Source: Ferribacterium limneticum | GTDB lineage: Bacteria; Pseudomonadota; Gammaproteobacteria; Burkholderiales; Rhodocyclaceae | Direction: 5' to 3' | Assembly: GCF_020510625.1 (NCBI RefSeq) | Contig: NZ_CP075191.1 | Location: 1,712,001 to 1,776,000 of the forward strand | DNA length: 64,000 nt | Part shown: one piece after another, positions 1 to 64,000 of the stretch | How the letters are laid out: every line of letters begins with the position of its first letter | Numbering within the stretch: position 1 is the first letter of the stretch | Notes under the pieces: model-generated | Told to the model about the DNA's origin: nothing | What the model saw: only the letters and a program-made list of their open reading frames with translations | The model's database searches: none | Made by a program: the position numbers and the translations under genes

Positions 1-1
1 C

Positions 2-154
2 GAGAAGGCCGACCTGGCGCAGAGCACGGGCAATGCGACGCTGGACGAGCTACTCCGCGAGGCGCTGCTGCAGGTCACCGCCATGCGCGAGGCGCCGCCG
101 GAAAACATGCCGCAACCGATCCGGATACGTATCACTGCCCGCGGTGCACCTTAG
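2..154 (+). CDS. C-terminal end of a TonB-like protein (partial)
   Basis: The window opens inside a reading frame that ends at a TAG at 152-154, leaving 50 readable residues. They run from an STGNATLDE stretch through a helix into PPENMPQPIRIRI just before the stop. That order (S/T-G-N, L-D, helix, proline-rich loop, last beta strand) resembles the TonB C-terminal domain, which delivers inner-membrane energy to outer-membrane receptors. Only 36 nt separate it from the porin that follows, so the two are probably co-transcribed. The identification rests on a short tail and could be wrong; the rest of the gene lies outside the window. Confidence 0.5.
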   Translation, partial: EKADLAQSTGNATLDELLREALLQVTAMREAPPENMPQPIRIRITARGAP

Positions 155-190
155 TCACGAATTGAATTGAAGAAACCCAGAGAGAAATCC

Positions 191-1840
191 ATGAAATTCA
201 CTCAGAAACCTCTGCACAAAGCCGTGGTCGGCGTCTTCGCCGGCCTACTGGCAGTCGGACAGCCAGCCCTGGCCGACGACCGGGAATCGCTTGAAACCCT
301 GCGCGAAACGACGCTCAACCTGATCGACGCGCTGGTCGACCAGGGCATCTTCAGTCGGGAAAAGGCCGATGCAATGGTCAAGGCGGCACAAGCCAAGGCG
401 GCCAAATCGGCCGCACGGGAGAAGCCAAAGGGCGCTGCGCCGGTTCGCGTCCAGTATGTGCCGGAAACGGTGAAAAACGAGATTCGCGACCAGTTGCGTC
501 AGGAAGTGCTGGCCCAGGCCAAGACCGAGCGCTGGGCAGAGCCGAATGCCGTTCCGGCCTGGCTGGATCGCATCAAGTGGGAAGGTGACATGAGGGTGCG
601 CTATCAGACGGAGGAGTTTGCCAAGAGCAATACCGAGGCATTGGATTATATATTTGCTGCAGCAGGGGCCAATCCGACGGGCGGCGAAGTTACCCGTGCA
701 GCAGGCTTCCTCACCAATAACGGTTCGGCGGCGACTGCCAATACCCTTGAAAACCGGGACCGGTATCGCTTGCGCGCACGTCTTGGGGTTTTGGCCAAGG
801 TCTCCGATGACTGGAGTGCTGGGATTCGTCTGGCAACCGGCAACACGACCGATCGGGTGTCTACGAATCAAACGATGGGGCAGGATTTCAACAAGTACCA
901 GTTGATGGTGGACCGCGCTTACGTGAAATACGATCCGGTCGAGTGGTTGACTGCCACTGGGGGGCGTATTCCGAATCCATGGTTTTCGACGGACCTTGTG
1001 TGGGACGAAGATTTGAATTTCGAAGGTTTTGCGGCGACGATCAAGCCAAGCTTTGCCAACGGCGATTTCAGGCCTTTCCTGACCTTGGGCGCGTTCCCAC
1101 TGCGCGAGGAAAACCCGCCAACTCGTCCAAACAGATGGATGATGGGGGTGCAGGCCGGAACGAAATGGAATTTCGCGCAGAATTCCCGCTTGACCGTGGG
1201 TTTGGCCTGGTACGAATTCGACAAACTTGAAGGTCTTCTTGAAACTGATGCCGACTACACGGCAAACAGTCCCAGATATGGCCAGTATGAGTATGGTTCA
1301 GGTCTTCGCCAGAAGGGAAATACCCTGTTCCGGACTAATGCAGCTTCTGATGTCTCTGCAACCGTTTGGGGGCTCGCCTCCAAATTCCGCCCGATCAACC
1401 TGACTGCCTCGCTTGATTTGGCACACTTCGATCCAGTGCATGTCGTGCTGACTGCCGACTACGTCAAGAATATCGCCTTTGACCGTGCCGAAATCCGGCG
1501 TCGTACCGGTGTAAATATTAGTGATGGCAAGGATTTCGGCTACCTGTACAAGATCGTGGTCGGCATGCCCAAGCTTGAGAAGCGGCATGACTGGCAGGCA
1601 TCGTTTGCTTACCGTTATCTTGGTTCCGATGCCACGGTCGACGCCTTTACCGATTCCGATTTCGGTCTTGGCGGCACCAACCTCAAGGGTTACCAGCTGG
1701 GCCTGAATTATGGGGTCGACCAGAACGCCTGGCTCTCCTTGCGCTGGATGTCGGCTGAATCAATTGAGTCTTTCTCGCTCGATCCAAATCATCGCTTTGC
1801 GGTGGATTTGTTGCAGGCTGACGTCAATGTGCGCTTCTAA
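191..1840 (+). CDS. Putative outer-membrane porin (Porin_5-like)
   Basis: A 549-residue precursor. Residues 1-28 form a signal peptide ending PALA before DD. A helical, charged region (about 33-70) follows, then a long stretch rich in alternating aromatic/polar beta strands, and the chain ends in phenylalanine (VNVRF), the usual C-terminal signature for BAM-assembled barrels. The overall plan, with a helical N-terminal segment plus barrel, fits the putative porin family PF16930, whose substrates are mostly unknown. I chose the ATG at 191 rather than the in-frame TTG at 167 because it puts the signal peptide at the N terminus and follows AGAGAG. The next gene starts inside its last codons. Confidence 0.8.
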   Translation: MKFTQKPLHKAVVGVFAGLLAVGQPALADDRESLETLRETTLNLIDALVDQGIFSREKADAMVKAAQAKAAKSAAREKPKGAAPVRVQYVPETVKNEIRDQLRQEVLAQAKTERWAEPNAVPAWLDRIKWEGDMRVRYQTEEFAKSNTEALDYIFAAAGANPTGGEVTRAAGFLTNNGSAATANTLENRDRYRLRARLGVLAKVSDDWSAGIRLATGNTTDRVSTNQTMGQDFNKYQLMVDRAYVKYDPVEWLTATGGRIPNPWFSTDLVWDEDLNFEGFAATIKPSFANGDFRPFLTLGAFPLREENPPTRPNRWMMGVQAGTKWNFAQNSRLTVGLAWYEFDKLEGLLETDADYTANSPRYGQYEYGSGLRQKGNTLFRTNAASDVSATVWGLASKFRPINLTASLDLAHFDPVHVVLTADYVKNIAFDRAEIRRRTGVNISDGKDFGYLYKIVVGMPKLEKRHDWQASFAYRYLGSDATVDAFTDSDFGLGGTNLKGYQLGLNYGVDQNAWLSLRWMSAESIESFSLDPNHRFAVDLLQADVNVRF

Positions 1841-2417
1841 AACCAAACTTTCTGTGCTGCTGCTGGCGGCGGCTTTTGCTGCAATGCCGGCTCTTGCTGC
1901 CGAGAAAAAAGCCGACCCGAACAAGGGGGAGGTGCGTCGTCTGCAACAAGTCCAGCGTCAACTCGAGCAGGAGAAAACCCGCCTGACCGAGGAAAAGGCT
2001 GCGGTTGAGGGCGAGTTGGGCGAGGTCCGCAAGAAGGTGGATGGCGAGGCGCGCCGCGCCGCTGCGCTGAGTCGCGATGTCAGTGCCTTGCGCTCGGAGC
2101 GTGAGGCGACCGCCGCCAAGCTGGCCGAAACCGAAGCCGAATTGCGCAAGACTCAGGAGGCACAGCGGGCGGCCGAAGCCGAGGGCAAGCGCCTGCAGGC
2201 TGCCCTGGCAGCCGAAAAGCAGCAGCTGGCGACGTGCACCGAGCGCGGTCAGGAGTTGCGCAAGGTGAGCAACGAGATACTGGGCCTTTACGAGAAGAAG
2301 TCCTGCCTCGACAGCAGCTTGCAGCGCGAGCCTTTCACCGGCCTGAAGCGGGTGGAAATCGAAAACGCCATCGAGGACATGCGCGAAAAGCTGGAAAACC
2401 CGCGTTCGGGCTCGTGA
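1827..2417 (+). CDS. Periplasmic coiled-coil protein
   Basis: A 196-residue protein beginning MCASKTKLS and carrying a signal peptide to about residue 24 (PALAAEKK). Residues 30-135 are an almost unbroken charged coiled coil rich in E, K, R, A and L heptads. A smaller C-terminal part contains the only mature cysteines, C137 and C160, which could form a disulfide. The ATG lies 14 nt inside the porin gene, so translation is probably coupled to it, suggesting a partner or periplasmic tether for the porin. I do not recognise a named family; the coil makes similarity searches unreliable. Confidence 0.75.
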   Translation: MCASKTKLSVLLLAAAFAAMPALAAEKKADPNKGEVRRLQQVQRQLEQEKTRLTEEKAAVEGELGEVRKKVDGEARRAAALSRDVSALRSEREATAAKLAETEAELRKTQEAQRAAEAEGKRLQAALAAEKQQLATCTERGQELRKVSNEILGLYEKKSCLDSSLQREPFTGLKRVEIENAIEDMREKLENPRSGS

Positions 2418-3115
2418 ACGCGGGCGTCCTGGCGCGGGGTTTTTCGTCTTCGCTGCCTGCCGCTGCACGCGCCATTCCATTTGCTGTTTTCATCGGCCTG
2501 ATGGCGGCTGAGCCTTGGCTCGGCCGCGCTTTGGCCGGCTATATCGATCCACGGTGGTTGTATGGCGTGCGGGCAATGCTGGTCGCCGGTCTGCTGTTTG
2601 TCTTCTGGCGCAGCTTTATCGAGTTGACGCTCGTCCGTCGCCCGGCCTGGCGTGAGATGGGGTTCGCTTTCGTCGTTGGCTTGCTTGTTTTGGCAATCTG
2701 GCTGGCGCTTGATAGCGGAATTTTCGTGCTTGGCCATTCGGGGTCCGGGTTCGAGGCGCGCACGGCGGATGGCGGACTGGATTGGCCACTGGCGCTGATG
2801 CGCCTGGCCGGTTCAGCGCTGCTGGTGCCCTTGATGGAAGAGTTGTTCTGGCGCTCGCTGATCATGCGCTGGCTGGAAGATGCCGATTTCGCTTCGGTCG
2901 AACCATCCAGGGTCGGCATGCGCGCCTTGCTGCTCTCCAGTCTGGTTTTTGGCCTGGAACACAGCCAATGGCTCGCCGGGATTCTGGCTGGTCTGGCCTA
3001 TGGCTGGCTTTACCTGCGCAGTGGCAATCTCTGGGTGGCTGTGCTTGCCCATGCCGTGACCAATGCCGGCCTCGGCATCTGGGTGCCGGCGACGGGGGCG
3101 TGGCATTTCTGGTGA
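2414..3115 (+). CDS. CPBP/CAAX-type membrane protease, PEP-CTERM-associated type
   Basis: A 233-residue multi-pass membrane protein. The catalytic pattern of CPBP (Abi/CAAX prenyl endopeptidase-like) metalloproteases is intact: EE at 142-143 with R147, H183 in FGLEH, and H213 with N217 in HAVTN. The tail WVPATGAWHFW matches what I remember of the CAAX-related subfamily that occurs in exosortase/PEP-CTERM bacteria (TIGR03008). The GTG start at 2414 overlaps the previous stop (GTGA) and gives a sensible N terminus; no other early start fits as well. Substrate is unknown. No exosortase gene is visible in the window. Confidence 0.8.
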   Translation: MNAGVLARGFSSSLPAAARAIPFAVFIGLMAAEPWLGRALAGYIDPRWLYGVRAMLVAGLLFVFWRSFIELTLVRRPAWREMGFAFVVGLLVLAIWLALDSGIFVLGHSGSGFEARTADGGLDWPLALMRLAGSALLVPLMEELFWRSLIMRWLEDADFASVEPSRVGMRALLLSSLVFGLEHSQWLAGILAGLAYGWLYLRSGNLWVAVLAHAVTNAGLGIWVPATGAWHFW

Positions 3116-3202
3116 ATATGTCATCGGCAATCTAAGCATCATCATCCCGTAATCTGTACGGAATATCCTGTGTCGCTGCAAAACCATGTAAATGGGTAAG
3201 AG

Positions 3203-3901
3203 ATGTCAGCAAGAATTCTTGTTGTTGAAGATGAGCCGGATATTAATGAGTTGATTGTCGTCAACTTGAAATATGCCGGTTTCGAAGTGATTTCGGCCGA
3301 CACCGCCGAGGCGGCGTGGCAGTTGCTTTCGACGAATTTGCCGGAAGTGGTGTTGCTTGACTGGATGCTGCCGGGAATGTCCGGGTTCCAGTTGATCCGC
3401 CATATGCGGGTCGATATTCGCTGGCGCCATATTCCGGTGATCATGCTGACGGCGCGGAGCGACGAGGTCGACAAGATTTCCGCACTTGAAGTCGGGGCCG
3501 ACGACTATGTCACCAAGCCGTTTTCGCCACGTGAACTGGTGGCGCGTGTCAAGGCGGTGATCCGGCGCGGCGATCCGAACATGCTTGAAGGAACGGTCGA
3601 AATCGGTGGCCTGCGCCTGGTTCCCAATTCCCGCAAGGTGCTGGCTGGTGAAGAGCCGATCGGCCTGGGGCCGACCGAGTTCCGCCTGCTGCATTTTCTG
3701 ATGACGAATGCCGAACGCGTGCATAGTCGCGGCCAGTTGCTCGACTATGTCTGGGGTGGGCGCTCGCATATCGAGGAGCGGACGGTCGATGTGCACATCC
3801 GTCGCCTGCGCAGCGTTCTCGAAAATCATTCGCTCGATGGCATGGTGCAAACGGTGCGGGGCATGGGGTATCGCTTCTCGATCAGTCCTGACGGCGCCTG
3901 A
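3203..3901 (+). CDS. OmpR/PhoB-family response regulator
   Basis: A 232-residue two-domain regulator. The receiver domain (1-120) has the acidic pair at E9/D10, phospho-acceptor D53 in LLDWMLPG, T83 and K105, so it should be phosphorylatable. The C-terminal winged helix (about 130-228) contains LGPTEFRLLHFLM, ERTVDVHIRRLR and VRGMGYRF, the pattern of PhoB-type DNA-binding domains. It is most like PhoB, but no PhoR-type kinase follows: the next gene is epsL, 65 nt downstream. It may therefore be an orphan regulator of the exopolysaccharide genes, or PhoB itself with phoR elsewhere. It starts at an ATG preceded by GGTAAGAG. Confidence 0.85.
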   Translation: MSARILVVEDEPDINELIVVNLKYAGFEVISADTAEAAWQLLSTNLPEVVLLDWMLPGMSGFQLIRHMRVDIRWRHIPVIMLTARSDEVDKISALEVGADDYVTKPFSPRELVARVKAVIRRGDPNMLEGTVEIGGLRLVPNSRKVLAGEEPIGLGPTEFRLLHFLMTNAERVHSRGQLLDYVWGGRSHIEERTVDVHIRRLRSVLENHSLDGMVQTVRGMGYRFSISPDGA

Positions 3902-3966
3902 GCCGCCAAACGACTGCTTCCTCGCTGCAGACTGCCTGACCCAACACGTCGAATATCGGATTTCCT

Positions 3967-5175
3967 TTGGTAAAAATTTCTCTGCGTCATTTTTGTGGCT
4001 GCCTGCTGGCTGTCGGCGTGCTTCCCGATGTCCTGGCCGATGCCGGCGATACCTTCAATATCTATCTGGCGGCCGGTGCCCAGCAGGACAGCAATCTGTT
4101 TCGCCAGTCACGCAATGAGCAGAGCGATACCCTGCAGACGACATCATTGACGCTGGGCCTGAACAAGCCCCTGGCCCAGCAGCTTTTCTCGCTGGATGCG
4201 ACGCTGGTCGACTATCGATTCACCAAGAACGACTATCTCGACTACCGCGCGACCAATTACAACGCAGCCTGGAACTGGGCGCTGACTCACCGGCTGACCG
4301 GGGTACTTTCGCTCAGCCAGACCGAAGTCCAGAACAGCTTCGTCGATTACCAGGCCACGACCGCGCAGACGCGGCGCAATATTGCCCGGACCAATGTCAA
4401 TCGCCTGACGGCGGAATGGCGCGTCATGGGCGGCTGGCAGCTTGTTGGCGGCCTGACCAACAACCAGTTGGTCAATACGGATACCTTCCGCCAGCAGGGC
4501 GGCTACGAATTGAATACCTGGGAATTGGGCGGCAAATACGTCTGGCCGGCCGGCAACTACCTGCAGTTGCTGCAGCGCGAAGGCAATGGCGAATACAAGG
4601 ACAGGCAGCTGGTCGGCTTCGACAGTGTTCCGGCGCCGTTCAACCCGCAGTACGACAACGCGTTCCGCCAGATCGAAACCGAGGCTCGCCTGTTCGTGCC
4701 GCTGACCGGAAAAACCTCGGTGACCGGCCGGCTTGCCCGCCAGTCGCGCGAACATGAGCATTTCAGCCAGCGTGACTACGCCGCCAATGTTGGCCGTCTC
4801 GACTTCAACTGGCAGCCGGCCGGCCGCTTGTCGCTCGTCGCCGGCCTGCGCCGCGAGGTGGCGGCCTATCAGGATTTTTCCAGCAGCTACTATCTGAGCA
4901 ACGGGGTCAGCCTGAAACCATCCTGGCAGATGACGCCCAAGACCACCATGCGCCTCAACTACGACTGGCAGGCGCGGAATTACGAAGGGGCGCTGGCCAG
5001 CGGCAGCACTGAGCGCAAGGACACGCTGCAAACCGTTTCCCTGGGCATCGACTGGAATCCGCAACGCTGGCTGACGCTGAGCACGACCTATCAGCGCGAT
5101 GCCCGGAATTCCAGCCGCGAGAACCTGGATTTCAAAGCCAATATTCTGAGCCTGAACGCCCGCCTGAATTTCTGA
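3967..5175 (+). CDS. epsL: EpsL-like outer-membrane beta-barrel of exopolysaccharide biosynthesis
   Basis: A 402-residue precursor with a signal peptide of about 24 residues (GVLPDVLADAG) followed by strand after strand of alternating aromatic/polar residues, ending in a terminal F (LNARLNF). The mature N terminus, DTFNIYLAAGAQQDSNLFR, is typical of the EpsL family found at XrtB/PEP-CTERM polysaccharide loci, where it is thought to act as an outer-membrane export or assembly component. The earliest start is TTG at 3967 with no strong ribosome binding site. It converges with the lytic transglycosylase gene. The family call is from memory of sequence pattern; the barrel call is firmer. Confidence 0.7.
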   Translation: MVKISLRHFCGCLLAVGVLPDVLADAGDTFNIYLAAGAQQDSNLFRQSRNEQSDTLQTTSLTLGLNKPLAQQLFSLDATLVDYRFTKNDYLDYRATNYNAAWNWALTHRLTGVLSLSQTEVQNSFVDYQATTAQTRRNIARTNVNRLTAEWRVMGGWQLVGGLTNNQLVNTDTFRQQGGYELNTWELGGKYVWPAGNYLQLLQREGNGEYKDRQLVGFDSVPAPFNPQYDNAFRQIETEARLFVPLTGKTSVTGRLARQSREHEHFSQRDYAANVGRLDFNWQPAGRLSLVAGLRREVAAYQDFSSSYYLSNGVSLKPSWQMTPKTTMRLNYDWQARNYEGALASGSTERKDTLQTVSLGIDWNPQRWLTLSTTYQRDARNSSRENLDFKANILSLNARLNF

Positions 5176-5228
5176 TGCTCGCCAGCCCGCCGGCGTCTGC
5201 CCTGTTGCCGACAACGCCGGCATGGCGA

Positions 5229-5894
5229 TTACATTTTGCGGCTGCGATGGCGCGGTGGTGCTTTTTCCGGCGCCGCCTTGACCAGACGTGTGCCCGATAA
5301 ATACTCGGCTTGCTCGGTCGGGTCGCTGCGCCACGCCTTGAATTTTTCCAGAACCGCCGGGACGTAGCGTTGTGTTTCCGGGTAGGGCGGAATATTGCCG
5401 GCGTGGCGCAGGACGGCGCCCTCGCCAGCGTTGTAGGCGGCGAGCGCGAGGTCGGTGCGCTGGTCGAACCTGTCGAGCAGGGCACGCAGATAGCGGGTGC
5501 CGGCGCGCAGGTTGGCCTTGGGCTCGCTGGCATCGGGGCTACCGAAGCGTAGCGCCGTTTCTGGCATCAGTTGCATCAGCCCGAGGGCGCCTTTGGTCGA
5601 GACGGCATCGGCCCGATAAGCGGATTCGACTTGAATGACCGCATGCACCAGGGCCGGATCGAGCCCGGCCTCGGCGGCGGCCCAGGCGATTTCCTCGGCG
5701 TAGGGCCTGGCCGACAGCACCGGGGAGGGCTGATCGACGGCTTTGGTCGTTCTGGCCAAGGTGGCCGACTGCAGGCGGTAGGTACTGCCATCGTCGAGCT
5801 GGAGTCGGTAGGCTTGCGCTTCAAGCGCCTGGGCCGAGCAGGCCTGAGCCAACAGGCTGGCCAGTACGATGAGGCGTGCGTTCAGGGGCGGCAT
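5229..5894 (-). CDS. Lytic transglycosylase (SLT domain)
   Basis: A 221-residue exported protein. A signal peptide covers about residues 1-24 (LLAQACSAQALEA). The SLT fold spans about 65-175: catalytic E90 sits in VIQVESAYR, followed by GALGLMQLMPETA, a block beginning NLRAGTRYL, and LALAAYNAGEGAV, all hallmark motifs. It should cleave peptidoglycan glycan strands with anhydromuramyl formation. The C-terminal tail is basic. I start it at 5894 because that Met begins the signal peptide; a longer frame to 5948 would add an unlikely leader. It overlaps the end of the VanZ-like gene by 13 nt and is the last gene of a wcaJ-vanZ-slt operon, perhaps opening the wall for polysaccharide export. Confidence 0.88.
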   Translation of the reverse strand: MPPLNARLIVLASLLAQACSAQALEAQAYRLQLDDGSTYRLQSATLARTTKAVDQPSPVLSARPYAEEIAWAAAEAGLDPALVHAVIQVESAYRADAVSTKGALGLMQLMPETALRFGSPDASEPKANLRAGTRYLRALLDRFDQRTDLALAAYNAGEGAVLRHAGNIPPYPETQRYVPAVLEKFKAWRSDPTEQAEYLSGTRLVKAAPEKAPPRHRSRKM

Positions 5895-6262
5895 GCGCTG
5901 CCGTTCAGTCGCCGGCGCCCCAGCCAGTGCCAGAGCAATAGTCCGCAAAATGTGCCGGCGGCATCGGCCAGCCAGTCATCGATGCTGGGTTGCCTGGTCG
6001 GCACCAAATACTGGTGCAGTTCGTCGGCCAGCCCGATGCCCAACGCCAGCGCGGCGACTGCGGAAATCGGTGCCTTTGGCCTGGCCGCGCTCAAACCGAA
6101 GGCGAGTGCAGAAAAGACCAGCAGGTGAATGACTTTGTCCCACGGCGTTGCCACCAGATTGCCGGAGGCCGGCGTGCTGCCGAAGCCGAAGAGCAGGAAA
6201 AAGATGCCGAGCACCATGAAAAGACCCAGCCGCGACAGCGGCAAGGCCTTGTCAGTAGGCAT
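5882..6262 (-). CDS. VanZ-like integral membrane protein
   Basis: A 126-residue protein with about four hydrophobic segments. It has the VanZ-family signature DKVIHLLVFSALAF, then GLADELHQYLVPTRQPSIDDWLADAAGT, where the acidic and histidine residues of helix 3 and the conserved D in the loop are all present. VanZ-like proteins occur in many exopolysaccharide and exosortase loci, but their biochemical role is not settled. Its start overlaps the 3' end of the sugar transferase gene by 11 nt, which argues for one transcript. Confidence 0.82.
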   Translation of the reverse strand: MPTDKALPLSRLGLFMVLGIFFLLFGFGSTPASGNLVATPWDKVIHLLVFSALAFGLSAARPKAPISAVAALALGIGLADELHQYLVPTRQPSIDDWLADAAGTFCGLLLWHWLGRRRLNGSACRP

Positions 6263-7712
6263 ATTGGTCCTTGAAGACGACGGTGACTGTCTTGACGATG
6301 ATGTAGAGATCCAGCCCGAGCGACCAGTGGCGCAGGTAGTCGAGGTCGCAGTCGATGCGGGCTTTCATCTTGTCCAGGGTGTCGGTCTCGCCGCGCAGGC
6401 CGTTGACCTGGGCCCAGCCGGTGATGCCTGGCTTGACCTTGTGGCGAACCATGTAGCCATTGATCAGCTTGCGGTACTGTTCGTTGTGGGCGACGGCATG
6501 CGGGCGGGGGCCAACGATGCTCATGCGGCCCTGCAGCACGTTGATGAACTGCGGCAACTCATCGAGCGAAGTCTTGCGCAGGATTCTGCCCAGCCGGGTA
6601 ATGCGCTGGTCCCCCTGGCGGGCCTGGGCGATCTGGGCGCCATCTTCGCAGACGGTCATTGAGCGGAATTTATAGACGACGATTTCCTGGCCATCCAGCC
6701 CGTAGCGCCGCTGCTTGAAGATGATCGGCCCCGGCGAGGTCAGTTTCACGCCACAGGCAATGCCGAGCAGGATGGGGGAGATCAGGAGCAGGATCAGCAG
6801 CGACAGCACGATGTCCGATAGCCGCTTGGTCAGCCCGTTGGTGCCGGTAAATGGCGTTTCGCAGACAGAAACGACGGGCATGTCGCAGACCGTTTCCGTG
6901 CGGCTCTGGATGATGTCGGTGACGAAGATGTCGGGGACGAAGTAGATCGACGCCGTGGTGTCGCGCAACTCGTCGAGCAGACGCATGATGCGCGGTTGCG
7001 TCGCCATCGGTAGCGAGATGTAGATGAGATGGATCTGCGCCTGCTTGACGTATTCGGCCACTTCGCTGATCCGGCCGAGCAGCGGGCGGTTATGCCCGAT
7101 GGCATGCAGGCGCTCGATATTGCGGTCATCGAAAAAACCGAGCATCTGAAGATCGGTGTATGGGCTTTCGGCCAGGCGGCAGGCCAGCTGGGCTCCCTGC
7201 TCGTTCATGCCGATGATGACTGCGCGTTTGCTGCCCTGTGCCCGCAGCAACAGGGGGGCCGACAGGCGGAACAAGGCATTGGCGACGATCAGGCCGAGCG
7301 GTGCCGCCCACAGCCAGGTCAGAATCGCATGTGGCGGATAAAGGCTCAGGCCCTTGGTGGCATAGCCGAAAAAGACGATCAGTGCGGCCAGGAACAGCCA
7401 GTTCGTGAGGATGCTCAGCACGCTGCGGGCGAACGATTCCTGAAGTCGCGGCCGGGCCGGGAAGGTCAGCGAAAAGGCCATCAGCGAAAGAATGAGGTAG
7501 GGCAGGGTCAGCTCGCCTTCCTCGATGAAGCCGATCACCCAGACAGACAGGGTCAGCACCAAGGGATCGAGGACCACCTCGATGACGTTGATCAGGTTGT
7601 CGCGCCCGATGTGCAGACTGGCAGCACGGCCGAAGCGAGACGTGCTGCCGAGGTGGGGCGGCGTCGCTGCGGTTGGTGTTGGCGGGCAGGTGCTTGAAGC
7701 AATGGCGGTCAT
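6252..7712 (-). CDS. Undecaprenyl-phosphate hexose-1-phosphate transferase (WcaJ/EpsB type)
   Basis: A 486-residue polyprenol-phosphate sugar transferase. Residues about 40-150 hold four membrane helices, followed by a CoA-binding-like Rossmann region (KRAVIIGMNEQGAQLA). The C-terminal 190 residues are the catalytic bacterial sugar transferase domain, with a membrane re-entrant helix, KLTSPGPIIFKQRRYG, YKFRSM, KTSLDELPQFINVLQG and MSIVGPRPHAV. It should load the first sugar phosphate onto undecaprenyl phosphate and so start repeat-unit assembly of an exopolysaccharide. It is first in a minus-strand operon with the VanZ-like and transglycosylase genes. The sugar (glucose or galactose) cannot be told from sequence. 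Confidence 0.9.
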   Translation of the reverse strand: MTAIASSTCPPTPTAATPPHLGSTSRFGRAASLHIGRDNLINVIEVVLDPLVLTLSVWVIGFIEEGELTLPYLILSLMAFSLTFPARPRLQESFARSVLSILTNWLFLAALIVFFGYATKGLSLYPPHAILTWLWAAPLGLIVANALFRLSAPLLLRAQGSKRAVIIGMNEQGAQLACRLAESPYTDLQMLGFFDDRNIERLHAIGHNRPLLGRISEVAEYVKQAQIHLIYISLPMATQPRIMRLLDELRDTTASIYFVPDIFVTDIIQSRTETVCDMPVVSVCETPFTGTNGLTKRLSDIVLSLLILLLISPILLGIACGVKLTSPGPIIFKQRRYGLDGQEIVVYKFRSMTVCEDGAQIAQARQGDQRITRLGRILRKTSLDELPQFINVLQGRMSIVGPRPHAVAHNEQYRKLINGYMVRHKVKPGITGWAQVNGLRGETDTLDKMKARIDCDLDYLRHWSLGLDLYIIVKTVTVVFKDQYAY

Positions 7713-8256
7713 GGTTCAATCTTGCAAAAGCAACGGGTCAGGCATTGGCTGTCAAAAGTGACCAGTTCACAGGGAATGCCTCGGCGAATGATGGAAAAAC
7801 GCGCCATTCCTCCTTGGTGGAGACCGGCCGCGATGCCCTCATGCCGGCCCAGGCAAGTCTTCTGAAGCCGTTAATGAGCGAATGAATCCAGCTTATTCCA
7901 AGTTCATTAAATATTTGTTAAACCACTCGGCTGATCGGCCGTTGGTCGCCACATTCGAATGCTTGAAGGCAAATTAAACCGGTATCCGGATAGCATGGGT
8001 AACGGCTATCCGCACGGTTCTCGGGCAGCAGGTGGCAGGCAAGAGAAACCGTCGCCGCAAGCAGTCGGTCAGATCATTCGTGACTGGCTGGCACAGCGGG
8101 TTCGTCGACGCGAGAAAGTCCGGCTAAGTAAGTTTGACCTGCCTCGGGGAGCGATCAGGGCTCCCGCTATTCATCCGCATCGCTTCGTTCAGGCAAGATG
8201 TTGCTTGAACGTGATCAGCACCGGTTGGTGTTGGGTCAAAACCGAATAAAACGCGG
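7713..8256 (+). other. Long intergenic stretch upstream of the sugar transferase gene
   Basis: This 544-nt stretch separates the minus-strand exopolysaccharide operon from the next minus-strand gene. It must hold the operon's promoter: a minus-strand TTGACA lies at 7750-7755, but no good -10 hexamer stands at the right distance. An AT-rich patch lies around 7890-7925. A plus-strand frame at 7959-8249 (96 codons) has a composition unlike a protein, and no ribosome binding site, so I do not call it. I see no RNA gene or repeat here. Confidence 0.4.
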
Positions 8257-8538
8257 TCAGTAACAGCGGCGGTGCTTGGGGTATATCGATGTGTGCACCA
8301 TGGCCAGATTGAGTGCAAAAAGCTTTCCCAGTACCGTGAAGAGTACGCCTAGCTCAAAGACGACAAATGCAGATTTTGCATCTGCAAACAGCAGAAAAGC
8401 GCCGCATACGGCCAGATAGAGCGCCATGATTGCGCCGATGGGTGCCGCATGTTTGCTTCTGGCAAGGAACAGCGGTGCCAAGAACCAACTTGCCGCCAAA
8501 ATTCCCCCTACGGCAATAAACAAGAAGTTTTGAGGCAT
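8257..8538 (-). CDS. Small membrane protein, unknown function
   Basis: A 93-residue protein with three predicted membrane helices (about residues 4-25, 32-52 and 56-80), short loops and a basic C terminus (YPKHRRCY). The ATG is preceded by AAGGATTATTCG, a fair ribosome binding site, which together with the clean hydrophobic pattern argues that it is real. It stands alone between two long non-coding stretches, and the upstream DNA is AT-rich. I recognise no family. Confidence 0.65.
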   Translation of the reverse strand: MPQNFLFIAVGGILAASWFLAPLFLARSKHAAPIGAIMALYLAVCGAFLLFADAKSAFVVFELGVLFTVLGKLFALNLAMVHTSIYPKHRRCY

Positions 8539-8989
8539 CGAATAATCCTTGTTTCATAAAGGGGTATTCGTTAAGGCTACCATTTAAATTCGATAAACTG
8601 TATAAACGGTTCATGAATTTTTTATGACATATTGAATTGGTTTCGATATGCGAAAAAACGGTTCGCCTTATCTGACCATCACGCCTGGCTAGATTCCGGG
8701 GATGAGCCGGTTTTCGAGGCCGATGCTGTTGGCCTTCGGCGCCGCGGTTTGCAGCGCGAAAAAAATCCACATTGCTGCCCGGAAGCAGTCATGTGGATTT
8801 TTTACTGAGCAATCCTGAGGGAGCGCAGAGATGAGGGGCTCAATCTGCAGCCATCAAAACGCTTCCGGGGCCGTCAGTCAGCAGAGCGTTGTGGCGATCT
8901 GTGTGGCAGTGCATTGGCCGCTGATGAACGGCAGTTCACGCGGTGGAGGCGGGAAATTGCCTGTTTTCCGGCGCCCGACTCCGGGCGGG
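8539..8989 (+). other. Intergenic region with AT-rich segment and isolated hairpin
   Basis: This 450-nt stretch has an AT-rich part (8560-8660), likely holding the promoter of the 93-residue membrane protein gene, and a perfect terminator-like hairpin at 8757-8803 described separately. Reading frames on either strand (for example 8831-9022 plus) are short and lack protein-like composition. No tRNA or known riboswitch pattern was recognised. Confidence 0.45.
8757..8803. terminator. Bidirectional terminator-like hairpin
   Basis: An inverted repeat with arms AAAAATCCACAT and ATGTGGATTTTT encloses a loop in which TGCT and AGCA can pair. A-runs on the left and T-runs on the right make it a possible intrinsic terminator in both directions. 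On the minus strand it could end transcription of the 64-residue gene starting at 9184, about 190 nt away; on the plus strand there is no annotated gene to terminate. Confidence 0.6.
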
Positions 8990-9184
8990 TCAGCCCATCG
9001 ATTTTTCGATGGCTTCCAGTAACTTCAAGGCACGTTCGCGGTTTTTTGCGGCGGCGGCAGCCCGTCCGGCGATGTCGGCGGTGTCAGCGAGGGAGGCTTG
9101 AATCAGCGCTTCATGCTGCGTCATTCCGCCGAGTGCGGCTTCCAGCATGCGATCAGCGTTCAAGTCGGTGTCCTTGTCAGACAT
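8990..9184 (-). CDS. Small acidic/alanine-rich protein, unknown function
   Basis: A 64-residue soluble protein beginning MSDKDTDLNADRMLEAALGG and continuing as alanine-rich helix (AGRAAAAAKNRERALKLLEAIEKSMG). I start it at 9184 because GGAGAA lies at proper distance from that ATG; the frame itself opens 12 nt earlier. It lies directly downstream of the phasin gene but beyond a strong terminator, so it may have its own promoter or be read at low level. No family is recognised; helix content and position suggest only a possible PHA-granule link. Confidence 0.55.
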   Translation of the reverse strand: MSDKDTDLNADRMLEAALGGMTQHEALIQASLADTADIAGRAAAAAKNRERALKLLEAIEKSMG

Positions 9185-9225
9185 GGTGTTCTCCATTCGA
9201 ATCGATGGCTTGTTTGTAACCCAGT

Positions 9226-9256
9226 GAAAAGGCCCTGCGAATTTCGCAGGGCCTTT
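9226..9256 (-). terminator. Rho-independent terminator of the phasin gene
   Basis: A strong GC-rich hairpin, arms AAAAGGCCCTGCGAA and TTCGCAGGGCCTTTT, lies about 20 nt past the phasin stop codon. The minus-strand copy ends in a short U-run. It separates the phasin gene from the small gene at 8990-9184. Confidence 0.85.
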
Positions 9257-9278
9257 TGTCTCGCAACAAGCGGCCGGA

Positions 9279-9794
9279 TTAGCGACCTTGCTTGGTCATC
9301 GCGGCGATGTTGGCTTGAGCGGCATCGGCGAATTGCTTGGCGATGCCATTCATGTTGCCGAAAGCCGAGTTGGCAGCAGCGATGGCGCTCTGGACGGCAG
9401 TGATGGCGCCTTCGGAGCCAGCCGGAGCAGACTTGGCAGCCATTTCCATCATGCCAGCCATGGACTTCTGCAGACCGCCAAACTGGGCTTCGACCATTTT
9501 GGCCAGTTCCTGCTGGGTCTGGGTGGTGATTTCATAAACGGTGCGGGAATAGGCAACAGCCTTTTCGATAGCCGGTTGGGCCAGCGAGCTCTGGGCGGCG
9601 AGGGCGGCTTGCGGATCCTTGGCGGCCATGACGGTCTGAACGCCGGAAACGGTGTCTTCAAGCGCAGCGCGGGCGGTGTCCAGGTTCAGGGCAGCGATGC
9701 GCTCGGCGGAGGCCAGCGCAGTATTGGCAACGGCCAGCAGGGAATCGACGGTGGCTTTGTTGGCGGTGGTGAATTGTTCGGTATTGAGAGACAT
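9279..9794 (-). CDS. Phasin family protein (PHA granule-associated)
   Basis: A 171-residue, largely helical, alanine-rich protein starting MSLNTEQFTTANKATVDSLLAVANTAL. The motif order (SAERIAALNLDTARAALED, a middle block including LAAQSSLAQPAIEKAVAYSRTVYEI, and TQQELAKMVEAQFGGLQKSMAGMME) is that of the TIGR01841 phasin family, which coats polyhydroxyalkanoate granules. The ATG at 9794 follows CAGGAAACAGCC, a good ribosome binding site. Expression of phasins is often controlled by the repressor PhaR; a TGC-rich site lies in the promoter (9861-9880). Confidence 0.9.
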   Translation of the reverse strand: MSLNTEQFTTANKATVDSLLAVANTALASAERIAALNLDTARAALEDTVSGVQTVMAAKDPQAALAAQSSLAQPAIEKAVAYSRTVYEITTQTQQELAKMVEAQFGGLQKSMAGMMEMAAKSAPAGSEGAITAVQSAIAAANSAFGNMNGIAKQFADAAQANIAAMTKQGR

Positions 9795-9838
9795 GGCTGT
9801 TTCCTGAAAAGTGTGGGGTTTAGTGTGTTCGGTACGCA

Positions 9839-9880
9839 GTATAGAGCACCGGAGGGGCAAATTGTGCACTGCAGCAAAAT
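9839..9880 (-). promoter_or_regulatory. Phasin promoter with possible PhaR-type operator
   Basis: On the minus strand a TATACT -10 hexamer (9839-9844) would place the transcript start about 40 nt before the phasin ATG. The -35 region has no good match to TTGACA but coincides with a TGC-rich palindromic sequence at 9861-9880 (TGCTGCAGTGCA core). TGC-rich sites are what PhaR repressors of PHA genes bind in other proteobacteria; here that is inference only. Confidence 0.35.
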
Positions 9881-10113
9881 AAGATTGCCCGGGGCGTTGT
9901 CCCGTAATTTTTCACCCGACGATTGTCGGGTTTTCCCAATCGCCGGTTTTGCAGGGGCCGGCTGCAGCTCAAGCCCAATCTGTCTGGCTGCATTTCGCAG
10001 CCCTCGCTGCATCAGCAGGGCATCGATTGCGGGGGACCGCCAGTGTCAGGATGGTCGATGAAAACATGCCACCGACCATCGGCCCAGCAATCCGCATTGC
10101 CGGGCCTGTGCCG

Positions 10114-13100
10114 CTAATCGCCGCGAATCAGCGCCACCAGGTCTTCGGTCGACGGCAGTGCCGAGGTGTCACCTTCGGCCAGGATGCTGTCAGCCAGCGC
10201 CCGTTTGTCGTGGTGCAGGTCGACGATGCGTTCCTCGATGCTGCCTTTGCTGACCAACCGATAGACGGTGACCGGCCGTTGCTGGCCGATGCGGTGGGCG
10301 CGGCCCATGGCCTGGTCTTCGGCGGCCGGGTTCCACCAGGGGTCGGTAATCACCACGTAGTCGGCGGCGGTCAGGTTGAGGCCGAAACCGCCGGCTTTCA
10401 GGCTGATCAGGAAGAGGTCGCTGTCGCCGGACTGAAAGGCGGCGACGCGCTTGCTGCGTTCGGCGGCCGGTGTCGCGCCGTCCAGGTATTGGTAGCTGAT
10501 ACCGGTGGCATCAAGCGGGCCGCGCAGGATTTGCAGAAAATCGACGAACTGGCTGAAGACCAGGGTCTTGTGGCCGTTGGCCGTGAGTTCGGCGGCCAGT
10601 TCGGCGAAAGCCTGCACCTTGGCGCCGGCAATGCCGAATTCCGGGCTGGTCAGGCGCGGATCGCAGGCGGCACGGCGCAGTTTGGTCAGTTGCGCCAGGA
10701 TGTTGAAGCGCGCCTGCCCGGCCTGGGCGCCGCTGTCGTTGAGGGCGCTGACATCGTTGATCGCCTGCCGGCGCAGGGCCTCGTAATGGGCGGCTTCGGC
10801 CGCTTCCGGGGTGACCGAGAGGATCAGTTCGGTGCGCGGTGGCAGATCCTGCAAGACCTGGCCCTTGGTGCGGCGCATGACGAAGGGGCTGATCAGGCGT
10901 TTCAGGACGTATTGGGCATCGCGGTCGCGGTTGCGTTCAATCGGGCCGGCAAAGCGTTCGTTGAAGCGGCCGATGGTGCCGAGCAGGCCAGGATTGACGA
11001 AGCGCATGATCGACCACAGTTCGGCCAGGCGATTTTCCACCGGGGTGCCCGACAATGCCAGGCGGAAATCGGCCGGTAGATCGAAGACGGCCTGCGAGCG
11101 TTTGGCCATGGCATTCTTGATCGCCTGTGCTTCGTCGGCGACCAGGGTGTGCCACTGGCGGCTGGCGAAACGCTCCTGAGCCAGTTGCAGCAGGGTGTAG
11201 GAAACGATCAGCACGTCTTGCGGGCCGGCCCCGCTGACCAGCGCTTCGCGTTCGCTGTCGCTCGCCTCGCTGTAGATGCGGGCGTTCAAGCTGGGCGCGA
11301 AGCGCAGTGCTTCGGCCAGCCAGTTGCCGCACACCGAGGTCGGCGCGATGACCAGGGTGGCGCCGCCTTTCGCCCGTTCGAGCATGACGGCCAGCGCCTG
11401 CAGAGTCTTGCCGAGGCCCATGTCGTCAGCCAGGCAGCCGCCCATGCCGGCGGCGGCGAGGCGAATGGCCCACTGGTAGCCTTCTTCCTGATAGGGGCGC
11501 AGGTCGGCTTGCAGGGACTTCGGTAGTTTCGGTTCGGTGGTTTGCGCGGCACGCAGGCGGTCGATGGCTTTGCGGAAATCGGCGCCGGCCTCCAGATCGG
11601 TGCCGTCGAGCACTTCGTCGAGCCAGGCGGCGGCGATTTGCGGTACTTTGCTGCCATTTTTGTCGACTTCGGCGACGGCGGCGAGATCAAGCAATTTCTG
11701 TTTCAGCGAGCGGGTCAGCGCCGCGTAGACGCCGTCGCCCATCGGGATGAAGCGGCTCTTGTCGCGGGCGGCAGCGAGTAGGGTTTCCAGTTGCACGACG
11801 AGACCTTCATCGAGCCCGGCCTGGCCGGATACCCGGAACCAGTCGCGTTCCTTGCTGACGGTGATCCCCAGCTTGCCGGCATCGACGCTGATGACGCGGA
11901 CACTCTTGCCTTTCGGCCAATCGACGGCAGCGATGGCGGCCAGACCGGGCAGCGCCTCGACTAGGCCGAGTGCCTGTTCCGGGTCTTCGATCAGCCACTC
12001 GCCACTTTCCGCACCACCGATGTCTTCGAGAAAGGGGAAGGCGTCGAGCAGGCTTTCCTTATGTTTCTTTTCCGCCGCCAGATTGCGCTCGGTGCCTACT
12101 GTCTCACCGCCTATCGCCGCCATCAGGCGGAGGCGACCGCTGCCGACCGGCAGACGCGGGCCGTCGGCGCCAAGCGGCGCGGCAACCAGGCGCAGCGACA
12201 GCGCCTCGCCAACCGGCGCCAGTTCGGCGCGCAGCCGCGATTCGCTTTCCACCTGCCGCGACGCCTGCGCCGCATCGGCATGCACCTGGAAGTGCCCGGC
12301 CAGCGCCTGCAGGGTCTTGTCGAGGTCGGCTTGTACCCCTTCGGCCTTGGCCGGCACGGCAAAACGCCCGGAAACTAGTTGGGCGGCGCGTCGTTGCGCC
12401 GCCGTGTAGCGGATCAGCCGGACGCGTTGAGGCCCCTCCGGCAGCAGGGTGATCAGGCGCAGCGCCTCGGCATCGCGCTTTTCTTCTGCATCGTAGTAGT
12501 AATTTTCTTCCGCCTCGGCACGTAGGGGCGGCGTGATCTGCATGACGATCTTGTCGCCCTGGCGGACCACTTCGAGTTCGGGTGGCGTTTCGACGAGATC
12601 GACCAACTGGCCTGGCGCAGTGTCGAGGGCGACCGCCGGATGGCCGACCAGGACGCCGATGGCGGCCGCCAGATCAATGTTGAAGCGCTTGGCGTAATGG
12701 CGCTCGGCGCGCAGGCAGCGGGCCACTTTGGCGTCAGCGGGTGGTAGTTCCTGATTGGCGGCCAGCCGGCTTAGCGGCAGGGGTTTCGGGCTGCTCCAGC
12801 CACGGCTGCCGCGTTTCTGTTCGAAGGGATTGATGTTAATCAGTTCACCATGCTTGCCGAGGCTGAGCAGCCACAGAATGCGGGTTTTTTCGGCGTCGTC
12901 CTTGCCTTTCGTGCCGGGCGTGCTTACGTCGGCCAGTTCCTGCAGCGCGCTGAGTACCTCGCGCCATTGCTCACCCTTGCCGGCGACGAAAAAGCCGGCC
13001 GGCGGTTCGCCACCCGCGAGGACGATTTCGGCGTTGTCGAGCATCCTGAGCAGCATGTTGAATTGGCAGTTCTGCAGGCGCTGGCGCAGCCCGACGAACA

Positions 13101-14322
13101 CGCTGTCCTTGCCGGTTGCTGCCATGGCGCCCAGCTTGTCGGGGCCGAGCCAGGCGGCGAGCATGACTTTCCACAAAAGCGCCTGCGAATAACGCTCGTA
13201 AGCCGAGGCTTGCAAGGAAAAAGCACTCGATGACAGCGGTGCATTGCCCTGTCGGGCATCGATGGCATTGACCCAGCGGCCCCAGTCGTCGTGCGCGCTG
13301 GGCGTTCGCGTGCCAGCCTCGCCGACGCAGAATTTGCGCGCCAGGTCGAGCTGTTTCTGGCTGCCTTGGGCGAGCAGGGCGAGCGGATAGAGCCAGGTGA
13401 CGCTTTCCGGGAAAACCCGCTTGCGGACGCCCATCTCGGTCTGGCCGCGTTTGAGGGCGGCTTCATAGGCTTTTTGCCCGCTTTCCCATTGCCCATCGGC
13501 AATCAGCGCTGCGGCGCGAATGGCATCGCAGCCCGCACCGTCAAGATTGTGCAGGGCTTTTTGCAGCAAGACCTGGTCGCCGCGTTGCAGGGCAATATCG
13601 GCCAGGGCCATGCGCAGATACGGCGCTAGGCTTTGCGGGTTGGTCTGCAATTGTTCAATGGCCCAATCGACGATGGGTAGCAGATTGCTTGACCAGAGGT
13701 TGCTGACCGAGATGACGGCACGGTTGGCCAGCTCGCTTTGCCAGTAAGGATCAATGCGCTTGAAACTGGCGGCGTCGAACGGCAGCAGGACGGCGTGGGC
13801 CGCCAGTTGCCCCCAGTCGTGTTCCTGGTTGATCGCGTTGATCAGAGGCGCCAGCTCTTCCTGCCCGGCGCCGGAGAGCAGCATGGCGCGCAGCAGGGGG
13901 ATGGTGACCGGCTGGCTGCCAAAGTTGAAATAGCGCAAACGTCGCAAGTCGAAATGATGGAAGCGGGAAACAAGGCTGACCAGCTCGCGGCCTTCCATGA
14001 TCTCGAGCAATTGCCGGTAGAGCGTCATGCGCAGCGTGTCGGCAAGCTGGAAGTAGCCGGGGCGCTTGGCATTTTCCTGGAGCAACTGCTTGGCTTTCAG
14101 TTCATCAATCGCAGTTTTTACCTGCTCACCGGTGAAATTGCGCCCGGCCGAGTTTTTGAACCCCAGCAGCGGAAGCAAGTTGTAAAGATCGGTGCGGGTG
14201 CGCTCCATCCACAGCAGGGCGCTGGCCAGTGCCACTTTATGGGTATCGGCGCTGAGCCCCTGTTTGTCGAGTTTGCCGATGGCGTCTATGGGGGGCTCTG
14301 TATCGAAAAGGTCGTGGGTCAT
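10114..14322 (-). CDS. Large SNF2-family DEAD/DEAH-box helicase-like ATPase
   Basis: A 1402-residue protein. The C-terminal third is a complete SNF2 ATPase: LRPYQEEGYQW, Walker A DDMGLGKT near residue 968, VADEAQ (DEAQ box) near 1061, LSGTPVEN, FSQFVDF, then GFGLNLTAADYVV, and QAMGRAHRIGQ near 1341. It should translocate on double-stranded DNA or remodel protein-DNA complexes. Residues 1 to about 930 show no motif I know; they look helical in the first 500 residues (repeat-like, TPR-like spacing) and more mixed later. The length far exceeds RapA (about 970). It is transcribed in the same direction as the GIY-YIG gene upstream, 114 nt apart. Exact role unknown. Confidence 0.88.
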   Translation of the reverse strand: MTHDLFDTEPPIDAIGKLDKQGLSADTHKVALASALLWMERTRTDLYNLLPLLGFKNSAGRNFTGEQVKTAIDELKAKQLLQENAKRPGYFQLADTLRMTLYRQLLEIMEGRELVSLVSRFHHFDLRRLRYFNFGSQPVTIPLLRAMLLSGAGQEELAPLINAINQEHDWGQLAAHAVLLPFDAASFKRIDPYWQSELANRAVISVSNLWSSNLLPIVDWAIEQLQTNPQSLAPYLRMALADIALQRGDQVLLQKALHNLDGAGCDAIRAAALIADGQWESGQKAYEAALKRGQTEMGVRKRVFPESVTWLYPLALLAQGSQKQLDLARKFCVGEAGTRTPSAHDDWGRWVNAIDARQGNAPLSSSAFSLQASAYERYSQALLWKVMLAAWLGPDKLGAMAATGKDSVFVGLRQRLQNCQFNMLLRMLDNAEIVLAGGEPPAGFFVAGKGEQWREVLSALQELADVSTPGTKGKDDAEKTRILWLLSLGKHGELININPFEQKRGSRGWSSPKPLPLSRLAANQELPPADAKVARCLRAERHYAKRFNIDLAAAIGVLVGHPAVALDTAPGQLVDLVETPPELEVVRQGDKIVMQITPPLRAEAEENYYYDAEEKRDAEALRLITLLPEGPQRVRLIRYTAAQRRAAQLVSGRFAVPAKAEGVQADLDKTLQALAGHFQVHADAAQASRQVESESRLRAELAPVGEALSLRLVAAPLGADGPRLPVGSGRLRLMAAIGGETVGTERNLAAEKKHKESLLDAFPFLEDIGGAESGEWLIEDPEQALGLVEALPGLAAIAAVDWPKGKSVRVISVDAGKLGITVSKERDWFRVSGQAGLDEGLVVQLETLLAAARDKSRFIPMGDGVYAALTRSLKQKLLDLAAVAEVDKNGSKVPQIAAAWLDEVLDGTDLEAGADFRKAIDRLRAAQTTEPKLPKSLQADLRPYQEEGYQWAIRLAAAGMGGCLADDMGLGKTLQALAVMLERAKGGATLVIAPTSVCGNWLAEALRFAPSLNARIYSEASDSEREALVSGAGPQDVLIVSYTLLQLAQERFASRQWHTLVADEAQAIKNAMAKRSQAVFDLPADFRLALSGTPVENRLAELWSIMRFVNPGLLGTIGRFNERFAGPIERNRDRDAQYVLKRLISPFVMRRTKGQVLQDLPPRTELILSVTPEAAEAAHYEALRRQAINDVSALNDSGAQAGQARFNILAQLTKLRRAACDPRLTSPEFGIAGAKVQAFAELAAELTANGHKTLVFSQFVDFLQILRGPLDATGISYQYLDGATPAAERSKRVAAFQSGDSDLFLISLKAGGFGLNLTAADYVVITDPWWNPAAEDQAMGRAHRIGQQRPVTVYRLVSKGSIEERIVDLHHDKRALADSILAEGDTSALPSTEDLVALIRGD

Positions 14323-14436
14323 GCTGGATTCTGTCTTGAACCGATTGCCCGCTATTGTCGCATCGACAGTGTGGGTGTGGCTAAAAGGACGCCGTCCTCC
14401 CGCCCGTGGGCCGGTACTTTTCCTGACGGCGCGTGA

Positions 14437-14697
14437 TCAGCCGGCCTGAAGCGTGGCGGCGTAGCGCTGCTTTTCGGCGGCGCTCAACTGCTTGACCCGG
14501 TATTCCGCTTTCGAGGCTGATGAGCGATCGGGGTGCGTTTCGTACCCCAACAATCTGAGCGGCGGATGCGAGCGGGTATAGCGGGCCCCGGTACCCTGGC
14601 AGTGGGCGGCATAGCGGGTTTCGACATTGACGGTGATGCCGGTGTAGATGCTGCCATCGATACATTCGATCATGTACAGGAACCAGGGTTTAGTCAT
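14437..14697 (-). CDS. GIY-YIG domain protein (YhbQ/UPF0213-like)
   Basis: An 86-residue single-domain protein. The family motifs are present: FLYMIECIDGSIYTGIT (GIY...YIG equivalent), the arginine in NVETRYAAH, and the glutamate in SKAEYRVKQLS. These small stand-alone GIY-YIG proteins are structure-specific nuclease-like proteins proposed to act on damaged DNA, but most are uncharacterised. The start overlaps the preceding gene's end by 8 nt, so the pair is coupled. Confidence 0.88.
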   Translation of the reverse strand: MTKPWFLYMIECIDGSIYTGITVNVETRYAAHCQGTGARYTRSHPPLRLLGYETHPDRSSASKAEYRVKQLSAAEKQRYAATLQAG

Positions 14698-14944
14698 GCT
14701 GGCTTACCCGGGTCAGGGCCAGTCGGATACGCTGGATGGTTTCCTCGATGGGGGCGTGCCGCGATATTTCCAGGCCAAGGCTTCGGGCGATGGCATTGAC
14801 CTTGGCCGCATTGAGCGGGATTCCGCCGCGATCAACGGCAGCGATCAGTTGCCGGGCGCGTTCGTAGTCCGAAAGCGGGGCGGCTTTGCCGAAAAGAATG
14901 GCCTTCAGCCACGAGAAAAGGCCCTTGGGCCAGCGTGATCTCAT
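14690..14944 (-). CDS. Small protein of unknown function upstream of the GIY-YIG gene
   Basis: An 84-residue basic protein beginning MRSRWPKGLFSWLKAILFGK, an amphipathic or membrane-associating N terminus, followed by a small helical domain (SDYERARQLIAAVDRGG, then NAAKVNAIARSLGLEI, ending in an IRLALTRV helix). The helical part looks globular and the pattern of alternating helices is protein-like. A TTG 18 nt earlier is an alternative start. It overlaps the GIY-YIG gene, which supports it being translated. No family recognised. Confidence 0.6.
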   Translation of the reverse strand: MRSRWPKGLFSWLKAILFGKAAPLSDYERARQLIAAVDRGGIPLNAAKVNAIARSLGLEISRHAPIEETIQRIRLALTRVSQHD

Positions 14945-15039
14945 ACACTTGCATCTGTTCAAAAAGCGAAGGATACATGGATGCTGCCGCCAAGGTTGAT
15001 GGGCCGAATTCGAGGTGCTGACTTTTGAGCGATGTAACG

Positions 15040-15678
15040 ATGAGCCGCAGCCAGCTGGCGGCCAGCGAACTGCCCGTTTATGTCGGGGTTTCCATTAATC
15101 AGGTAACGCTGGTCAATAGCCAGGCTCTGGCGGCGCAGGCCTTGGCCGCGCTGTTGGCGGCACCGGTAATCGGCTTCGATACGGAGTCGAAACCAACCTT
15201 CCTTAAAGGAGAGGTGTCGACCGGCCCGCACCTGGTGCAACTGGCCACTGGCGAGCATGTTTTCCTGCTTCCGGTCTCGTTTGCCGCAAACCACGAGGTG
15301 CTGCGGCGCATCCTTTCGGCAGCGGATATTCTCAAAGTCGGGCTCGGGCTGGGCAATGACCGAAGCGTGCTGCGGTCGCGGCTGGGAATTGAACTGAACA
15401 ACGTGCTTGACCTTGGCGAAGCGATGCGTGGTCCGGGGCATCGCGGCACAGTCGGCGCCAAGGTGGCGGTGGCCCACTATTTCGGCCAGAAATTCCAGAA
15501 ATCGAAGAAGGTGGGAACCAGCAACTGGGCCAGTCCGCGCCTCAACGAGCGCCAGTTGCTGTACGCCGCCAACGATGCCCATGTCGCCTTGCAGCTTTAT
15601 CATGCTTGGTTGCGTGACCCGAAGCGCCGCGAGCCGGGCACTGTCGCAAACAATTCACAGGAAACAACCCATGGCTGA
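15040..15678 (+). CDS. 3'-5' exonuclease domain protein (DEDDy, RNase D-like)
   Basis: A 212-residue protein with the RNase D/WRN-type exonuclease fold and little else. Exo I is PVIGFDTESKPTF (D and E), Exo II lies around LKVGLGLGNDRSVL (the D), and Exo III is LYAANDAHVALQLY (Y-x3-D). All four acidic metal ligands are present, so it should be active, on DNA or RNA 3' ends. It lacks the HRDC domains of true RNase D. I prefer the ATG at 15040; a TTG at 15025 is possible. Its stop overlaps the start of the next gene. Confidence 0.85.
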   Translation: MSRSQLAASELPVYVGVSINQVTLVNSQALAAQALAALLAAPVIGFDTESKPTFLKGEVSTGPHLVQLATGEHVFLLPVSFAANHEVLRRILSAADILKVGLGLGNDRSVLRSRLGIELNNVLDLGEAMRGPGHRGTVGAKVAVAHYFGQKFQKSKKVGTSNWASPRLNERQLLYAANDAHVALQLYHAWLRDPKRREPGTVANNSQETTHG

Positions 15679-16312
15679 ATCAACGCCGATGCTTTCTTTG
15701 CTTGAAACCCGCATTCTCGGCACTCTGGTCGAGAAACAACGGACTGTTCCCGATACTTACCCTTTGTCGGTCAATGCCCTGATGGCCGGCTGCAACCAGA
15801 AAACCAGCCGGAATCCGGTGATCGAAACCAGCGAAGCCGAGATTCTGGTGGCGCTCGACCGGCTGAAGGATCTTGGTCTGGTGCGCGAGGTCAGTGGCAG
15901 TCGGGTCAGCCGCTTTGAACATCTGTTCGAAAAGTCGTTCGGCGTTCCGACGCAGGCTTCGGCCTTGCTGACCGTGCTGATGTTGCGCGGGCCGCAAACG
16001 GCCGGGGAGCTTCGCCTCAATTGCGAACGCCTGCACCGTTTTGCCGATATTTCCTCGGTCGAGGCCTTTCTCGAGGAACTGGCAGCGAAGGAAGAGGGCG
16101 CCTTGGTGGTCGAGCTGCCGCGCCTGCTTGGATCGCGTGAAAACCGCTGGATGCACCTCCTGAGCGGTCAGCCGGTGATTGAGGCGACCCCGGTTGGTCG
16201 GTCGCCAGCCGCGGGTGCGCAGGATATCGAGGAGCTTCGGGCGCGGGTATCGTCTCTGGAGGCCGAGGTCGCTGAATTAAGGGCTTTGCTGCTCAACCGG
16301 AGCCATGAATAG
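15671..16312 (+). CDS. YceH family protein (DUF480)
   Basis: A 213-residue protein matching the YceH/DUF480 family: LETRILGTLVEKQRTVPDTYPLS, then NQKTSRNPV, then SRFEHLFEKSFG, and MLRGPQTAGELRLNCERLHRFADI. The fold is two winged helices; the C-terminal 35 residues form a short coiled coil (IEELRARVSSLEAEVAELRALL). The function of the family is not established. Its ATG lies 8 nt inside the exonuclease gene's end, arguing for co-translation. A longer frame opening at 15407 is only overlap with the exonuclease gene. Confidence 0.9.
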   Translation: MAESTPMLSLLETRILGTLVEKQRTVPDTYPLSVNALMAGCNQKTSRNPVIETSEAEILVALDRLKDLGLVREVSGSRVSRFEHLFEKSFGVPTQASALLTVLMLRGPQTAGELRLNCERLHRFADISSVEAFLEELAAKEEGALVVELPRLLGSRENRWMHLLSGQPVIEATPVGRSPAAGAQDIEELRARVSSLEAEVAELRALLLNRSHE

Positions 16313-16363
16313 GCAGGCGTTTGCGGCAGTGCTGCCACATGCTTGACCTATAATTCGCCCGCC

Positions 16364-17263
16364 ATGAAATCCCTCGCTTCCCCGAAATACAGCCGCATTC
16401 GCATCATCGGCGCCGCCAGCGGCCTCGGGGCGCAGGATCAGGCTTGCGAGGATGGGCCGGTCGCGTTTCATCATTCACAGGCCTGGCACGAACTCGAGCA
16501 TCACCCCCTGGTGGATTGGGGCAAGACCTTGTTCGCGCCGGATAACGACGGCACCTCGACGACTGCCCGGATTGCGGAGCTTTGCCACCATCTGGCCGAT
16601 GAAGTCGCGCTGACACTAAGGGCCGACGAATTTCCGGTGGTTATCGGCGGCGATCATTCCATCGCCATCGGTACCTGGAGCGGTATTGCCCGGGTGCTTG
16701 GTGAGCCCTGCGGCCTGTTGTGGATTGATGCCCATCTCGACAGCCATACGCCGGAAACGACCTATTCCGGGGCTATCCACGGTATGCCGCTGGCCTGCCT
16801 GCTCGGGCGTGGCGACAAGCGCCTGCTCAATATCGGCCTGAACGGGCCGCAAGTCAGCGCGGCGCACACGGTTATTCTCGGGCCGCGCAGCTATGAGCCG
16901 GAGGAACTCGAGTTCCTGCAGCGGCTGGGGGTTCGCATCATCGATAGTGAACAAGTCCTGCAACGCGGGTTTGCCGCCTGCCTGGACGAGGCGATAGCCA
17001 TTGTCGCCAGCGCGCCGGCCGGTTTTGGCGTGACGCTCGATCTGGATGCCATAGATCCGCGGCTGGCGCCCGGTGTCGGCAGTCCGGAACCGGATGGCCT
17101 GGTCTCCTACGATGTGCTGACAGCAATGCACTGGCTCGCTACCCAGGCCGGACTCAAGGCACTGGAAATCGTCGAATACAACCCTGATCGAGACCGCCAC
17201 GGGGTAACGGCAGCGTTGATTTCCGATCTGATTGAACAGATTTTGCCTGCAGGCAAAAAGTAG
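16364..17263 (+). CDS. rocF: Arginase (ureohydrolase family)
   Basis: A 299-residue ureohydrolase. The two-manganese site motifs are all visible: GGDHSIAIGTW, DAHLDSHTPE, and LDLDAIDPRLAPGVGSPEPDG. Spacing and the phrase GAASGLGAQDQACEDGP near the N terminus fit arginase (L-arginine to ornithine plus urea) better than agmatinase or formimidoylglutamase. I use the ATG at 16364; the frame also opens at a TTG at 16343. A TATAAT hexamer at 16349-16354 sits only 10 nt before the ATG. The DnaJ-like gene follows after 3 nt. Confidence 0.87.
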   Translation: MKSLASPKYSRIRIIGAASGLGAQDQACEDGPVAFHHSQAWHELEHHPLVDWGKTLFAPDNDGTSTTARIAELCHHLADEVALTLRADEFPVVIGGDHSIAIGTWSGIARVLGEPCGLLWIDAHLDSHTPETTYSGAIHGMPLACLLGRGDKRLLNIGLNGPQVSAAHTVILGPRSYEPEELEFLQRLGVRIIDSEQVLQRGFAACLDEAIAIVASAPAGFGVTLDLDAIDPRLAPGVGSPEPDGLVSYDVLTAMHWLATQAGLKALEIVEYNPDRDRHGVTAALISDLIEQILPAGKK

Positions 17264-17266
17264 GTC

Positions 17267-18274
17267 ATGGAAATCGACCCGTACGAAGTTCTCGATGTGG
17301 CCAAGGATTCAGGTCCGGCTGAATGGAAACGCGCCTATCGCCGCCTGGCCATGCGCTGGCACCCCGACCGCAATAGTCATCCGGAAGCGACCGAGCGCTT
17401 CAAGGCTATCAATATCGCCTATGAGCGCCTGACAACCGGCGAAGAGCCGGAAGAGGTCAATGCCGATTCGCCCGACAACGAGCCCGCCGAACCGGAAGAG
17501 AGCGTTGCGAGGGCGGCAGATATCCGCCTGAACCTTGAGGTCAGCCTGGAAGAGGCCGCCGCCGGCTGTCGCAAGACGGTTCACTACGCTCGCGGCAAGG
17601 ACTGTCCGACCTGCGAAGGTAGCGGTGAGGCCGGCATGTCGCGAACCCGCTTTTGTGATGCTTGTCATGGCAGCGGGCGTGTGCACGATGCCCACCGCAA
17701 ACTGGTTCGTTGCGATGCCTGCGACGGAAAAGGCTTGTTCAGGGAGCGCATCTGCCCGGATTGCGGTGGCAGCGGGCGGGAAGCGGATGACGTCAGCCTG
17801 AAGATCACGGTGCCACCAGGCATGCTGCCCGGTGATGAACTGCGGCTGGCGGGGCAGGGCGAGCCGGGCAATGATGAATGTGCGGCTGGTGATCTGTATC
17901 TGACGCTGATCATTCGTACGCACCCGCTTTACCAGCTACGTGGTCGCGATCTGCATTTTCAGATGCCGGTCAGCGCGCTGGCGATGATTGCCGGGGCTGA
18001 GATCGAGATGCCATCGTTGGGCGGGGTGTTCGGCTATTCCCTGGAACCCGGCGTTGCCGAGCGCCGAGAGTTGCGTTTGCCCGGCAAGGGATATCCGGGA
18101 CGCGGAAGGAATCGGGCCGGTGATTTGGTGGTTGAACTGGAGCCGGTGTTTCCGCGCCAGCTCAGCGCTCGCCAGCGCAAGCTGCTTTTGCAGGCGAATG
18201 CGGCGTTGGTCGACGATGCTTCAGAATCCTTGCCGGAAATCGCCGAATGGCGAAAAAACCAAGGCTTCGACTAA
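17267..18274 (+). CDS. DnaJ-like co-chaperone with zinc-finger domain, no G/F linker
   Basis: A 335-residue protein. A J domain (residues 1-65) has the essential HPD in RWHPDRN, so it should stimulate a DnaK ATPase. It is joined by a short acidic linker, instead of the usual Gly/Phe-rich segment, to a DnaJ cysteine-rich domain with four repeats (CPTCEGSG, CDACHGSG, CDACDGKG, CPDCGGSG), followed by the two substrate-binding beta domains (ITVPPGMLPGDELRLAGQGEPG; AGDLVVELEP). It is a paralogue-type protein rather than the housekeeping DnaJ (about 375 residues and paired with dnaK). It lies 3 nt after the arginase gene. Confidence 0.85.
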   Translation: MEIDPYEVLDVAKDSGPAEWKRAYRRLAMRWHPDRNSHPEATERFKAINIAYERLTTGEEPEEVNADSPDNEPAEPEESVARAADIRLNLEVSLEEAAAGCRKTVHYARGKDCPTCEGSGEAGMSRTRFCDACHGSGRVHDAHRKLVRCDACDGKGLFRERICPDCGGSGREADDVSLKITVPPGMLPGDELRLAGQGEPGNDECAAGDLYLTLIIRTHPLYQLRGRDLHFQMPVSALAMIAGAEIEMPSLGGVFGYSLEPGVAERRELRLPGKGYPGRGRNRAGDLVVELEPVFPRQLSARQRKLLLQANAALVDDASESLPEIAEWRKNQGFD

Positions 18275-18280
18275 ACGCGC

Positions 18281-18820
18281 TCAGGGCTGAGGGTTCGGAT
18301 TGAAATTGAAGCGTTTTGGAACGTCGGTTGCAGCAATGGTCTGCACGGGCAGCTGTTGCCAGCGGATGTCGCCGGAACCAGTTTCCATCCGGTGGACGAT
18401 TTCTTCATCCTTCGCCAGTTCTCCGTTGCCATCACGGCATTCGGCGAGGAATGCTGCCAGGTCGCGGTCATCGAGCAGGCCAATACCCAATTCCGATTCG
18501 AGCAGCAGATTGCCATCTTCGTCGAGATAGACCGCCTTCAACAGGCCGGTTGGTGCGCCGGTATGGCTGACAAAGCCGGTCGCTTCCCGGCGAAACACCC
18601 ACGGGGTGTATGCCAGCGCCACAAAAACCCGTTGCGGGCCGTTCTGCAAAAACCAGCAGCCTGATTCGTCACTACCGTATTGCCGGTTGATGAATTGAAT
18701 CAGGCCGCTGTGGGTCACGCGTTCTCCCTGCAATCGCCAGTCGCCCCGCCGGTCGAGCGACAGCCAGTCGTAACAGGCGGGGACGTTGGGCCACTTGGCG
18801 ATGGCGGAGAGATCAACCAT
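18281..18820 (-). CDS. Conserved protein of unknown function, coupled to gcvP
   Basis: A 179-residue soluble protein beginning [30 protein letters not shown], with further protein-like blocks such as DESGCWFLQNGPQRVFVALAYTPWVF. It resembles a betaproteobacterial conserved family I remember as DUF2946, but I am unsure of the number. Its ATG overlaps the gcvP stop (TGATG), so it is translationally coupled to the glycine cleavage operon and probably glycine-regulated with it. No catalytic motif is apparent. Confidence 0.75.
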   Translation of the reverse strand: MVDLSAIAKWPNVPACYDWLSLDRRGDWRLQGERVTHSGLIQFINRQYGSDESGCWFLQNGPQRVFVALAYTPWVFRREATGFVSHTGAPTGLLKAVYLDEDGNLLLESELGIGLLDDRDLAAFLAECRDGNGELAKDEEIVHRMETGSGDIRWQQLPVQTIAATDVPKRFNFNPNPQP

Positions 18821-21711
18821 CAGTCGGCGTAAGCCTCCATCGGCGGGCAGGCGCAGTTCAGGTTGCGGTCGCCATAGACATCGTCGATGCGATTGACGCT
18901 CGGCCAGAACTTGTTGGCGGCCACCCAGGGCAGCGGGAAGACGGCCTGCTCCCGGCTGTACGGATGCTTCCAGTCGCCGTCGATCACGTCCGCCTGCGAA
19001 TGCGGGGCATTCTTGAGCGGATTGTTGTCGGCCGACCAGACGCCATTCTCGATCTGGCGGATTTCCTCGCGAATGCTGATCATCGCCGCAATGAAGCGGT
19101 CCAGTTCAGCCTTCGATTCGGATTCCGTTGGTTCGACCATGATCGTGCCGGCGACCGGGAAGGACACTGTCGGCGCATGGAACCCGTAGTCCATCAGGCG
19201 CTTGGCGATGTCGATTTCGGCGATGCCGGTGGCGGCCTTGATCGGGCGGATGTCGAGGATGCACTCGTGCGCCACGCGGCCGTTCTTGCCGACGTAGAGT
19301 ACCGGGTAGTGCGCGGTCAGCTTCTGGGCGACGTAGTTGGCGTTCAGGATGGCGACTTGCGTGGCTTTCTTGACGCCGGCGCCGCCGAGCATGGCCAGGT
19401 ACATCCACGAAATGGTCAGGATCGAGGCCGAGCCGAACGGCGCGGCAGAAACCGCGCCCTGGCCGGCGTTGACGCGGTTGGCATCGCCCGTCGGCTGGAC
19501 GGCGTGGTCGGCCATGAACGGCGCCAAGTGCGCCTTGAGGCCGATCGGGCCCATGCCCGGTCCGCCGCCGCCGTGCGGGATGGCGAAGGTCTTGTGCAGG
19601 TTCATGTGGCTAACGTCGGCGCCGATGAAGCCGGGCGAGGTCAGGCCGACCTGGGCGTTGAGGTTGGCGCCGTCCATGTACACCTGGCCGCCGTTGGCAT
19701 GGACGATGGCGCAGATGTCCTTGATCGCTTCCTCGAAAACGCCGTGCGTCGACGGGTAGGTGATCATCAGGCATGCCAGGTCGTCCTTGTGCTCTTCGGC
19801 CTTGGCCTTGAGGTCGGCGACGTCCACGTTGCCGTTCTCGTCGCAATCGACGACGACGACCTTCATGTTGGCCATCTGGGCGGTGGCCGGGTTGGTGCCG
19901 TGCGCCGACTTGGGGATCAGGCAGATGTCACGATGGCTGTCGCCGCGGCTGGCGTGGTAACGGGCGATGGCGACCAGACCGGCGTATTCGCCCTGGGCGC
20001 CGGAGTTCGGCTGCATGCAGATGGCGTCGAAGCCGGTGACGGTCTTCAGCCACTCGGTCAGGCTGGTGATCATTTCCAGGTAACCAGCGGCCTGGTCGCG
20101 CGGGGCGAACGGGTGCAGGCCACCGAATTCCGGCCAGGTGACCGGGATCATCTCGCTGGTCGCGTTCAGCTTCATGGTGCAGGAGCCGAGCGAGATCATC
20201 GAGTGGTCAAGGGCCAGATCCTTGTTCTGCAGCGACTTCAGGTAGCGCAGCATCTCGTGTTCGGTGTGATGCGTGTTGAACACCGGGTGCTGGAGCACGG
20301 CATCGCTGCGGATCAGCGCGTCCGGCAGCGCGGAGTCGGCGGCTGCAACCTGAGCGTCGATGGCTTCCATGTCGAGCGTGACCTGGGTGATCAGCTTGAA
20401 TAGGGTCGCAACATCGGCGCGCGTCGTCGTTTCGTCGAAGGAAATGCCGAGCACACCGGCCGAGACGCGGCGCAGGTTGTAACCGGCGGCCAGGGCATCG
20501 AGATAGACGGTTTCGGCGCGGGCGCCGAGATCGAGATGCACGGTGTCGTAGAACTGCTTGGTCAGCAGATTGACGCCAGCCCGCTTCAAGCCCTCAGCCA
20601 GGATGGCGGTCAGGCGGTGGATGCGACCGGCAATGGTGCGCAGGCCTTCGGCGCCGTGATAGACGGCATACATGCCTGCCATGTTGGCGAGCAGCACCTG
20701 TGATGTGCAGATGTTCGAGTTGGCTTTCTCGCGACGGATGTGCTGCTCACGCGTCTGTAGTGCCATGCGGTAAGCCGTGTTGCCGCGGGCATCTTTGGAC
20801 AGACCGATGATGCGGCCCGGCATCGAGCGGACGAAGGCTTCGCGGGTGGCGAAGAAGGCGGCGTGCGGGCCGCCGAAGCCCATCGGGATGCCGAAGCGCT
20901 GGCTGGAACCGAGCGCGATGTCGGCGCCCATGGCGCCCGGCGACTTGAGCAGGACGAGGGCCATGAGGTCGGAGGCGACGGCGACCGTGGTGCCATGCGC
21001 CTTGAAGCCGGCGATCAGGCCGCTCAGGTCGCGGACTTCGCCGTTGTCGCCCGGGTACTGGAGCAGGACGCCGAAGAATTCGCCGTCCTTGTTGGCGTCA
21101 ATGTCGCCGATGACCAGTTCGAAGCCGAAATAGCTGGCTCGGGTCTTGACCACGTCAATGCTCTGCGGGAAGCAGTTGGCATCGACCAGAAAGCGGTTCG
21201 ACTTGGACTTGGAAACGCGACGCGCCATGGTCATGGCTTCGGCGGCAGCGGTGGCTTCGTCGAGCAGCGAGGCGTTGGCGATTTCCAGGCCGGTCAGGTC
21301 GACGACCATCTGCTGGAAGTTCATCAGCGCTTCCAGGCGGCCCTGGGCGATTTCGGCCTGGTAGGGCGTGTAGGCGGTGTACCAGCCCGGGTTTTCCATC
21401 ACGTTGCGCAGGATGACTTTGGGCGTCAGCGTGTCGTAGTAGCCCATGCCGATGCAGGACTTGTTGACGACATTTTTGCTGGCCATGGCCTTGAGGTCGG
21501 CCAGCGCCTCGTGTTCGCGGCGCGGGGCGGGCAGCGGCAGGTCTGCCGGCAGGCGAATGGCGGCGGGAACAGTCTGGTCGATCAGCTGTTCGAGGCTGTC
21601 AGCACCGATGGCGGCGAGTATGGCAGCCATTTCGGTGGTGCAGGGTCCGATGTGACGGCCGATGAACTCGTCGTGCTGTTCAAGGGCGGAAAGGGGAAGA
21701 TTCAACGGCAT
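18820..21711 (-). CDS. gcvP: Glycine dehydrogenase (decarboxylating), P protein
   Basis: A 963-residue single-chain P protein of the glycine cleavage system; it decarboxylates glycine with pyridoxal phosphate and passes the aminomethyl group to lipoyl-GcvH. The PLP-lysine motif [20 protein letters not shown] lies near residue 704. N- and C-terminal halves both carry the aminotransferase fold, as in the fused GcvPA-GcvPB type. I start at 21711 because AAGGATTCCC precedes that ATG; the frame runs open another 38 codons into an upstream palindromic repeat that is not coding. It is third in gcvT-gcvH-gcvP. Confidence 0.97.
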
Positions 21712-21750
21712 GGGAATCCTTGAAAACGATAGATACGGCGATTTTTTGTG

Positions 21751-21853
21751 CTCCCTCCCCTTCAAGGGGAGGGCCGGGGTGGGGATGGGGTATTGCACGA
21801 TACGCAAACCGAACCCATCCCCCACCCATCCTCCCCCTTAGAGGGGGAGAAGC
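21751..21853. repeat. Two-armed GC-rich palindromic repeat (copy 1)
   Basis: Between gcvH and gcvP lie two arms, each with its own internal palindrome: CCCTCCCCTTCAAGGGG at the left with GGGGTGGGGATGGGG following it, and CCCATCCCCCACCCATCC at the right ending in CTCCCCCTTAGAGGGGGAG. The arms are inverted with respect to each other around a spacer of about 23 nt. A second copy, with the arm arrangement reversed, lies inside sbcC at 49337-49444. It behaves like a REP/BIME-type dispersed element and may affect gcvP mRNA level. Confidence 0.85.
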
Positions 21854-21871
21854 TTTAAATGCTGACGATGC

Positions 21872-22258
21872 TTACGCGGCGTCAGCAACGGCCTGGTAGG
21901 CGGCGGCGTCGAGCATCTTGTCGAGGTCGGCCACATCGTCCGGTGTCATCTTGAACAGCCAGGCAGCGTAGGCGTCCTGATTGACCGATTCCGGCGCATC
22001 GGCAGCAGCCTGGTTCACTTCGGTGACGGTGCCGGCGATCGGGGCGTACACGTCAGCGGCAGCCTTGACCGATTCAACGACGGCAATTTCCTTTTCGGCG
22101 TCGAAATGGGCGCCAATTTCCGGCAGTTCAACGAAAACGAGGTCGCCGAGAGCTTCCTGGGCATGGTCGGTAATGCCGACGGTGACGGAACCGTCAGCGT
22201 TGAGCAGCATCCATTCGTGGGAGGCGGTGTACTTGAGGTTGGCGAGGACGTTGGACAT
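21872..22258 (-). CDS. gcvH: Glycine cleavage system H protein
   Basis: A 128-residue lipoyl carrier protein that shuttles the aminomethyl group between P and T proteins. The lipoylation site is K65 in [14 protein letters not shown], with the typical [22 protein letters not shown] before it. Start at 22258 is supported by AGGAGAAAACC. It sits 23 nt after gcvT and 160 nt before gcvP, the latter gap filled by a repeat. Confidence 0.97.
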
Positions 22259-22281
22259 GGTTTTCTCCTGAATGGGGTGAA

Positions 22282-23373
22282 TTAGATGACTGCTTTGCCG
22301 TTGCGGGCGAATACGGGTTTGGTGACCTTGGCCTTGAGCGCCTTGCCACGGATATCGACTTCGACTTCGTCGCCGATCTGCACGCCGAGCGGCAGGCGGG
22401 CGAGGGCGATGGACTGCTGGAGCGTCGGCGAGAAGCTGCCGGAGGTGATTTCACCGTCGCCGTGCGGGGTCATGACCTTCTGGTGGCCGCGCAGCACGCC
22501 CTTGTCGAGCAGGATCAGGCCGAGGAACTGCTTCTGTTGGCCATTGGTAACCAGCGCTGCCTTGCCGACGAAATCGCGATCAGTATTCAACGACACGGTC
22601 CAGGCCAGACCGGCGTCGAGCGGCGAAACCGTCTCGTCCATGTCCTGGCCGTAGAGATTCATGCCGGCTTCCAGGCGCAGCGTGTCGCGCGCACCGAGGC
22701 CGCAAGGGGCAACACCGGCGGCATTGAGCTTGTTCCACAGCGCTTCGGCTTCGCCAGCAGGCAGCATGATTTCGTAGCCATCTTCACCGGTGTAGCCGGT
22801 GCTGGCGATGAAGTACTGATCGACCTCGGCAGCGAAGAAAGCCTTCAGACCTTCGGTCGCAGCCTTGGCCTGCGGCAGCACTTCCCAGACCTTGGCGCGG
22901 GCATTCGGGCCCTGGACGGCGATGATGCCGAGGTTGTTGGCGCCATCGCGGCGCTGGGTGATGGTCACGTCGAGCTTCCATTCGGCGACCTTGGCCTGCA
23001 TCCAGGCCAGATCCTTCTCGGCCGTGCCAGCATTGACGACAATGCGGAAGCGCGTATCGGTCAGGAAGTAGATGATCAGGTCGTCGATAACGCCGCCGGC
23101 TTCGTTGAGCATGGCGGCGTAGAGGGCCTTGCCGGAAACCTTGAGCTTGGCCACGTCATTGGCGACGAGGCGGGAGAGGAAAGCGCGGCAATCGGCGCCG
23201 ACCACATCAACCGGACACATGTGCGACACGTCGAACATGCCGCAGTTGTTGCGGACCGCGTTGTGCTCCTCGATCTGCGAACCGTAGTTGACCGGCATGT
23301 CCCAACCACCGAAATCGACCATCCGGGCATTCATCGCGCGGTGAGCGGCATTCAAAACCGTTTTCTTCAGCAT
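22282..23373 (-). CDS. gcvT: Aminomethyltransferase, T protein
   Basis: A 363-residue T protein that takes the aminomethyl group from GcvH, releases ammonia and forms 5,10-methylenetetrahydrofolate. Motifs include [55 protein letters not shown] and a C-terminal barrel. Length and motifs are those of the family. The gene is preceded by a glycine riboswitch and terminator, so its transcription, and that of gcvH and gcvP behind it, should rise with glycine. Ribosome binding site AAGGAC. Confidence 0.96.
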
Positions 23374-23415
23374 ATCAGTCCTTTACAGGCTTTAATTAAA
23401 GCCGGTTCTAGAAAC

Positions 23416-23460
23416 GAAAAAGGGGTGAAACGAAAGATACACATCTTGCGTTTCACCCCT
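23416..23460 (-). terminator. Riboswitch-controlled intrinsic terminator
   Basis: In the minus-strand transcript a strong hairpin with arms AGGGGTGAAACG and CGTTTCACCCCT is followed by a run of five U, about 40 nt before gcvT. It begins where the last stem of the second glycine aptamer ends, so the two structures border or overlap. This is the expression platform expected for an ON switch: glycine binding should disfavour the terminator. Confidence 0.85.
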
Positions 23461-23627
23461 CTGTCCTCGATACCTGAGAGATTTGCCCCATCGGTGGGCG
23501 CTGTTGACGCCGCTCTCCAGAGTTTCGAAATGGCAAGCCATTTCGGTTCCGCGGTCCTTTTGCCTGAGCGTTTTCGGGTGAAATTGCGCCTTCGGCGGCA
23601 GACGGATCTGCGCTCTCCCACGGAACG
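23457..23627 (-). ncRNA. Tandem glycine riboswitch
   Basis: Read on the minus strand, two consecutive aptamers show the conserved elements of the glycine riboswitch: GGGAGAGCGC with GCCGCCGAAGGCGCAA and CGCTCAGGCAAAAGGACCG for the first, and CTGGAGAGCGGC with CCACCGATGGGGCAAATC and TCTCAGGTATCGAGGACAGAG for the second. The outer stem of aptamer 1 can pair almost perfectly (CCGTTCCGTGG with CCGCGGAACCG). The linker carries a further hairpin at 23526-23545. It lies in the leader of gcvT and regulates glycine catabolism. Confidence 0.95.
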
Positions 23628-23633
23628 GGAGGC

Positions 23634-23662
23634 ACTATAGCGGGATGCTCCGGTCTAATCAA
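23634..23662 (-). promoter_or_regulatory. Promoter of the gcv operon
   Basis: On the minus strand TTGATT and TATAGT hexamers are separated by exactly 17 nt, a good sigma-70 pattern. The transcript would start at about 23627, a few nucleotides before the first stem of the glycine riboswitch, which fits a leader-controlled operon. Confidence 0.7.
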
Positions 23663-23740
23663 CCTGCTGCACTGCACAAGGGAGTCCGGGGTATGGCCCC
23701 CTTCGTGCTAAACTCTTCGTTTGCCTTCAAACGCTTGCCT

Positions 23741-24580
23741 GTGATACCTGTCAATTTCGATTTTCATTGCCATTCCATCGTTTCCGACGGCTTGCTGCCG
23801 CCCGAAGTGGTGGCTAGACGCGCGGCAGAGAATGGTGTCGATCTGTGGGCATTGACTGACCACGACGATATCGGCGGTCTTGCCACGGCCAGGGCGACGG
23901 CTGAAGAAGTCGGGATGAGTTTCGTCAATGGTGTCGAAATCTCCATTGAGTGGCGCGGTACCCCGATCCATATCGTCGGCCTCGGTTTTGATGCAGCCAA
24001 TGCTGCGCTGACTGGCGGCCTCGATGAACTTCGCATTGGTCGTGTCGAGCGGGCGAAGCGCATGGGTGACGCCCTCGCAGCAATCGGTATTCCCGGTGTT
24101 TATGAAGGCGCCCTGTGCTTCGTGACCAACCCCAGCCTGATTTCTCGGGCGCATTTCGGGCGTTACATGGTTTCGATCGGCATCGCCAAGGATATGAGTG
24201 GCGTTTTTCAGCACTACCTGACGCCCGGCAAGCCGGGCTATGTCGATCATCGCTGGGCGACGCTCGAAGAAGCCGTTAACTGGATTACCGGTGCCGGTGG
24301 TGTGGCTGTCGTGGCCCATCCCGGGCGCTACAAGATGTCCGGCGCTGAGATGCGCCGCTTCCTCGATGATTTCAAGGATGTCGGCGGGCAGGGTATCGAA
24401 GTGACCTGCGGCAGTCATTCGCCGGATCACGTGATGCATTTTGCCCGTCTGGCCCGTCATTATGAGTTCCATGCTTCTCGCGGCTCCGATTTCCACGGGC
24501 CAGAAGAGAGCTATGTCGATCTTGGTAAACTTCCTCAATTGCCTGAAGACCTGAAACCGGTCTGGCGCCTGGTGTTCTGA
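23741..24580 (+). CDS. PHP-domain phosphoesterase (RNase AM/YciV type)
   Basis: A 279-residue PHP-superfamily enzyme. Metal-binding motifs appear in order: DFHCHSIVSDG, ALTDHDD, GVEIS, a conserved R/H block, AHPGRYK, and SDFHGPEE. This set fits the family that includes E. coli YciV (RNase AM, 5'-3' exoribonuclease and 3',5'-nucleotide bisphosphate phosphatase). I use the GTG at 23741, which puts the first HxH motif near residue 9-11; an extension to 23645 reads through the divergent promoter region. It starts a co-directional gene run down to rluB. Confidence 0.85.
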   Translation: MIPVNFDFHCHSIVSDGLLPPEVVARRAAENGVDLWALTDHDDIGGLATARATAEEVGMSFVNGVEISIEWRGTPIHIVGLGFDAANAALTGGLDELRIGRVERAKRMGDALAAIGIPGVYEGALCFVTNPSLISRAHFGRYMVSIGIAKDMSGVFQHYLTPGKPGYVDHRWATLEEAVNWITGAGGVAVVAHPGRYKMSGAEMRRFLDDFKDVGGQGIEVTCGSHSPDHVMHFARLARHYEFHASRGSDFHGPEESYVDLGKLPQLPEDLKPVWRLVF

Positions 24581-24581
24581 C

Positions 24582-25208
24582 ATGGCACGCGTTGTCAATA
24601 TTCATCCTGAATCTCCGCAGTCGCGCTTGCTTGTCCAGGCGGCTGAATTCATTCGCAATGGTGCCATTGTCGCCTTGCCCACCGACTCCTGCTACGCCCT
24701 GGGTTGCCATCTTGGCGACAAGGAAGCACTGGACAGGATTCGCCTGATTCGTCAGATGGATGATCGCCATCACCTGACGCTGATGGTGCGAGATCTCTCT
24801 GAAATCGCCCATTTTGCCCGGGTCGACAATGCCCAGTACCGCTTGCTCAAGGCGGCGACGCCCGGCAGCTATACCTTCATTCTGGAAGGTTCCAAGGAAT
24901 TGCCGCGCCGGGTCATGCATCCGAAACGCAAGACCATTGGCCTGCGCATTCCCGATCATCCTGTGGCGCTGGCCTTGCTTGAAGAGCTGGGCGAGCCATT
25001 GCTGACCACTACCTTGCAATTGCCGGGCGACGAATTTGCGCTGACCGAAGGCTGGGAAATCCAGGATCGGCTCGAAGACCAGCTGGAGTTGATCCTCGAT
25101 GGCGGTCCTTGCGGCACGGAGCCGACAACGATCATCGACCTGACCGGCTCGGCGCCGGAACTGATTCGTGCCGGGCGTGGTTCGCTGGCACCTTTCGGAC
25201 TCGACTAA
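24582..25208 (+). CDS. Sua5/YciO/YrdC family protein (YciO type)
   Basis: A 208-residue protein of the dsRNA-binding YrdC-like fold. ALPTDSCYALGCHLGD and TPGSYTFILEGSKELPRR are diagnostic, and the R/K residues for ATP binding are present. Length and the order of motifs fit YciO rather than the tRNA threonylcarbamoyladenosine enzymes TsaC/Sua5. The role of YciO is uncertain. It begins 1 nt after the PHP gene's stop, so the two are co-translated. Confidence 0.85.
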   Translation: MARVVNIHPESPQSRLLVQAAEFIRNGAIVALPTDSCYALGCHLGDKEALDRIRLIRQMDDRHHLTLMVRDLSEIAHFARVDNAQYRLLKAATPGSYTFILEGSKELPRRVMHPKRKTIGLRIPDHPVALALLEELGEPLLTTTLQLPGDEFALTEGWEIQDRLEDQLELILDGGPCGTEPTTIIDLTGSAPELIRAGRGSLAPFGLD

Positions 25209-25212
25209 GCGC

Positions 25213-25866
25213 ATGTTCGAAAGCCTGATCCAGACCCTGGCCATTTCGGCATTACCGGTGATTTTCGCGATTACCTTGCATGAAGCAGCGCACGGCTATG
25301 CGGCCCGCCATTTCGGCGATCCGACGGCCTGGATGCAAGGCCGCATCAGCCTGAACCCGCTGCGGCACATCGATCTGGTCGGCACCATTATCATCCCGAT
25401 CACGATCCTGCTCTTCTCCGGCGGTACCTTCCTGTTCGGCTACGCCAAGCCGGTGCCGGTCGATTTCAGCCGCCTGCGCAAGCCCAAGCAGGATATGTTC
25501 TGGGTAGCTGCCGCCGGTCCCGGCGCCAACCTGTTCATGGCTTTCGTCTGGGCTGCTCTGCTCAAGCTGGCCTGGCTGCTGCCAAGCAGCGAATTCACGC
25601 TGCCGCTGTCTGAAATGAGCAAGATCGGCATCATGGTCAATTGCGTGCTGATGGTGCTCAATCTCTTGCCGCTGCCGCCGCTTGATGGTGGTCGCATTGC
25701 GGTTAGCCTGCTGCCACATCAGATGGCGTGGAAGTTTGCCCAGATCGAACGCTGGGGTTTTCCGATTTTGTTGCTCCTGTTATTCACCGGTATCCTCGGC
25801 GCTGTGATGAACCCGCTGGTCATTTTGTCAGCCCGGGCGATCGAGTTAATTTTTGGCCTTTACTAA
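25213..25866 (+). CDS. Site-2 protease family (M50) membrane peptidase
   Basis: A 217-residue inner-membrane metalloprotease with about six helices. HEAAHG (residues 21-26) supplies two zinc ligands and the glutamate, and LPPLDGGR supplies the third ligand. A short RLRKPKQDMFWVAAAGPGANLFMA motif is typical of small M50 proteins of group 3. It lacks PDZ domains, so it is not RseP. The substrate is unknown. It starts 4 nt after the YciO gene. Confidence 0.85.
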   Translation: MFESLIQTLAISALPVIFAITLHEAAHGYAARHFGDPTAWMQGRISLNPLRHIDLVGTIIIPITILLFSGGTFLFGYAKPVPVDFSRLRKPKQDMFWVAAAGPGANLFMAFVWAALLKLAWLLPSSEFTLPLSEMSKIGIMVNCVLMVLNLLPLPPLDGGRIAVSLLPHQMAWKFAQIERWGFPILLLLLFTGILGAVMNPLVILSARAIELIFGLY

Positions 25867-25873
25867 ATAATCT

Positions 25874-27076
25874 ATGTACGCAGAACGTGTTCTCTCTGGC
25901 ATGCGCCCAACCGGGTCGCTGCATCTCGGCCACTATCACGGTGTTCTCAAGAACTGGGTCAAGCTCCAGCATGAGTACCCCTGCCTGTTCTTTGTGGCTG
26001 ACTGGCATGCGCTGACCACCCAGTACGACAATCCGCAAGGCATCGAAAAATCCTCGATGGACATGGTCATCGACTGGCTGGCCGCCGGTGTTGATCCGAA
26101 TCAGTCGACCCTGTTCATCCAGTCCAAGGTGCCTGAGCACGCCGAACTGCACCTGCTGATGTCGATGATGACGCCGCTCAGCTGGCTGGAGCGGGTGCCG
26201 ACCTACAAGGATCAGCAGGAAAAACTGGCTGGCAAGGATCTGACGACCTATGGCTTCCTCGGCTATCCGCTGCTGATGAGCGCTGACATCCTGATCTACC
26301 GGGCCGACAAGGTACCGGTTGGCGAGGACCAGATCCCGCATGTTGAATTTACCCGTGAACTGGCTCGCCGCTTCAACCACATGTATGGCCGCGAGCCGGG
26401 TTTTGAAGACAAGGCTCGCGAAGCCGTCAAGAAGCTGGGCAGCAAGAAGGCGCGCCTGTACGAAGAGCTGCGTACCCGTTTCCAGCAGAACGGAGACAAG
26501 GAAGCCGTCGAGCAGGCCAAGGCGATGCTCAACGAGATCCAGCACATGTCGGCGATCGATCGTGAGCGCCTGTTCGGCTTCCTGGAAGGCACGGGCAAGA
26601 TGATCCTGGTCGAGCCGGGTTACCTGCTGACGCCGGAATCCAAGATGCCGGGTCTGGACGGGCAGAAGATGTCCAAGTCGTATCACAACACCATCACCAT
26701 GCGCGAATCCGAGGAGTCGGTCGCCAAGAAGGTGAAAAGCATGCCGACCGATACCAATCGCGTCCGTCGCACCGATCCGGGTGATCCGGCGCGCTGCCCG
26801 GTCTGGCAATTGCATCAGGTCTATTCCGATGACAGCACCAAGGAATGGGTGCAGCAAGGTTGCAAGACGGCTGGCATTGGCTGCATCGAGTGCAAGCAAC
26901 CAGTCATCAATGGCATTCTGAAAGAACAGGTGCCGATGCGCGAGCGGGCACAGGTCTATCTGGACGATCCGACGCTGGTCAAGAACATCATTGCCGATGG
27001 TTGCGAAAAGGCTCGCGAATACGCCCGTGAAACGATGCGCGATGTCCGCGAGGCGATGGGGCTGGAATACCACTGA
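25874..27076 (+). CDS. trpS: Tryptophanyl-tRNA synthetase
   Basis: A 400-residue class I synthetase that charges tRNA-Trp. The HIGH equivalent is TGSLHLGHYHG and the KMSKS loop is QKMSKSYH. It is about 65 residues longer than the E. coli enzyme. Near the C terminus C308, C330, C337 and C340 form C-x21-C-x6-C-x2-C, close to the C-x22-C-x6-C-x2-C pattern that binds a [4Fe-4S] cluster in the Thermotoga enzyme. The gene lies 7 nt after the protease gene and overlaps the LAB_N gene by one base. Confidence 0.95.
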   Translation: MYAERVLSGMRPTGSLHLGHYHGVLKNWVKLQHEYPCLFFVADWHALTTQYDNPQGIEKSSMDMVIDWLAAGVDPNQSTLFIQSKVPEHAELHLLMSMMTPLSWLERVPTYKDQQEKLAGKDLTTYGFLGYPLLMSADILIYRADKVPVGEDQIPHVEFTRELARRFNHMYGREPGFEDKAREAVKKLGSKKARLYEELRTRFQQNGDKEAVEQAKAMLNEIQHMSAIDRERLFGFLEGTGKMILVEPGYLLTPESKMPGLDGQKMSKSYHNTITMRESEESVAKKVKSMPTDTNRVRRTDPGDPARCPVWQLHQVYSDDSTKEWVQQGCKTAGIGCIECKQPVINGILKEQVPMRERAQVYLDDPTLVKNIIADGCEKAREYARETMRDVREAMGLEYH

Positions 27077-27366
27077 TGTTCGGTTACGACTGGGAAGCGC
27101 TGATCTGGATCGCCATCGGTTTTGGCGGACAGGGGCTATTCATGATGCGCTTTCTCGTCCAGTGGTGGTCGAGCGAGAAGGCCAAGCAAGTCGTCGTGCC
27201 GGTCGCTTTCTGGTATTTCAGCATTCTCGGCGGTGTGGTGCTGACGGTCTATGCCATTCACCGCAACGATCCGGTCTTCATTTTCGGGCAGGGACTTGGG
27301 TTAATTATTTATTTCCGCAATCTGCATCTGCATTACAAGGGCAAGGGCCGCGCTGCGGCCTCCTGA
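27076..27366 (+). CDS. Lipid-A-disaccharide synthase N-terminal-like (LAB_N) membrane protein
   Basis: A 96-residue membrane protein with three helices. The sequence QGLFMMRFLVQWWSSEKAKQVVVPVAFWYFSILGG is typical of LAB_N (PF07578) proteins, a domain seen at the N terminus of some LpxB proteins and as small stand-alone proteins; its function is uncertain, possibly lipid-linked sugar transport. The ATG shares a base with the trpS stop. Confidence 0.8.
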   Translation: MFGYDWEALIWIAIGFGGQGLFMMRFLVQWWSSEKAKQVVVPVAFWYFSILGGVVLTVYAIHRNDPVFIFGQGLGLIIYFRNLHLHYKGKGRAAAS

Positions 27367-27367
27367 G

Positions 27368-28219
27368 ATGATTACGGAGCTTGATGTCCCTGAAATTGGC
27401 GAGACGGTAGACCTTTTTACGCCGGTCGCCCGCATCTATGGCGAGCCCATGGAGCAAATGCCGCTTGACCTGTACATCCCACCGGATGCGCTGGCCATCA
27501 TGCTCGATGCCTTCGAGGGTCCGCTTGACCTTCTGCTGTACATGATTCGTCGCGCCAATATCAATATCCTCGACATTCCGATGGCGCCGCTGACCCGACA
27601 GTATCTCGATTACGTCGAAGCGATGCGGGCCAGCAATCTGGAGTTGGCCGCCGATTACCTCGTGATGGCAGCGCTGCTGATCGAAATCAAGTCGCGCATG
27701 CTGTTGCCGCGGCCGAAGCAGGGTGAGGGTGATGAGGCAGAAGACCCACGCGCCGAGCTGGTCCGACGGCTGATGGAATACGAGCAGATGAAGCTGGCCG
27801 GCCAGAAGCTGAACGAAATGCCGCAGGCCGAGCGGGAATTCTTCTGGGTCGAAACCCTGGTCGAGAAATCCTTGCTGATCAGGCAGCCGGATGTGTCGGT
27901 TGATGATCTCAAGGAAGCCTGGATGGCTGTCGTCCGTCAGGCCGGTCTCAAGAAACACCACAAGATCGGGCGCGAGGAATTGTCGGTGCGCGAGCACATG
28001 GGCATCATCCTGCGTGCCTTGCAGGAAAAGGGCGGCTTCGTTCAGTTCGAAACCCTGTTTGACCCGGAAATGGGTGTGCCTGGCTTGGTCGTCCATTTCA
28101 TTGCCATGCTCGAACTGGGGCGCGAAAAACTGATCGAAATTACCCAAGCCGAAGCCTTTCAACCCATTTACGTCCGAGTGCATCAAGGTGGAACCGAGCC
28201 TGATCAAGAAAGTGCTTGA
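27368..28219 (+). CDS. scpA: Segregation and condensation protein A (ScpA)
   Basis: A 283-residue kleisin of the SMC-ScpAB condensin, bridging the SMC heads. [39 protein letters not shown] is the family's N-terminal signature, with [20 protein letters not shown] following. The C-terminal winged helix is also present. A roughly 45-residue leader precedes the conserved part. scpB follows with a 32-nt overlap, the usual order. Confidence 0.93.
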
Positions 28220-28724
28220 GGCGGCGCTGCTCGCCGCGCGCGAGCCGATGACGCCCAGTGAAATGAAAAAGATGTTCGACGAGGAGTTTTCGTCCGAAAC
28301 CCTGCGCAAGCTGCTCGACCAGCTGCGTGAGGAATGGGCTGAGCGGCCGGTCGAGCTGATCCAGCTTGCCTCCGGCTGGCGCTTCCGGACACGGGCGGAG
28401 TACCTGCCGTATATCGAGCGCCTGAATCCCGAGCGGCCGCCAAAATACTCGCGCGCCGTCCTTGAAACCTTGGCCATCATCGCCTATCGTCAGCCGGTAA
28501 CGCGGGGCGATATCGAAGAAATTCGTGGCGTTGCGGTCAATACCAACGTCGTCAAAACCCTTGAAGAGCGTGGCTGGATCGACGTTGTCGGCCATCGCGA
28601 TACGCCGGGCCGGCCGGCACTATTTGCCACGACCAAACAATTTCTCGATGATCTCGGTCTCAGAAGCGTCAGCGAACTGCCACCATTAGAACAAATCAGC
28701 CAGACACTGGAGCTGGAACAATGA
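28188..28724 (+). CDS. scpB: Segregation and condensation protein B (ScpB)
   Basis: A 178-residue protein with two winged-helix domains that dimerises and binds Scp[42 protein letters not shown] and [29 protein letters not shown] are typical. I start it at the GTG 28188, giving a 32-nt overlap with scpA. rluB overlaps its stop by four bases (ATGA). Confidence 0.93.
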
Positions 28725-29737
28725 AAACAAAACGCACACCATTCCGTCAATCGAACAAACCCGAGGGTGCTACCGAGCATGGATCGGATGAAAACGGTCG
28801 TCGCGCCGCCGTGCCGCCACGCGGCCGAGCTGCACAGCACGATCAGCCGCCGGGTGACGCACAGGTGGCTAAACCTGCGCCACGCAGGAAGCCGGCACCA
28901 AATACTGGCGGACGAGCCAATCGCGGTAACGTCGCCCGTGATGGACGGCCGCTGGCTGAGGCCAAGCCGGTGCGCTTGCAGAAGGTACTGGCTGAGGCTG
29001 GAGTTGGCTCGCGTCGTGAAATGGAAGAGTGGATTGCCGCAGGCAAGGTCAGCGTCAATGGCGTTGTTGCCACGATCGGCCAATCTGTCGTGACCTCCGA
29101 CAAGGTCAAGATTGGTGGCCGCCTGATCAATATCCGATTTACTGGCAGCTCACGTCCGCCGCGCGTCCTGATGTATCATAAGCCGGAGGGCGAGATCGTC
29201 TCGCGCGATGACCCGGATGGTCGTCCGTCGGTCTTCGCGGCATTGCCCCGTATGCGTGGTGGTCGCTGGATCAATGTCGGTCGTCTCGACTTCAATACTT
29301 CCGGCCTGTTGCTATTCACCACCTCCGGAGAACTGGCTAACAAATTGATGCATCCGAGCTCGGAGCTGGTTCGCGAATACGCCGTACGTGTCCTTGGCGA
29401 ACTGACCATGGAGGCTCAGCAAAAGTTATTGCACGGCGTCGAACTGGAAGATGGTCGGGCCAATTTTGGTACCTTGCACGACGGCGGTGGCGAGGGCGCG
29501 AATCACTGGTATCGGGTGACGATCTCTGAGGGGCGTAACCGCGAGGTCCGTCGCATGTTTGAGGTGGTTGGTTGCACCGTTAGTCGATTGATCCGTGTTC
29601 GCTATGGCCCGTTTGTTCTGCCGCCGCAACTGAAACGGGGCATGGCCCGCGAGCTGAAAGACGTGGAAGTCAAAATGCTGATGCGCGAACTCGAAAACAT
29701 GCCATCAGCGCAGCGAAAAGGCCCTGAAAGCACGTAA
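28721..29737 (+). CDS. rluB: 23S rRNA pseudouridine synthase RluB
   Basis: A 338-residue enzyme modifying a helix-90 region uridine in 23S rRNA. Residues 1-80 are basic, low-complexity and likely disordered. An S4 domain follows ([29 protein letters not shown]), then the RsuA-type catalytic domain with the aspartate in [18 protein letters not shown], then [15 protein letters not shown]. RluB fits better than RluE/RsuA because of the N-terminal extension and the scpB neighbour. Confidence 0.88.
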
Positions 29738-29742
29738 ATCGA

Positions 29743-29771
29743 TTTACTGGGGGGAATAAACTCGTTATAAT
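29743..29771 (+). promoter_or_regulatory. Promoter of the rimP-nusA operon
   Basis: TTTACT (29743-29748) and a perfect TATAAT (29766-29771) are 17 nt apart, immediately after the rluB stop. The transcript would start near 29778 and carry a leader of about 75 nt before rimP. Confidence 0.65.
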
Positions 29772-29787
29772 TCACGGGTTTGTTCCT

Positions 29788-29843
29788 CCCGTCGTTTTTG
29801 GCGGGCATCTTTTATTGTGATGTGGGCGTTTCGCCCATTTTTT
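29788..29843 (+). promoter_or_regulatory. Terminator-like hairpins in the rimP-nusA leader
   Basis: Two stem-loops lie in the leader. The first is CCCGTC/GGCGGG with a GTTTTT loop (29788-29805) followed by a U-rich tract. The second is TGGGCG/CGCCCA with a TTT loop (29823-29837) followed by six U. The second lies only 10 nt before the rimP ATG, so it could either end transcription or cover the ribosome site. In E. coli the equivalent operon is attenuated by NusA itself; the same here is inference. Confidence 0.55.
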
Positions 29844-29853
29844 ATTTGTGGCT

Positions 29854-30294
29854 ATGGATTTAAACACGCTGCTTGAAACGACTGTTGTTGGTCTGGGTTA
29901 TGAACTCGTTGATGTCGAGATGTCGCCGCGCGGTCGTACGATTCGCGTCTTCATCGATGCGCCGGCAAAAGCAACCGGTGTTGATGTAGAAGATTGTGCC
30001 AAGGTCTCCAATCAGTTGACGCGTGTTTTTGAAGTCGAGAATTTCGATTTTGATCGTCTTGAAATCTCTTCGCCGGGGCTCGATCGAGTCGTCAAGAAGG
30101 CTGAAGATTTTGAGCGTTTTTCCGGCCAGGATATTCAAATCAAGGTCCGCATTCCTCAAGGCGGGCGCCGCAATTTCCAGGGCGAGCTGCTTGGCTTCAA
30201 AGATGGCAAGGTTGGCCTGCGCCTGGAAAAAGATGATGTGGAACTGGAATTCACCAATATCGAGAAGGCACGTCTGGTGCCTCGTTTCGACTGA
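29854..30294 (+). CDS. rimP: Ribosome maturation factor RimP
   Basis: A 146-residue protein needed for 30S maturation. MDLNTLLETTVVGLGYELVDVEMSPRGRTIRVFIDAP and VDVEDCAKVSNQLTRVFEVE are typical, and the C-terminal Sm-like barrel with GELLGFKDGKVGLRLE is intact. I start at the ATG 29854; a GTG six nt earlier is possible. No clear ribosome binding site is visible, partly because a hairpin is adjacent. nusA follows after 21 nt. Confidence 0.95.
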   Translation: MDLNTLLETTVVGLGYELVDVEMSPRGRTIRVFIDAPAKATGVDVEDCAKVSNQLTRVFEVENFDFDRLEISSPGLDRVVKKAEDFERFSGQDIQIKVRIPQGGRRNFQGELLGFKDGKVGLRLEKDDVELEFTNIEKARLVPRFD

Positions 30295-30315
30295 AGGACT
30301 AGGAGGTTTTAGCCC

Positions 30316-31788
30316 ATGAGCCGTGAAATTTTGCTGCTGGTCGATGCTCTGGCCCGCGAAAAGAACGTCAGCAAGGATATCGTTTTCGGTGCCCTTGAGC
30401 TGGCGCTCGCGTCCGCGACCAAGAAGCGTATCCATGACGAGGCCGATGTCCGCGTCTCGATCGATCGCAATAGCGGTAGTTTTGAGTCCTTCCGTCGCTG
30501 GCAGGTCGTGCCAGACAATGAATACGTCAACGAGTTTCTTGAAGTGCCGTTGTCTGATGCGCAAAAGGATGATCCGGAAATCGAGGCTGGCGACTCTCTG
30601 GAAGAGCCGCTTGAGCCGATCGACTTTGGTCGTATCGGTGCCCAGGCTGCCAAGCAGGTTATCCTGCAGAAGATTCGTGATGCCGAGCGTGAGCAGATTC
30701 TGAGCGACTTCCTTGGTCGCGGTGAACACGTCGTTTCCGGCACCATCAAGCGCATGGAGCGTGGCAACGCCATCATTGAAGCCGGCAAGATCGAAGCCAT
30801 GCTGCCGCGCGATCAGATGATCCCCAAGGAAAATCTGCGCATTGGCGACCGTGTCAAAGCTTACTTGCTGCGTATCGACCGCAATGCCCGTGGTCCCCAG
30901 ATTATTCTGTCGCGTACCGCGCCGGAATTCGTTATTCGTTTGTTTGACCTGGAAGTGCCGGAGATTTCTGACGGTTTGATGGAGTTGAAGGCATGTGCCC
31001 GCGACCCCGGTCTGCGTGCCAAGATTGCCGTCAAGTCCAATGACCCGCGTGTTGATCCGATTGGCACTTGTGTCGGTCTCCGCGGCTCTCGCGTTACTGC
31101 TGTTCGTAACGAAATCGGTGGGGAAAACATCGATATCGTGCTTTGGTCAGCTGATCCGGCCCAGTTCGTGATTGGTGCCCTGTCGCCGGCCGAGGTTTCC
31201 TCCATCGTTGTCGATGAGGAAAAGCACGCCATGGACGTTGTGGTGGACGAGGATAACCTCGCGATTGCCATTGGTCGTAACGGCCAGAACGTTCGCTTGG
31301 CGTCCGAGTTGACTGGTTGGACCATCAACCTGATGACCCAGGACGAATCGGCCAAGAAGTCGGAAGCTGAACATGCTGAAACGCGCGTTGTTTTCATGGA
31401 AAAGCTGGATATCGATGAAGAGCTGGCGGATCTGCTGATTGACGAAGGCTTCTCGACGCTGGAAGAGGTGGCCTATGTGCCGCTGGCCGAAATGCTCGAA
31501 ATCGATGGTCTGGACGAGGAAATCGTTAATGAGTTGCGTAATCGTGCTCGTAATATCCTGCTGACCGAGGCTATCGCGACCGAAGAAAAACTGGAAAATG
31601 TCTCCGAGGATCTGATTGGTCTCGAAGGCATGAGCAAGGAACTGGCCGCTAAACTGGCCGGACACGATGTCAAGACGCGTGATGATCTCGCGGAATTGGC
31701 TGTTGATGAATTGACGGAAATGACCGGCATTGACGATGAGCGTGCCAAGGATCTTATCCTGAAGGCACGGGCTCACTGGTTCGAGTGA
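30316..31788 (+). CDS. nusA: Transcription elongation/termination factor NusA
   Basis: A 490-residue NusA: N-terminal RNA polymerase-binding domain (1-130), S1 domain ([20 protein letters not shown], about 135-205), two KH domains ([34 protein letters not shown]), and two C-terminal acidic repeats as in E. coli ([42 protein letters not shown]). A strong AGGAGG-type site precedes the ATG. It modulates pausing, termination and antitermination and often regulates its own operon. Confidence 0.98.
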
Positions 31789-31804
31789 GCGGGAGGTAGC
31801 AAGT

Positions 31805-34522
31805 ATGTCAGCAACAACTGTTTCACAATTTGCCGTTGAACTTAAAATGCCGGTCGCGGCCCTGCTCGAGCAATTGGGCAAGGCTGGTGTCGGTAAATCC
31901 GATGCGAGCGATACGTTGAACGATCAGGATAAGACTCGTCTGCTCGATTACCTGCGCCGTGCGCACGGCGATGAGTCACAGACCAAGATTACTTTGACTC
32001 GCAAGCAGACTTCCGAAATCAAGGCGACCGACTCCCATGGTCGTGCTCGTACCGTTCAGGTCGAGGTGCGCAAGAAGCGCGTCCTGGTCAAGCGCGAGAT
32101 TGGCGAGCACGCCCCGGAAGCCGAGTTGGAAACCTCTAGTGCTCTGCTCGAAGAGGCTCCTGCTCCTGAAGTGATTCCCGAGCCGGTTGTCGAGATTGTT
32201 CCGGAACCCGTTATCGAAGTTGTTCCTGAACCGGTTGTCGAGATTGTTCCCGAGCCGGTCGTAGAGGTGCTGCCGGAGAAACCGGTTGAGGAGGTGGTTG
32301 TAGAGAAGGCTGCGCCTGTCGCGCCGACTCGTGCTTCGATCATTGGCGAGAAAGAGTTGAAGGCGCGCGAGGAAGAGTCCCGCCGCTACAACCAGTTGCG
32401 CGAAATTCAGGAACGCGAACTGCGCGAAAAGCAGGCCCGCGAAGCCCAGTTGGTTCAGATGCGTCAGCAGGCTGAAGTTGCTGCCATCGCAGCCAAGGCT
32501 GCCGAACAGGCAAAGAACCAGGCTGCGGCGCAAGCCAAAACTGGTGAGGTGGCTGCTGACAAGGGTACCTTGCACAAGAAACCGGAAACCCCGGGCAAGA
32601 AGGGTGAGAAGGGCGGTCGTGCTGCCGATGACGGCAAGAAGAAGGGCGGCCTGAAAACCCGTGGTTCCGATTCGGGTAGTGGCTGGAAAGATAATCGCCA
32701 CGGTCACAAGAAATCCCACAAGGTTGATGATGGTCAGGGCAGCTTCCAGGCGCCGACCGAGCCTGTGGTGCGTGAAGTCCATATTCCGGAAACCATCTCC
32801 GTATCCGATCTGGCGCACAAGATGGCTATCAAGGCGACCGAGATCATCAAAGCCATGATGAAGATGGGGTCGATGGTCACCATCAATCAGGTGCTTGATC
32901 AGGAAACGGCCATGATCGTGGTCGAGGAAATGGGTCACAAGGCGCTTGCCGCCAAGCTTGATGATCCGGATGCCTTCCTGGAAGAGCATGCCGAGCACAA
33001 GGATGTGCCGCTCGAGCATCGCGCCCCGGTCGTCACCGTCATGGGTCACGTTGACCATGGCAAGACCTCCCTGCTCGACTACATTCGTCGTGCCAAGGTG
33101 GCTTCCGGCGAAGCTGGTGGCATTACCCAGCATATCGGTGCCTACCACGTCGAAACGGACCGCGGCATGGTCACTTTCCTCGATACCCCGGGTCACGAAG
33201 CCTTCACGGCAATGCGGGCGCGTGGTGCCAAGGCAACCGACATTGTCATTCTGGTGGTTGCTGCCGACGACGGCGTGATGCCGCAGACCAAGGAAGCGAT
33301 CCACCACGCCAAGGCGGCCGGTGTGCCGCTGGTTGTCGCAGTCAATAAGATCGACAAGCCGGATTCCAATCCGGATCGCGTCAAGCAGGAACTGGTTGCC
33401 GAAGGTGTTATTCCTGAAGAATACGGTGGCGATTCACCCTTCGTGTCGGTTTCGGCCAAGAAGGGCACCGGTATCGATGAGTTGCTCGAACAGGTTCTGC
33501 TGCAGGCTGAAGTGCTTGAACTGACGGCGCAGAAGGATGCGCCGGCCAAGGGGCTGATCATCGAAGCGCGCCTCGACAAGGGTCGTGGTGCGGTTGCCAC
33601 CATGCTGGTTCAGTCCGGCACCTTGAAGCGTGGAGATATCGTTCTGGCTGGCCAGGTCTTCGGTCGTGTCCGTGCCATGCTTGATGAAAACGGTAAGCCT
33701 ATTAACGAAGCTGGTCCGTCGATTCCGGTCGAAATTCTCGGCTTGTCCGACGTGCCGGCTGCCGGTGAAGAAGCCATCGTACTTGCCGACGAAAAGAAAG
33801 CCCGTGAAATTGCCCTGTTCCGTCAAGGCAAGTTCCGTGACGTTAAGCTCGCCAAGCAGCAAGCCGCCAAGCTGGAAAACATGTTCCAGCAGATGGAAGA
33901 GGGCGAGGTCAAGACCCTGCCGCTTATCGTCAAGGCCGACGTACAAGGTTCGCAGGAAGCGCTGGTGCAGACGCTCTCCAAACTCTCCAACGAGGAAGTC
34001 CGTGTCCAGATTATCCATGGCGCGGTTGGTGCGATCAGCGAATCCGACGTCAATCTGGCCCAGGCCTCTGGTGCGGTCATCATCGGCTTCAACATCCGTG
34101 CCGATGCCGGTTCACGCAAGCTGGCCGAAAGCTTCGGCGTCGATATCCGTTACTACAACGTGATTTACGATGCGGTCGACGAAGTCAAGGCCGCGCTGTC
34201 CGGCATGCTGTCGCCGGAGAAGCGTGAGCAGATCACGGGCATGGTCGAAATTCGCCAGGTCTTCCACGTCTCCAAGGTGGGTGCCATTGCCGGCTGTTAC
34301 GTGCTGGAAGGCTTCGTCAAGCGCAATTCCCGTGTCCGTCTGTTGCGCAATAATGTTGTGCAGTGGGATGGCGAGCTGGATTCGCTGAAGCGCTTCAAGG
34401 ATGATGTCAAGGAAGTGCGTTCGAACTTTGAGTGCGGTCTGTCGTTGCGTGGCAATAACGATATCCAGGAAGGCGATCAGCTCGAAGTGTATGAAATCCA
34501 GGAAGTGGCGCGTTCCCTGTAA
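31805..34522 (+). CDS. infB: Translation initiation factor IF-2
   Basis: A 905-residue GTPase that brings fMet-tRNA to the 30S subunit. An N-terminal IF2_N domain is followed by a long linker holding tandem [11 protein letters not shown] repeats (about residues 118-160) and a basic/alanine region. A second IF2_N lies about 330-380, then the G domain with [17 protein letters not shown] and NKID, and domains II-IV. GGGAGGTAGCAAGT precedes the ATG. It is followed by rbfA with a one-base overlap. Confidence 0.98.
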
Positions 34523-34893
34523 TGAAGAAAAAGGGATTTCAGCGCAGTGATCGGGTCGCGGAGCAAGTGCGCCGCGACCTGGCCGATCTGATTCGTACCG
34601 AGCTCAAGGACCCGCGTGTTGGCATGATCAGCTTGACAGCTGTCGAACTGACACCGGATTACGCACATGCAAAGATTTTCTTCGCAACCTTGAATTCTGA
34701 GCATCTGGAAGAGATCGAACGCGGTCTGAAGCGGGCCGCAGGCTTCTTGCGACGCGAACTGGGCAAGCGCATCCATATCCATACCTTGCCGGAGCTGCAT
34801 TTCGTCTACGATAGTTCGATCGAGCGCGGTACCAGTTTGTCACTGCTGATTGATCAGGCCAACGCGCTCAGCGACCAGACGCCGGAAGAGTAA
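34522..34893 (+). CDS. rbfA: Ribosome-binding factor A
   Basis: A 123-residue KH-like 30S maturation factor. [41 protein letters not shown] and [28 protein letters not shown] are diagnostic. Its ATG overlaps the infB stop (TAATG). Spacing to truB is 7 nt. Confidence 0.97.
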
Positions 34894-34900
34894 TTCCCCG

Positions 34901-35800
34901 ATGCAATTCAAAAGGACCTGGAAACAGGTCGATGGCGTTCTCTTGCTCGACAAGCCGTTGGGCATGACTTCCAACGATGCGCTGCAAAAGGCACGCCGCC
35001 TGTTTTCGGCAGCAAAGGGAGGCCATACCGGTACGCTGGACCCCCTGGCTACCGGCCTGCTCCCTTTGTGTTTCGGTGAAGCAACCAAGTTTTCGGCCGA
35101 TCTGCTTGGTGCCGACAAGACCTATGAAGCTGTTCTCAAGCTGGGTGTGACGACTGATTCGGGGGATGCAGAAGGGCAAGTGACGGCGACCGCTGTTGTC
35201 GATGTCCGAAAAGAGCAGCTTTCTGAGGTGTTGGCTCAATTTGTCGGCGACATTCAGCAGATTCCGCCCATGCACTCAGCCTTGAAGCGCAATGGTCGCC
35301 CGCTCTATGAGTTGGCTCGTAAAGGGATCGAAGTCGAGCGCGAGCCGAGGACGGTTACGATTTATGCCATCGATTCCCTCGATTTTGCCGGCGATTCGCT
35401 GACGATTCGCGTTGCTTGCAGTAAGGGAACCTACATTCGTGTTCTGGCGGCCGATATCGGCAATGCGTTGGGTTGTGGTGCTCATCTGGCGGGGCTGCGC
35501 CGAACCGTGGTGGGTGACATACAGTTAGGTAACTCGATCACGCTGGCTGAACTGGAATCCCTGGATGAGGCTGCCCGGATGGAGCGCCTGTTGCCGGTGG
35601 ATGCCCTGCTGCAGTCTTTGCCCGTAGTTTTAGTCGAGGGGGCAGAGGCAGAGCGCTTCAGTCATGGCAATCCGGTGAGCTTGCCAGCAGGGCTGACCGG
35701 AAAAATTCGTGTTTACGCTGAGGGTCGATTGATAGGTGTCGGCGAGCCTGGTCATGGCGATTTGCTTTGGCCAAAAAGGCTGGTTCAACTGGCTGATTAA
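34901..35800 (+). CDS. truB: tRNA pseudouridine-55 synthase
   Basis: A 299-residue enzyme that makes pseudouridine 55 in the T-loop of tRNAs. DGVLLLDKPLGMTSNDALQKAR, GHTGTLDPLATGLLP with the catalytic aspartate, and SKGTYIRVLAADIGNALGCGAHLAGLRRT are all present. I start at the ATG 34901; the longer frame from 34850 overlaps rbfA and is not supported. It is the last gene before an internal promoter for rpsO. Confidence 0.96.
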   Translation: MQFKRTWKQVDGVLLLDKPLGMTSNDALQKARRLFSAAKGGHTGTLDPLATGLLPLCFGEATKFSADLLGADKTYEAVLKLGVTTDSGDAEGQVTATAVVDVRKEQLSEVLAQFVGDIQQIPPMHSALKRNGRPLYELARKGIEVEREPRTVTIYAIDSLDFAGDSLTIRVACSKGTYIRVLAADIGNALGCGAHLAGLRRTVVGDIQLGNSITLAELESLDEAARMERLLPVDALLQSLPVVLVEGAEAERFSHGNPVSLPAGLTGKIRVYAEGRLIGVGEPGHGDLLWPKRLVQLAD

Positions 35801-35811
35801 ACTGTTATAAT
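35784..35811 (+). promoter_or_regulatory. Promoter of rpsO
   Basis: A perfect TATAAT (35806-35811) lies just past the truB stop; the -35 hexamer, TTCAAC at 35784, is weak and 16 nt upstream. The leader of about 85 nt ends in the AAAGAGAG ribosome binding site. E. coli rpsO is regulated by S15 binding to its leader; no structural match was confirmed here. Confidence 0.5.
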
Positions 35812-35900
35812 CTTCTGCTTTCCGTTTTAACGGAATTTTCCCAACGGGCGCCCGCTCTATCAAACTGGGGCAGCGTCGCATCAATGAAAGAGAGTTTGAA

Positions 35901-36170
35901 ATGGCATTGACCACCGAAAACAAGGCGTCTATCGTCGCCGATTACGCCCAGTCCAAGGGTGATACCGGTTCTCCGGAAGTGCAAGTTGCGCTGCTGACCG
36001 CACGCATCAACGATCTGACCCCGCACTTCAAAGAGCATTCCAAGGATCACCACTCCCGCCGTGGTCTGCTGCACCTGGTGTCCCAGCGTCGCAAGCTGCT
36101 TGACTACCTGAAGGGCAAGGATGTCGAGCGTTATCGCACTCTGATTACCCGTCTCGGTCTGCGGAAGTAA
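35901..36170 (+). CDS. rpsO: Small-subunit ribosomal protein uS15
   Basis: An 89-residue uS15, the usual length. [40 protein letters not shown] is diagnostic. It binds 16S rRNA helices 20-22 and can repress its own mRNA in E. coli. It follows the internal promoter and is followed by a terminator and then pnp, as is standard. Confidence 0.98.
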
Positions 36171-36191
36171 GCCAGACCGTAGCCAAGGAAG

Positions 36192-36222
36192 AGCGGCCCG
36201 GAAATCTCCCGGCCGCTTTTTT
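36192..36222 (+). terminator. Terminator between rpsO and pnp
   Basis: GCGGCCCGG and CCCGGCCGC arms with an AAATCT loop are followed by TTTTTT, about 20 nt past the rpsO stop. Some read-through into pnp is expected, as in other species. Confidence 0.82.
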
Positions 36223-36303
36223 GTTTTTGTTGTTCCGTTGTTCTTTGTTGATATCGTAAGCTATTGTTATTGTTGTTAATTGTGATGAGAGAGAAAGGAA
36301 GCT

Positions 36304-38436
36304 ATGTTTAACGTTGTTAAGAAGACCTTCGCCTATGGGGACCATCAAGTCACCATCGAAACCGGCGAAGTCGCCCGCCAGGCTGGTGGTGCTGTTCTCG
36401 TTTCCATGGAAGAAACCGTGGTTCTGGTTACCGTAGTGGCCGCCAAGAACGCCAAGCCGGGTCAGGATTTCTTCCCGTTGACCGTTGATTATCAGGAAAA
36501 GACCTACGCTGCAGGCCGTATCCCCGGTGGTTTCTTCAAGCGCGAAGGCCGTCCTTCCGAAAAGGAAACGCTGACCTGCCGTCTGATCGATCGTCCGATC
36601 CGCCCGCTGTTCCCGGATGGCTTCTACAACGAAGTCCAGGTCATCGCCACGGTGATGTCCCTGAATCCGGAAATTGATTCCGATATCCCGGCCCTGATCG
36701 GCGCTTCCGCCGCTCTGGCCATCTCCGGCGTGCCGTTCAACGGCCCGATCGGTGCTGCACGCGTCGGTTACATCGACGGTCAATACGTCCTGTGCCCGAC
36801 CCTGAGCCAGCTCAAGGGCAGCCAGCTCGACCTCGTCGTCGCCGGTACCGAAGCAGCGGTGCTGATGGTTGAATCCGAAGCCGACCAGCTGTCCGAAGAA
36901 GTCATGCTCGGCGCCGTTGTTTTCGGTCACACCGAAATGCAGAAGGCGATCAACGCCATCAACGAATTGGTTGAAGAAGCCGGCAAGCCCGAATGGGAAT
37001 GGCAAGCTGCAGCGAAGGACGAAGCGCTGGTTGCCAGCCTGTCTGCTCTGGTCGCCGCCAAGCTCGAAGAAGCCTACAACATCACCGTCAAGCAAACGCG
37101 CAGCCAGGCCGTCAAGGTCATCCGTGCTGAAGCCATTGCCGCCCTGTGCCAGGGTGAAGGCGCGCCTGATGAAAATACCGTCGGTAACCTGTTCCACGAA
37201 ATCGAAGCTTCCATCGTTCGTGGCCGCATCCTGAGTGGTGCCCCGCGTATCGATGGTCGCGACACGCGTACCGTGCGTCCGATCACCATGCGTTCCGGCG
37301 TCCTGCCGCGTACCCACGGTTCGGCTCTGTTCACCCGTGGCGAAACCCAAGCGCTAGCTGTTGCCACGCTCGGTACCAACCGCGACGAACAGATCATCGA
37401 CGCACTGGCCGGTGAGTACCGTGACCGCTTCATGCTGCACTACAACATGCCCCCGTACGCCACCGGCGAATGCGGTCGTGTCGGTACGCCGAAGCGTCGC
37501 GAAATCGGTCACGGCCGTCTGGCCAAGCGCGCGCTACTTGCCGTTCTGCCGAAGCCGGAAGATTTCTCCTACTCGATGCGCCTGGTTTCGGAAATTACTG
37601 AGTCCAATGGTTCCTCATCGATGGCTTCCGTTTGCGGTGGCTGTCTGGCCCTGTTGGACGCCGGTGTGCCGCTCAAGGCGCACGTGGCCGGTATCGCCAT
37701 GGGGCTGATCAAGGATGGCAACCGTTTCGCCGTACTGACCGACATCCTGGGTGACGAAGATCACCTCGGCGATATGGACTTCAAGGTGGCTGGTTCTACC
37801 ACTGGTATCACTGCGCTGCAGATGGACATCAAGATCCAGGGCATCACCAAGGAAATCATGCAGGTCGCACTGGCTCAGGCCAAGGAAGCCCGTATCCACA
37901 TCCTGAACCTTATGCAGGAAGCTGCCGCCGGCCCACGTGAAGAGATGTCGGCCTATGCGCCGCGTCTGTACACCTTCAAGATCAACCCGGAAAAGATCCG
38001 TGACGTCATCGGCAAGGGCGGTGCTGTTATCCGCGCCCTGACCGAAGAAACCGGTACAACGATCGACATCCAGGACGACGGCACGATCACCATCGCTGCG
38101 ACCAGTGGCGAAGCTGCTGCTGCAGCACGTTCGCGTATCGATGCGATCACGGCTGAAGTCGAGATCGGCAAGATCTACGAAGGTACCGTGCTCAAAATTC
38201 TTGATTTCGGCGCAATCGTTTCCGTGTTGCCGGGCAAGGATGGTCTGCTGCATATCTCCCAGATTGCTCAGGAGCGCGTTAACAAGGTCGAAGACTACGT
38301 CAAGGAAGGCCAAGTCGTTCGCGTCAAGGTTCTGGAAACCGATGACCGTGGTCGCGTTAAACTATCGATGAAGGCCGCTGCTTCGGAAGAGGGTACGGTC
38401 GCCCAGTCGGCTACCGCACCAGAGGCGGCTGTCTAA
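36304..38436 (+). CDS. pnp: Polyribonucleotide nucleotidyltransferase (PNPase)
   Basis: A 710-residue phosphorolytic 3'-5' exoribonuclease. Two RNase PH domains flank a helical domain, followed by a KH domain ([20 protein letters not shown]) and an S1 domain ([29 protein letters not shown]). GAGAGAAAGGAAGCT precedes the ATG. The 80-nt leader before it is strikingly T/G-rich with repeated GTT, possibly the site of the PNPase/RNase III autoregulation known elsewhere; no long hairpin is evident. Confidence 0.98.
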
Positions 38437-38466
38437 CAACAGTAGTAATTCAGCATCGTCTGAATG

Positions 38467-38497
38467 CACAAAGGGCGCCGAAAGGCGCCCTTTGTAT
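38467..38497 (+). terminator. Terminator after pnp (also faces dksA)
   Basis: A hairpin with arms AAAGGGCGCC and GGCGCCCTTT around a GAAA loop is followed by a T-rich stretch. Because dksA converges from the right, it may end both transcripts. Confidence 0.8.
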
Positions 38498-38541
38498 TTG
38501 TCAGGCCAGTTTAGCAGTTGCCCGCAAAGAAAAGTGGCGAG

Positions 38542-38967
38542 TTACTTCGCCATCTGCTTTTCCTTGAGTTCGTCCAGCGTCTTGCAATCGATGCACAGGG
38601 TCGCAGTCGGCCGGGCTTCCAGTCGCTTGATACCGATCTCGACGCCGCATTTGTCGCAGAACCCGTAGTCGCCGCTTTCGATACGTCCCAGGGTTTCATC
38701 GATCTTCTTGATCAGCTTGCGCTCACGGTCACGGTTGCGCAGTTCGATCGCCATGTCGGTTTCCTGGCTGGCTCGATCGTTCGGGTCGGCAAACACCGTT
38801 GCTTCGTCCTGCATGGTGTGAACCGTGCGGTCGATATCTTCACTCAACTCCTTCTTGAGTGTTTCAAGAATTTTGCGAAAATGCGTTAGTTGCTTGGAGC
38901 TCATGTAGTCCTCACCAGCCTTTGGCTGGTAGGGAGCGAAATGTTTGTGGAGCAGTTCTTCTGCCAT
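38542..38967 (-). CDS. dksA: RNA polymerase-binding factor DksA
   Basis: A 141-residue DksA. A coiled-coil hairpin with the DxxDxA-type tip (ADPNDRASQETDMA) enters the polymerase secondary channel; the zinc finger has all four cysteines (FCDKCGVEIG and LCIDCKTLDE). It works with ppGpp in the stringent response. It is transcribed towards pnp and divergently from the tRNA pair. Confidence 0.96.
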   Translation of the reverse strand: MAEELLHKHFAPYQPKAGEDYMSSKQLTHFRKILETLKKELSEDIDRTVHTMQDEATVFADPNDRASQETDMAIELRNRDRERKLIKKIDETLGRIESGDYGFCDKCGVEIGIKRLEARPTATLCIDCKTLDELKEKQMAK

Positions 38968-39086
38968 TTTTTTGTGCGTCCTGGTGACGAGAAAAGCGAT
39001 TAAATATCATGAAGACGGCCGGCAGGCAAGGAATCTTTCTTTCGTAAAGATAGTGTCTTGATCTGGTGCGGTTTTTCCGGCGGTGA

Positions 39087-39092
39087 TAGAAT
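39087..39092 (+). promoter_or_regulatory. Probable -10 element of the tRNA-Pro/tRNA-Arg unit
   Basis: TAGAAT lies 14 nt before the tRNA-Pro 5' end and is followed by a GC-rich stretch, as in stable-RNA promoters. A clear -35 hexamer at proper distance was not found. Confidence 0.4.
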
Positions 39093-39106
39093 GCGGGCTC
39101 TCGTGT

Positions 39107-39183
39107 CGGGGCGTAGCGCAGTCTGGTAGCGCATCTGCTTTGGGAGCAGAGGGTCGTGAGTTCGAATCCCACCGCCCCGACCA
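39107..39183 (+). tRNA. tRNA-Pro (anticodon TGG)
   Basis: A 77-nt cloverleaf: acceptor arms CGGGGCG and CGCCCCG, D-loop TAGCGCAGTCTGGTAGCGC, anticodon stem-loop ATCTGCTTTGGGAGCAGAG with TGG at the centre, T-arm with GTTCGAATCC, and an encoded CCA at 39181-39183. Confidence 0.95.
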
Positions 39184-39206
39184 ATCCCTCCTAGTTTCAC
39201 CCTCAA

Positions 39207-39283
39207 GTGCCCGTAGCTCAACTGGATAGAGCAGCTGCCTTCTAAGCAGCAGGTCGGGGGTTCGAGTCCCTCCGGGCACACCA
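39207..39283 (+). tRNA. tRNA-Arg (anticodon TCT)
   Basis: A 77-nt cloverleaf: acceptor arms GTGCCCG and CGGGCAC, D-loop TAGCTCAACTGGATAGAGC, anticodon stem-loop GCTGCCTTCTAAGCAGC with TCT, T-arm GTTCGAGTCC, and encoded CCA. It lies 23 nt after tRNA-Pro and probably shares its transcript. Its 3' half is a typical attachment site for tyrosine-recombinase elements. Confidence 0.95.
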
Positions 39284-39320
39284 ATAAATTTCATTAAATT
39301 CATATAGTTAAGTTTGATTT

Positions 39321-39344
39321 CCGACTGAGTTGGTCGGTTTTTTT
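39321..39344 (+). terminator. Terminator of the tRNA operon
   Basis: A CCGACT/GGTCGG stem (one T-G pair) with a short loop is followed by seven T. It lies 38 nt after the tRNA-Arg CCA. Confidence 0.82.
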
Positions 39345-39365
39345 ACGCCTATTACGCGATTTGGT

Positions 39366-39437
39366 GTCCCGGAATTGTCCCGGATTGTCCCGAGTGGTCC
39401 CGAGTGGTCCCGCTGCGAGTGTCTCTGTTTTGTCCCA
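39366..39437. repeat. Phased GTCCC direct repeats next to tRNA-Arg
   Basis: GTCCC occurs at 39366, 39377, 39387, 39397 and 39407, that is, every 10-11 nt (one DNA turn), and again at 39432. Two adjacent units are identical 10-mers (GTCCCGAGTG). The rest of 39345-39542 contains no gene I can support. The pattern resembles iterated protein-binding sites, such as recombinase arm sites left beside a tRNA attachment site; this is inference. Confidence 0.6.
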
Positions 39438-39542
39438 TTCCGTGCAATGCTGGTTGGCTACTAAGTATCGGCAAACAAGGATTACAGCAGAAGGGCATAA
39501 AAAGCGTGGCAAGAACCTCATTCAGACTATGTGCCCTTGGTT

Positions 39543-41090
39543 TCAGAAAATACCCTCTCCGTGCCTCCCGGGCGACAAATTTACCGCTGGCGAATTCCAG
39601 CCTCCGCCGATTGCCCGGATCAGATTTACCGTCGCCCGTGCCCGCTCGGCGTCAAGTTGCACGGCCACCCGTTGGTGCTGCAGCACGCTGCGGTCGGCGT
39701 CGATCACGTTGAGGTGACTGACCGATCCCTCGCGATACTGGATCTGCGACAGCTTGGCGGCACGCCGGGCCGAACTGACCGCGTCGTCCTGGGCCTGGGT
39801 CTGGTCGCCGAGCAGGCGCAGGTGTGCCAGGTTGTCCTCGACTTCCTTGAAGGCTTTTAGCACGGTCTGCTGGTAGTTGGCGGCCTCTTCGGCGTAGGCA
39901 GCATGGGCCTGGTTGACCCCGGCCTGGCGGGCGCCGCCGTCGAACACAGGCAGCGACAGCAGCGTGCCGACCAGCGGCCCCATGACTAAGGCGCGGCTGC
40001 TCCACTTGAACAGGTCACCCAGTTCGGCCGACTCGTAACCCAGCGCCCCGGTCAGGCTGAGGCGCGGGAAGAAGGCGGCACGCGCCGTGCCGATCCGTGC
40101 ATTGGCGGCGGCCATCGCCCGTTCGGCGGCGGCGATGTCGGGGCGCCGTTCGAGCAGGGCCGAGGGCAGGCCGGCCGGCACTCGCAGCCTTACCCGGTCG
40201 AGCGGGTAAGGCGCCAGCGCAAATGAGGCCGGCGCCTGGCCGAGCAGGATGGCCAGGCTGTGTTCGGCGACGGCGCGCTGGCGGGCGACGCCGAGTGCTT
40301 CGGAGCGGGCCGAGGCAAGTTCGGTGCGCGAGGTGGCCAGTTCCAGTTCGCTGATGTCGCCCTCGTCGAAACGGCGCTGGAACAGTTTTGTGCTTTGCTC
40401 GCGCAGGGTCACCGTTTCGGCATACATCGCGGCCAGCGCATCGAATTCGCGCAGCGAGAAATAGGCCTGCGCAACATCGGCCTGGATGGCCAGTTGCAGG
40501 GAGCGGAACAGGGCTTCGCGCTGCTCGGTCGTGGCCTTGGCGGCATCGACGCCGCTGCTGACACGGCCGAAGAGGTCGGCCTCGTAGGCGACGGTGCCTT
40601 GCGCCCGCCACAGCGTCGATATGCTTGTATCGGCATCGGCGGCGAGGCCTTGTGATGCCGGCGACGGCCGTTGCCGGGTCGGCCCGGCGCCGATGCCGAT
40701 CTGCGGGAAGAGCGCCGAGCGGGCGTTCTGCTGCAGCGCCCGGGCCTGGGCCAGGCGGGCGGCGCCGGCCTTGAGGTCCTGGTTGGCGGCGGCAGCCCGC
40801 GTTTCGAGGTCGTCCAGCGTCGGATCGGCGAAGGCCTTCCACCATTCGCCGCGCGGGATGTTCTCGGCCGGCTCGGCGGTCTTCCACGGGCCGGTGGCGG
40901 TTGCCTCCTTGAAGGCGGCCGGGGCGTCGACCACTGGTGGCTGGTAGCTCGGGGCCAGCGAGCAGCCGGCCAGCGTCAGCAGTACCGCGAGCAGCGGGAA
41001 TAGCTGGACGGCGCCGGCCCGACGAGCAGAGCGTGTGGGGGCTTCCGCAGCGTCGGGATGGCGCGGCGTCTTGAGGAGCAGCTTATTCAT
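39543..41090 (-). CDS. RND efflux outer-membrane lipoprotein (NodT/OprM family)
   Basis: A 515-residue TolC-like outer-membrane channel. A lipobox at LLTLAGC makes it a lipoprotein, as in OprM. The body shows the duplicated OEP structure: AYFSLREFDALAAMYAETVTLREQSTKLFQRRFDEGDISELEL, then RRPDIAAAERAMAAANARIGTARAAFFPRLSLTGALGYES and YREGSVSHLNVIDADRSVLQHQ. I prefer the second ATG (41090) because AGGAG lies at the better distance from it. It is the last gene of the hydrolase-adaptor-pump-channel operon. Confidence 0.9.
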   Translation of the reverse strand: MNKLLLKTPRHPDAAEAPTRSARRAGAVQLFPLLAVLLTLAGCSLAPSYQPPVVDAPAAFKEATATGPWKTAEPAENIPRGEWWKAFADPTLDDLETRAAAANQDLKAGAARLAQARALQQNARSALFPQIGIGAGPTRQRPSPASQGLAADADTSISTLWRAQGTVAYEADLFGRVSSGVDAAKATTEQREALFRSLQLAIQADVAQAYFSLREFDALAAMYAETVTLREQSTKLFQRRFDEGDISELELATSRTELASARSEALGVARQRAVAEHSLAILLGQAPASFALAPYPLDRVRLRVPAGLPSALLERRPDIAAAERAMAAANARIGTARAAFFPRLSLTGALGYESAELGDLFKWSSRALVMGPLVGTLLSLPVFDGGARQAGVNQAHAAYAEEAANYQQTVLKAFKEVEDNLAHLRLLGDQTQAQDDAVSSARRAAKLSQIQYREGSVSHLNVIDADRSVLQHQRVAVQLDAERARATVNLIRAIGGGWNSPAVNLSPGRHGEGIF

Positions 41091-41108
41091 GGTCATTTCT
41101 CCTGTGCA

Positions 41109-44100
41109 TCAGGCCGCGGTGTGGGCGGGGGCAATGGGTGCCTCGTGCGGGGCGGCGGTGTGCAGCTTGTGGCGTTTGTCGAGCGTGCGCAGCAGCACGT
41201 AGAAAACCGGCGTCAGGAACAGCCCGAAGAAGGTCACGCCGAGCATCCCGAAGAAAACGGCGATACCCATCGCGTGGCGCATTTCGGCACCGGCACCGGT
41301 CGAGGTGACGAGCGGGATGACCCCCATGATGAAGGCGATCGAGGTCATCAGGATCGGGCGCAGGCGCAGCCGGCTGGCGTCGATTGCAGCCTGGATCGGC
41401 GTCGCGCCCTGCAGCTCCAGTTCGCGGGCGAACTCGACGATCAGGATGGCGTTCTTGCAAGCCAGCCCGACCAGCACCATCAGCCCGATCTGGGTGAAGA
41501 TGTTGTTGTCGCCGCCGGTCAGCCAGACGCCAGTCAGGGCCGCTAGGATGCTCATCGGCACGATCATGATCACCGCCAGCGGCAGGGTCAGGCTTTCGTA
41601 CTGCGCTGCAAGGACCAGGAAAACGAGCAGCAGGCTGATCGGGAAGACCCAGATGCCGGCATTACCGGCCAGGATCTTCTGGTAGGTCAGGTCGGTCCAT
41701 TCGAAGCGCACGCCGCGTGGCAGGGTTGCCGCCGCGATGCGTTCGGCTGCCGCCTCGGCCTGGGCCGAGGAATAGCCGGGAGCCGGACCGCCGTTGATGT
41801 CGGCGGCGGTGTAGCCGTTGTAGCGGACGACCATTTCCGGGCCGAAGGTGGTGCGTACCTTGACCAGCGAGGAAAGCGGCACCATTTCGCCCTGGTTGTT
41901 GCGCGTCTTCAGTTGCAGGATGTCCTCGGGATGGGCGCGGAACGGCGCATCGGCCTGGGCGCGGACCTGGTAGGTGCGGCCGAAGCGGTTGAAGTCATTG
42001 ACGTAGAGCGAGCCAAGGTAGATCTGCATGGTGTCGAAGACGTCGGTCACCGAAACCCCCTGCTGCTTAGCCTTGACGCGGTCGAGATCAACGTCGAGCT
42101 GGGGCACATTGATCTGATAGCTGGAAAACATCGGCCCCAGTTCCGGCGTCCTGGCAGCGGCCTCCATGAAAGCGGCGGCAGCGGCGTTGAGTTCGGCATA
42201 GCCGACGGCGCCTCTATCCTCGATCTGCATCTTGAAACCGCCCACCGTACCCAGGCCCATGACCGGCGGCGGCGGGAAGACGGCGATGAAGGCTTCCTGA
42301 ATGGCCGAATATTTCTGGTTCAGCGCCCCGGCGATGGCACCGGCCGAAAGTTCCGGGCTGCGCCGTTCGTCGAAGGGCTTCAGCGTGGCGAAGACGATAC
42401 CGGCGCTGGAGCTGTTGGTGAAGCCGTTGATCGACAGGCCGGGGAAAGCGACGGCGCTTTCGACGCCGGGCTGGGCGAGGGCGATCTCGCCCATCTTGCG
42501 GATCACTGCCTCGGTACGGTCGAGCGAGGCACCATTCGGCAACTGCGTGAAGCCGATCAGGTACTGCTTGTCCTGAGCCGGCACGAAGCCGCCGGGCACC
42601 AAGTAGGAGATGCCGACGGTCAGCCCGAGCAGCACGGCATAGACGCCCATCGCCGACGCCTTGCGGCCGATGACGCCGGTGACACCGCGGCCGTAGTTCT
42701 CGGAGGCACGGCCGAAGAAGCGGTTGAAGGCGGCGAAGAAGCGGCCGAAGAAGCGGTTCATCTGCCGGGTCAGCCAGTCCGGCTTTTCGCCGTGGCCCTT
42801 GAGCAGCATGGCGGCGAGGGCCGGCGACAGGGTCAGTGAGTTGAAGGCCGAGATCACCGTCGAAATGGCAATGGTCATCGCGAACTGCTTGTAGAACTGG
42901 CCAGTCAGGCCGGTCATGAAGGCGAGCGGGACGAAGACGGCGACCAGCGTGAGGGCGATGGCGATGATCGGCCCACTGACTTCGCGCATTGCCCGGTAGG
43001 TCGCCTCGCGCGGCGTCAGCCCGGCCTCGATGTTGCGCTCGACGTTTTCGACGACGACGATGGCGTCATCGACCACGATGCCGATCGCCAGCACCATGCC
43101 GAACAGCGACAGGGCGTTGATCGAATAGCCGAAACCGAGCATCAGCGAAAAGGTGCCAACGATGGACACCGGCACGGCGAGCAGCGGGATGATCGAGGCG
43201 CGCCAGGTCTGCAGGAAGACGATGACGACCAGCACGACCAGCGCGATGGCTTCGAGCAGCGTCAGCACCACTGCCTTGATGCTGGCCCGGACAAACTGGG
43301 TCGGGTCATAGACGATGCGGTATTCGACCGAGGCCGGGAAATCCTTGGACAATTCGGCCATCGCCTCGCGGACTTGCGACGAGACGTTGAGCGCGTTGGC
43401 GCCCGGTGCCTGGAAGATGGGAATGGCCACTGCTGGCTTGTTGTCGAGCAGCGAGCGCAGGCCGTACTCGGAAGCGGCCAGTTCGATGCGGGCGACATCG
43501 GCGAGGCGGGTGACGGCGCCATCCGGCGAGCTCTTGAGTACGATCTCGCCGAACTCGGCCTCGCTTTGCAGGCGGCCCTGGGCATTGACGTTGAGCTGTA
43601 GCGGGACGTCCGGGCCGCTCGGCGAGGCGCCGATGACGCCAGCCGCCACCTGCACGTTCTGCTCGCGGATGGCGCGCACCACTTCGGCGGCGGTCAGACC
43701 GCGCTGGGCGACCTTCTGCGGATCGAGCCAGACGCGCATGGCGTAGTTGCCGGAACCGAACAAGCCGACCTCGCCGACGCCCTGAATACGGGCCAGCCGG
43801 TCCTTGACGTTGAGCACCGCGTAGTTGCGCAGGTAGGTCATGTCGTAGCGGTCGTCCGGCGAGATCAGGTGCACCACCATGGTCAGCGTCGGCGAACTCT
43901 TGATGGTCGTCACACCCAGGCGCTGGACATCCTCGGGTAGCCGGGGCAGGGCCTGGGCAACGCGGTTCTGGACCAGTTGCTGCGCCTTGTCGGGATCGAC
44001 GCCAAGCTTGAAGTTCACCGTCACCGTCAGGTTGCCGTCGCTGTTGGCCTGCGACTGCATGTAGAGCATGTTCTCGACGCCGTTGATCGACTCTTCCAGC

Positions 44101-44297
44101 GGCGAAGCCACCGTCTCGGCGATTACCTTGGGGTTGGCGCCGGGGTACTGGGCGCGCACCACCACCGAGGGCGGCACGACTTCCGGGTACTCCGAGATCG
44201 GCAGCTGGAACAGCGCCAGCACACCAGCGAGCAGCAGCAGGATGGAGAGCACGCCGGCGAAGATCGGCCGGTCGATGAAGAATTTGGAAATGTTCAT
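41109..44297 (-). CDS. RND multidrug efflux permease (HAE1 family)
   Basis: A 1062-residue inner-membrane proton/drug antiporter of the AcrB/MexB type. The first strand MNISKFFIDRPIFAGVLSILLLLAG, the proton-relay aspartates in GIVVDDAIVVVENVERNIEAG, the large periplasmic loops and a second duplicated half (LVGLACKNAILIVEFARELE) are all there. The substrate is not readable from sequence. It lies 12 nt after the adaptor gene. Confidence 0.93.
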   Translation of the reverse strand: MNISKFFIDRPIFAGVLSILLLLAGVLALFQLPISEYPEVVPPSVVVRAQYPGANPKVIAETVASPLEESINGVENMLYMQSQANSDGNLTVTVNFKLGVDPDKAQQLVQNRVAQALPRLPEDVQRLGVTTIKSSPTLTMVVHLISPDDRYDMTYLRNYAVLNVKDRLARIQGVGEVGLFGSGNYAMRVWLDPQKVAQRGLTAAEVVRAIREQNVQVAAGVIGASPSGPDVPLQLNVNAQGRLQSEAEFGEIVLKSSPDGAVTRLADVARIELAASEYGLRSLLDNKPAVAIPIFQAPGANALNVSSQVREAMAELSKDFPASVEYRIVYDPTQFVRASIKAVVLTLLEAIALVVLVVIVFLQTWRASIIPLLAVPVSIVGTFSLMLGFGYSINALSLFGMVLAIGIVVDDAIVVVENVERNIEAGLTPREATYRAMREVSGPIIAIALTLVAVFVPLAFMTGLTGQFYKQFAMTIAISTVISAFNSLTLSPALAAMLLKGHGEKPDWLTRQMNRFFGRFFAAFNRFFGRASENYGRGVTGVIGRKASAMGVYAVLLGLTVGISYLVPGGFVPAQDKQYLIGFTQLPNGASLDRTEAVIRKMGEIALAQPGVESAVAFPGLSINGFTNSSSAGIVFATLKPFDERRSPELSAGAIAGALNQKYSAIQEAFIAVFPPPPVMGLGTVGGFKMQIEDRGAVGYAELNAAAAAFMEAAARTPELGPMFSSYQINVPQLDVDLDRVKAKQQGVSVTDVFDTMQIYLGSLYVNDFNRFGRTYQVRAQADAPFRAHPEDILQLKTRNNQGEMVPLSSLVKVRTTFGPEMVVRYNGYTAADINGGPAPGYSSAQAEAAAERIAAATLPRGVRFEWTDLTYQKILAGNAGIWVFPISLLLVFLVLAAQYESLTLPLAVIMIVPMSILAALTGVWLTGGDNNIFTQIGLMVLVGLACKNAILIVEFARELELQGATPIQAAIDASRLRLRPILMTSIAFIMGVIPLVTSTGAGAEMRHAMGIAVFFGMLGVTFFGLFLTPVFYVLLRTLDKRHKLHTAAPHEAPIAPAHTAA

Positions 44298-44309
44298 GGC
44301 AGCGCGTCC

Positions 44310-45473
44310 TTAGCTCTGGGCCGCGGTCGGCGCGGCGCCGCCCATCGGGACCAGGTTGGGTGTGACCGGGTCGCCCGGGCGGACCCGCTGCAGGCCGTTG
44401 ACCACGATGCGTTCGCCGGCCTTGAGGCCGCTTTCGACGACGCGCAGGCCTTCCTGCACGCTGCCCAACTGGACTTCGCGGTAGGCGGTCTGGTTGCCCT
44501 CGCCGACGACCAGCACGAAGCGCTTGGCCTGGTCGGTGCCGACCGCTTTTTCGTCGATCAGCAGGGCCTGGCGCTGGTTGGCGCCGCCGAGCCGGATGCG
44601 GGCGTAGAGGCCGGGGACGAGGCGGCCGTCCGGATTGTCGACCAGGGCGCGCAGTCGGATGGTGCCGGAAGTGCTGTCGAGCCGGTTGTCCACCGAACTC
44701 AAACGGCCTTCCAGCGAATAGCCCTCGTCGTCGGCCAGTCCGAGATGGATGGGCAGGGATTTGCCCTGGCTGCCGCTGACCACCTTCAGGTAGCTCTGCT
44801 CGTCGACATCGAAGGCGGCGTAGATGCGGTCGGCCGAGACCAGCGAGGTAAGAGCCGGGCCATTGCCGGGAGCGACCAGGTTGCCGACGGTAATTTCGGC
44901 GCGCGAAACGCGGCCGGCGATCGGCGCCGTGATGCGGGTGTATTCGAGGTTGAGCTGGGCGACCTTGAGCGCTGCCCTGGCCGCCTGCAGGTTGGCCTTG
45001 GCTTCACGGGCGGCATTCTGTTTCTCGTCGAAATCGCGGCGGGCGATGGCGTTCTCGGCCAGCAGCCGTTCGCCGCGCGCCAGGTCGCTGGCGGTGTAGG
45101 CAACACGGGCGTCCATCGCAGCGAGCTGGGCTTCGGCCCGGGCGACCTCGGCGGCGAAAGGGCGTGGGTCGATGGTGAACAGCAGCTCGCCCTTTTTGAC
45201 CAGGCTGCCATCCTTGAAATGCACGGCGGTCAGGATGCCGGAGACCTGCGGATGGATCTCTACCCGCTCGACCGCTTCGAGGCGGCCGGAGTATTGCTGC
45301 CATTCGGTGACGGCGCGGCTGGCGACTGCTGCGACATCGACCGTGGCGGCGGCCGGTGCGCTAGCAGCCGGGGCGGCGCCGGCATGGCCGTGATAGAAGG
45401 CGAAACCGCCGCCCAGGCTGAACAGGCCGGCCAGGGCGGCGGCGAGGACGAGGCGTTTTTGGCGTTGGGGCAT
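44310..45473 (-). CDS. RND efflux periplasmic adaptor (membrane fusion protein)
   Basis: A 387-residue adaptor. An N-terminal signal/anchor segment (LVLAAALAGLFSLGGGFAFY) is followed by the barrel-sandwich half GRLEAVERVEIHPQVSGIL with GSLVKKGELLFTIDPRPF, a helical hairpin (about 100-165), the lipoyl partner RITAPIAGRVSRAEITVGNLV, and the beta-barrel and membrane-proximal domains. I start it at 45473 (AGAGGAACCCATC before ATG); the open frame to 46124 only shadows the hydrolase gene. Confidence 0.93.
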   Translation of the reverse strand: MPQRQKRLVLAAALAGLFSLGGGFAFYHGHAGAAPAASAPAAATVDVAAVASRAVTEWQQYSGRLEAVERVEIHPQVSGILTAVHFKDGSLVKKGELLFTIDPRPFAAEVARAEAQLAAMDARVAYTASDLARGERLLAENAIARRDFDEKQNAAREAKANLQAARAALKVAQLNLEYTRITAPIAGRVSRAEITVGNLVAPGNGPALTSLVSADRIYAAFDVDEQSYLKVVSGSQGKSLPIHLGLADDEGYSLEGRLSSVDNRLDSTSGTIRLRALVDNPDGRLVPGLYARIRLGGANQRQALLIDEKAVGTDQAKRFVLVVGEGNQTAYREVQLGSVQEGLRVVESGLKAGERIVVNGLQRVRPGDPVTPNLVPMGGAAPTAAQS

Positions 45474-45583
45474 GATGGGTTCCTCTGAAGGTTTTGAATG
45501 ACGGATTCTGTTTTTGTGGGGGATAGCGTAGGCGGAGCGGCGCTTGAGGCGGCAGCCTGTTCGTCGCGAATGCTTGCCTGATC

Positions 45584-46411
45584 CTACAAATTGAGCGGAT
45601 GGGCCGGTGCCTCTGCATCCCACAAGCGCCGGCGCAGGAAGTGGGCGATCTCGGCGAGCGCCGGCCGGTGGTGGGCCAGTGTGGCGTGATTGATGCCGGC
45701 GAAGCGCACGACCTGGGTCGGCACGCCGGCGGCGATCAGGGCGGCGGCGTATTTCTCGGCCTCGTTGTGCAGGACGTCGCATTCGGCAGTAACGATCAGC
45801 GCGGGCGGCAGGCCGGCCTGCCGCACCGAGGCCAGCGGCGAGGCGTAGGGGTGCAGGCGCAGGCGCGACTGTGGCAGGTACTGGCGGTAGCAGTCGGCAC
45901 AGGTCGCGGCGCTGAGGTCGGAGTTCAGGCGGGCACCGTCGCCGAGCCGGGTCATGCTCGGGTCGAGCATCGGCCCGACCAGGGCCTGGGCAGCAATGGC
46001 CGGGCCGTTGCGGTCGCGGGCGATCAGCGTCAGGGCGGCGGCCAGATTGCCGCCGGCATCGTCGCCGGCCACGGCCAGCCGCTCCGGGTCGCAGCCCAGA
46101 TCGGCGGCGTGTACGGCGGCCCACAGCGCCGCGGCATGGGCATCTTCGGGCGCGGCCGGGAAGGGGCGGGCCGGAGCCAGGGCGTAATCGACGGCGACGA
46201 CCAGGGCCGGCGTCTGTTCGGCGATGAAAGCGGCCGGCGTATCGGCGTCATCGAGGCTGCCACCGACGAAGCCGCCGCCGTGGAAATAGAGGACGACGGG
46301 CAGCACGACCCGCGCCCTGCTGGGCCGGTAGAGGCGCAGGGCGAGCCGGCCGGCCGGGCCGGCAATGCTCAGGTCGTGCTGCAGGTGGGTCGTCGAGGTG
46401 CTGGTTTGCAT
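45584..46411 (-). CDS. Alpha/beta hydrolase (HSL-like) with aspartate at the nucleophile position
   Basis: A 275-residue alpha/beta hydrolase of the hormone-sensitive lipase/acetyl esterase type. HGGG at 44-47 forms the oxyanion hole, and D212 (AECDVL) and H242 (GINHATL) match the acid and histidine of the triad. The usual GDSAGG, however, reads GDDAGG, so D118 replaces the nucleophilic serine. It may be inactive, use an aspartate nucleophile as dehalogenases and epoxide hydrolases do, or belong to a variant subfamily. It begins the RND operon and faces the LysR gene, suggesting a role in the same response. Confidence 0.82.
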   Translation of the reverse strand: MQTSTSTTHLQHDLSIAGPAGRLALRLYRPSRARVVLPVVLYFHGGGFVGGSLDDADTPAAFIAEQTPALVVAVDYALAPARPFPAAPEDAHAAALWAAVHAADLGCDPERLAVAGDDAGGNLAAALTLIARDRNGPAIAAQALVGPMLDPSMTRLGDGARLNSDLSAATCADCYRQYLPQSRLRLHPYASPLASVRQAGLPPALIVTAECDVLHNEAEKYAAALIAAGVPTQVVRFAGINHATLAHHRPALAEIAHFLRRRLWDAEAPAHPLNL

Positions 46412-46463
46412 TGCATCCGGGGCAGGTGTCCCTGCCGTTAATTGGGATGGAGCTATTCTCTGT

Positions 46464-46524
46464 ATTGTTTGTGGCTGGATAAATACGTTAATTTAGACAA
46501 TACTATTCAGCAGAAACAAACAAT
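46464..46524. promoter_or_regulatory. Inverted repeat in the LysR/hydrolase intergenic region
   Basis: ATTGTTTG (46464-46471) and CAAACAAT (46517-46524) form an inverted pair about 53 nt apart, around an AT-rich core. Placed between divergent genes, it is a candidate binding region for the LysR regulator, which usually uses T-N11-A sites and DNA bending. The region is also where the two promoters must be. Confidence 0.35.
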
Positions 46525-46548
46525 CGTAGTGCCTCAGGAGGATGAGCG

Positions 46549-47556
46549 ATGGACCGTTTTCAAGCCATGCAAGTGTTCACCCGGGTGGTGGATGCCAACA
46601 GCTTTACCCGTGCTGCCGACATGCTCGGCTTGCCGCGTGCAACGGTGACGACCATCATCCAGAACCTTGAAGCCCTCTTGCAGGTGCGCCTGCTCAACCG
46701 GACAACGCGGCGCATCAGCCTGACCCCGGACGGTGCTGCCTACTACGAGCATTGCGCCCGCATCCTCGGCGAAGTGGAAGAAACCGAGTCTTCATTTCGC
46801 GACGTGGCGGCTGGGCCGAAGGGACGGCTGCGCATCGACGTTCCATCTCCGATTGGTCGTCTGGTGCTGATTCCCCGGCTGTGCGAGTTCCGGGCGCGCT
46901 ATCCGGAGGTCGAATTGGTCATCGGCATGGGCGACCGCATGGTCGACCTGGTGCGCGAAGCCGTCGATTGCGTCATCCGGGCCGGCGATCTGCAGGATTC
47001 GACGCTGGTTGCGCGGCGGATTGGGGCCATCAAGCTGATTACCTGCGCGACGCCGGACTATCTCGAACGTTACGGTGTGCCGCGTAGCATCGACGACCTG
47101 CAGCAGCATGTCGCGGTGCACTATTTCTCGCATCGCACTGGGCGTAATTTCGACTGGGATTTCATTGTCGATAGTCAATCGGTGCCCTACAAGATGCAGG
47201 GCACCGTTTCGGTCAACGACATGGATGCTTACATTGCCTGCGCCTTGCAGGGCATGGGCATGATTCAGCCGGCGCGCTTCTCGGTACTGCCATATCTCGA
47301 ATCGGGCGCCCTGGTTGAGGTGCTGCCCGAACTGGCACCGTCACCAATGCCGATTTCAGTGGCCTACATGCAGAACCGCCACCTGTCCCCCAAGGTGCGC
47401 GCTTTCGTTGATTGGGTGGCTGAATTATTCGGCGCCTGTCCGCTGCTTGGCGGGGGCGACAACGGCAATGGCGAGTGCGGCTACACCCCGAAAGCTGGCT
47501 ACAACACACTGCGCGAAGAGATCGCCTTCCAGAACGTTCTGGAGCAGACAGGATAG
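46549..47556 (+). CDS. LysR-family transcriptional regulator
   Basis: A 335-residue LysR protein. The N-terminal helix-turn-helix is canonical: MDRFQAMQVFTRVVDANSFTRAADMLGLPRATVTTIIQNLEALLQVRLLNRTTRRISLTPDG. The substrate-binding domain follows (about 90-295). About 35 extra residues rich in glycine at the C terminus are unusual. GGAGGATGAGCG precedes the ATG. It is divergent from the hydrolase and RND genes and most likely regulates them; the inducer is unknown. Confidence 0.92.
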   Translation: MDRFQAMQVFTRVVDANSFTRAADMLGLPRATVTTIIQNLEALLQVRLLNRTTRRISLTPDGAAYYEHCARILGEVEETESSFRDVAAGPKGRLRIDVPSPIGRLVLIPRLCEFRARYPEVELVIGMGDRMVDLVREAVDCVIRAGDLQDSTLVARRIGAIKLITCATPDYLERYGVPRSIDDLQQHVAVHYFSHRTGRNFDWDFIVDSQSVPYKMQGTVSVNDMDAYIACALQGMGMIQPARFSVLPYLESGALVEVLPELAPSPMPISVAYMQNRHLSPKVRAFVDWVAELFGACPLLGGGDNGNGECGYTPKAGYNTLREEIAFQNVLEQTG

Positions 47557-47624
47557 GGAGAGGGATGCCGGCAGGCCATTTATCTGAGATCGGTCAAAGC
47601 CGCCGTCCAGCCACCTTGTGCGAT

Positions 47625-48512
47625 TGAATCGCCCCGGCTTTTCTAGACACTCTGTAGCCGGATGAAATACTGACTTTCAAACTCTACCGGAGAAACGTCG
47701 TTTGCATAGCCGTGACGACGTTTCGGGTTGTAGAACATCTCGATGTAATCGAAGATTTCACGTCGGCCCTCTTCCTGGTCAAGATAGGTTTTACGGCGAA
47801 CTCGTTCCCGCTTGAGTAGCTGGAAGAAGCTCTCGGTCACCGCGTTGTCGTAGCAGTTTCCGCGTCGGCTCATGCTGGGAACCAAGCCATGGGCTTTCAG
47901 GAAGGCTTGCCAGTCATGGCTGCTGTATTGACATCCTTGGTCGGAATGGACGATGACGGGAGTCGATGGATTGCGCCGCCACACTGCCATCAGCAAGGCA
48001 TTGATCGCCAACTCGCTATCGATGCGCGACCGCATTGACCAACCGATCACCTGGCGGGAGAACAGATCCAGCACCACGGCCAGATACAGCCAGCCTTCGT
48101 GGGTCCGGATATAGGTGATATCCGTCACCCAAACCTGATTCGGCGCTTCAACGTCGAAATTCTGCGCCAACCGATTCTCGGCCACGACCGCCGGCTTGCC
48201 GTAGTGGCCTGCTCGACGACGATAGCCCACCTGGGCTCGTAGTCCTTCCTGTTTCATCAGGCGATAGACCCGATGCTTGCCGCACCGCTCGCCAAGATCA
48301 CGCAGGTCATGGGCAATCTTGCGATAGCCATAGACCCCTCCGCTTTCCAGCCAGGATTGCTTGATCAGGCCGCGCAACCGCTGATCATCCTTCTGACGAG
48401 GCGATGTGGGGTCGGCTTTCCAGGCGTAATAGCCGCTCGGATGAACCATCATCATGTGGCATAGCCGACGAACTGGGTATTGTGCTTCGTGCGCCCATTG
48501 GGCTAATTGCAA
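47625..48512 (-). mobile_element. 5'-truncated IS3-family insertion sequence
   Basis: The left end begins TGAATCGCCCCGGCTTTTCT at 47625, a sequence of the kind seen at IS3-family ends, just beyond the transposase stop. The second gene of the element (OrfB) is complete or nearly so, but no OrfA, no frameshift signal and no matching right inverted repeat are found before 48665. The element is therefore truncated on its upstream side and cannot move by itself. The DNA from 48513 to 48664 is AT-rich and I see no gene there. Confidence 0.8.
47643..48512 (-). CDS. IS3-family transposase OrfB
   Basis: A 289-residue DDE transposase subunit. The N terminus ANYPVRR-like (QYPVRRLCHMMMVHPSGYYAWK) and GVYGYRKIAHDLRDLG motifs belong to the HTH_21 region. 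The catalytic triad is D in WVTDITYI, D in HSDQGCQYSS and E in NAVTESFFQLLKRE. OrfB is normally produced as a frameshift fusion with OrfA, which is missing here; the nominal TTG start at 48512 probably just marks the truncation point. Likely non-functional for transposition. Confidence 0.85.
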   Translation of the reverse strand: MQLAQWAHEAQYPVRRLCHMMMVHPSGYYAWKADPTSPRQKDDQRLRGLIKQSWLESGGVYGYRKIAHDLRDLGERCGKHRVYRLMKQEGLRAQVGYRRRAGHYGKPAVVAENRLAQNFDVEAPNQVWVTDITYIRTHEGWLYLAVVLDLFSRQVIGWSMRSRIDSELAINALLMAVWRRNPSTPVIVHSDQGCQYSSHDWQAFLKAHGLVPSMSRRGNCYDNAVTESFFQLLKRERVRRKTYLDQEEGRREIFDYIEMFYNPKRRHGYANDVSPVEFESQYFIRLQSV

Positions 48513-48664
48513 TTAATTAACCCAGCCAACGGCACCTCTTTAGGGAGCGAATTCTTCCAATTGATAAGCGCTTCTTCAATAGCGTTCATTGATAACTGCT
48601 CTTTTTGGCATTGCCTAAAAACGTTCGCTGAAACATGGTGGCGGATCGCTGTAGCCCAACTACA

Positions 48665-51600
48665 CTAAATCCTCAGCCGCGAATAGCCAACCCCACCGCC
48701 TTTTTCTACCCGAATCTGCGCCGGAATCCGCTCTTTCATGCCTTCGACGTGGCTGATGACACCGATCATCTTGCCGCTGGCGTTGAGTGTCTCGAGGGCG
48801 TTGAGGGCGATCTCCAGGGTGTCGGCGTCGAGGGTGCCGAAGCCTTCGTCGAGGAAGAGCGAATCGATGCTGGTCTTGTGGCTGACCAGGTCGGAGAGGG
48901 CGAGGGCAAGGGCCAGGCTGACCAGGAAGCTTTCGCCGCCGGAGAGGGTGCGGGTGTCGCGGGCGACTTCGCCTTGCCAGCTGTCGACGATATCGAGTTC
49001 GAGTTCGCCGGTGGTTTTGCGGCGCAGCAGGTAGCGTCCGTGCAGGCGGGCGAGGTGGCTGTTGGCGAGGTGGAGCAGGTGGTCGAGGGTCAGGCCCTGG
49101 GCGAACTTGCGGAATTTGTCGCCTTTGGCCGAGCCGATCAGGCTGTCGAGGCGTTGCCAGAGGTCGGATTCGGTTGTCTGCGCGGCGATATCCTTGAACA
49201 GCGCTTGCTGGCTTTGCCGGGCTTGTTCGTCGCGGGTGAGCAGGGCGCGCTGGGCGCCGAGTTGCTCGCTGAGTTCGCGGCGGCTGGTTTCCAGTTGGGC
49301 GAGGAGGTCGTCGAGTTCTGGGAGAGGGGGGATTGACCCATCCCCACCCCGGCCCTCCCCTTGAAGGGGAGGGGGCAAGGCTGGCGATAGAGCGAAGGGG
49401 TTTTCTCCTCCCCTTTCAAGGGGGAGGCCGGGTGGGGGATGGGGCGAATCCGGCGGGCTGCTTTGCAGACGGGCCAGCTTTTCGCTGGTGGCTTTAAGTA
49501 CCGCCTCGGCTTGTTGTTTGGCGAGTTGCCGGGCTTCCTTCAATTGCAGCAGGCGCTGGCGTTCTTCGGGGGGCAGCATTGCCGCAGCGTAGGCGGCAAG
49601 ATCAGCGAAGGGGCTGGCGGCGAGGGCGGTCTGCCAGGTGGTCGAAGCTTCGGCCACAGCCTTCTTCTGTTGTGCGAGGTTGGTTTCGAGTTGTGTTTGG
49701 CGGCCTTGCCGGGTGGCGAGCTGCTGCGTCAGGTCGGCAATGGTTTCGGTGCAGCGGGTGAGGGCAGCTGCCGGGTCGTCGGTGGCCTCGTCCTGTATTG
49801 GCTCTTGCCCTGTGGCCGGGCGTTCTGCGGCCAGTGTTTTCCAGCGTTCCAGCCACTGCGCTGCCTGCGTCTGTGCGGCATCAAAGCGATCCTGCTGTTT
49901 GATCAGGATTTCGGACAGTTCGTGGCGGCGTTTCTGGGTTTGCTGCCAGTTCAGCCATTCGCTATCGCGCTCCTGCAGCCAGATGGCGGGTTCGGCCGGG
50001 ATCTCGTAACCAACTTCGGTCAGCGTGGCCGCCAGCCGGCTGTCGAGTTCGGCCTGTTCCTGAACCAGTGTTTGCGCCGCTTTGGCCATTTCTGCCTGGC
50101 GAAGCTGGGCGGCTTGCGCCGTCTGTTGCAACAGCTTTTGCTGGTTGCCGGCGTTGAGCAGGGCTTGGGCGGCTTCGGTGGCAGTCTTGCGGGCGGCACT
50201 CAACGCCTGCTCGCCCTGGTCGGCGGCTTTCATCCGCTCGGTGAGTTTGGCGAGTGCCTGTTCGGCAGTGTTGCGCGCAGTGGCCAGGGTTTGGGCTTCC
50301 TGCCAGGCGTCGACTGCGAGCGGCGCTTCGCCGCTCAGGCTGGCGAGGAGTTCAGTCCATTCGGCCTGGGCGCGGGCGATGTCCTGTGTTGTCCGGGTTT
50401 GCTGGGCCAGCCATTCCTTTTGCGTGGCCTGAGTTGCCGCCTGTTCGGCTTTGGCTTGCTGGCCTTTCTGGACCAGCGCTTCGAGCGCGGCCTGTTTTTC
50501 CTTGAGCGCCGTTTCAGTGGCGGAAACGTCGAGCACGGCGTAGTCGGCAATCGCCGGGTGTTCGTGCGCGCCGCACAGCGGGCAGGCCTCGCCCGGCTGC
50601 AGTTGGCGGCGATGCGTTTCCAGGCTCTGGATGCGGCGTTCCTGCTCGAGCAGCTTCTGCTTGTCGGCGACCTGGGCGGCGAGTTCCTTGTGCTGGTCGC
50701 GCAGGGCGCCCAGCGCCTTTTCCTGGGCCTCGATCTTCTGTTCGCCTTGCTGCACTTGCATGGCCTGCGTTGTTTGCTGCACGGCCAGTTCGCGGCGGCG
50801 TTGGGCGAGGGATTCGAGTTGCTGCCAGCGGTTGAGGCCGGCCTGCTCGCGCTGCCAGTGCTGGCGCAGCTCGGCCAGCGTCTGTCCGGCCAGGCGTTGG
50901 TTCTGCTCGGCCTGGGTTTTTTCCAGTGCGGCGTCGGCAGTTGTTTTGGCCTTTTCGGCGCTGGCAACTGCGCTGGCTTGTGCGGCGCTCTGGCGGGCGG
51001 TTTCGGCGATTTCCTGTTCGAGCTTCTGCTGGGCTTGGTGCTGGGCGGCGAGGTCGCGGTTCAGCTTGGCCCGCTGTTCGAACTGCTGGCGCCAGACGCC
51101 GAGGCGTTCGCCGAGCTGGGCGCGTTGCGGCTGGGCGGCGCAGAAGTCGTCGAGTTGTTTGGCTTCGCGCTGGCTTTGTTGCTGGGCTTGCCGGGCCTGT
51201 GCGGCGACTTGGGCGCTGAGTCGGCTGGTGGAGTGGTGCTGGGCGAGTTGTTCGGTCTGCAGTTTTTCGCGGTCGGCGTGCAGGGCCTTGAGTTCGTTTT
51301 CGGTTTGTTGGCAGGCGGTGCTTGCCTGTTGCCATTGCAGGTGCAGCGGTTTCAGGGTTTCGGCCGGTTCACTGTCGGCCAATTTCTTCAATTCCGGTGC
51401 CGCCGCAGTCAGTGCCGCATCGGCTTCCTGTTGCTTGCTTTCGGCGGTTTTGACTTCCTGTTCGCCTTGCGCCAGATCGAGACGCCACTGGCGCTGGGTC
51501 TGGGTTTGCTGGTGGCGGCGCTGGATGTCGGTGAGTTGGGTGTCGAGACGGCCGGCTTCTAGTTGCATGGCAGTGCGTTGCTCGTCGCTCAGCAGTTCCA

Positions 51601-52237
51601 TGCCGTCGGCGCGGGCTTTCAACTGGTCGAGCTGGCTCTTGGCATCGCGGGCCTGTTCGAAAACCTTGCGCGAAATTTCGCCATAGATTTCGGTGCCGGT
51701 CAGTTCTTCGAGCAATTCGGCCCGTTCGTTGGCGCTGGCGTTCAGAAAGGCCGCGAAGCCGCCCTGGGCAAGCAGCATGGACTTGGTGAAGCGTGGGAAG
51801 TCGAGGCCGGTGATTTCGGCGATTCGCTTCAGCTTGTCGTTGGTCTGCGTGCTGAGGATGGTGCCGTCGCCATTGGCGGCAACTGAGGCCAGTTCAACCT
51901 TGGGCGCCTGCAGCGCACCGTCGATCTTGTCGCGAGCCCGGCGCTGGCTCCAGAAGGCGCGATAGACGGCGCCCTTCACTTCAAATTCGACCTCGGCCAG
52001 GCAATCGGCGGTGTGCCGCGTCATGATGTCGTTGTCGGTGGCCGAGATGGTCTTCAGGCGCGGCGTCTGGTGGTAGAGGGCGAGACAGATGCCGTCGAGC
52101 AGCGTCGATTTGCCGGCGCCAGTCGGGCCGGTGATGGCGAACAGGCAGTTGTCGGTGAAGGGCGGCTTGGTGAAGTCGATGGTCCATTCGCCCTTCAGCG
52201 AATTGAGGTTCTTCAGGCGCAGGGTGAGGATTTTCAT
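48665..52237 (-). CDS. sbcC: Nuclease SbcCD subunit C, with an in-frame repeat insertion
   Basis: A 1190-residue SMC-like ATPase of the Mre11-Rad50 type that opens DNA hairpins and ends with SbcD. Walker A is [14 protein letters not shown] near residue 35. Long coiled coils flank the zinc hook [12 protein letters not shown] near residue 550. The signature LSGGESF and Walker [13 protein letters not shown] are intact. Residues about 931-967 ([12 protein letters not shown] to [10 protein letters not shown]) are the translation of a GC-rich palindromic element within the second coil, close to the ATPase head. It is likely still functional because frame and catalytic motifs are kept. Confidence 0.93.
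49337..49444. repeat. Two-armed GC-rich palindromic repeat (copy 2), inside sbcC
   Basis: Arms CCCATCCCCACCCCGGCCCT with TCCCCTTGAAGGGGAGGG and, after about 32 nt, TCCCCTTTCAAGGGGGAG followed by GCCGGGTGGGGGATGGGG form an inverted pair. Each arm repeats the sequence of copy 1 upstream of gcvP, but here the GATGGGG blocks point outward while in copy 1 they face inward. The insertion keeps the sbcC frame open. Confidence 0.88.
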
Positions 52238-52262
52238 ACGGCTGCCCCGGCTGTTTTTTTCA

Positions 52263-52326
52263 CCGTCATTCCCGCGTAGTCGGGAATCCAGGTGCTTTCT
52301 GGATTCCCGACGGCGCGGGAATGACG
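52263..52326. repeat. ATTCCCGCG inverted repeat (copy 1)
   Basis: A near-perfect 64-nt palindrome lies between sbcC and sbcD: CGTCATTCCCGCG and CGGGAATCCAG at the left, CTGGATTCCCG and CGCGGGAATGACG at the right. A second, less perfect copy lies at 57181-57249. It is the type of dispersed intergenic repeat common in proteobacterial genomes. In the sbcD-sbcC mRNA it would form a long hairpin. Confidence 0.85.
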
Positions 52327-52349
52327 CTGTGTGGAGGTCTGGCGGGCTC

Positions 52350-53594
52350 TCATGCTGCGTCCTCGGTCAAGCTGGCAACGACGGCGCGGTAGCGTTGGTT
52401 CAAGGCGTGCTGCAGTTCGTCGCTGAGTGCTTCCTGTTGCAGCCGGCGGGCGAAGACATCGTGCGGGCTGAGTTCGTCCAGCATTTCTCTGGCCTCGGCC
52501 GTCAGGCTGGCGACCGCGTTGCCGCGCTGGCGACGGATGCGCAGCACCTCGACCGGCCAGCCTTCAGTCAGCGCTTCGATGCGGGCCGGCAGGTCGGCCA
52601 GGTAATCGTCTTCGGCGACGGTGACTTCCAGCCAGGCCGGGCGTTCGCGGGTACCTTCGGCGGCCGCGGCACCGATGGCGCCGGCCAGGGTGTCGAGATT
52701 GCCGCTGACGGCGACCAGGCTTTGAAAGCGCGGCACTGGCAGGACGGTGACGGCTTTGAGGCCATCAAAATCGAGATCGACGAGCAGCATTTCCTTGGTT
52801 TGCTTGGCTTCGTCGAAACCAAGCGGGATGGGCGAGCCGCAGTAGCGGATGTGTTCCAGGCCGCCGACTTTCTGCGGCCGGTGGATATGGCCGAGGGCAA
52901 TGTAGGCGGCTGGCGGGAAGGCGGCGGTCGGGAAGGCTTCGAGCGCACCGACGTAGATTTCACGCACCGATTCGCTGGTACTGGCACCGACGGTGGTCAG
53001 GTGGCCGGTGGCGATGATGGGTAGTTGGCGGCCGAAATTCGAGCCGAGTTCGGCGGCGAGGGTGGTCTGGCGTTCGACGGCGGCCGCGAAAACGGCGCTG
53101 TAATGTTCCTGGATGGCTGTTTGCAGCGACAGCTGTTTGTCTTCGGCGCTTTGGCCGGCCAGGCTTTGCAGGACGTCGCGCGGACGAACGAAGGGAATGG
53201 CGCAGACGATGCAGCCGGGGTCGCCCTTGCGTTGCGGCAGGACGATGACTTGCGTCGCAGGGTCGGCGTGCGTTGCGGCGATCACCGTGGTGCCCAGATG
53301 GGCGAGGAGTTCACGGCTTTCGCCCAGCGTGGCCGGCGAATCGTGGTTGCCGCCGAGCACCAGTAGCGGCACGCCGGCCTTGTAAAGTTGGCCGACCAGC
53401 TGGTTGTACAACTCGCGGGCGTAGCTGGGCGGCGTGCCGGTGTCGAAGATGTCGCCGGCGATCAGCACGGCATCCACCGCCTGCGTTTCCACTTGTTCGA
53501 GCAGCCAGACGATCAGCGCCTGATGCTCGGCCTGCCGGCTCTTGCCCATGAAGTGCTGGCCGAGGTGCCAGTCGGAGGTGTGGAGGAGGCGCAT
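52350..53594 (-). CDS. sbcD: Nuclease SbcCD subunit D
   Basis: A 414-residue Mre11-type phosphoesterase. The metal motifs are [31 protein letters not shown], and the histidines in ATGHLTTVG and ALGHIHRPQ. The capping domain and C-terminal part (Asp/Glu-rich) are present. It precedes sbcC on the same strand, separated by 112 nt that contain a palindromic repeat, so the two genes are probably still one operon. Confidence 0.95.
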
Positions 53595-53686
53595 GCTGTG
53601 AGGCTGAATGGGAAAGGGCGAAGTTTAAACGGCAATGCCCCCGTGCTGCAGCCGGCGTTGTCCGCCTTCTCCCGGCCGGCACCGTC

Positions 53687-54550
53687 TCAAGTACTCGTTG
53701 TTGTGCCCGAACTGGCGACGTAGCGCTCGCTGACGAATTTCTCGATTTCCTGCAGGAAGCTGTCGCCCTTGTAGCTGCCGGCCAGCTCGCGCGCCTTGCC
53801 GAGGAATTCGTCTTCGCCGATCCCGGCTGCCTTGGCCAGGCCGAGCCAGATGGATTGCGGGAAGGTCGTGGTGGCGGATTCCGGCATGCTCAGGCCGGCT
53901 TCCTGCCAGCGCTGTTTCAATTTGTCGGGGACTTCCCCGGCCAGTTCCTTTTCGAATTGCGCCATGGCGGCCTGGTCCTTTTGCAGTTGTTGGGCTTCGC
54001 TGAGCGGTGCTTCGCTCGCGGCCGGCGTCAGCTTGGCCATGGCCTGCGCGATGTCGACTTCGCGCTGCGCGTCTTCCATGCTCATCGGCGTTTTCCAGCC
54101 TTCGCTCTGGACAGCCTGGATCAGGCGGACGTAGGGCGTCAGATTGGTCATGCCTTCCTTGTTGGCGGCGCGTGCAGCGTGCATTTCGCTCTTGATCTGC
54201 GCGAGGAGCGCCGCGTTTTCCGGCAGTAGGGGCAGGTTGCCGAGGCCGGGCGTGGCGCTGCTGCTGCCGCTGATGCCCTGGTTGGCCTCGAGCCGGGCCT
54301 TGGCTTCGTCGAGGATGTCCTGTGGGAAAACCCGGTTCAGCTCGGCTAGGGCGTCCTGGCGGATGGATTCGGGGACGGCGATTCGGTTTTCTCCGGCAGC
54401 CGCCAGGCGGGCCTCGTTCGAGATGCTCACCGTCGTGCTTTCGCTGCTCGTCGTGCCGGCCGTACTTGCCGTGCCCTGGCTGCTTGCCGCGCTGCGCACG
54501 GCGCTGGTGGCGCCGGCGGCGTAAAAAGATGTGATGGCCGTGATGCTCAT
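53687..54550 (-). CDS. Protein of unknown function with serine/threonine-rich N terminus
   Basis: A 287-residue protein beginning MSITAITSFYAAGATSAVRS, followed by a Ser/Thr/Ala-rich stretch (about 20-48) and then ESTTVSISNEARLAAAGENR, a pattern also seen in FlgM-like and other flagellar or secreted proteins. The remaining 220 residues are helical and soluble (FPQSIWLGLAKAAGIGEDEFLGKARELAG). GGGAGGACAACA precedes the ATG, so the gene is likely real. There is no Sec signal peptide; a type I/III-like export or a cytoplasmic role are both possible. No family recognised. Confidence 0.7.
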   Translation of the reverse strand: MSITAITSFYAAGATSAVRSAASSQGTASTAGTTSSESTTVSISNEARLAAAGENRIAVPESIRQDALAELNRVFPQDILDEAKARLEANQGISGSSSATPGLGNLPLLPENAALLAQIKSEMHAARAANKEGMTNLTPYVRLIQAVQSEGWKTPMSMEDAQREVDIAQAMAKLTPAASEAPLSEAQQLQKDQAAMAQFEKELAGEVPDKLKQRWQEAGLSMPESATTTFPQSIWLGLAKAAGIGEDEFLGKARELAGSYKGDSFLQEIEKFVSERYVASSGTTTST

Positions 54551-55102
54551 TGTTGTCCTCCCGCGAAATGTTCGGTTCCTGGCGGATGGCAGTTGCAATA
54601 TCGATGCCATGCCGCAAATAAAATCCGGATTTCGGCGCCGGGCCTGCGCCGGCAAGGATTTTCAGGCGCCGTGCCGGGTTGGTCCGGAGGCGGAAAATGC
54701 GGCAATTTTTGCGGTCGACCGGAAAAAAGTCCGGGTTTTCGCGGTGAGGGCGCCTGTCGTTCCGTTGCAACGGCCGCCGGAAAAAAGCGCACGCCGAACG
54801 GCACGGCCTGGTCATCGTCTCGGTGGCGGCGCTGGCCGATTACACGCGGCGGGTCGAGGTGTAGGAAGCTGCCTACGATTTGTCGCTTGTCATGCAAACC
54901 CCTCCCAATCTTCCCTGAGAAGGGGGGGAGGGGTTTCTTCGAAGATTGTCGCGAAGGCGACAAGGTGGCGTTCAGTGGTGCCGGCAATCACGGGTAAATC
55001 GGGGTCTTCCGCGATTCCTGCGGGTGGCATCGCTTTTGCGTCCAGGTTGTCATTGTCTTTTCTGCAGTCTGTTGGCCGGCATCTCTATCGAGGAAAAACC
55101 GA
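54551..55102 (+). other. Intergenic region with a possible gene remnant and a hairpin
   Basis: This 552-nt stretch holds no gene I can support. A short frame at 54748-54864 ends HGLVIVSVAALADYTRRVEV, whose tail looks protein-like, perhaps the end of a decayed gene. At 54896-54936 AAACCCCTCCC and GGGAGGGGTTT arms form a terminator-like hairpin. Frames of 134-191 codons on the plus strand lack start signals and protein-like composition. Confidence 0.4.
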
Positions 55103-55735
55103 ATGACCATGAAGTTCTACATGACCCCGGGTTCGTGCTCGACCGGAATCCACATCCTGCTCGAAGAATGCGGCCTGGTTTTCGAGGCCTACGTCGTCAA
55201 TCTGCTGGCTGGCGACCAGTACAAGAAGGAGTACGCCGCGATCAATCCCAAGGGCACCATCCCGGCGCTGGTGCTGGATGACGGCACGGCGCTCACCGAG
55301 TTTTCCGCCATCGCCTGGTGGCTGGCCCGCAGCTATCCGAAGCGCAAGCTGCTACCGGAAAGCCTGAAGGACGAGGTGCAGGTGCTGAGCGTCATGAATC
55401 ACGCCGTGCATACGCTGCACACTCAGGGCTTCGCCCGCATCTTCACCACCGAACGCTTTGCGCCGAGCAGCTCGGACCACGAATCGGTCAAGGCGCAGGG
55501 GCGGCAGATCATCGACAAGGCCTTTGCCTTCGTGAATCGTGAGCTGGCCGGGCGGCAATATGTCGTCGATCACTTCACGATCGCCGATGCCGCGCTGTTC
55601 TATGTCGAGTTCTGGGCCGACCGCATCGGCATTCCATTGCCGGAAAACTGCGAGGCCCACTACCGCCGCATGCTGACCCGCCCGGCCGTGCGCCAGGTGC
55701 TGGCGGAAGAGGGCTACGCTTCGGTGTTGCGCTGA
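55103..55735 (+). CDS. Beta-class-like glutathione S-transferase
   Basis: A 210-residue GST. The thioredoxin-like N-terminal half starts MKFYMTPGSCSTGIHILLEECGL, where the cysteine is at the position of the beta-class catalytic Cys10 when counted from the second Met. NPKGTIPALVLDDGTALTEFSAIAWWLA holds the cis-Pro and the glutathione-binding E-S motif (here EFSAI). The C-terminal helical domain has FTIADAALF. Substrates are unknown. GAGGAAAAACCGA precedes the ATG; the gene stands alone. Confidence 0.85.
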   Translation: MTMKFYMTPGSCSTGIHILLEECGLVFEAYVVNLLAGDQYKKEYAAINPKGTIPALVLDDGTALTEFSAIAWWLARSYPKRKLLPESLKDEVQVLSVMNHAVHTLHTQGFARIFTTERFAPSSSDHESVKAQGRQIIDKAFAFVNRELAGRQYVVDHFTIADAALFYVEFWADRIGIPLPENCEAHYRRMLTRPAVRQVLAEEGYASVLR

Positions 55736-55813
55736 GCGCCGCGCCGGAAATGGAAAGCCCTGTTACATTTGCAGGCCTTTCCGATCTGCACTGACACGCT
55801 GCCAAGAGATTCA

Positions 55814-56413
55814 ATGACCGCCACTCCGGAACACTTCATTCAGGCCATCGCCCTGTTCGACGCCGCCAACGCACAGGATCCCAATCAGGACGAAGGCCAG
55901 CCAAAAGAGCTGCTGTACGCCCGGCGCATGACCGAGATGATCGGTCGATTTGCGCCGGAGGCCAGCGAAGTCGCCCAGCTTGCCGTGCGTGCCCAGCATA
56001 TAAAGCGGTGGACTGTGCCGCGCAGCAATTACCCGCTCGGCAAGCCCGGCTACTTTGCGTGGCGTACCGGGCTCTATCGCTTTCATGCCGAAACGGCCGG
56101 CGAGTTGATGCGCCAGGCGGGTTACGACGAAGCGATGATCGACCAAGTTAAGCTGGTAGTCAGCAAGCAAGGCATCAAGACCAACGCCGATACCCAGATG
56201 CTGGAGGACGTCAGTTGTCTGGTTTTTATCGAGCACTACATGCTTGGCTTTGCCGGCCAGCAGGCTGATTACACCGAAGACAAGTGGCTCGGCATCATCC
56301 GCAAGACGTGGTCGAAAATGTCGGGCGCCGCCCAGACCTTCGCCACGACGGGCGGCATCAAGCTGCCTGAGGCGCTGGTGCCGCTGATCCTGAAAGCGGT
56401 TGCCGGGGGCTGA
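55814..56413 (+). CDS. DUF4202-like protein
   Basis: A 199-residue soluble helical protein. FIQAIALFDAANAQDPNQDEG, LLYARRMTEMIGRFAPEASEVAQLAVRAQHIKRWTVPRSNYP and DVSCLVFIEHY are what I remember of DUF4202, a widespread helical family with an HD-domain-like arrangement of H/D residues; its function is unknown. I start at ATG 55814. It is 78 nt downstream of the GST gene on the same strand. Confidence 0.75.
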   Translation: MTATPEHFIQAIALFDAANAQDPNQDEGQPKELLYARRMTEMIGRFAPEASEVAQLAVRAQHIKRWTVPRSNYPLGKPGYFAWRTGLYRFHAETAGELMRQAGYDEAMIDQVKLVVSKQGIKTNADTQMLEDVSCLVFIEHYMLGFAGQQADYTEDKWLGIIRKTWSKMSGAAQTFATTGGIKLPEALVPLILKAVAGG

Positions 56414-56483
56414 TTGGTCGGATCAACCCGGGAAAGCGGCCAGAATTGAAATTGCCGGTATCCGCTGCAGTGGCAGCGGGGCC

Positions 56484-56645
56484 CTAGGCCCGGCGATCTT
56501 CGCCCGGTCGTGGCTGGCTGCGGCGTTCCGGCCGAGAAGGGTCGCGCACGCCACGCCCGCGCAAAATCAGCGCCGGGACTGCGAACAGAAAAACCAGGAT
56601 AAGGGCTGCGAGCAGGAAGTGATTGTCGAAAATTTCTTGTAGCAC
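56484..56645 (-). CDS. Small single-span membrane protein
   Basis: A 53-residue protein: a short N-terminal part, one hydrophobic helix (FLLAALILVFLFAVPALIL) and a very basic tail (RGRGVRDPSRPERRSQPRPGEDRRA). The GTG start at 56645 has AGGAG seven nt before it; the frame also opens at an ATG 27 nt earlier. The topology rule (basic tail inside) suggests the N terminus is outside. Function unknown. Confidence 0.5.
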   Translation of the reverse strand: MLQEIFDNHFLLAALILVFLFAVPALILRGRGVRDPSRPERRSQPRPGEDRRA

Positions 56646-56712
56646 CGAACGCTCCTGAGCGTGGCTGGCCAAGCCGGCCTCTGTTCATTCTAGGCTATTG
56701 CCACCGTCTTTT

Positions 56713-57033
56713 TTAGCCGGCAGTAGGTCCGAACATCGCCAGGAGCGTCAGGTCTTCCGTGATGTCGAAAAATGAATGTTGCGTCGTCGCCTGGATGAAA
56801 AGGAGGGTTCCCGGACCGACATCCTGCTCCTGGGTATCGACGCGCACCCTGGCTTTGCCTTCCAGCACCATATAGAGCTCATCTTCGAGGTGAGGCGCCT
56901 GCATGTCCCGGGAGCCAGCGGGAAGTCTGTAAACGGCACACGACATTTGTGAAGCTCTCAAAAATTCGAAGAAGCTGGGCTCGGAACCGGCCACTTTTGC
57001 CTTCAGCTCATTGATGTCGAATACCTTCCACAT
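56713..57033 (-). CDS. Cupin-domain protein
   Basis: A 106-residue single-domain cupin. The metal-binding motifs are partly preserved: APHLEDELYMVLEGKARVRVD (H, E and D/E) and PGTLLFIQATTQHSFFDI (terminal H). A role as a small metal-dependent enzyme or sensor is possible, but the function cannot be predicted. I start at 57033 (CGGGAGAGTTTTGCC before ATG). Confidence 0.75.
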   Translation of the reverse strand: MWKVFDINELKAKVAGSEPSFFEFLRASQMSCAVYRLPAGSRDMQAPHLEDELYMVLEGKARVRVDTQEQDVGPGTLLFIQATTQHSFFDITEDLTLLAMFGPTAG

Positions 57034-57180
57034 GGCAAAACTCTCCCGGATATTGATGTTGGACCAAGCTATGTTGCCACACGCCAACCCGCGCCAAGCG
57101 GGAATTCAGAAAAGTCCAAGCCTTGGGCGAGCTGGATGTGTGAAAAATGAGGGCCAAGCCCCCAATTCTGCTCAGCTAAC

Positions 57181-57249
57181 CGTCATTCCCGCGAAGGCGG
57201 GAATCCAGGGCTTACGCATTTACTGGGTTCCCGCTTTCGCGGGAACGAC
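57181..57249. repeat. ATTCCCGCG inverted repeat (copy 2)
   Basis: CGTCATTCCCGCG with GGCGGGAATCCAG on the left and CTGGGTTCCCGC with CGCGGGAACGAC on the right form an imperfect 69-nt palindrome. It is the same repeat as 52263-52326 and lies just past the glpD stop, where it could act as a mRNA-stabilising hairpin or terminator. Confidence 0.85.
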
Positions 57250-57270
57250 AAATTTTAAAAACTGTCCGCC

Positions 57271-58833
57271 TTAAGCACTCAGCCTGAAGCGTCTGGCGCT
57301 GTCGTGCGCCGCTTCGATCATCGCCGTCAGCCGTTCGGGCGACGGCTGCAGTTCTTCAGCGAATAGCCCGGCAATGCGTTCGATCGTCACTTCGGCAGCG
57401 GCAGCATCGTGGAAGAGGGCACGCGTCCGGCGCGCCAGGATGTCTTCGATCGTCCGTGCCGCTTCATGGCGGATGGCAAAGCGGACCATGGCTTCGGTAT
57501 AGGGCAGCGCCGGGTGCAACGGTTGCTCATGGCCGGGCAGTGTGGCGAGTTGATGTGCGTCGGTGCCGTAGACATCGTTGCCTGGCTGGGCCGGGCTGGC
57601 GTGCAGTTTCAGCGATTGGGTTGGGCACGGCACGGCTTTCAACCGGCCGACTTCAATGGCACGGTCGATGACCTGCTCAGCCATCAGCCGGTAGGTCGTC
57701 CATTTGCCGCCGGTAATCGTGATCAGGCCGCTGTCGCTGACCAGCACCGCGTGTTCGCGCGACAGGGCAGCGGTGCTCTTGCCATCCTTGTTGTCCGGAT
57801 GGATCAGCGGGCGCAGGCCGGCGTAGGCACTGCGAATGTCGGCCCGGGCGGGTGACCGGGTGAGCACGCTGGCGGCGGTACGCAGCAGGAAGTCGATCTC
57901 ATCGGCCAGCGGCTGCGGGTCGTTCAGTTGGGTGAGTTCGGGGCGCGGTGTATCGGTGGTGCCAAGCAGCACCTTGCCCTGCCAGGGAATGGCGAACATG
58001 ACGCGGCCGTCTTCGGTTTCCGGGACCAGAATCGCCTGCTGGCCGGGCAGGAAATCGGCATCGACGACAAGGTGGATGCCTTGGCTGGGGGTGAGCAGCG
58101 GGGCGGCATTGCTGTCATCGAGATGTCGCACGCTGTCGGCATGCACGCCGGTCGCGTTGATCACCACCCGGGCCTGGATTTCAAATTCCTCGCCAGTTTC
58201 GGCGTCGCGCAGGATGGCGCCGGTGACCCGGCCACCCGCCTTGATCAGCCGGGTGGCTGGCAGGTAATTGAGGCAGGTGGCCGCGAGGTCGGTGGCCGTG
58301 CGCATCAGCGTGATGGCCAGCCGCGCGTCGTCGAACTGGCCATCCCAGTAGCGGATGCCGCCGCACAAACCCGTGCGGCGCAGGCCGGGCAGGGCGTCGA
58401 TCACTTCCTGACGGTTGAGGCTGCGCGAGCGTGCCATGTTTTGACTGCCGGCCAGCAGGTCGTACATCGTCAGGCCGGCGCCGTAGAGCAGGCGGTCGAA
58501 GTGTCGCCAGGCAGGGATAATGAAGGTCAGCGGATGCACCAGATGTGGTGCGTTATGGAGCAGACGGGCGCGTTCGAGCAAGGCGTGGCGCACCATCGCA
58601 ATGTCGCCCTGGCGCAGGTAGCGCACCCCACCGTGGATCAGTTTGGTGCTGCACGACGAGGTTCCCGACACGAAGTCGCGGGCTTCAACGAGCAGGGTGC
58701 GGTAACCGCGTGCTGCCGCGTCGACAGCTGCCCCCAGACCGCTGGCGCCACCGCCGATGATCAGGATGTCCCAGGGGTGAGGCTCGCGCAGCCTGGCCAG
58801 GCTGTCTTCGCGGCTGAATGAGGCGTTGCTCAT
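57271..58833 (-). CDS. glpD: Glycerol-3-phosphate dehydrogenase (FAD, GlpD/GlpA type)
   Basis: A 520-residue flavoprotein oxidising sn-glycerol-3-phosphate to dihydroxyacetone phosphate with electrons to the quinone pool. [39 protein letters not shown] binds [34 protein letters not shown] and [18 protein letters not shown] are family motifs. I start at ATG 58833, which overlaps the glpK stop (ATGA). It forms an operon with glpK, as in many glycerol-utilising bacteria. Confidence 0.93.
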
Positions 58834-60338
58834 TCGGCTTTCGCCCAATGCAGGCTGCGTTCTACGGCGCGGTGCCAGTCGGCGAACAGTTCGGTACGCC
58901 GGCTTTCGGCCATGGCTGGTTCAAAGCAGTGTTCGGCCTGCCACATTGCCGTCAGTTCGGCTTCGTCACGCCAGAAACCAACGGCCAGCCCGGCCAGATA
59001 TGCCGCCCCGAGTGCCGTGGTCTCGGTGATTTTCGGCCGTACCACCGGTACGCCGAGCAGATCGGCCTGAAACTGCATCAGCAGGTCATTTTTCGCGGCG
59101 CCACCATCGACCCGCAGTTCGCTCAGGCGCTGGCCGGCATCGTTTTCCATCGCCTGCAGCACTTCGGCGCTTTGAAACGCGATGGCTTCCAGCGCGGCAC
59201 GGGCAATGTGGGCCCGAGTGGTGCCGCGCGTCAGGCCGAATAGGGCGCCACGGGCAAACGGATCCCAGTACGGCGCGCCGAGGCCGGTGTGGGCGGGCAC
59301 CAGATAGACGCCGCCGTTATCCGGCACGCTGGCGGCCAGTGCCTCGATCTGGTCGGCGCTGGAAATCAGCCCCAGGCCGTCGCGCAACCACTGCACGGTG
59401 GCGCCGCCCATGAAGACGCTGCCTTCAAGCAGATAGGTGGTGTGGCCCTGGCGTTGCCAGCCAACGGTGGTCAGCAGCCGGTGGCTGGAGGCCATGGGTG
59501 CCTGGCCGGTGTTCATCAACAGGAAGCAGCCGGTGCCGTAGGTGCTCTTGGCCATGCCATGTTCGAGACAGGCTTGCCCGAAAGTGGCGGCCTGCTGGTC
59601 GCCGGCCATGCCGCTGAGCGGAATCTCGGCGCCCAGCCATTCGGCGGCGATGGTGGCTATCTCGCCGCTGCTGTCGACGATGCGTGGCAGCAGCGCTGGC
59701 GGAATGTCGAGCAAGGCCAGCAACTCGTCGTCCCAGCAGCGGCGGTGGATGTCGAAGAGCAGGGTACGCGAGGCATTCGACGGATCGGTCACATGGGCTT
59801 GCCCGCCCGAGAGCTTCCAGGCCAGCCAACTGTCGATGGTGCCGAAGGCCAGTTCGCCCCGTTCGGCCCGGGCGCGGGCGTCGGGAATGTGGTCGAGCAG
59901 CCACTTCAGTTTGGTGCCGGAAAAATAGGCATCGACCACCAGGCCGGTGCGTTCGCGGAACAGTTCGGCATGGCCGGCCGCTGTCAGTTCGTCGCAAATG
60001 CCGGCGGTGCGGCGATCCTGCCAGACGATGGCGCGGTGCAGCGGTTCGCCGGTGCTTCGATCCCAAAGCACCGTGGTTTCGCGCTGGTTGGTGATGCCGG
60101 CAGCGACGATCTGCGTTGCCGAAACGCCGTTGTCGCGCAACACGGCGCGCGCCACGGCCAACTGCACCTGCCAGATTTCATCGGTGTCATGCTCGACCCA
60201 GCCGGGCTGGGGGTAGTGCTGGGTGATTTCCTGCTGGGCGATGCCGTGAATATTGCCATGCCGCCCAAACAAAATGGCGCGGGCGCTGGTCGTGCCCTGG
60301 TCGAGTGCGAGAACAAACTGGTCGGAACGGGCTTCCAT
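58830..60338 (-). CDS. glpK: Glycerol kinase
   Basis: A 502-residue FGGY-family kinase that phosphorylates glycerol with [69 protein letters not shown] and [27 protein letters not shown] are diagnostic. It is 5' to glpD. No GlpF facilitator or GlpR regulator is in view. Confidence 0.95.
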
Positions 60339-60496
60339 GTTGAACTCCGGCGAGCGTTGTCTGGCCAGTATAACCGGCTATGTCCGGGGCGATCGGTGTC
60401 TTGAAAGACGCACCCATGTGTTGGCTCGGGATGGATGAGTCTGCCTCCGTTTCTGGCTTTACACTCAAAGCTTTCAGTAACCCCGCGCTCAACACA

Positions 60497-60772
60497 ATGA
60501 CCATCGAAATCTCCTCTGATGCAAGCAAGGCGGCCATCGCCTCGATTCAGCGTTACTTTTCCGAAAATATGGACGAGGAAATCGGCAACCTCGCTGCCGG
60601 CGCGCTGCTTGGGTTTTTCCTGAAAGAGATCGCCCCCATCGCATACAACCAGGGCGTGGCGGATGCCCAGGCGCGGTTGCAGGCAAGGGTGGCGGAGCTC
60701 GATGTCGAGGTGTACGAAGACGAGTTTCAGTACTGGTTGAAGCAGGGGCGGCCAGGCAAACGCCGTGGATGA
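60497..60772 (+). CDS. DUF2164 domain protein
   Basis: A 91-residue protein: ISSDASKAAIASIQRYFSENMDEEIGNLAAGALLGFFLKEIAPIAYNQGVADAQARLQARVAELDVEVYEDEFQYWLKQ. This matches DUF2164, a small helical family of unknown function. I start at the ATG 60497. It lies between the divergent glp operon and purL. Confidence 0.82.
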   Translation: MTIEISSDASKAAIASIQRYFSENMDEEIGNLAAGALLGFFLKEIAPIAYNQGVADAQARLQARVAELDVEVYEDEFQYWLKQGRPGKRRG

Positions 60773-60833
60773 ATTGAGCGCCCTGTCCGGCCTTGGCCCA
60801 CACCCCAAACTCCGGCTCCGTGGCCACCTCAGG

Positions 60834-60839
60834 TATAAT
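60834..60839 (+). promoter_or_regulatory. Probable -10 element of purL
   Basis: A perfect TATAAT lies 35 nt before the purL ATG. The region at the -35 distance has no match to TTGACA, so activity is uncertain; no PurR-like operator was recognised. Confidence 0.45.
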
Positions 60840-60874
60840 GCCGGCCTCTCCGCCTAACCTGAAATCAACCTCCA

Positions 60875-63800
60875 ATGGCCGACATTCTTTGCATCAAGGG
60901 CGACGCCGCCTTCTCCGCCTTCCGTCTGCAACGCCTGCAAGCCCGCTTGGTCGCGGCCGTTTCGGATATCGAATCCGTGGTGGCCGATTACTGGCATGTC
61001 GTGGCGCAAAAGCGCGTCCTGAATGTCGATGAGCGCGCCAAGCTGGCGACGCTGCTGGAAGAGAAAGCGGCCGGCGCTGAAGCTGGCGAACTGTTCCTCG
61101 TCGCGCCGCGCATCGGCACCATTTCGCCGTGGTCCTCGAAGGCCACCGACATCGCCTGGAACTGTGATCTGGATGCCATCGAGCGCATCGAGCGGGTCAT
61201 CGCCTTCCACGTTGTCGTTAAAAACAATCGCGCCCTGACTGCCGAAGAAAAGAAGACCGTCGCCGGCCTGCTGCACGACCGGATGACCGATTCCGTGCTG
61301 CCCGGTTTTGACGCCGCCGGTGAGCTGTTCCGTCACTTCGAGCCTAAGCCGCTGAATACCATCGATGTGCTGGCCGGTGGCAAGGCCGCCCTGGTCGACG
61401 CCAACGGTTCGCTCGGTCTGGCGCTGTCAGACGATGAAATCGATTACCTGCTCGACGTCTTCACCAAGGCCGGCCGCAACCCGACCGACGTCGAACTCAT
61501 GATGTTCGCCCAGGCCAATTCCGAGCACTGCCGCCACAAGATCTTCAATGCATCGTGGGTCATCGACGGCCAGGCCAAGGACAAGACCCTGTTCGGCATG
61601 ATCCGCGAAACGCATGCCGCCGCGCCGCAAGGCACGATCATGGCCTACGCCGACAACGCCTCGATCATCGAAGGCGCCACCATCCAGCGTTTCTACCCGG
61701 ATGCCGACCGCGGCTACAGCTACAAGGAAGAGCTGACCCACATCCTGACCAAGGTCGAGACGCACAATCACCCGACGGCCATTTCGCCGTTCCCCGGTGC
61801 GTCGACTGGTTCCGGCGGCGAAATCCGCGACGAAGGCGCCACCGGCAAGGGTTCCAAGCCGAAGGCCGGCCTCTGCGGCTTCTCGGTCTCCAACCTCAAC
61901 CTGCCGGACGCCCCGCAGCCGTGGGAACACGCCTACGGCCGTCCGTCGCGCATCGCCTCGGCCCTCGACATCATGCTCGAAGGCCCGATTGGCGCGGCAG
62001 CATTCAACAACGAATTCGGCCGTCCGAACCTGACCGGCTACTTCCGCACCTACGAGCAGGACGTCGCCGGTACGGTGCGTGGCTACCACAAGCCGATCAT
62101 GATCGCCGGCGGCCTGGGCAGCATCCAGGCCGAGCAATCGTTCAAGGACGAAACCTTCCCGGTCGGTACCAAGTTCGTGCAACTGGGTGGTCCCGGCATG
62201 CTGATCGGCCTCGGTGGCGGTGCCGCCTCGTCGATGACGGCCGGCTCCAATGCCGAAGACCTCGATTTCGCCTCGGTCCAGCGCGGCAACCCGGAAATCC
62301 AGCGCCGCGCGCAGGAAGTCATCGACCGCTGCTGGCAGATGGGCGCCAACAACCCGATCCTGTCGGTGCATGACGTTGGTGCCGGCGGCGTTTCCAATGC
62401 ACTGCCGGAACTGGCCCATTCGGGCGGCGTCGGCGCCGTGTTCGACCTGCGCAAGGTGCCGACCGAAGAGCCGGGCATGTCGCCGGCTGAAATCTGGTCG
62501 AACGAATCGCAGGAACGCTACGTGCTGGCCATTCCGCCCAACCGCATCGCCGAGTTCCAGGCCATGTGCGAGCGCGAGCGCTGCCCGTTCGCTGTCGTCG
62601 GCGAAGCGACCGGCGACGGCCACCTGACCGTCACCGATGCCCATTTCGGCGTCAATCCGGTCGACATGGAAATGGAAGCGCTGCTCGGCAAGCCGCCGCG
62701 CATGACGCGCGACGTCAAGCATGAGCCGGAAACCTTCGTTTCCTTCGACGCCACCGCCATCGAACTCAAGGACGCCGCCTACCGCCTGATGCGTCTGCCG
62801 ACCATCGCTGACAAGACCTTCCTGATCTCCATCGGCGACCGCTCGGTCGGCGGCATGACCGCCCGCGACCAGATGGTCGGCCCGTGGCAGGTGCCGGTGG
62901 CCGACGTCGCCGTCACCACGATGGGTTACCAGGGCTACCTCGGCGAAGCCTTCGCCATGGGCGAGCGCACCCCGCTCGCCGTGTTCGACGCGCCGGCGTC
63001 CGGCCGCATGGCCATCGGCGAGGCACTGACCAATCTGGCCGCTGCCGATGTCGGCGAACTCGGCAAGGTCAAACTGTCTGCCAACTGGATGGCGCCGTGC
63101 GGCGTCGCCGGTGAGGATGCCCGCCTGTTCGACACCGTTGAAGCCGTCTCTGACCTGTGCAAGGCGATTGGTGTATCAATCCCGGTCGGCAAGGATTCGC
63201 TGTCAATGCGCACCGCCTGGGAAGAGGGCGGCGTCAAGAAGCAGGTCGTGTCGCCGCTATCCTTGGTCGTCACCTCGTTTGCTGCGGTCGACGACGTGCG
63301 CAAGACGAAAACCCCGCAACTGGCCGTCGATCAGGGCGAAACCGAACTGCTGCTGCTCGATCTCGGCCAGAACCGCCTCGGCGGCTCCTGTCTGGCCCAG
63401 GTATACAACGCCACCGGCAGCGATGCGCCGGATGTCGACGACCCGGCCAAGTTGAAGGGCCTGTTCGATGCCGTGCAAAAACTCAACCGCGACGGCCTCC
63501 TGCTCGCCTACCATGACCGCTCCGACGGTGGCTTGTTCGTCGCCGCCTGCGAAATGGCCTTTGCCACGCGCCGTGGCGTCTCGCTCGATCTCGACGGCAT
63601 CTGCTACGACGCCGGGGCCGGTGATGTCGATGGTTCCGAGAAACTGACCAACCTGCTGGCCGGCCGCGATTTCGAAAACATCGTGCGCGCCCTGTTCAAC
63701 GAAGAACTCGGCGCCCTGATCCAGATTCGCCGCGCTGATCGTGAAAAGGTCACGACGGTATTGCGCGCCCTGCGTGTGCCCTACCACTTCGTCGGCACCA

Positions 63801-64000
63801 TGAACGAGTGGGATGAAATCCGCGTCACCCGTAACGCCAAGCGCGTGCTGCGCGAGAAGCGCGTCGACCTGCAGCGCGCCTGGTCGGAAACCAGCTACCA
63901 GATGCAGACGCTGCGTGACAACCCGAGCTGCGCGCAGCAGGAATTCGACCGCATCCTCGACGTCACCGATCCCGGCCTGACGCCGAAGCTGACTTTCGAT
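60875..64000 (+). CDS. purL: Phosphoribosylformylglycinamidine synthase (partial, 5' part)
   Basis: The first 1042 codons of the large single-chain PurL (about 1300 residues when complete), which makes FGAM from FGAR with glutamine and ATP. The N-terminal substrate-binding domain precedes SEHCRHKIF, and [55 protein letters not shown] and HDRSDGGLF mark the two AIRS-like halves. The frame is open to the last base, so the C-terminal glutaminase domain lies outside the window. Confidence 0.96.

Follow-up and report, generated by a model that had tools for sequence, protein, structure and literature searches.

An in-frame repeat dimer of putative triplex architecture in sbcC of Ferribacterium limneticum, and its orientation among related species

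Introduction

Triplex-type repeats are known in Escherichia coli as intergenic sources of instability. In the available text of Holder et al. (2015, PMC4666352) these PIT or TM_ECO repeats are GC-rich class II units of about 37 nt, ordered Py-loop-Pu-loop-Pu, with the consensus CCCTCNCCCN3-6GGGNGAGGGN3GGGNGAGGG. They are patchy among close species and are tied to local instability; in E. coli MG1655 they are reported to be always intergenic, and their inverted pairs always consist of one type A and one type B unit (PMC4666352). Here we describe a related family that is read as protein.

Palindromic repeats also lie within genes. As presented in the available text of Di Nocera et al. (2013, PMC3733652), intragenic REPs of the GTAG and CGTC super-families occur in genes of repair and synthesis (uvrABCD, recBCD, polA, dnaE2, ligase and RNA helicases); two Xanthomonas species have them at roughly one position of recB, and the removal by SbcCD of structures formed from inverted repeats is discussed. 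The main text of that paper does not name sbcC as a REP carrier. Rickettsia palindromic elements (RPE), palindromes of 105–146 bp, lie in frame in conserved proteins, gmk being an example, and are largely tolerated (PMC2229807). Template switching is described, in the accessible part of PMC8604942, as inverting the spacers between inverted repeats and making the arms alike. In the open-access literature we met no earlier account of triplex-type repeats that are translated, nor of such repeats inverting.

The insert in SbcC

Hairpins are the substrates of SbcCD, and the case described here lets one ask whether the enzyme works on a hairpin located within a gene that encodes it. The window, a stretch of 64,000 nucleotides of the F. 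limneticum genome, holds an sbcC gene (48665..52237, minus strand) that encodes 1190 residues and matches Pfam AAA_23 and SbcC_Walker_B. The top PDB match of its product is E. coli SbcC (6s6v/6s85; E 7.5e-186). Its upstream partner in the same operon is sbcD (52350..53594, minus strand; Pfam Metallophos and SbcD_C). The original prediction held that the sbcC frame runs through a two-armed, GC-rich palindrome, adding about 36 residues to the second coiled coil near the head. Both statements hold. The element (49337..49444, unstranded) is crossed by the frame without a stop and is translated, by codon mapping, as residues 932–967, the place that falls between residues 817 and 827 in E. coli SbcC numbering.

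How does the protein accommodate these residues? The insert would form a Pro/Gly-rich loop. An AlphaFold model places it between the helices 890–926 and 972–1034 of the coiled coil, and residues 933–967 themselves have a pLDDT below 50 and are without secondary structure; with a pTM of 0.30 the overall confidence of this model is low, and we use it for this local statement only. The simplest reading of the model is that the insert is tolerated in what would be a disordered break of the coiled coil. In the RNA form the element is far more stable than its own shuffles (folding z = -3.5). Glycine is encoded by GGG or GGA at 74% of the positions in the inserts of carrier species, as against 7% in the remainder of their sbcC genes, a bias that fits imported repeat DNA, being expected of a foreign origin.

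Could this be an ordinary low-complexity Pro/Gly linker, elaborated by point mutation and resembling a repeat by chance? The length of the SbcC linker does vary in all species. The foreign codon use, however, speaks against it, and the genome search described below, which found near-exact 37-nt matches elsewhere and none to a reversed control, refutes it; we regard it as practically impossible.

Architecture of the repeat unit

The two arms of the sbcC element are two different variants of 37 nt each, A and B, forming an inverted pair. Unit A (49337..49373, minus strand) reads CCCTCCCC-TTCAA-GGGGAGGG-CC-G-GGGTGGGG-ATGGG on the minus strand and has a stem of 8 bp. A spacer of 33 nt (49374..49406, unstranded) separates it from unit B (49407..49443, plus strand), which on the plus strand reads CCTCCCCT-TTCAA-GGGGGAGG-CC-G-GGTGGGGG-ATGGG and has one stem mismatch. 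On the G-rich strand the order of the unit is thus a pyrimidine stem, a TTCAA loop, a purine stem, a two-base linker, a G, a purine third strand and ATGGG. The position of a T-A pair sets the stem variants apart: CCCTCCCC/GGGGAGGG (A), CCTCCCCC/GGGGGAGG (B), CCTTCCCC/GGGGAAGG and CTCCCCCC/GGGGGGAG. The corresponding third strands are, in the same order, GGGTGGGG, GGAGGGGG or GGTGGGGG, GGATGGGG and GAGGGGGG.

Read in mirror order, these third strands usually place an A or a T exactly across from the A of the purine stem. All eight triads fit in the third strand of unit A and likewise in that of unit B; in total, 1142 of 1152 triads fit G.GC, A.AT or T.AT. Among 25 distinct units 191 of 200 triads fit, against 166.9 ± 4.6 with shuffled third strands, and none of 2000 shuffles scored as high; since the stem variants are few, the independent events are fewer than these counts imply. 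The unit shares with PIT/TM repeats the Py-loop-Pu-loop-Pu order, on a single strand and in mirror order, as well as its length of about 37 nt and its GC-richness (available text of PMC4666352). Its architecture is that of a class II intrastrand purine-motif triplex. We infer the physical fold from this order of letters, which does not distinguish it from a G-quadruplex, its competitor on paper.

The resemblance to TM_ECO extends to the pairing of units, since A+B inverted pairs are found in both; in the present family they make up 52 of 58 dimers, with one A+A and no B+B. It does not extend to the sequence. The main unit fails the TM_ECO consensus, having stems of 8 nt and another sequence, and T is found besides A opposite A.T pairs in the third strand, unlike in TM_ECO as given in the available text of PMC4666352. 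The loop measures either 5 nt or, in ten units, 35 nt, a discrete expansion of 30 nt. Rfam offered no identity: its matches were weak, generic hairpin models, mostly of microRNAs, all far under the gathering scores. Genes held outward-facing dimers more often (p = 0.014 when counted by gene and orientation), a weak tendency.

Copies elsewhere in the genome and the family

Does the arm recur? In the finished 4.2 Mb genome of F. limneticum (Rhodocyclaceae) the element gave 35 BLAST matches at 17 places, and the unit pattern matched 17 times; the reversed control pattern had no match in this genome or in any of 76 genomes of the genus. A second A/B dimer lies between gcvH and gcvP, as had been predicted (21753..21852, unstranded; flanks GCV_H and GDC-P), and at the homologous site of G050 it has the opposite orientation (G numbers denote genomes, L numbers the loci fetched).

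At six of the 17 places the element stands in frame in a conserved gene: sbcC, ppc (PEP carboxylase), an AcrB-type RND pump, an MmeI-type methyltransferase, an ABC transporter and an AraC regulator. This is unlike the TM_ECO repeats, reported as always intergenic in the available text of PMC4666352. Relatives have it in frame in polA, hrpA, cusA, cobN and an MFS transporter gene, and also in mmeI and ppc; in the polA of two species it separates the 5' exonuclease domain from the 3' one. Over the F. limneticum genome and its relatives this makes at least 11 conserved gene families, often with one site used in several species. The census covers fetched stretches, and its coding-potential screen, which missed some units, served only to find candidates. 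One copy, flagged as a broken gene with a stop in the element (L195), was rejected after inspection of the translations as an intergenic copy between nifU-like and nifS-like genes; apart from it the coding census held no apparent in-gene stop. This intergenic copy is common to F. limneticum (L004) and G061 (L195).

The likeness to Rickettsia palindromic elements is borne out: a palindromic repeat stands in frame in conserved proteins and is largely tolerated, in another host, with another composition and with a triplex architecture that is not reported for RPE (PMC2229807). The view of sbcC as an unusual target finds no support, given the number of gene families with an in-frame element and the intragenic REPs already published in repair genes (available text of PMC3733652). 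With those REPs the present family shares short palindromic units and dimers that lie in frame in conserved genes, polA and RNA helicases included; it differs in being without the tag and the transposase link of the GTAG and CGTC families and in having a triplex third strand (PMC3733652, text as available).

The element is patchily distributed, being present in 52 of 299 Rhodocyclaceae genomes sampled, which fall into 31 of 68 genera. The densest by a wide margin is G158, a small, incomplete draft of 1.7 Mb from the same family, with 285 unit matches. An MmeI-type methyltransferase gene of F. limneticum (L150 609-4184; G000:C1:3325608-3329183) has four in-frame palindromic inserts: one A/B dimer and three copies of a second repeat (LPSPASGRGAGGEG) with one or two mismatches to the TM_ECO consensus.

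The sbcC site across the genus

Ten other members of the genus share the occupied sbcC site, making eleven species in all. Two-armed inserts are found in F. limneticum, G014, G058, G050 and G019 and, with an expanded loop, in G072; one-armed inserts in G046, G016, G025 (decaying) and, with an expanded loop, in G004 and G005. Many relatives are without the insert. Comparison with close relatives, one of the checks proposed for the prediction, showed that the SbcC nearest in sequence, that of G047, is 90% identical across the first 931 residues and lacks it, having, as do the others, a short linker like TTPPPRDSVETPI or one shorter still.

A single vertical origin, with the carriers forming one clade, was rejected (four changes; AU p = 2.9e-6). 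Between G046 and G016 the one-armed linkers share about 97% identity, as against 74–93% for most of sbcC. From these comparisons it would seem that an sbcC allele was exchanged between lineages or that the site was hit repeatedly, two routes that are not fully separable.

Was the linker, as the most tolerant site, simply filled several times, by dimers or single units in either orientation? That the carriers are not one clade would fit such recurrent insertion, as would the left junctions, which differ between one-armed and two-armed forms, and the single cusA site that holds dimers of different topology in G029 and G061. Against it, the two-armed inserts without loop expansion all measure 107 nt and have closely similar junctions and homologous spacers; F. 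limneticum and G014 have the same left junction, GATTCGCCCCATCC; and the sbcC spacer is absent from the other dimers in hand (best score 1.5, as against 11.5 within sbcC). We consider independent insertion possible but rather doubtful.

Might the insert instead be adaptive, its palindrome or peptide modulating SbcCD, for instance as a sensor or as a feedback target of the cell's own hairpin nuclease? Synonymous identity is higher in the insert for 49 of 55 species pairs, the units staying near the family consensus while the gene diverges, and this conservation could reflect constraint instead of neutrality, or recent exchange. The eleven carrier species and the action of SbcCD on hairpins, with its discussed role at inverted-repeat structures (available text of PMC3733652), also lend the idea some appeal. 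We nevertheless think it improbable: the element stands in frame in unrelated genes (ppc, cusA, cobN, MFS and others), many relatives do without it in sbcC, and the segment is predicted to be disordered. Nor does the element depend on sbcC, for among the good genomes of the genus 12 of the 35 that have sbcC and 5 of the 16 that lack it carry the element, which is no association.

G016 has a perfect unit in sbcC, though its draft genome yielded no other copy. Two sister species, G004 (L037) and G005 (L038), have one sbcC unit each at the same place, but its class differs between them (A in one species, B in the other), as would be expected if a dimer flip had preceded the loss of one unit.

Orientation of the dimers

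If the dimer has moved between lineages, has it kept its orientation? The coding strand of sbcC carries unit A in F. limneticum and G014 and unit B in the remaining two-armed species. The spacer follows suit, matching those of other species either directly or only when inverted: between F. limneticum and G058 the score is 11.5 inverted and -2.0 direct, with shuffles at or below 3.0 (0 of 2000 as high). On the evidence of unit order and spacer, the dimer at the sbcC site has apparently inverted.

Among 38 pairs of dimers with homologous flanks, 19 had the same orientation, 17 were scored inverted and two fell into neither class. One of the 17, cusA L192/L200, was labelled inverted by the script, but its dimer topology differs, and we do not count it as an inversion. 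Both orientations were seen at seven sites: sbcC, gcvH-gcvP, mmeI, hrpA, the MFS gene and two further sites. An inverted spacer accompanies a swapped unit order (Fisher p = 1.4e-5; 0.003 without sbcC; the pairs are not independent). Strong spacer support for inversion is confined to sbcC, gcvH-gcvP and the two further sites; several inverted pairs outside sbcC were assigned by unit order, because their spacers are short.

The segment between the inverted repeats of sbcC is thus found either way round at a single site within a gene, as are intragenic invertons and the inverted spacers described in the accessible part of PMC8604942; the difference here is one between species, each represented by one genome, and, unlike in intragenic invertons, no recombinase was identified. 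It is also unlike inversion by template switching as described there, since here the A and B units change places intact and the arms stay unlike. Such switching of orientation is not mentioned for PIT/TM_ECO in the available text of PMC4666352. Since A and B swap whole and the third strands still match their stems, the breakpoints would be expected close to the dimer's outer ends. A bolder idea is that A/B dimers are miniature invertible elements that flip whole in living populations, switching sbcC and other genes between two 36-residue loops, with SbcCD helping to flip or prune the element in its own gene; we hold this to be a long shot.

Search for a mover

A Y1 transposase of the REP/RAYT type is one candidate for a mover. 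The short palindromes, the single units and the head-to-head and tail-to-tail dimers are as in REPs, and F. limneticum has two Y1_Tnp genes. However, no copy of the element was seen on inspection beside either gene, and no Y1_Tnp match was found in the element-rich G014, G101, G119, G188 and G158, so that in these five genomes and around those two genes no transposase is linked to the element. The unit moreover bears neither a GTAG nor a CGTC tag, the copies read ending in CTCC and GGATGGG. A REP/RAYT origin is very improbable on these grounds. One Y1_Tnp (RAYT-like) gene (L032, around G000:C1:1143712-1144044) has inverted ATAGGGGACAGACCACGGTTT ends on both sides and lies between two near-identical copies of flanking genes, as though the region where it inserted had been duplicated locally.

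Proposed history of the insert

The insert is probably a tolerated triplex-type repeat dimer that lies in frame in SbcC and has been repeatedly recombined and inverted, with no adaptation specific to SbcC. It belongs to a repeat family, patchy in the Rhodocyclaceae, whose units frequently form inverted A+B heterodimers. One such dimer would have landed in frame on the head side of the second SbcC coiled coil, in an unstructured break that tolerates differences in length, to be translated from then on as a Pro/Gly-rich loop that was tolerated, presumably as a neutral addition. Later the site would have been remodelled by inversion of the whole dimer, loss of one unit and the 30-nt loop expansion, and also by exchange across species or repeated insertion. 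The inversion itself would most likely have come about when replication or repair switched strand or template close to where the dimer ends on the outside.

The triplex-motif architecture of the unit, the dimers in both orientations and the filling of the same sbcC site in other species go beyond the original prediction. The empty, single-unit, paired and inverted alleles offer a natural comparison for studying how a short palindromic repeat enters a site and flips there, and the same series bears on the length of foreign linker that a Rad50-type coiled coil tolerates.

The sbcC/sbcD operon holds two palindromic families that are unrelated to each other. The second is a CGTC-type REP dimer (CGTCATTCCCGCG...) at 52261-52329, between sbcD and sbcC, to which a single copy at 57179-57209 is related.
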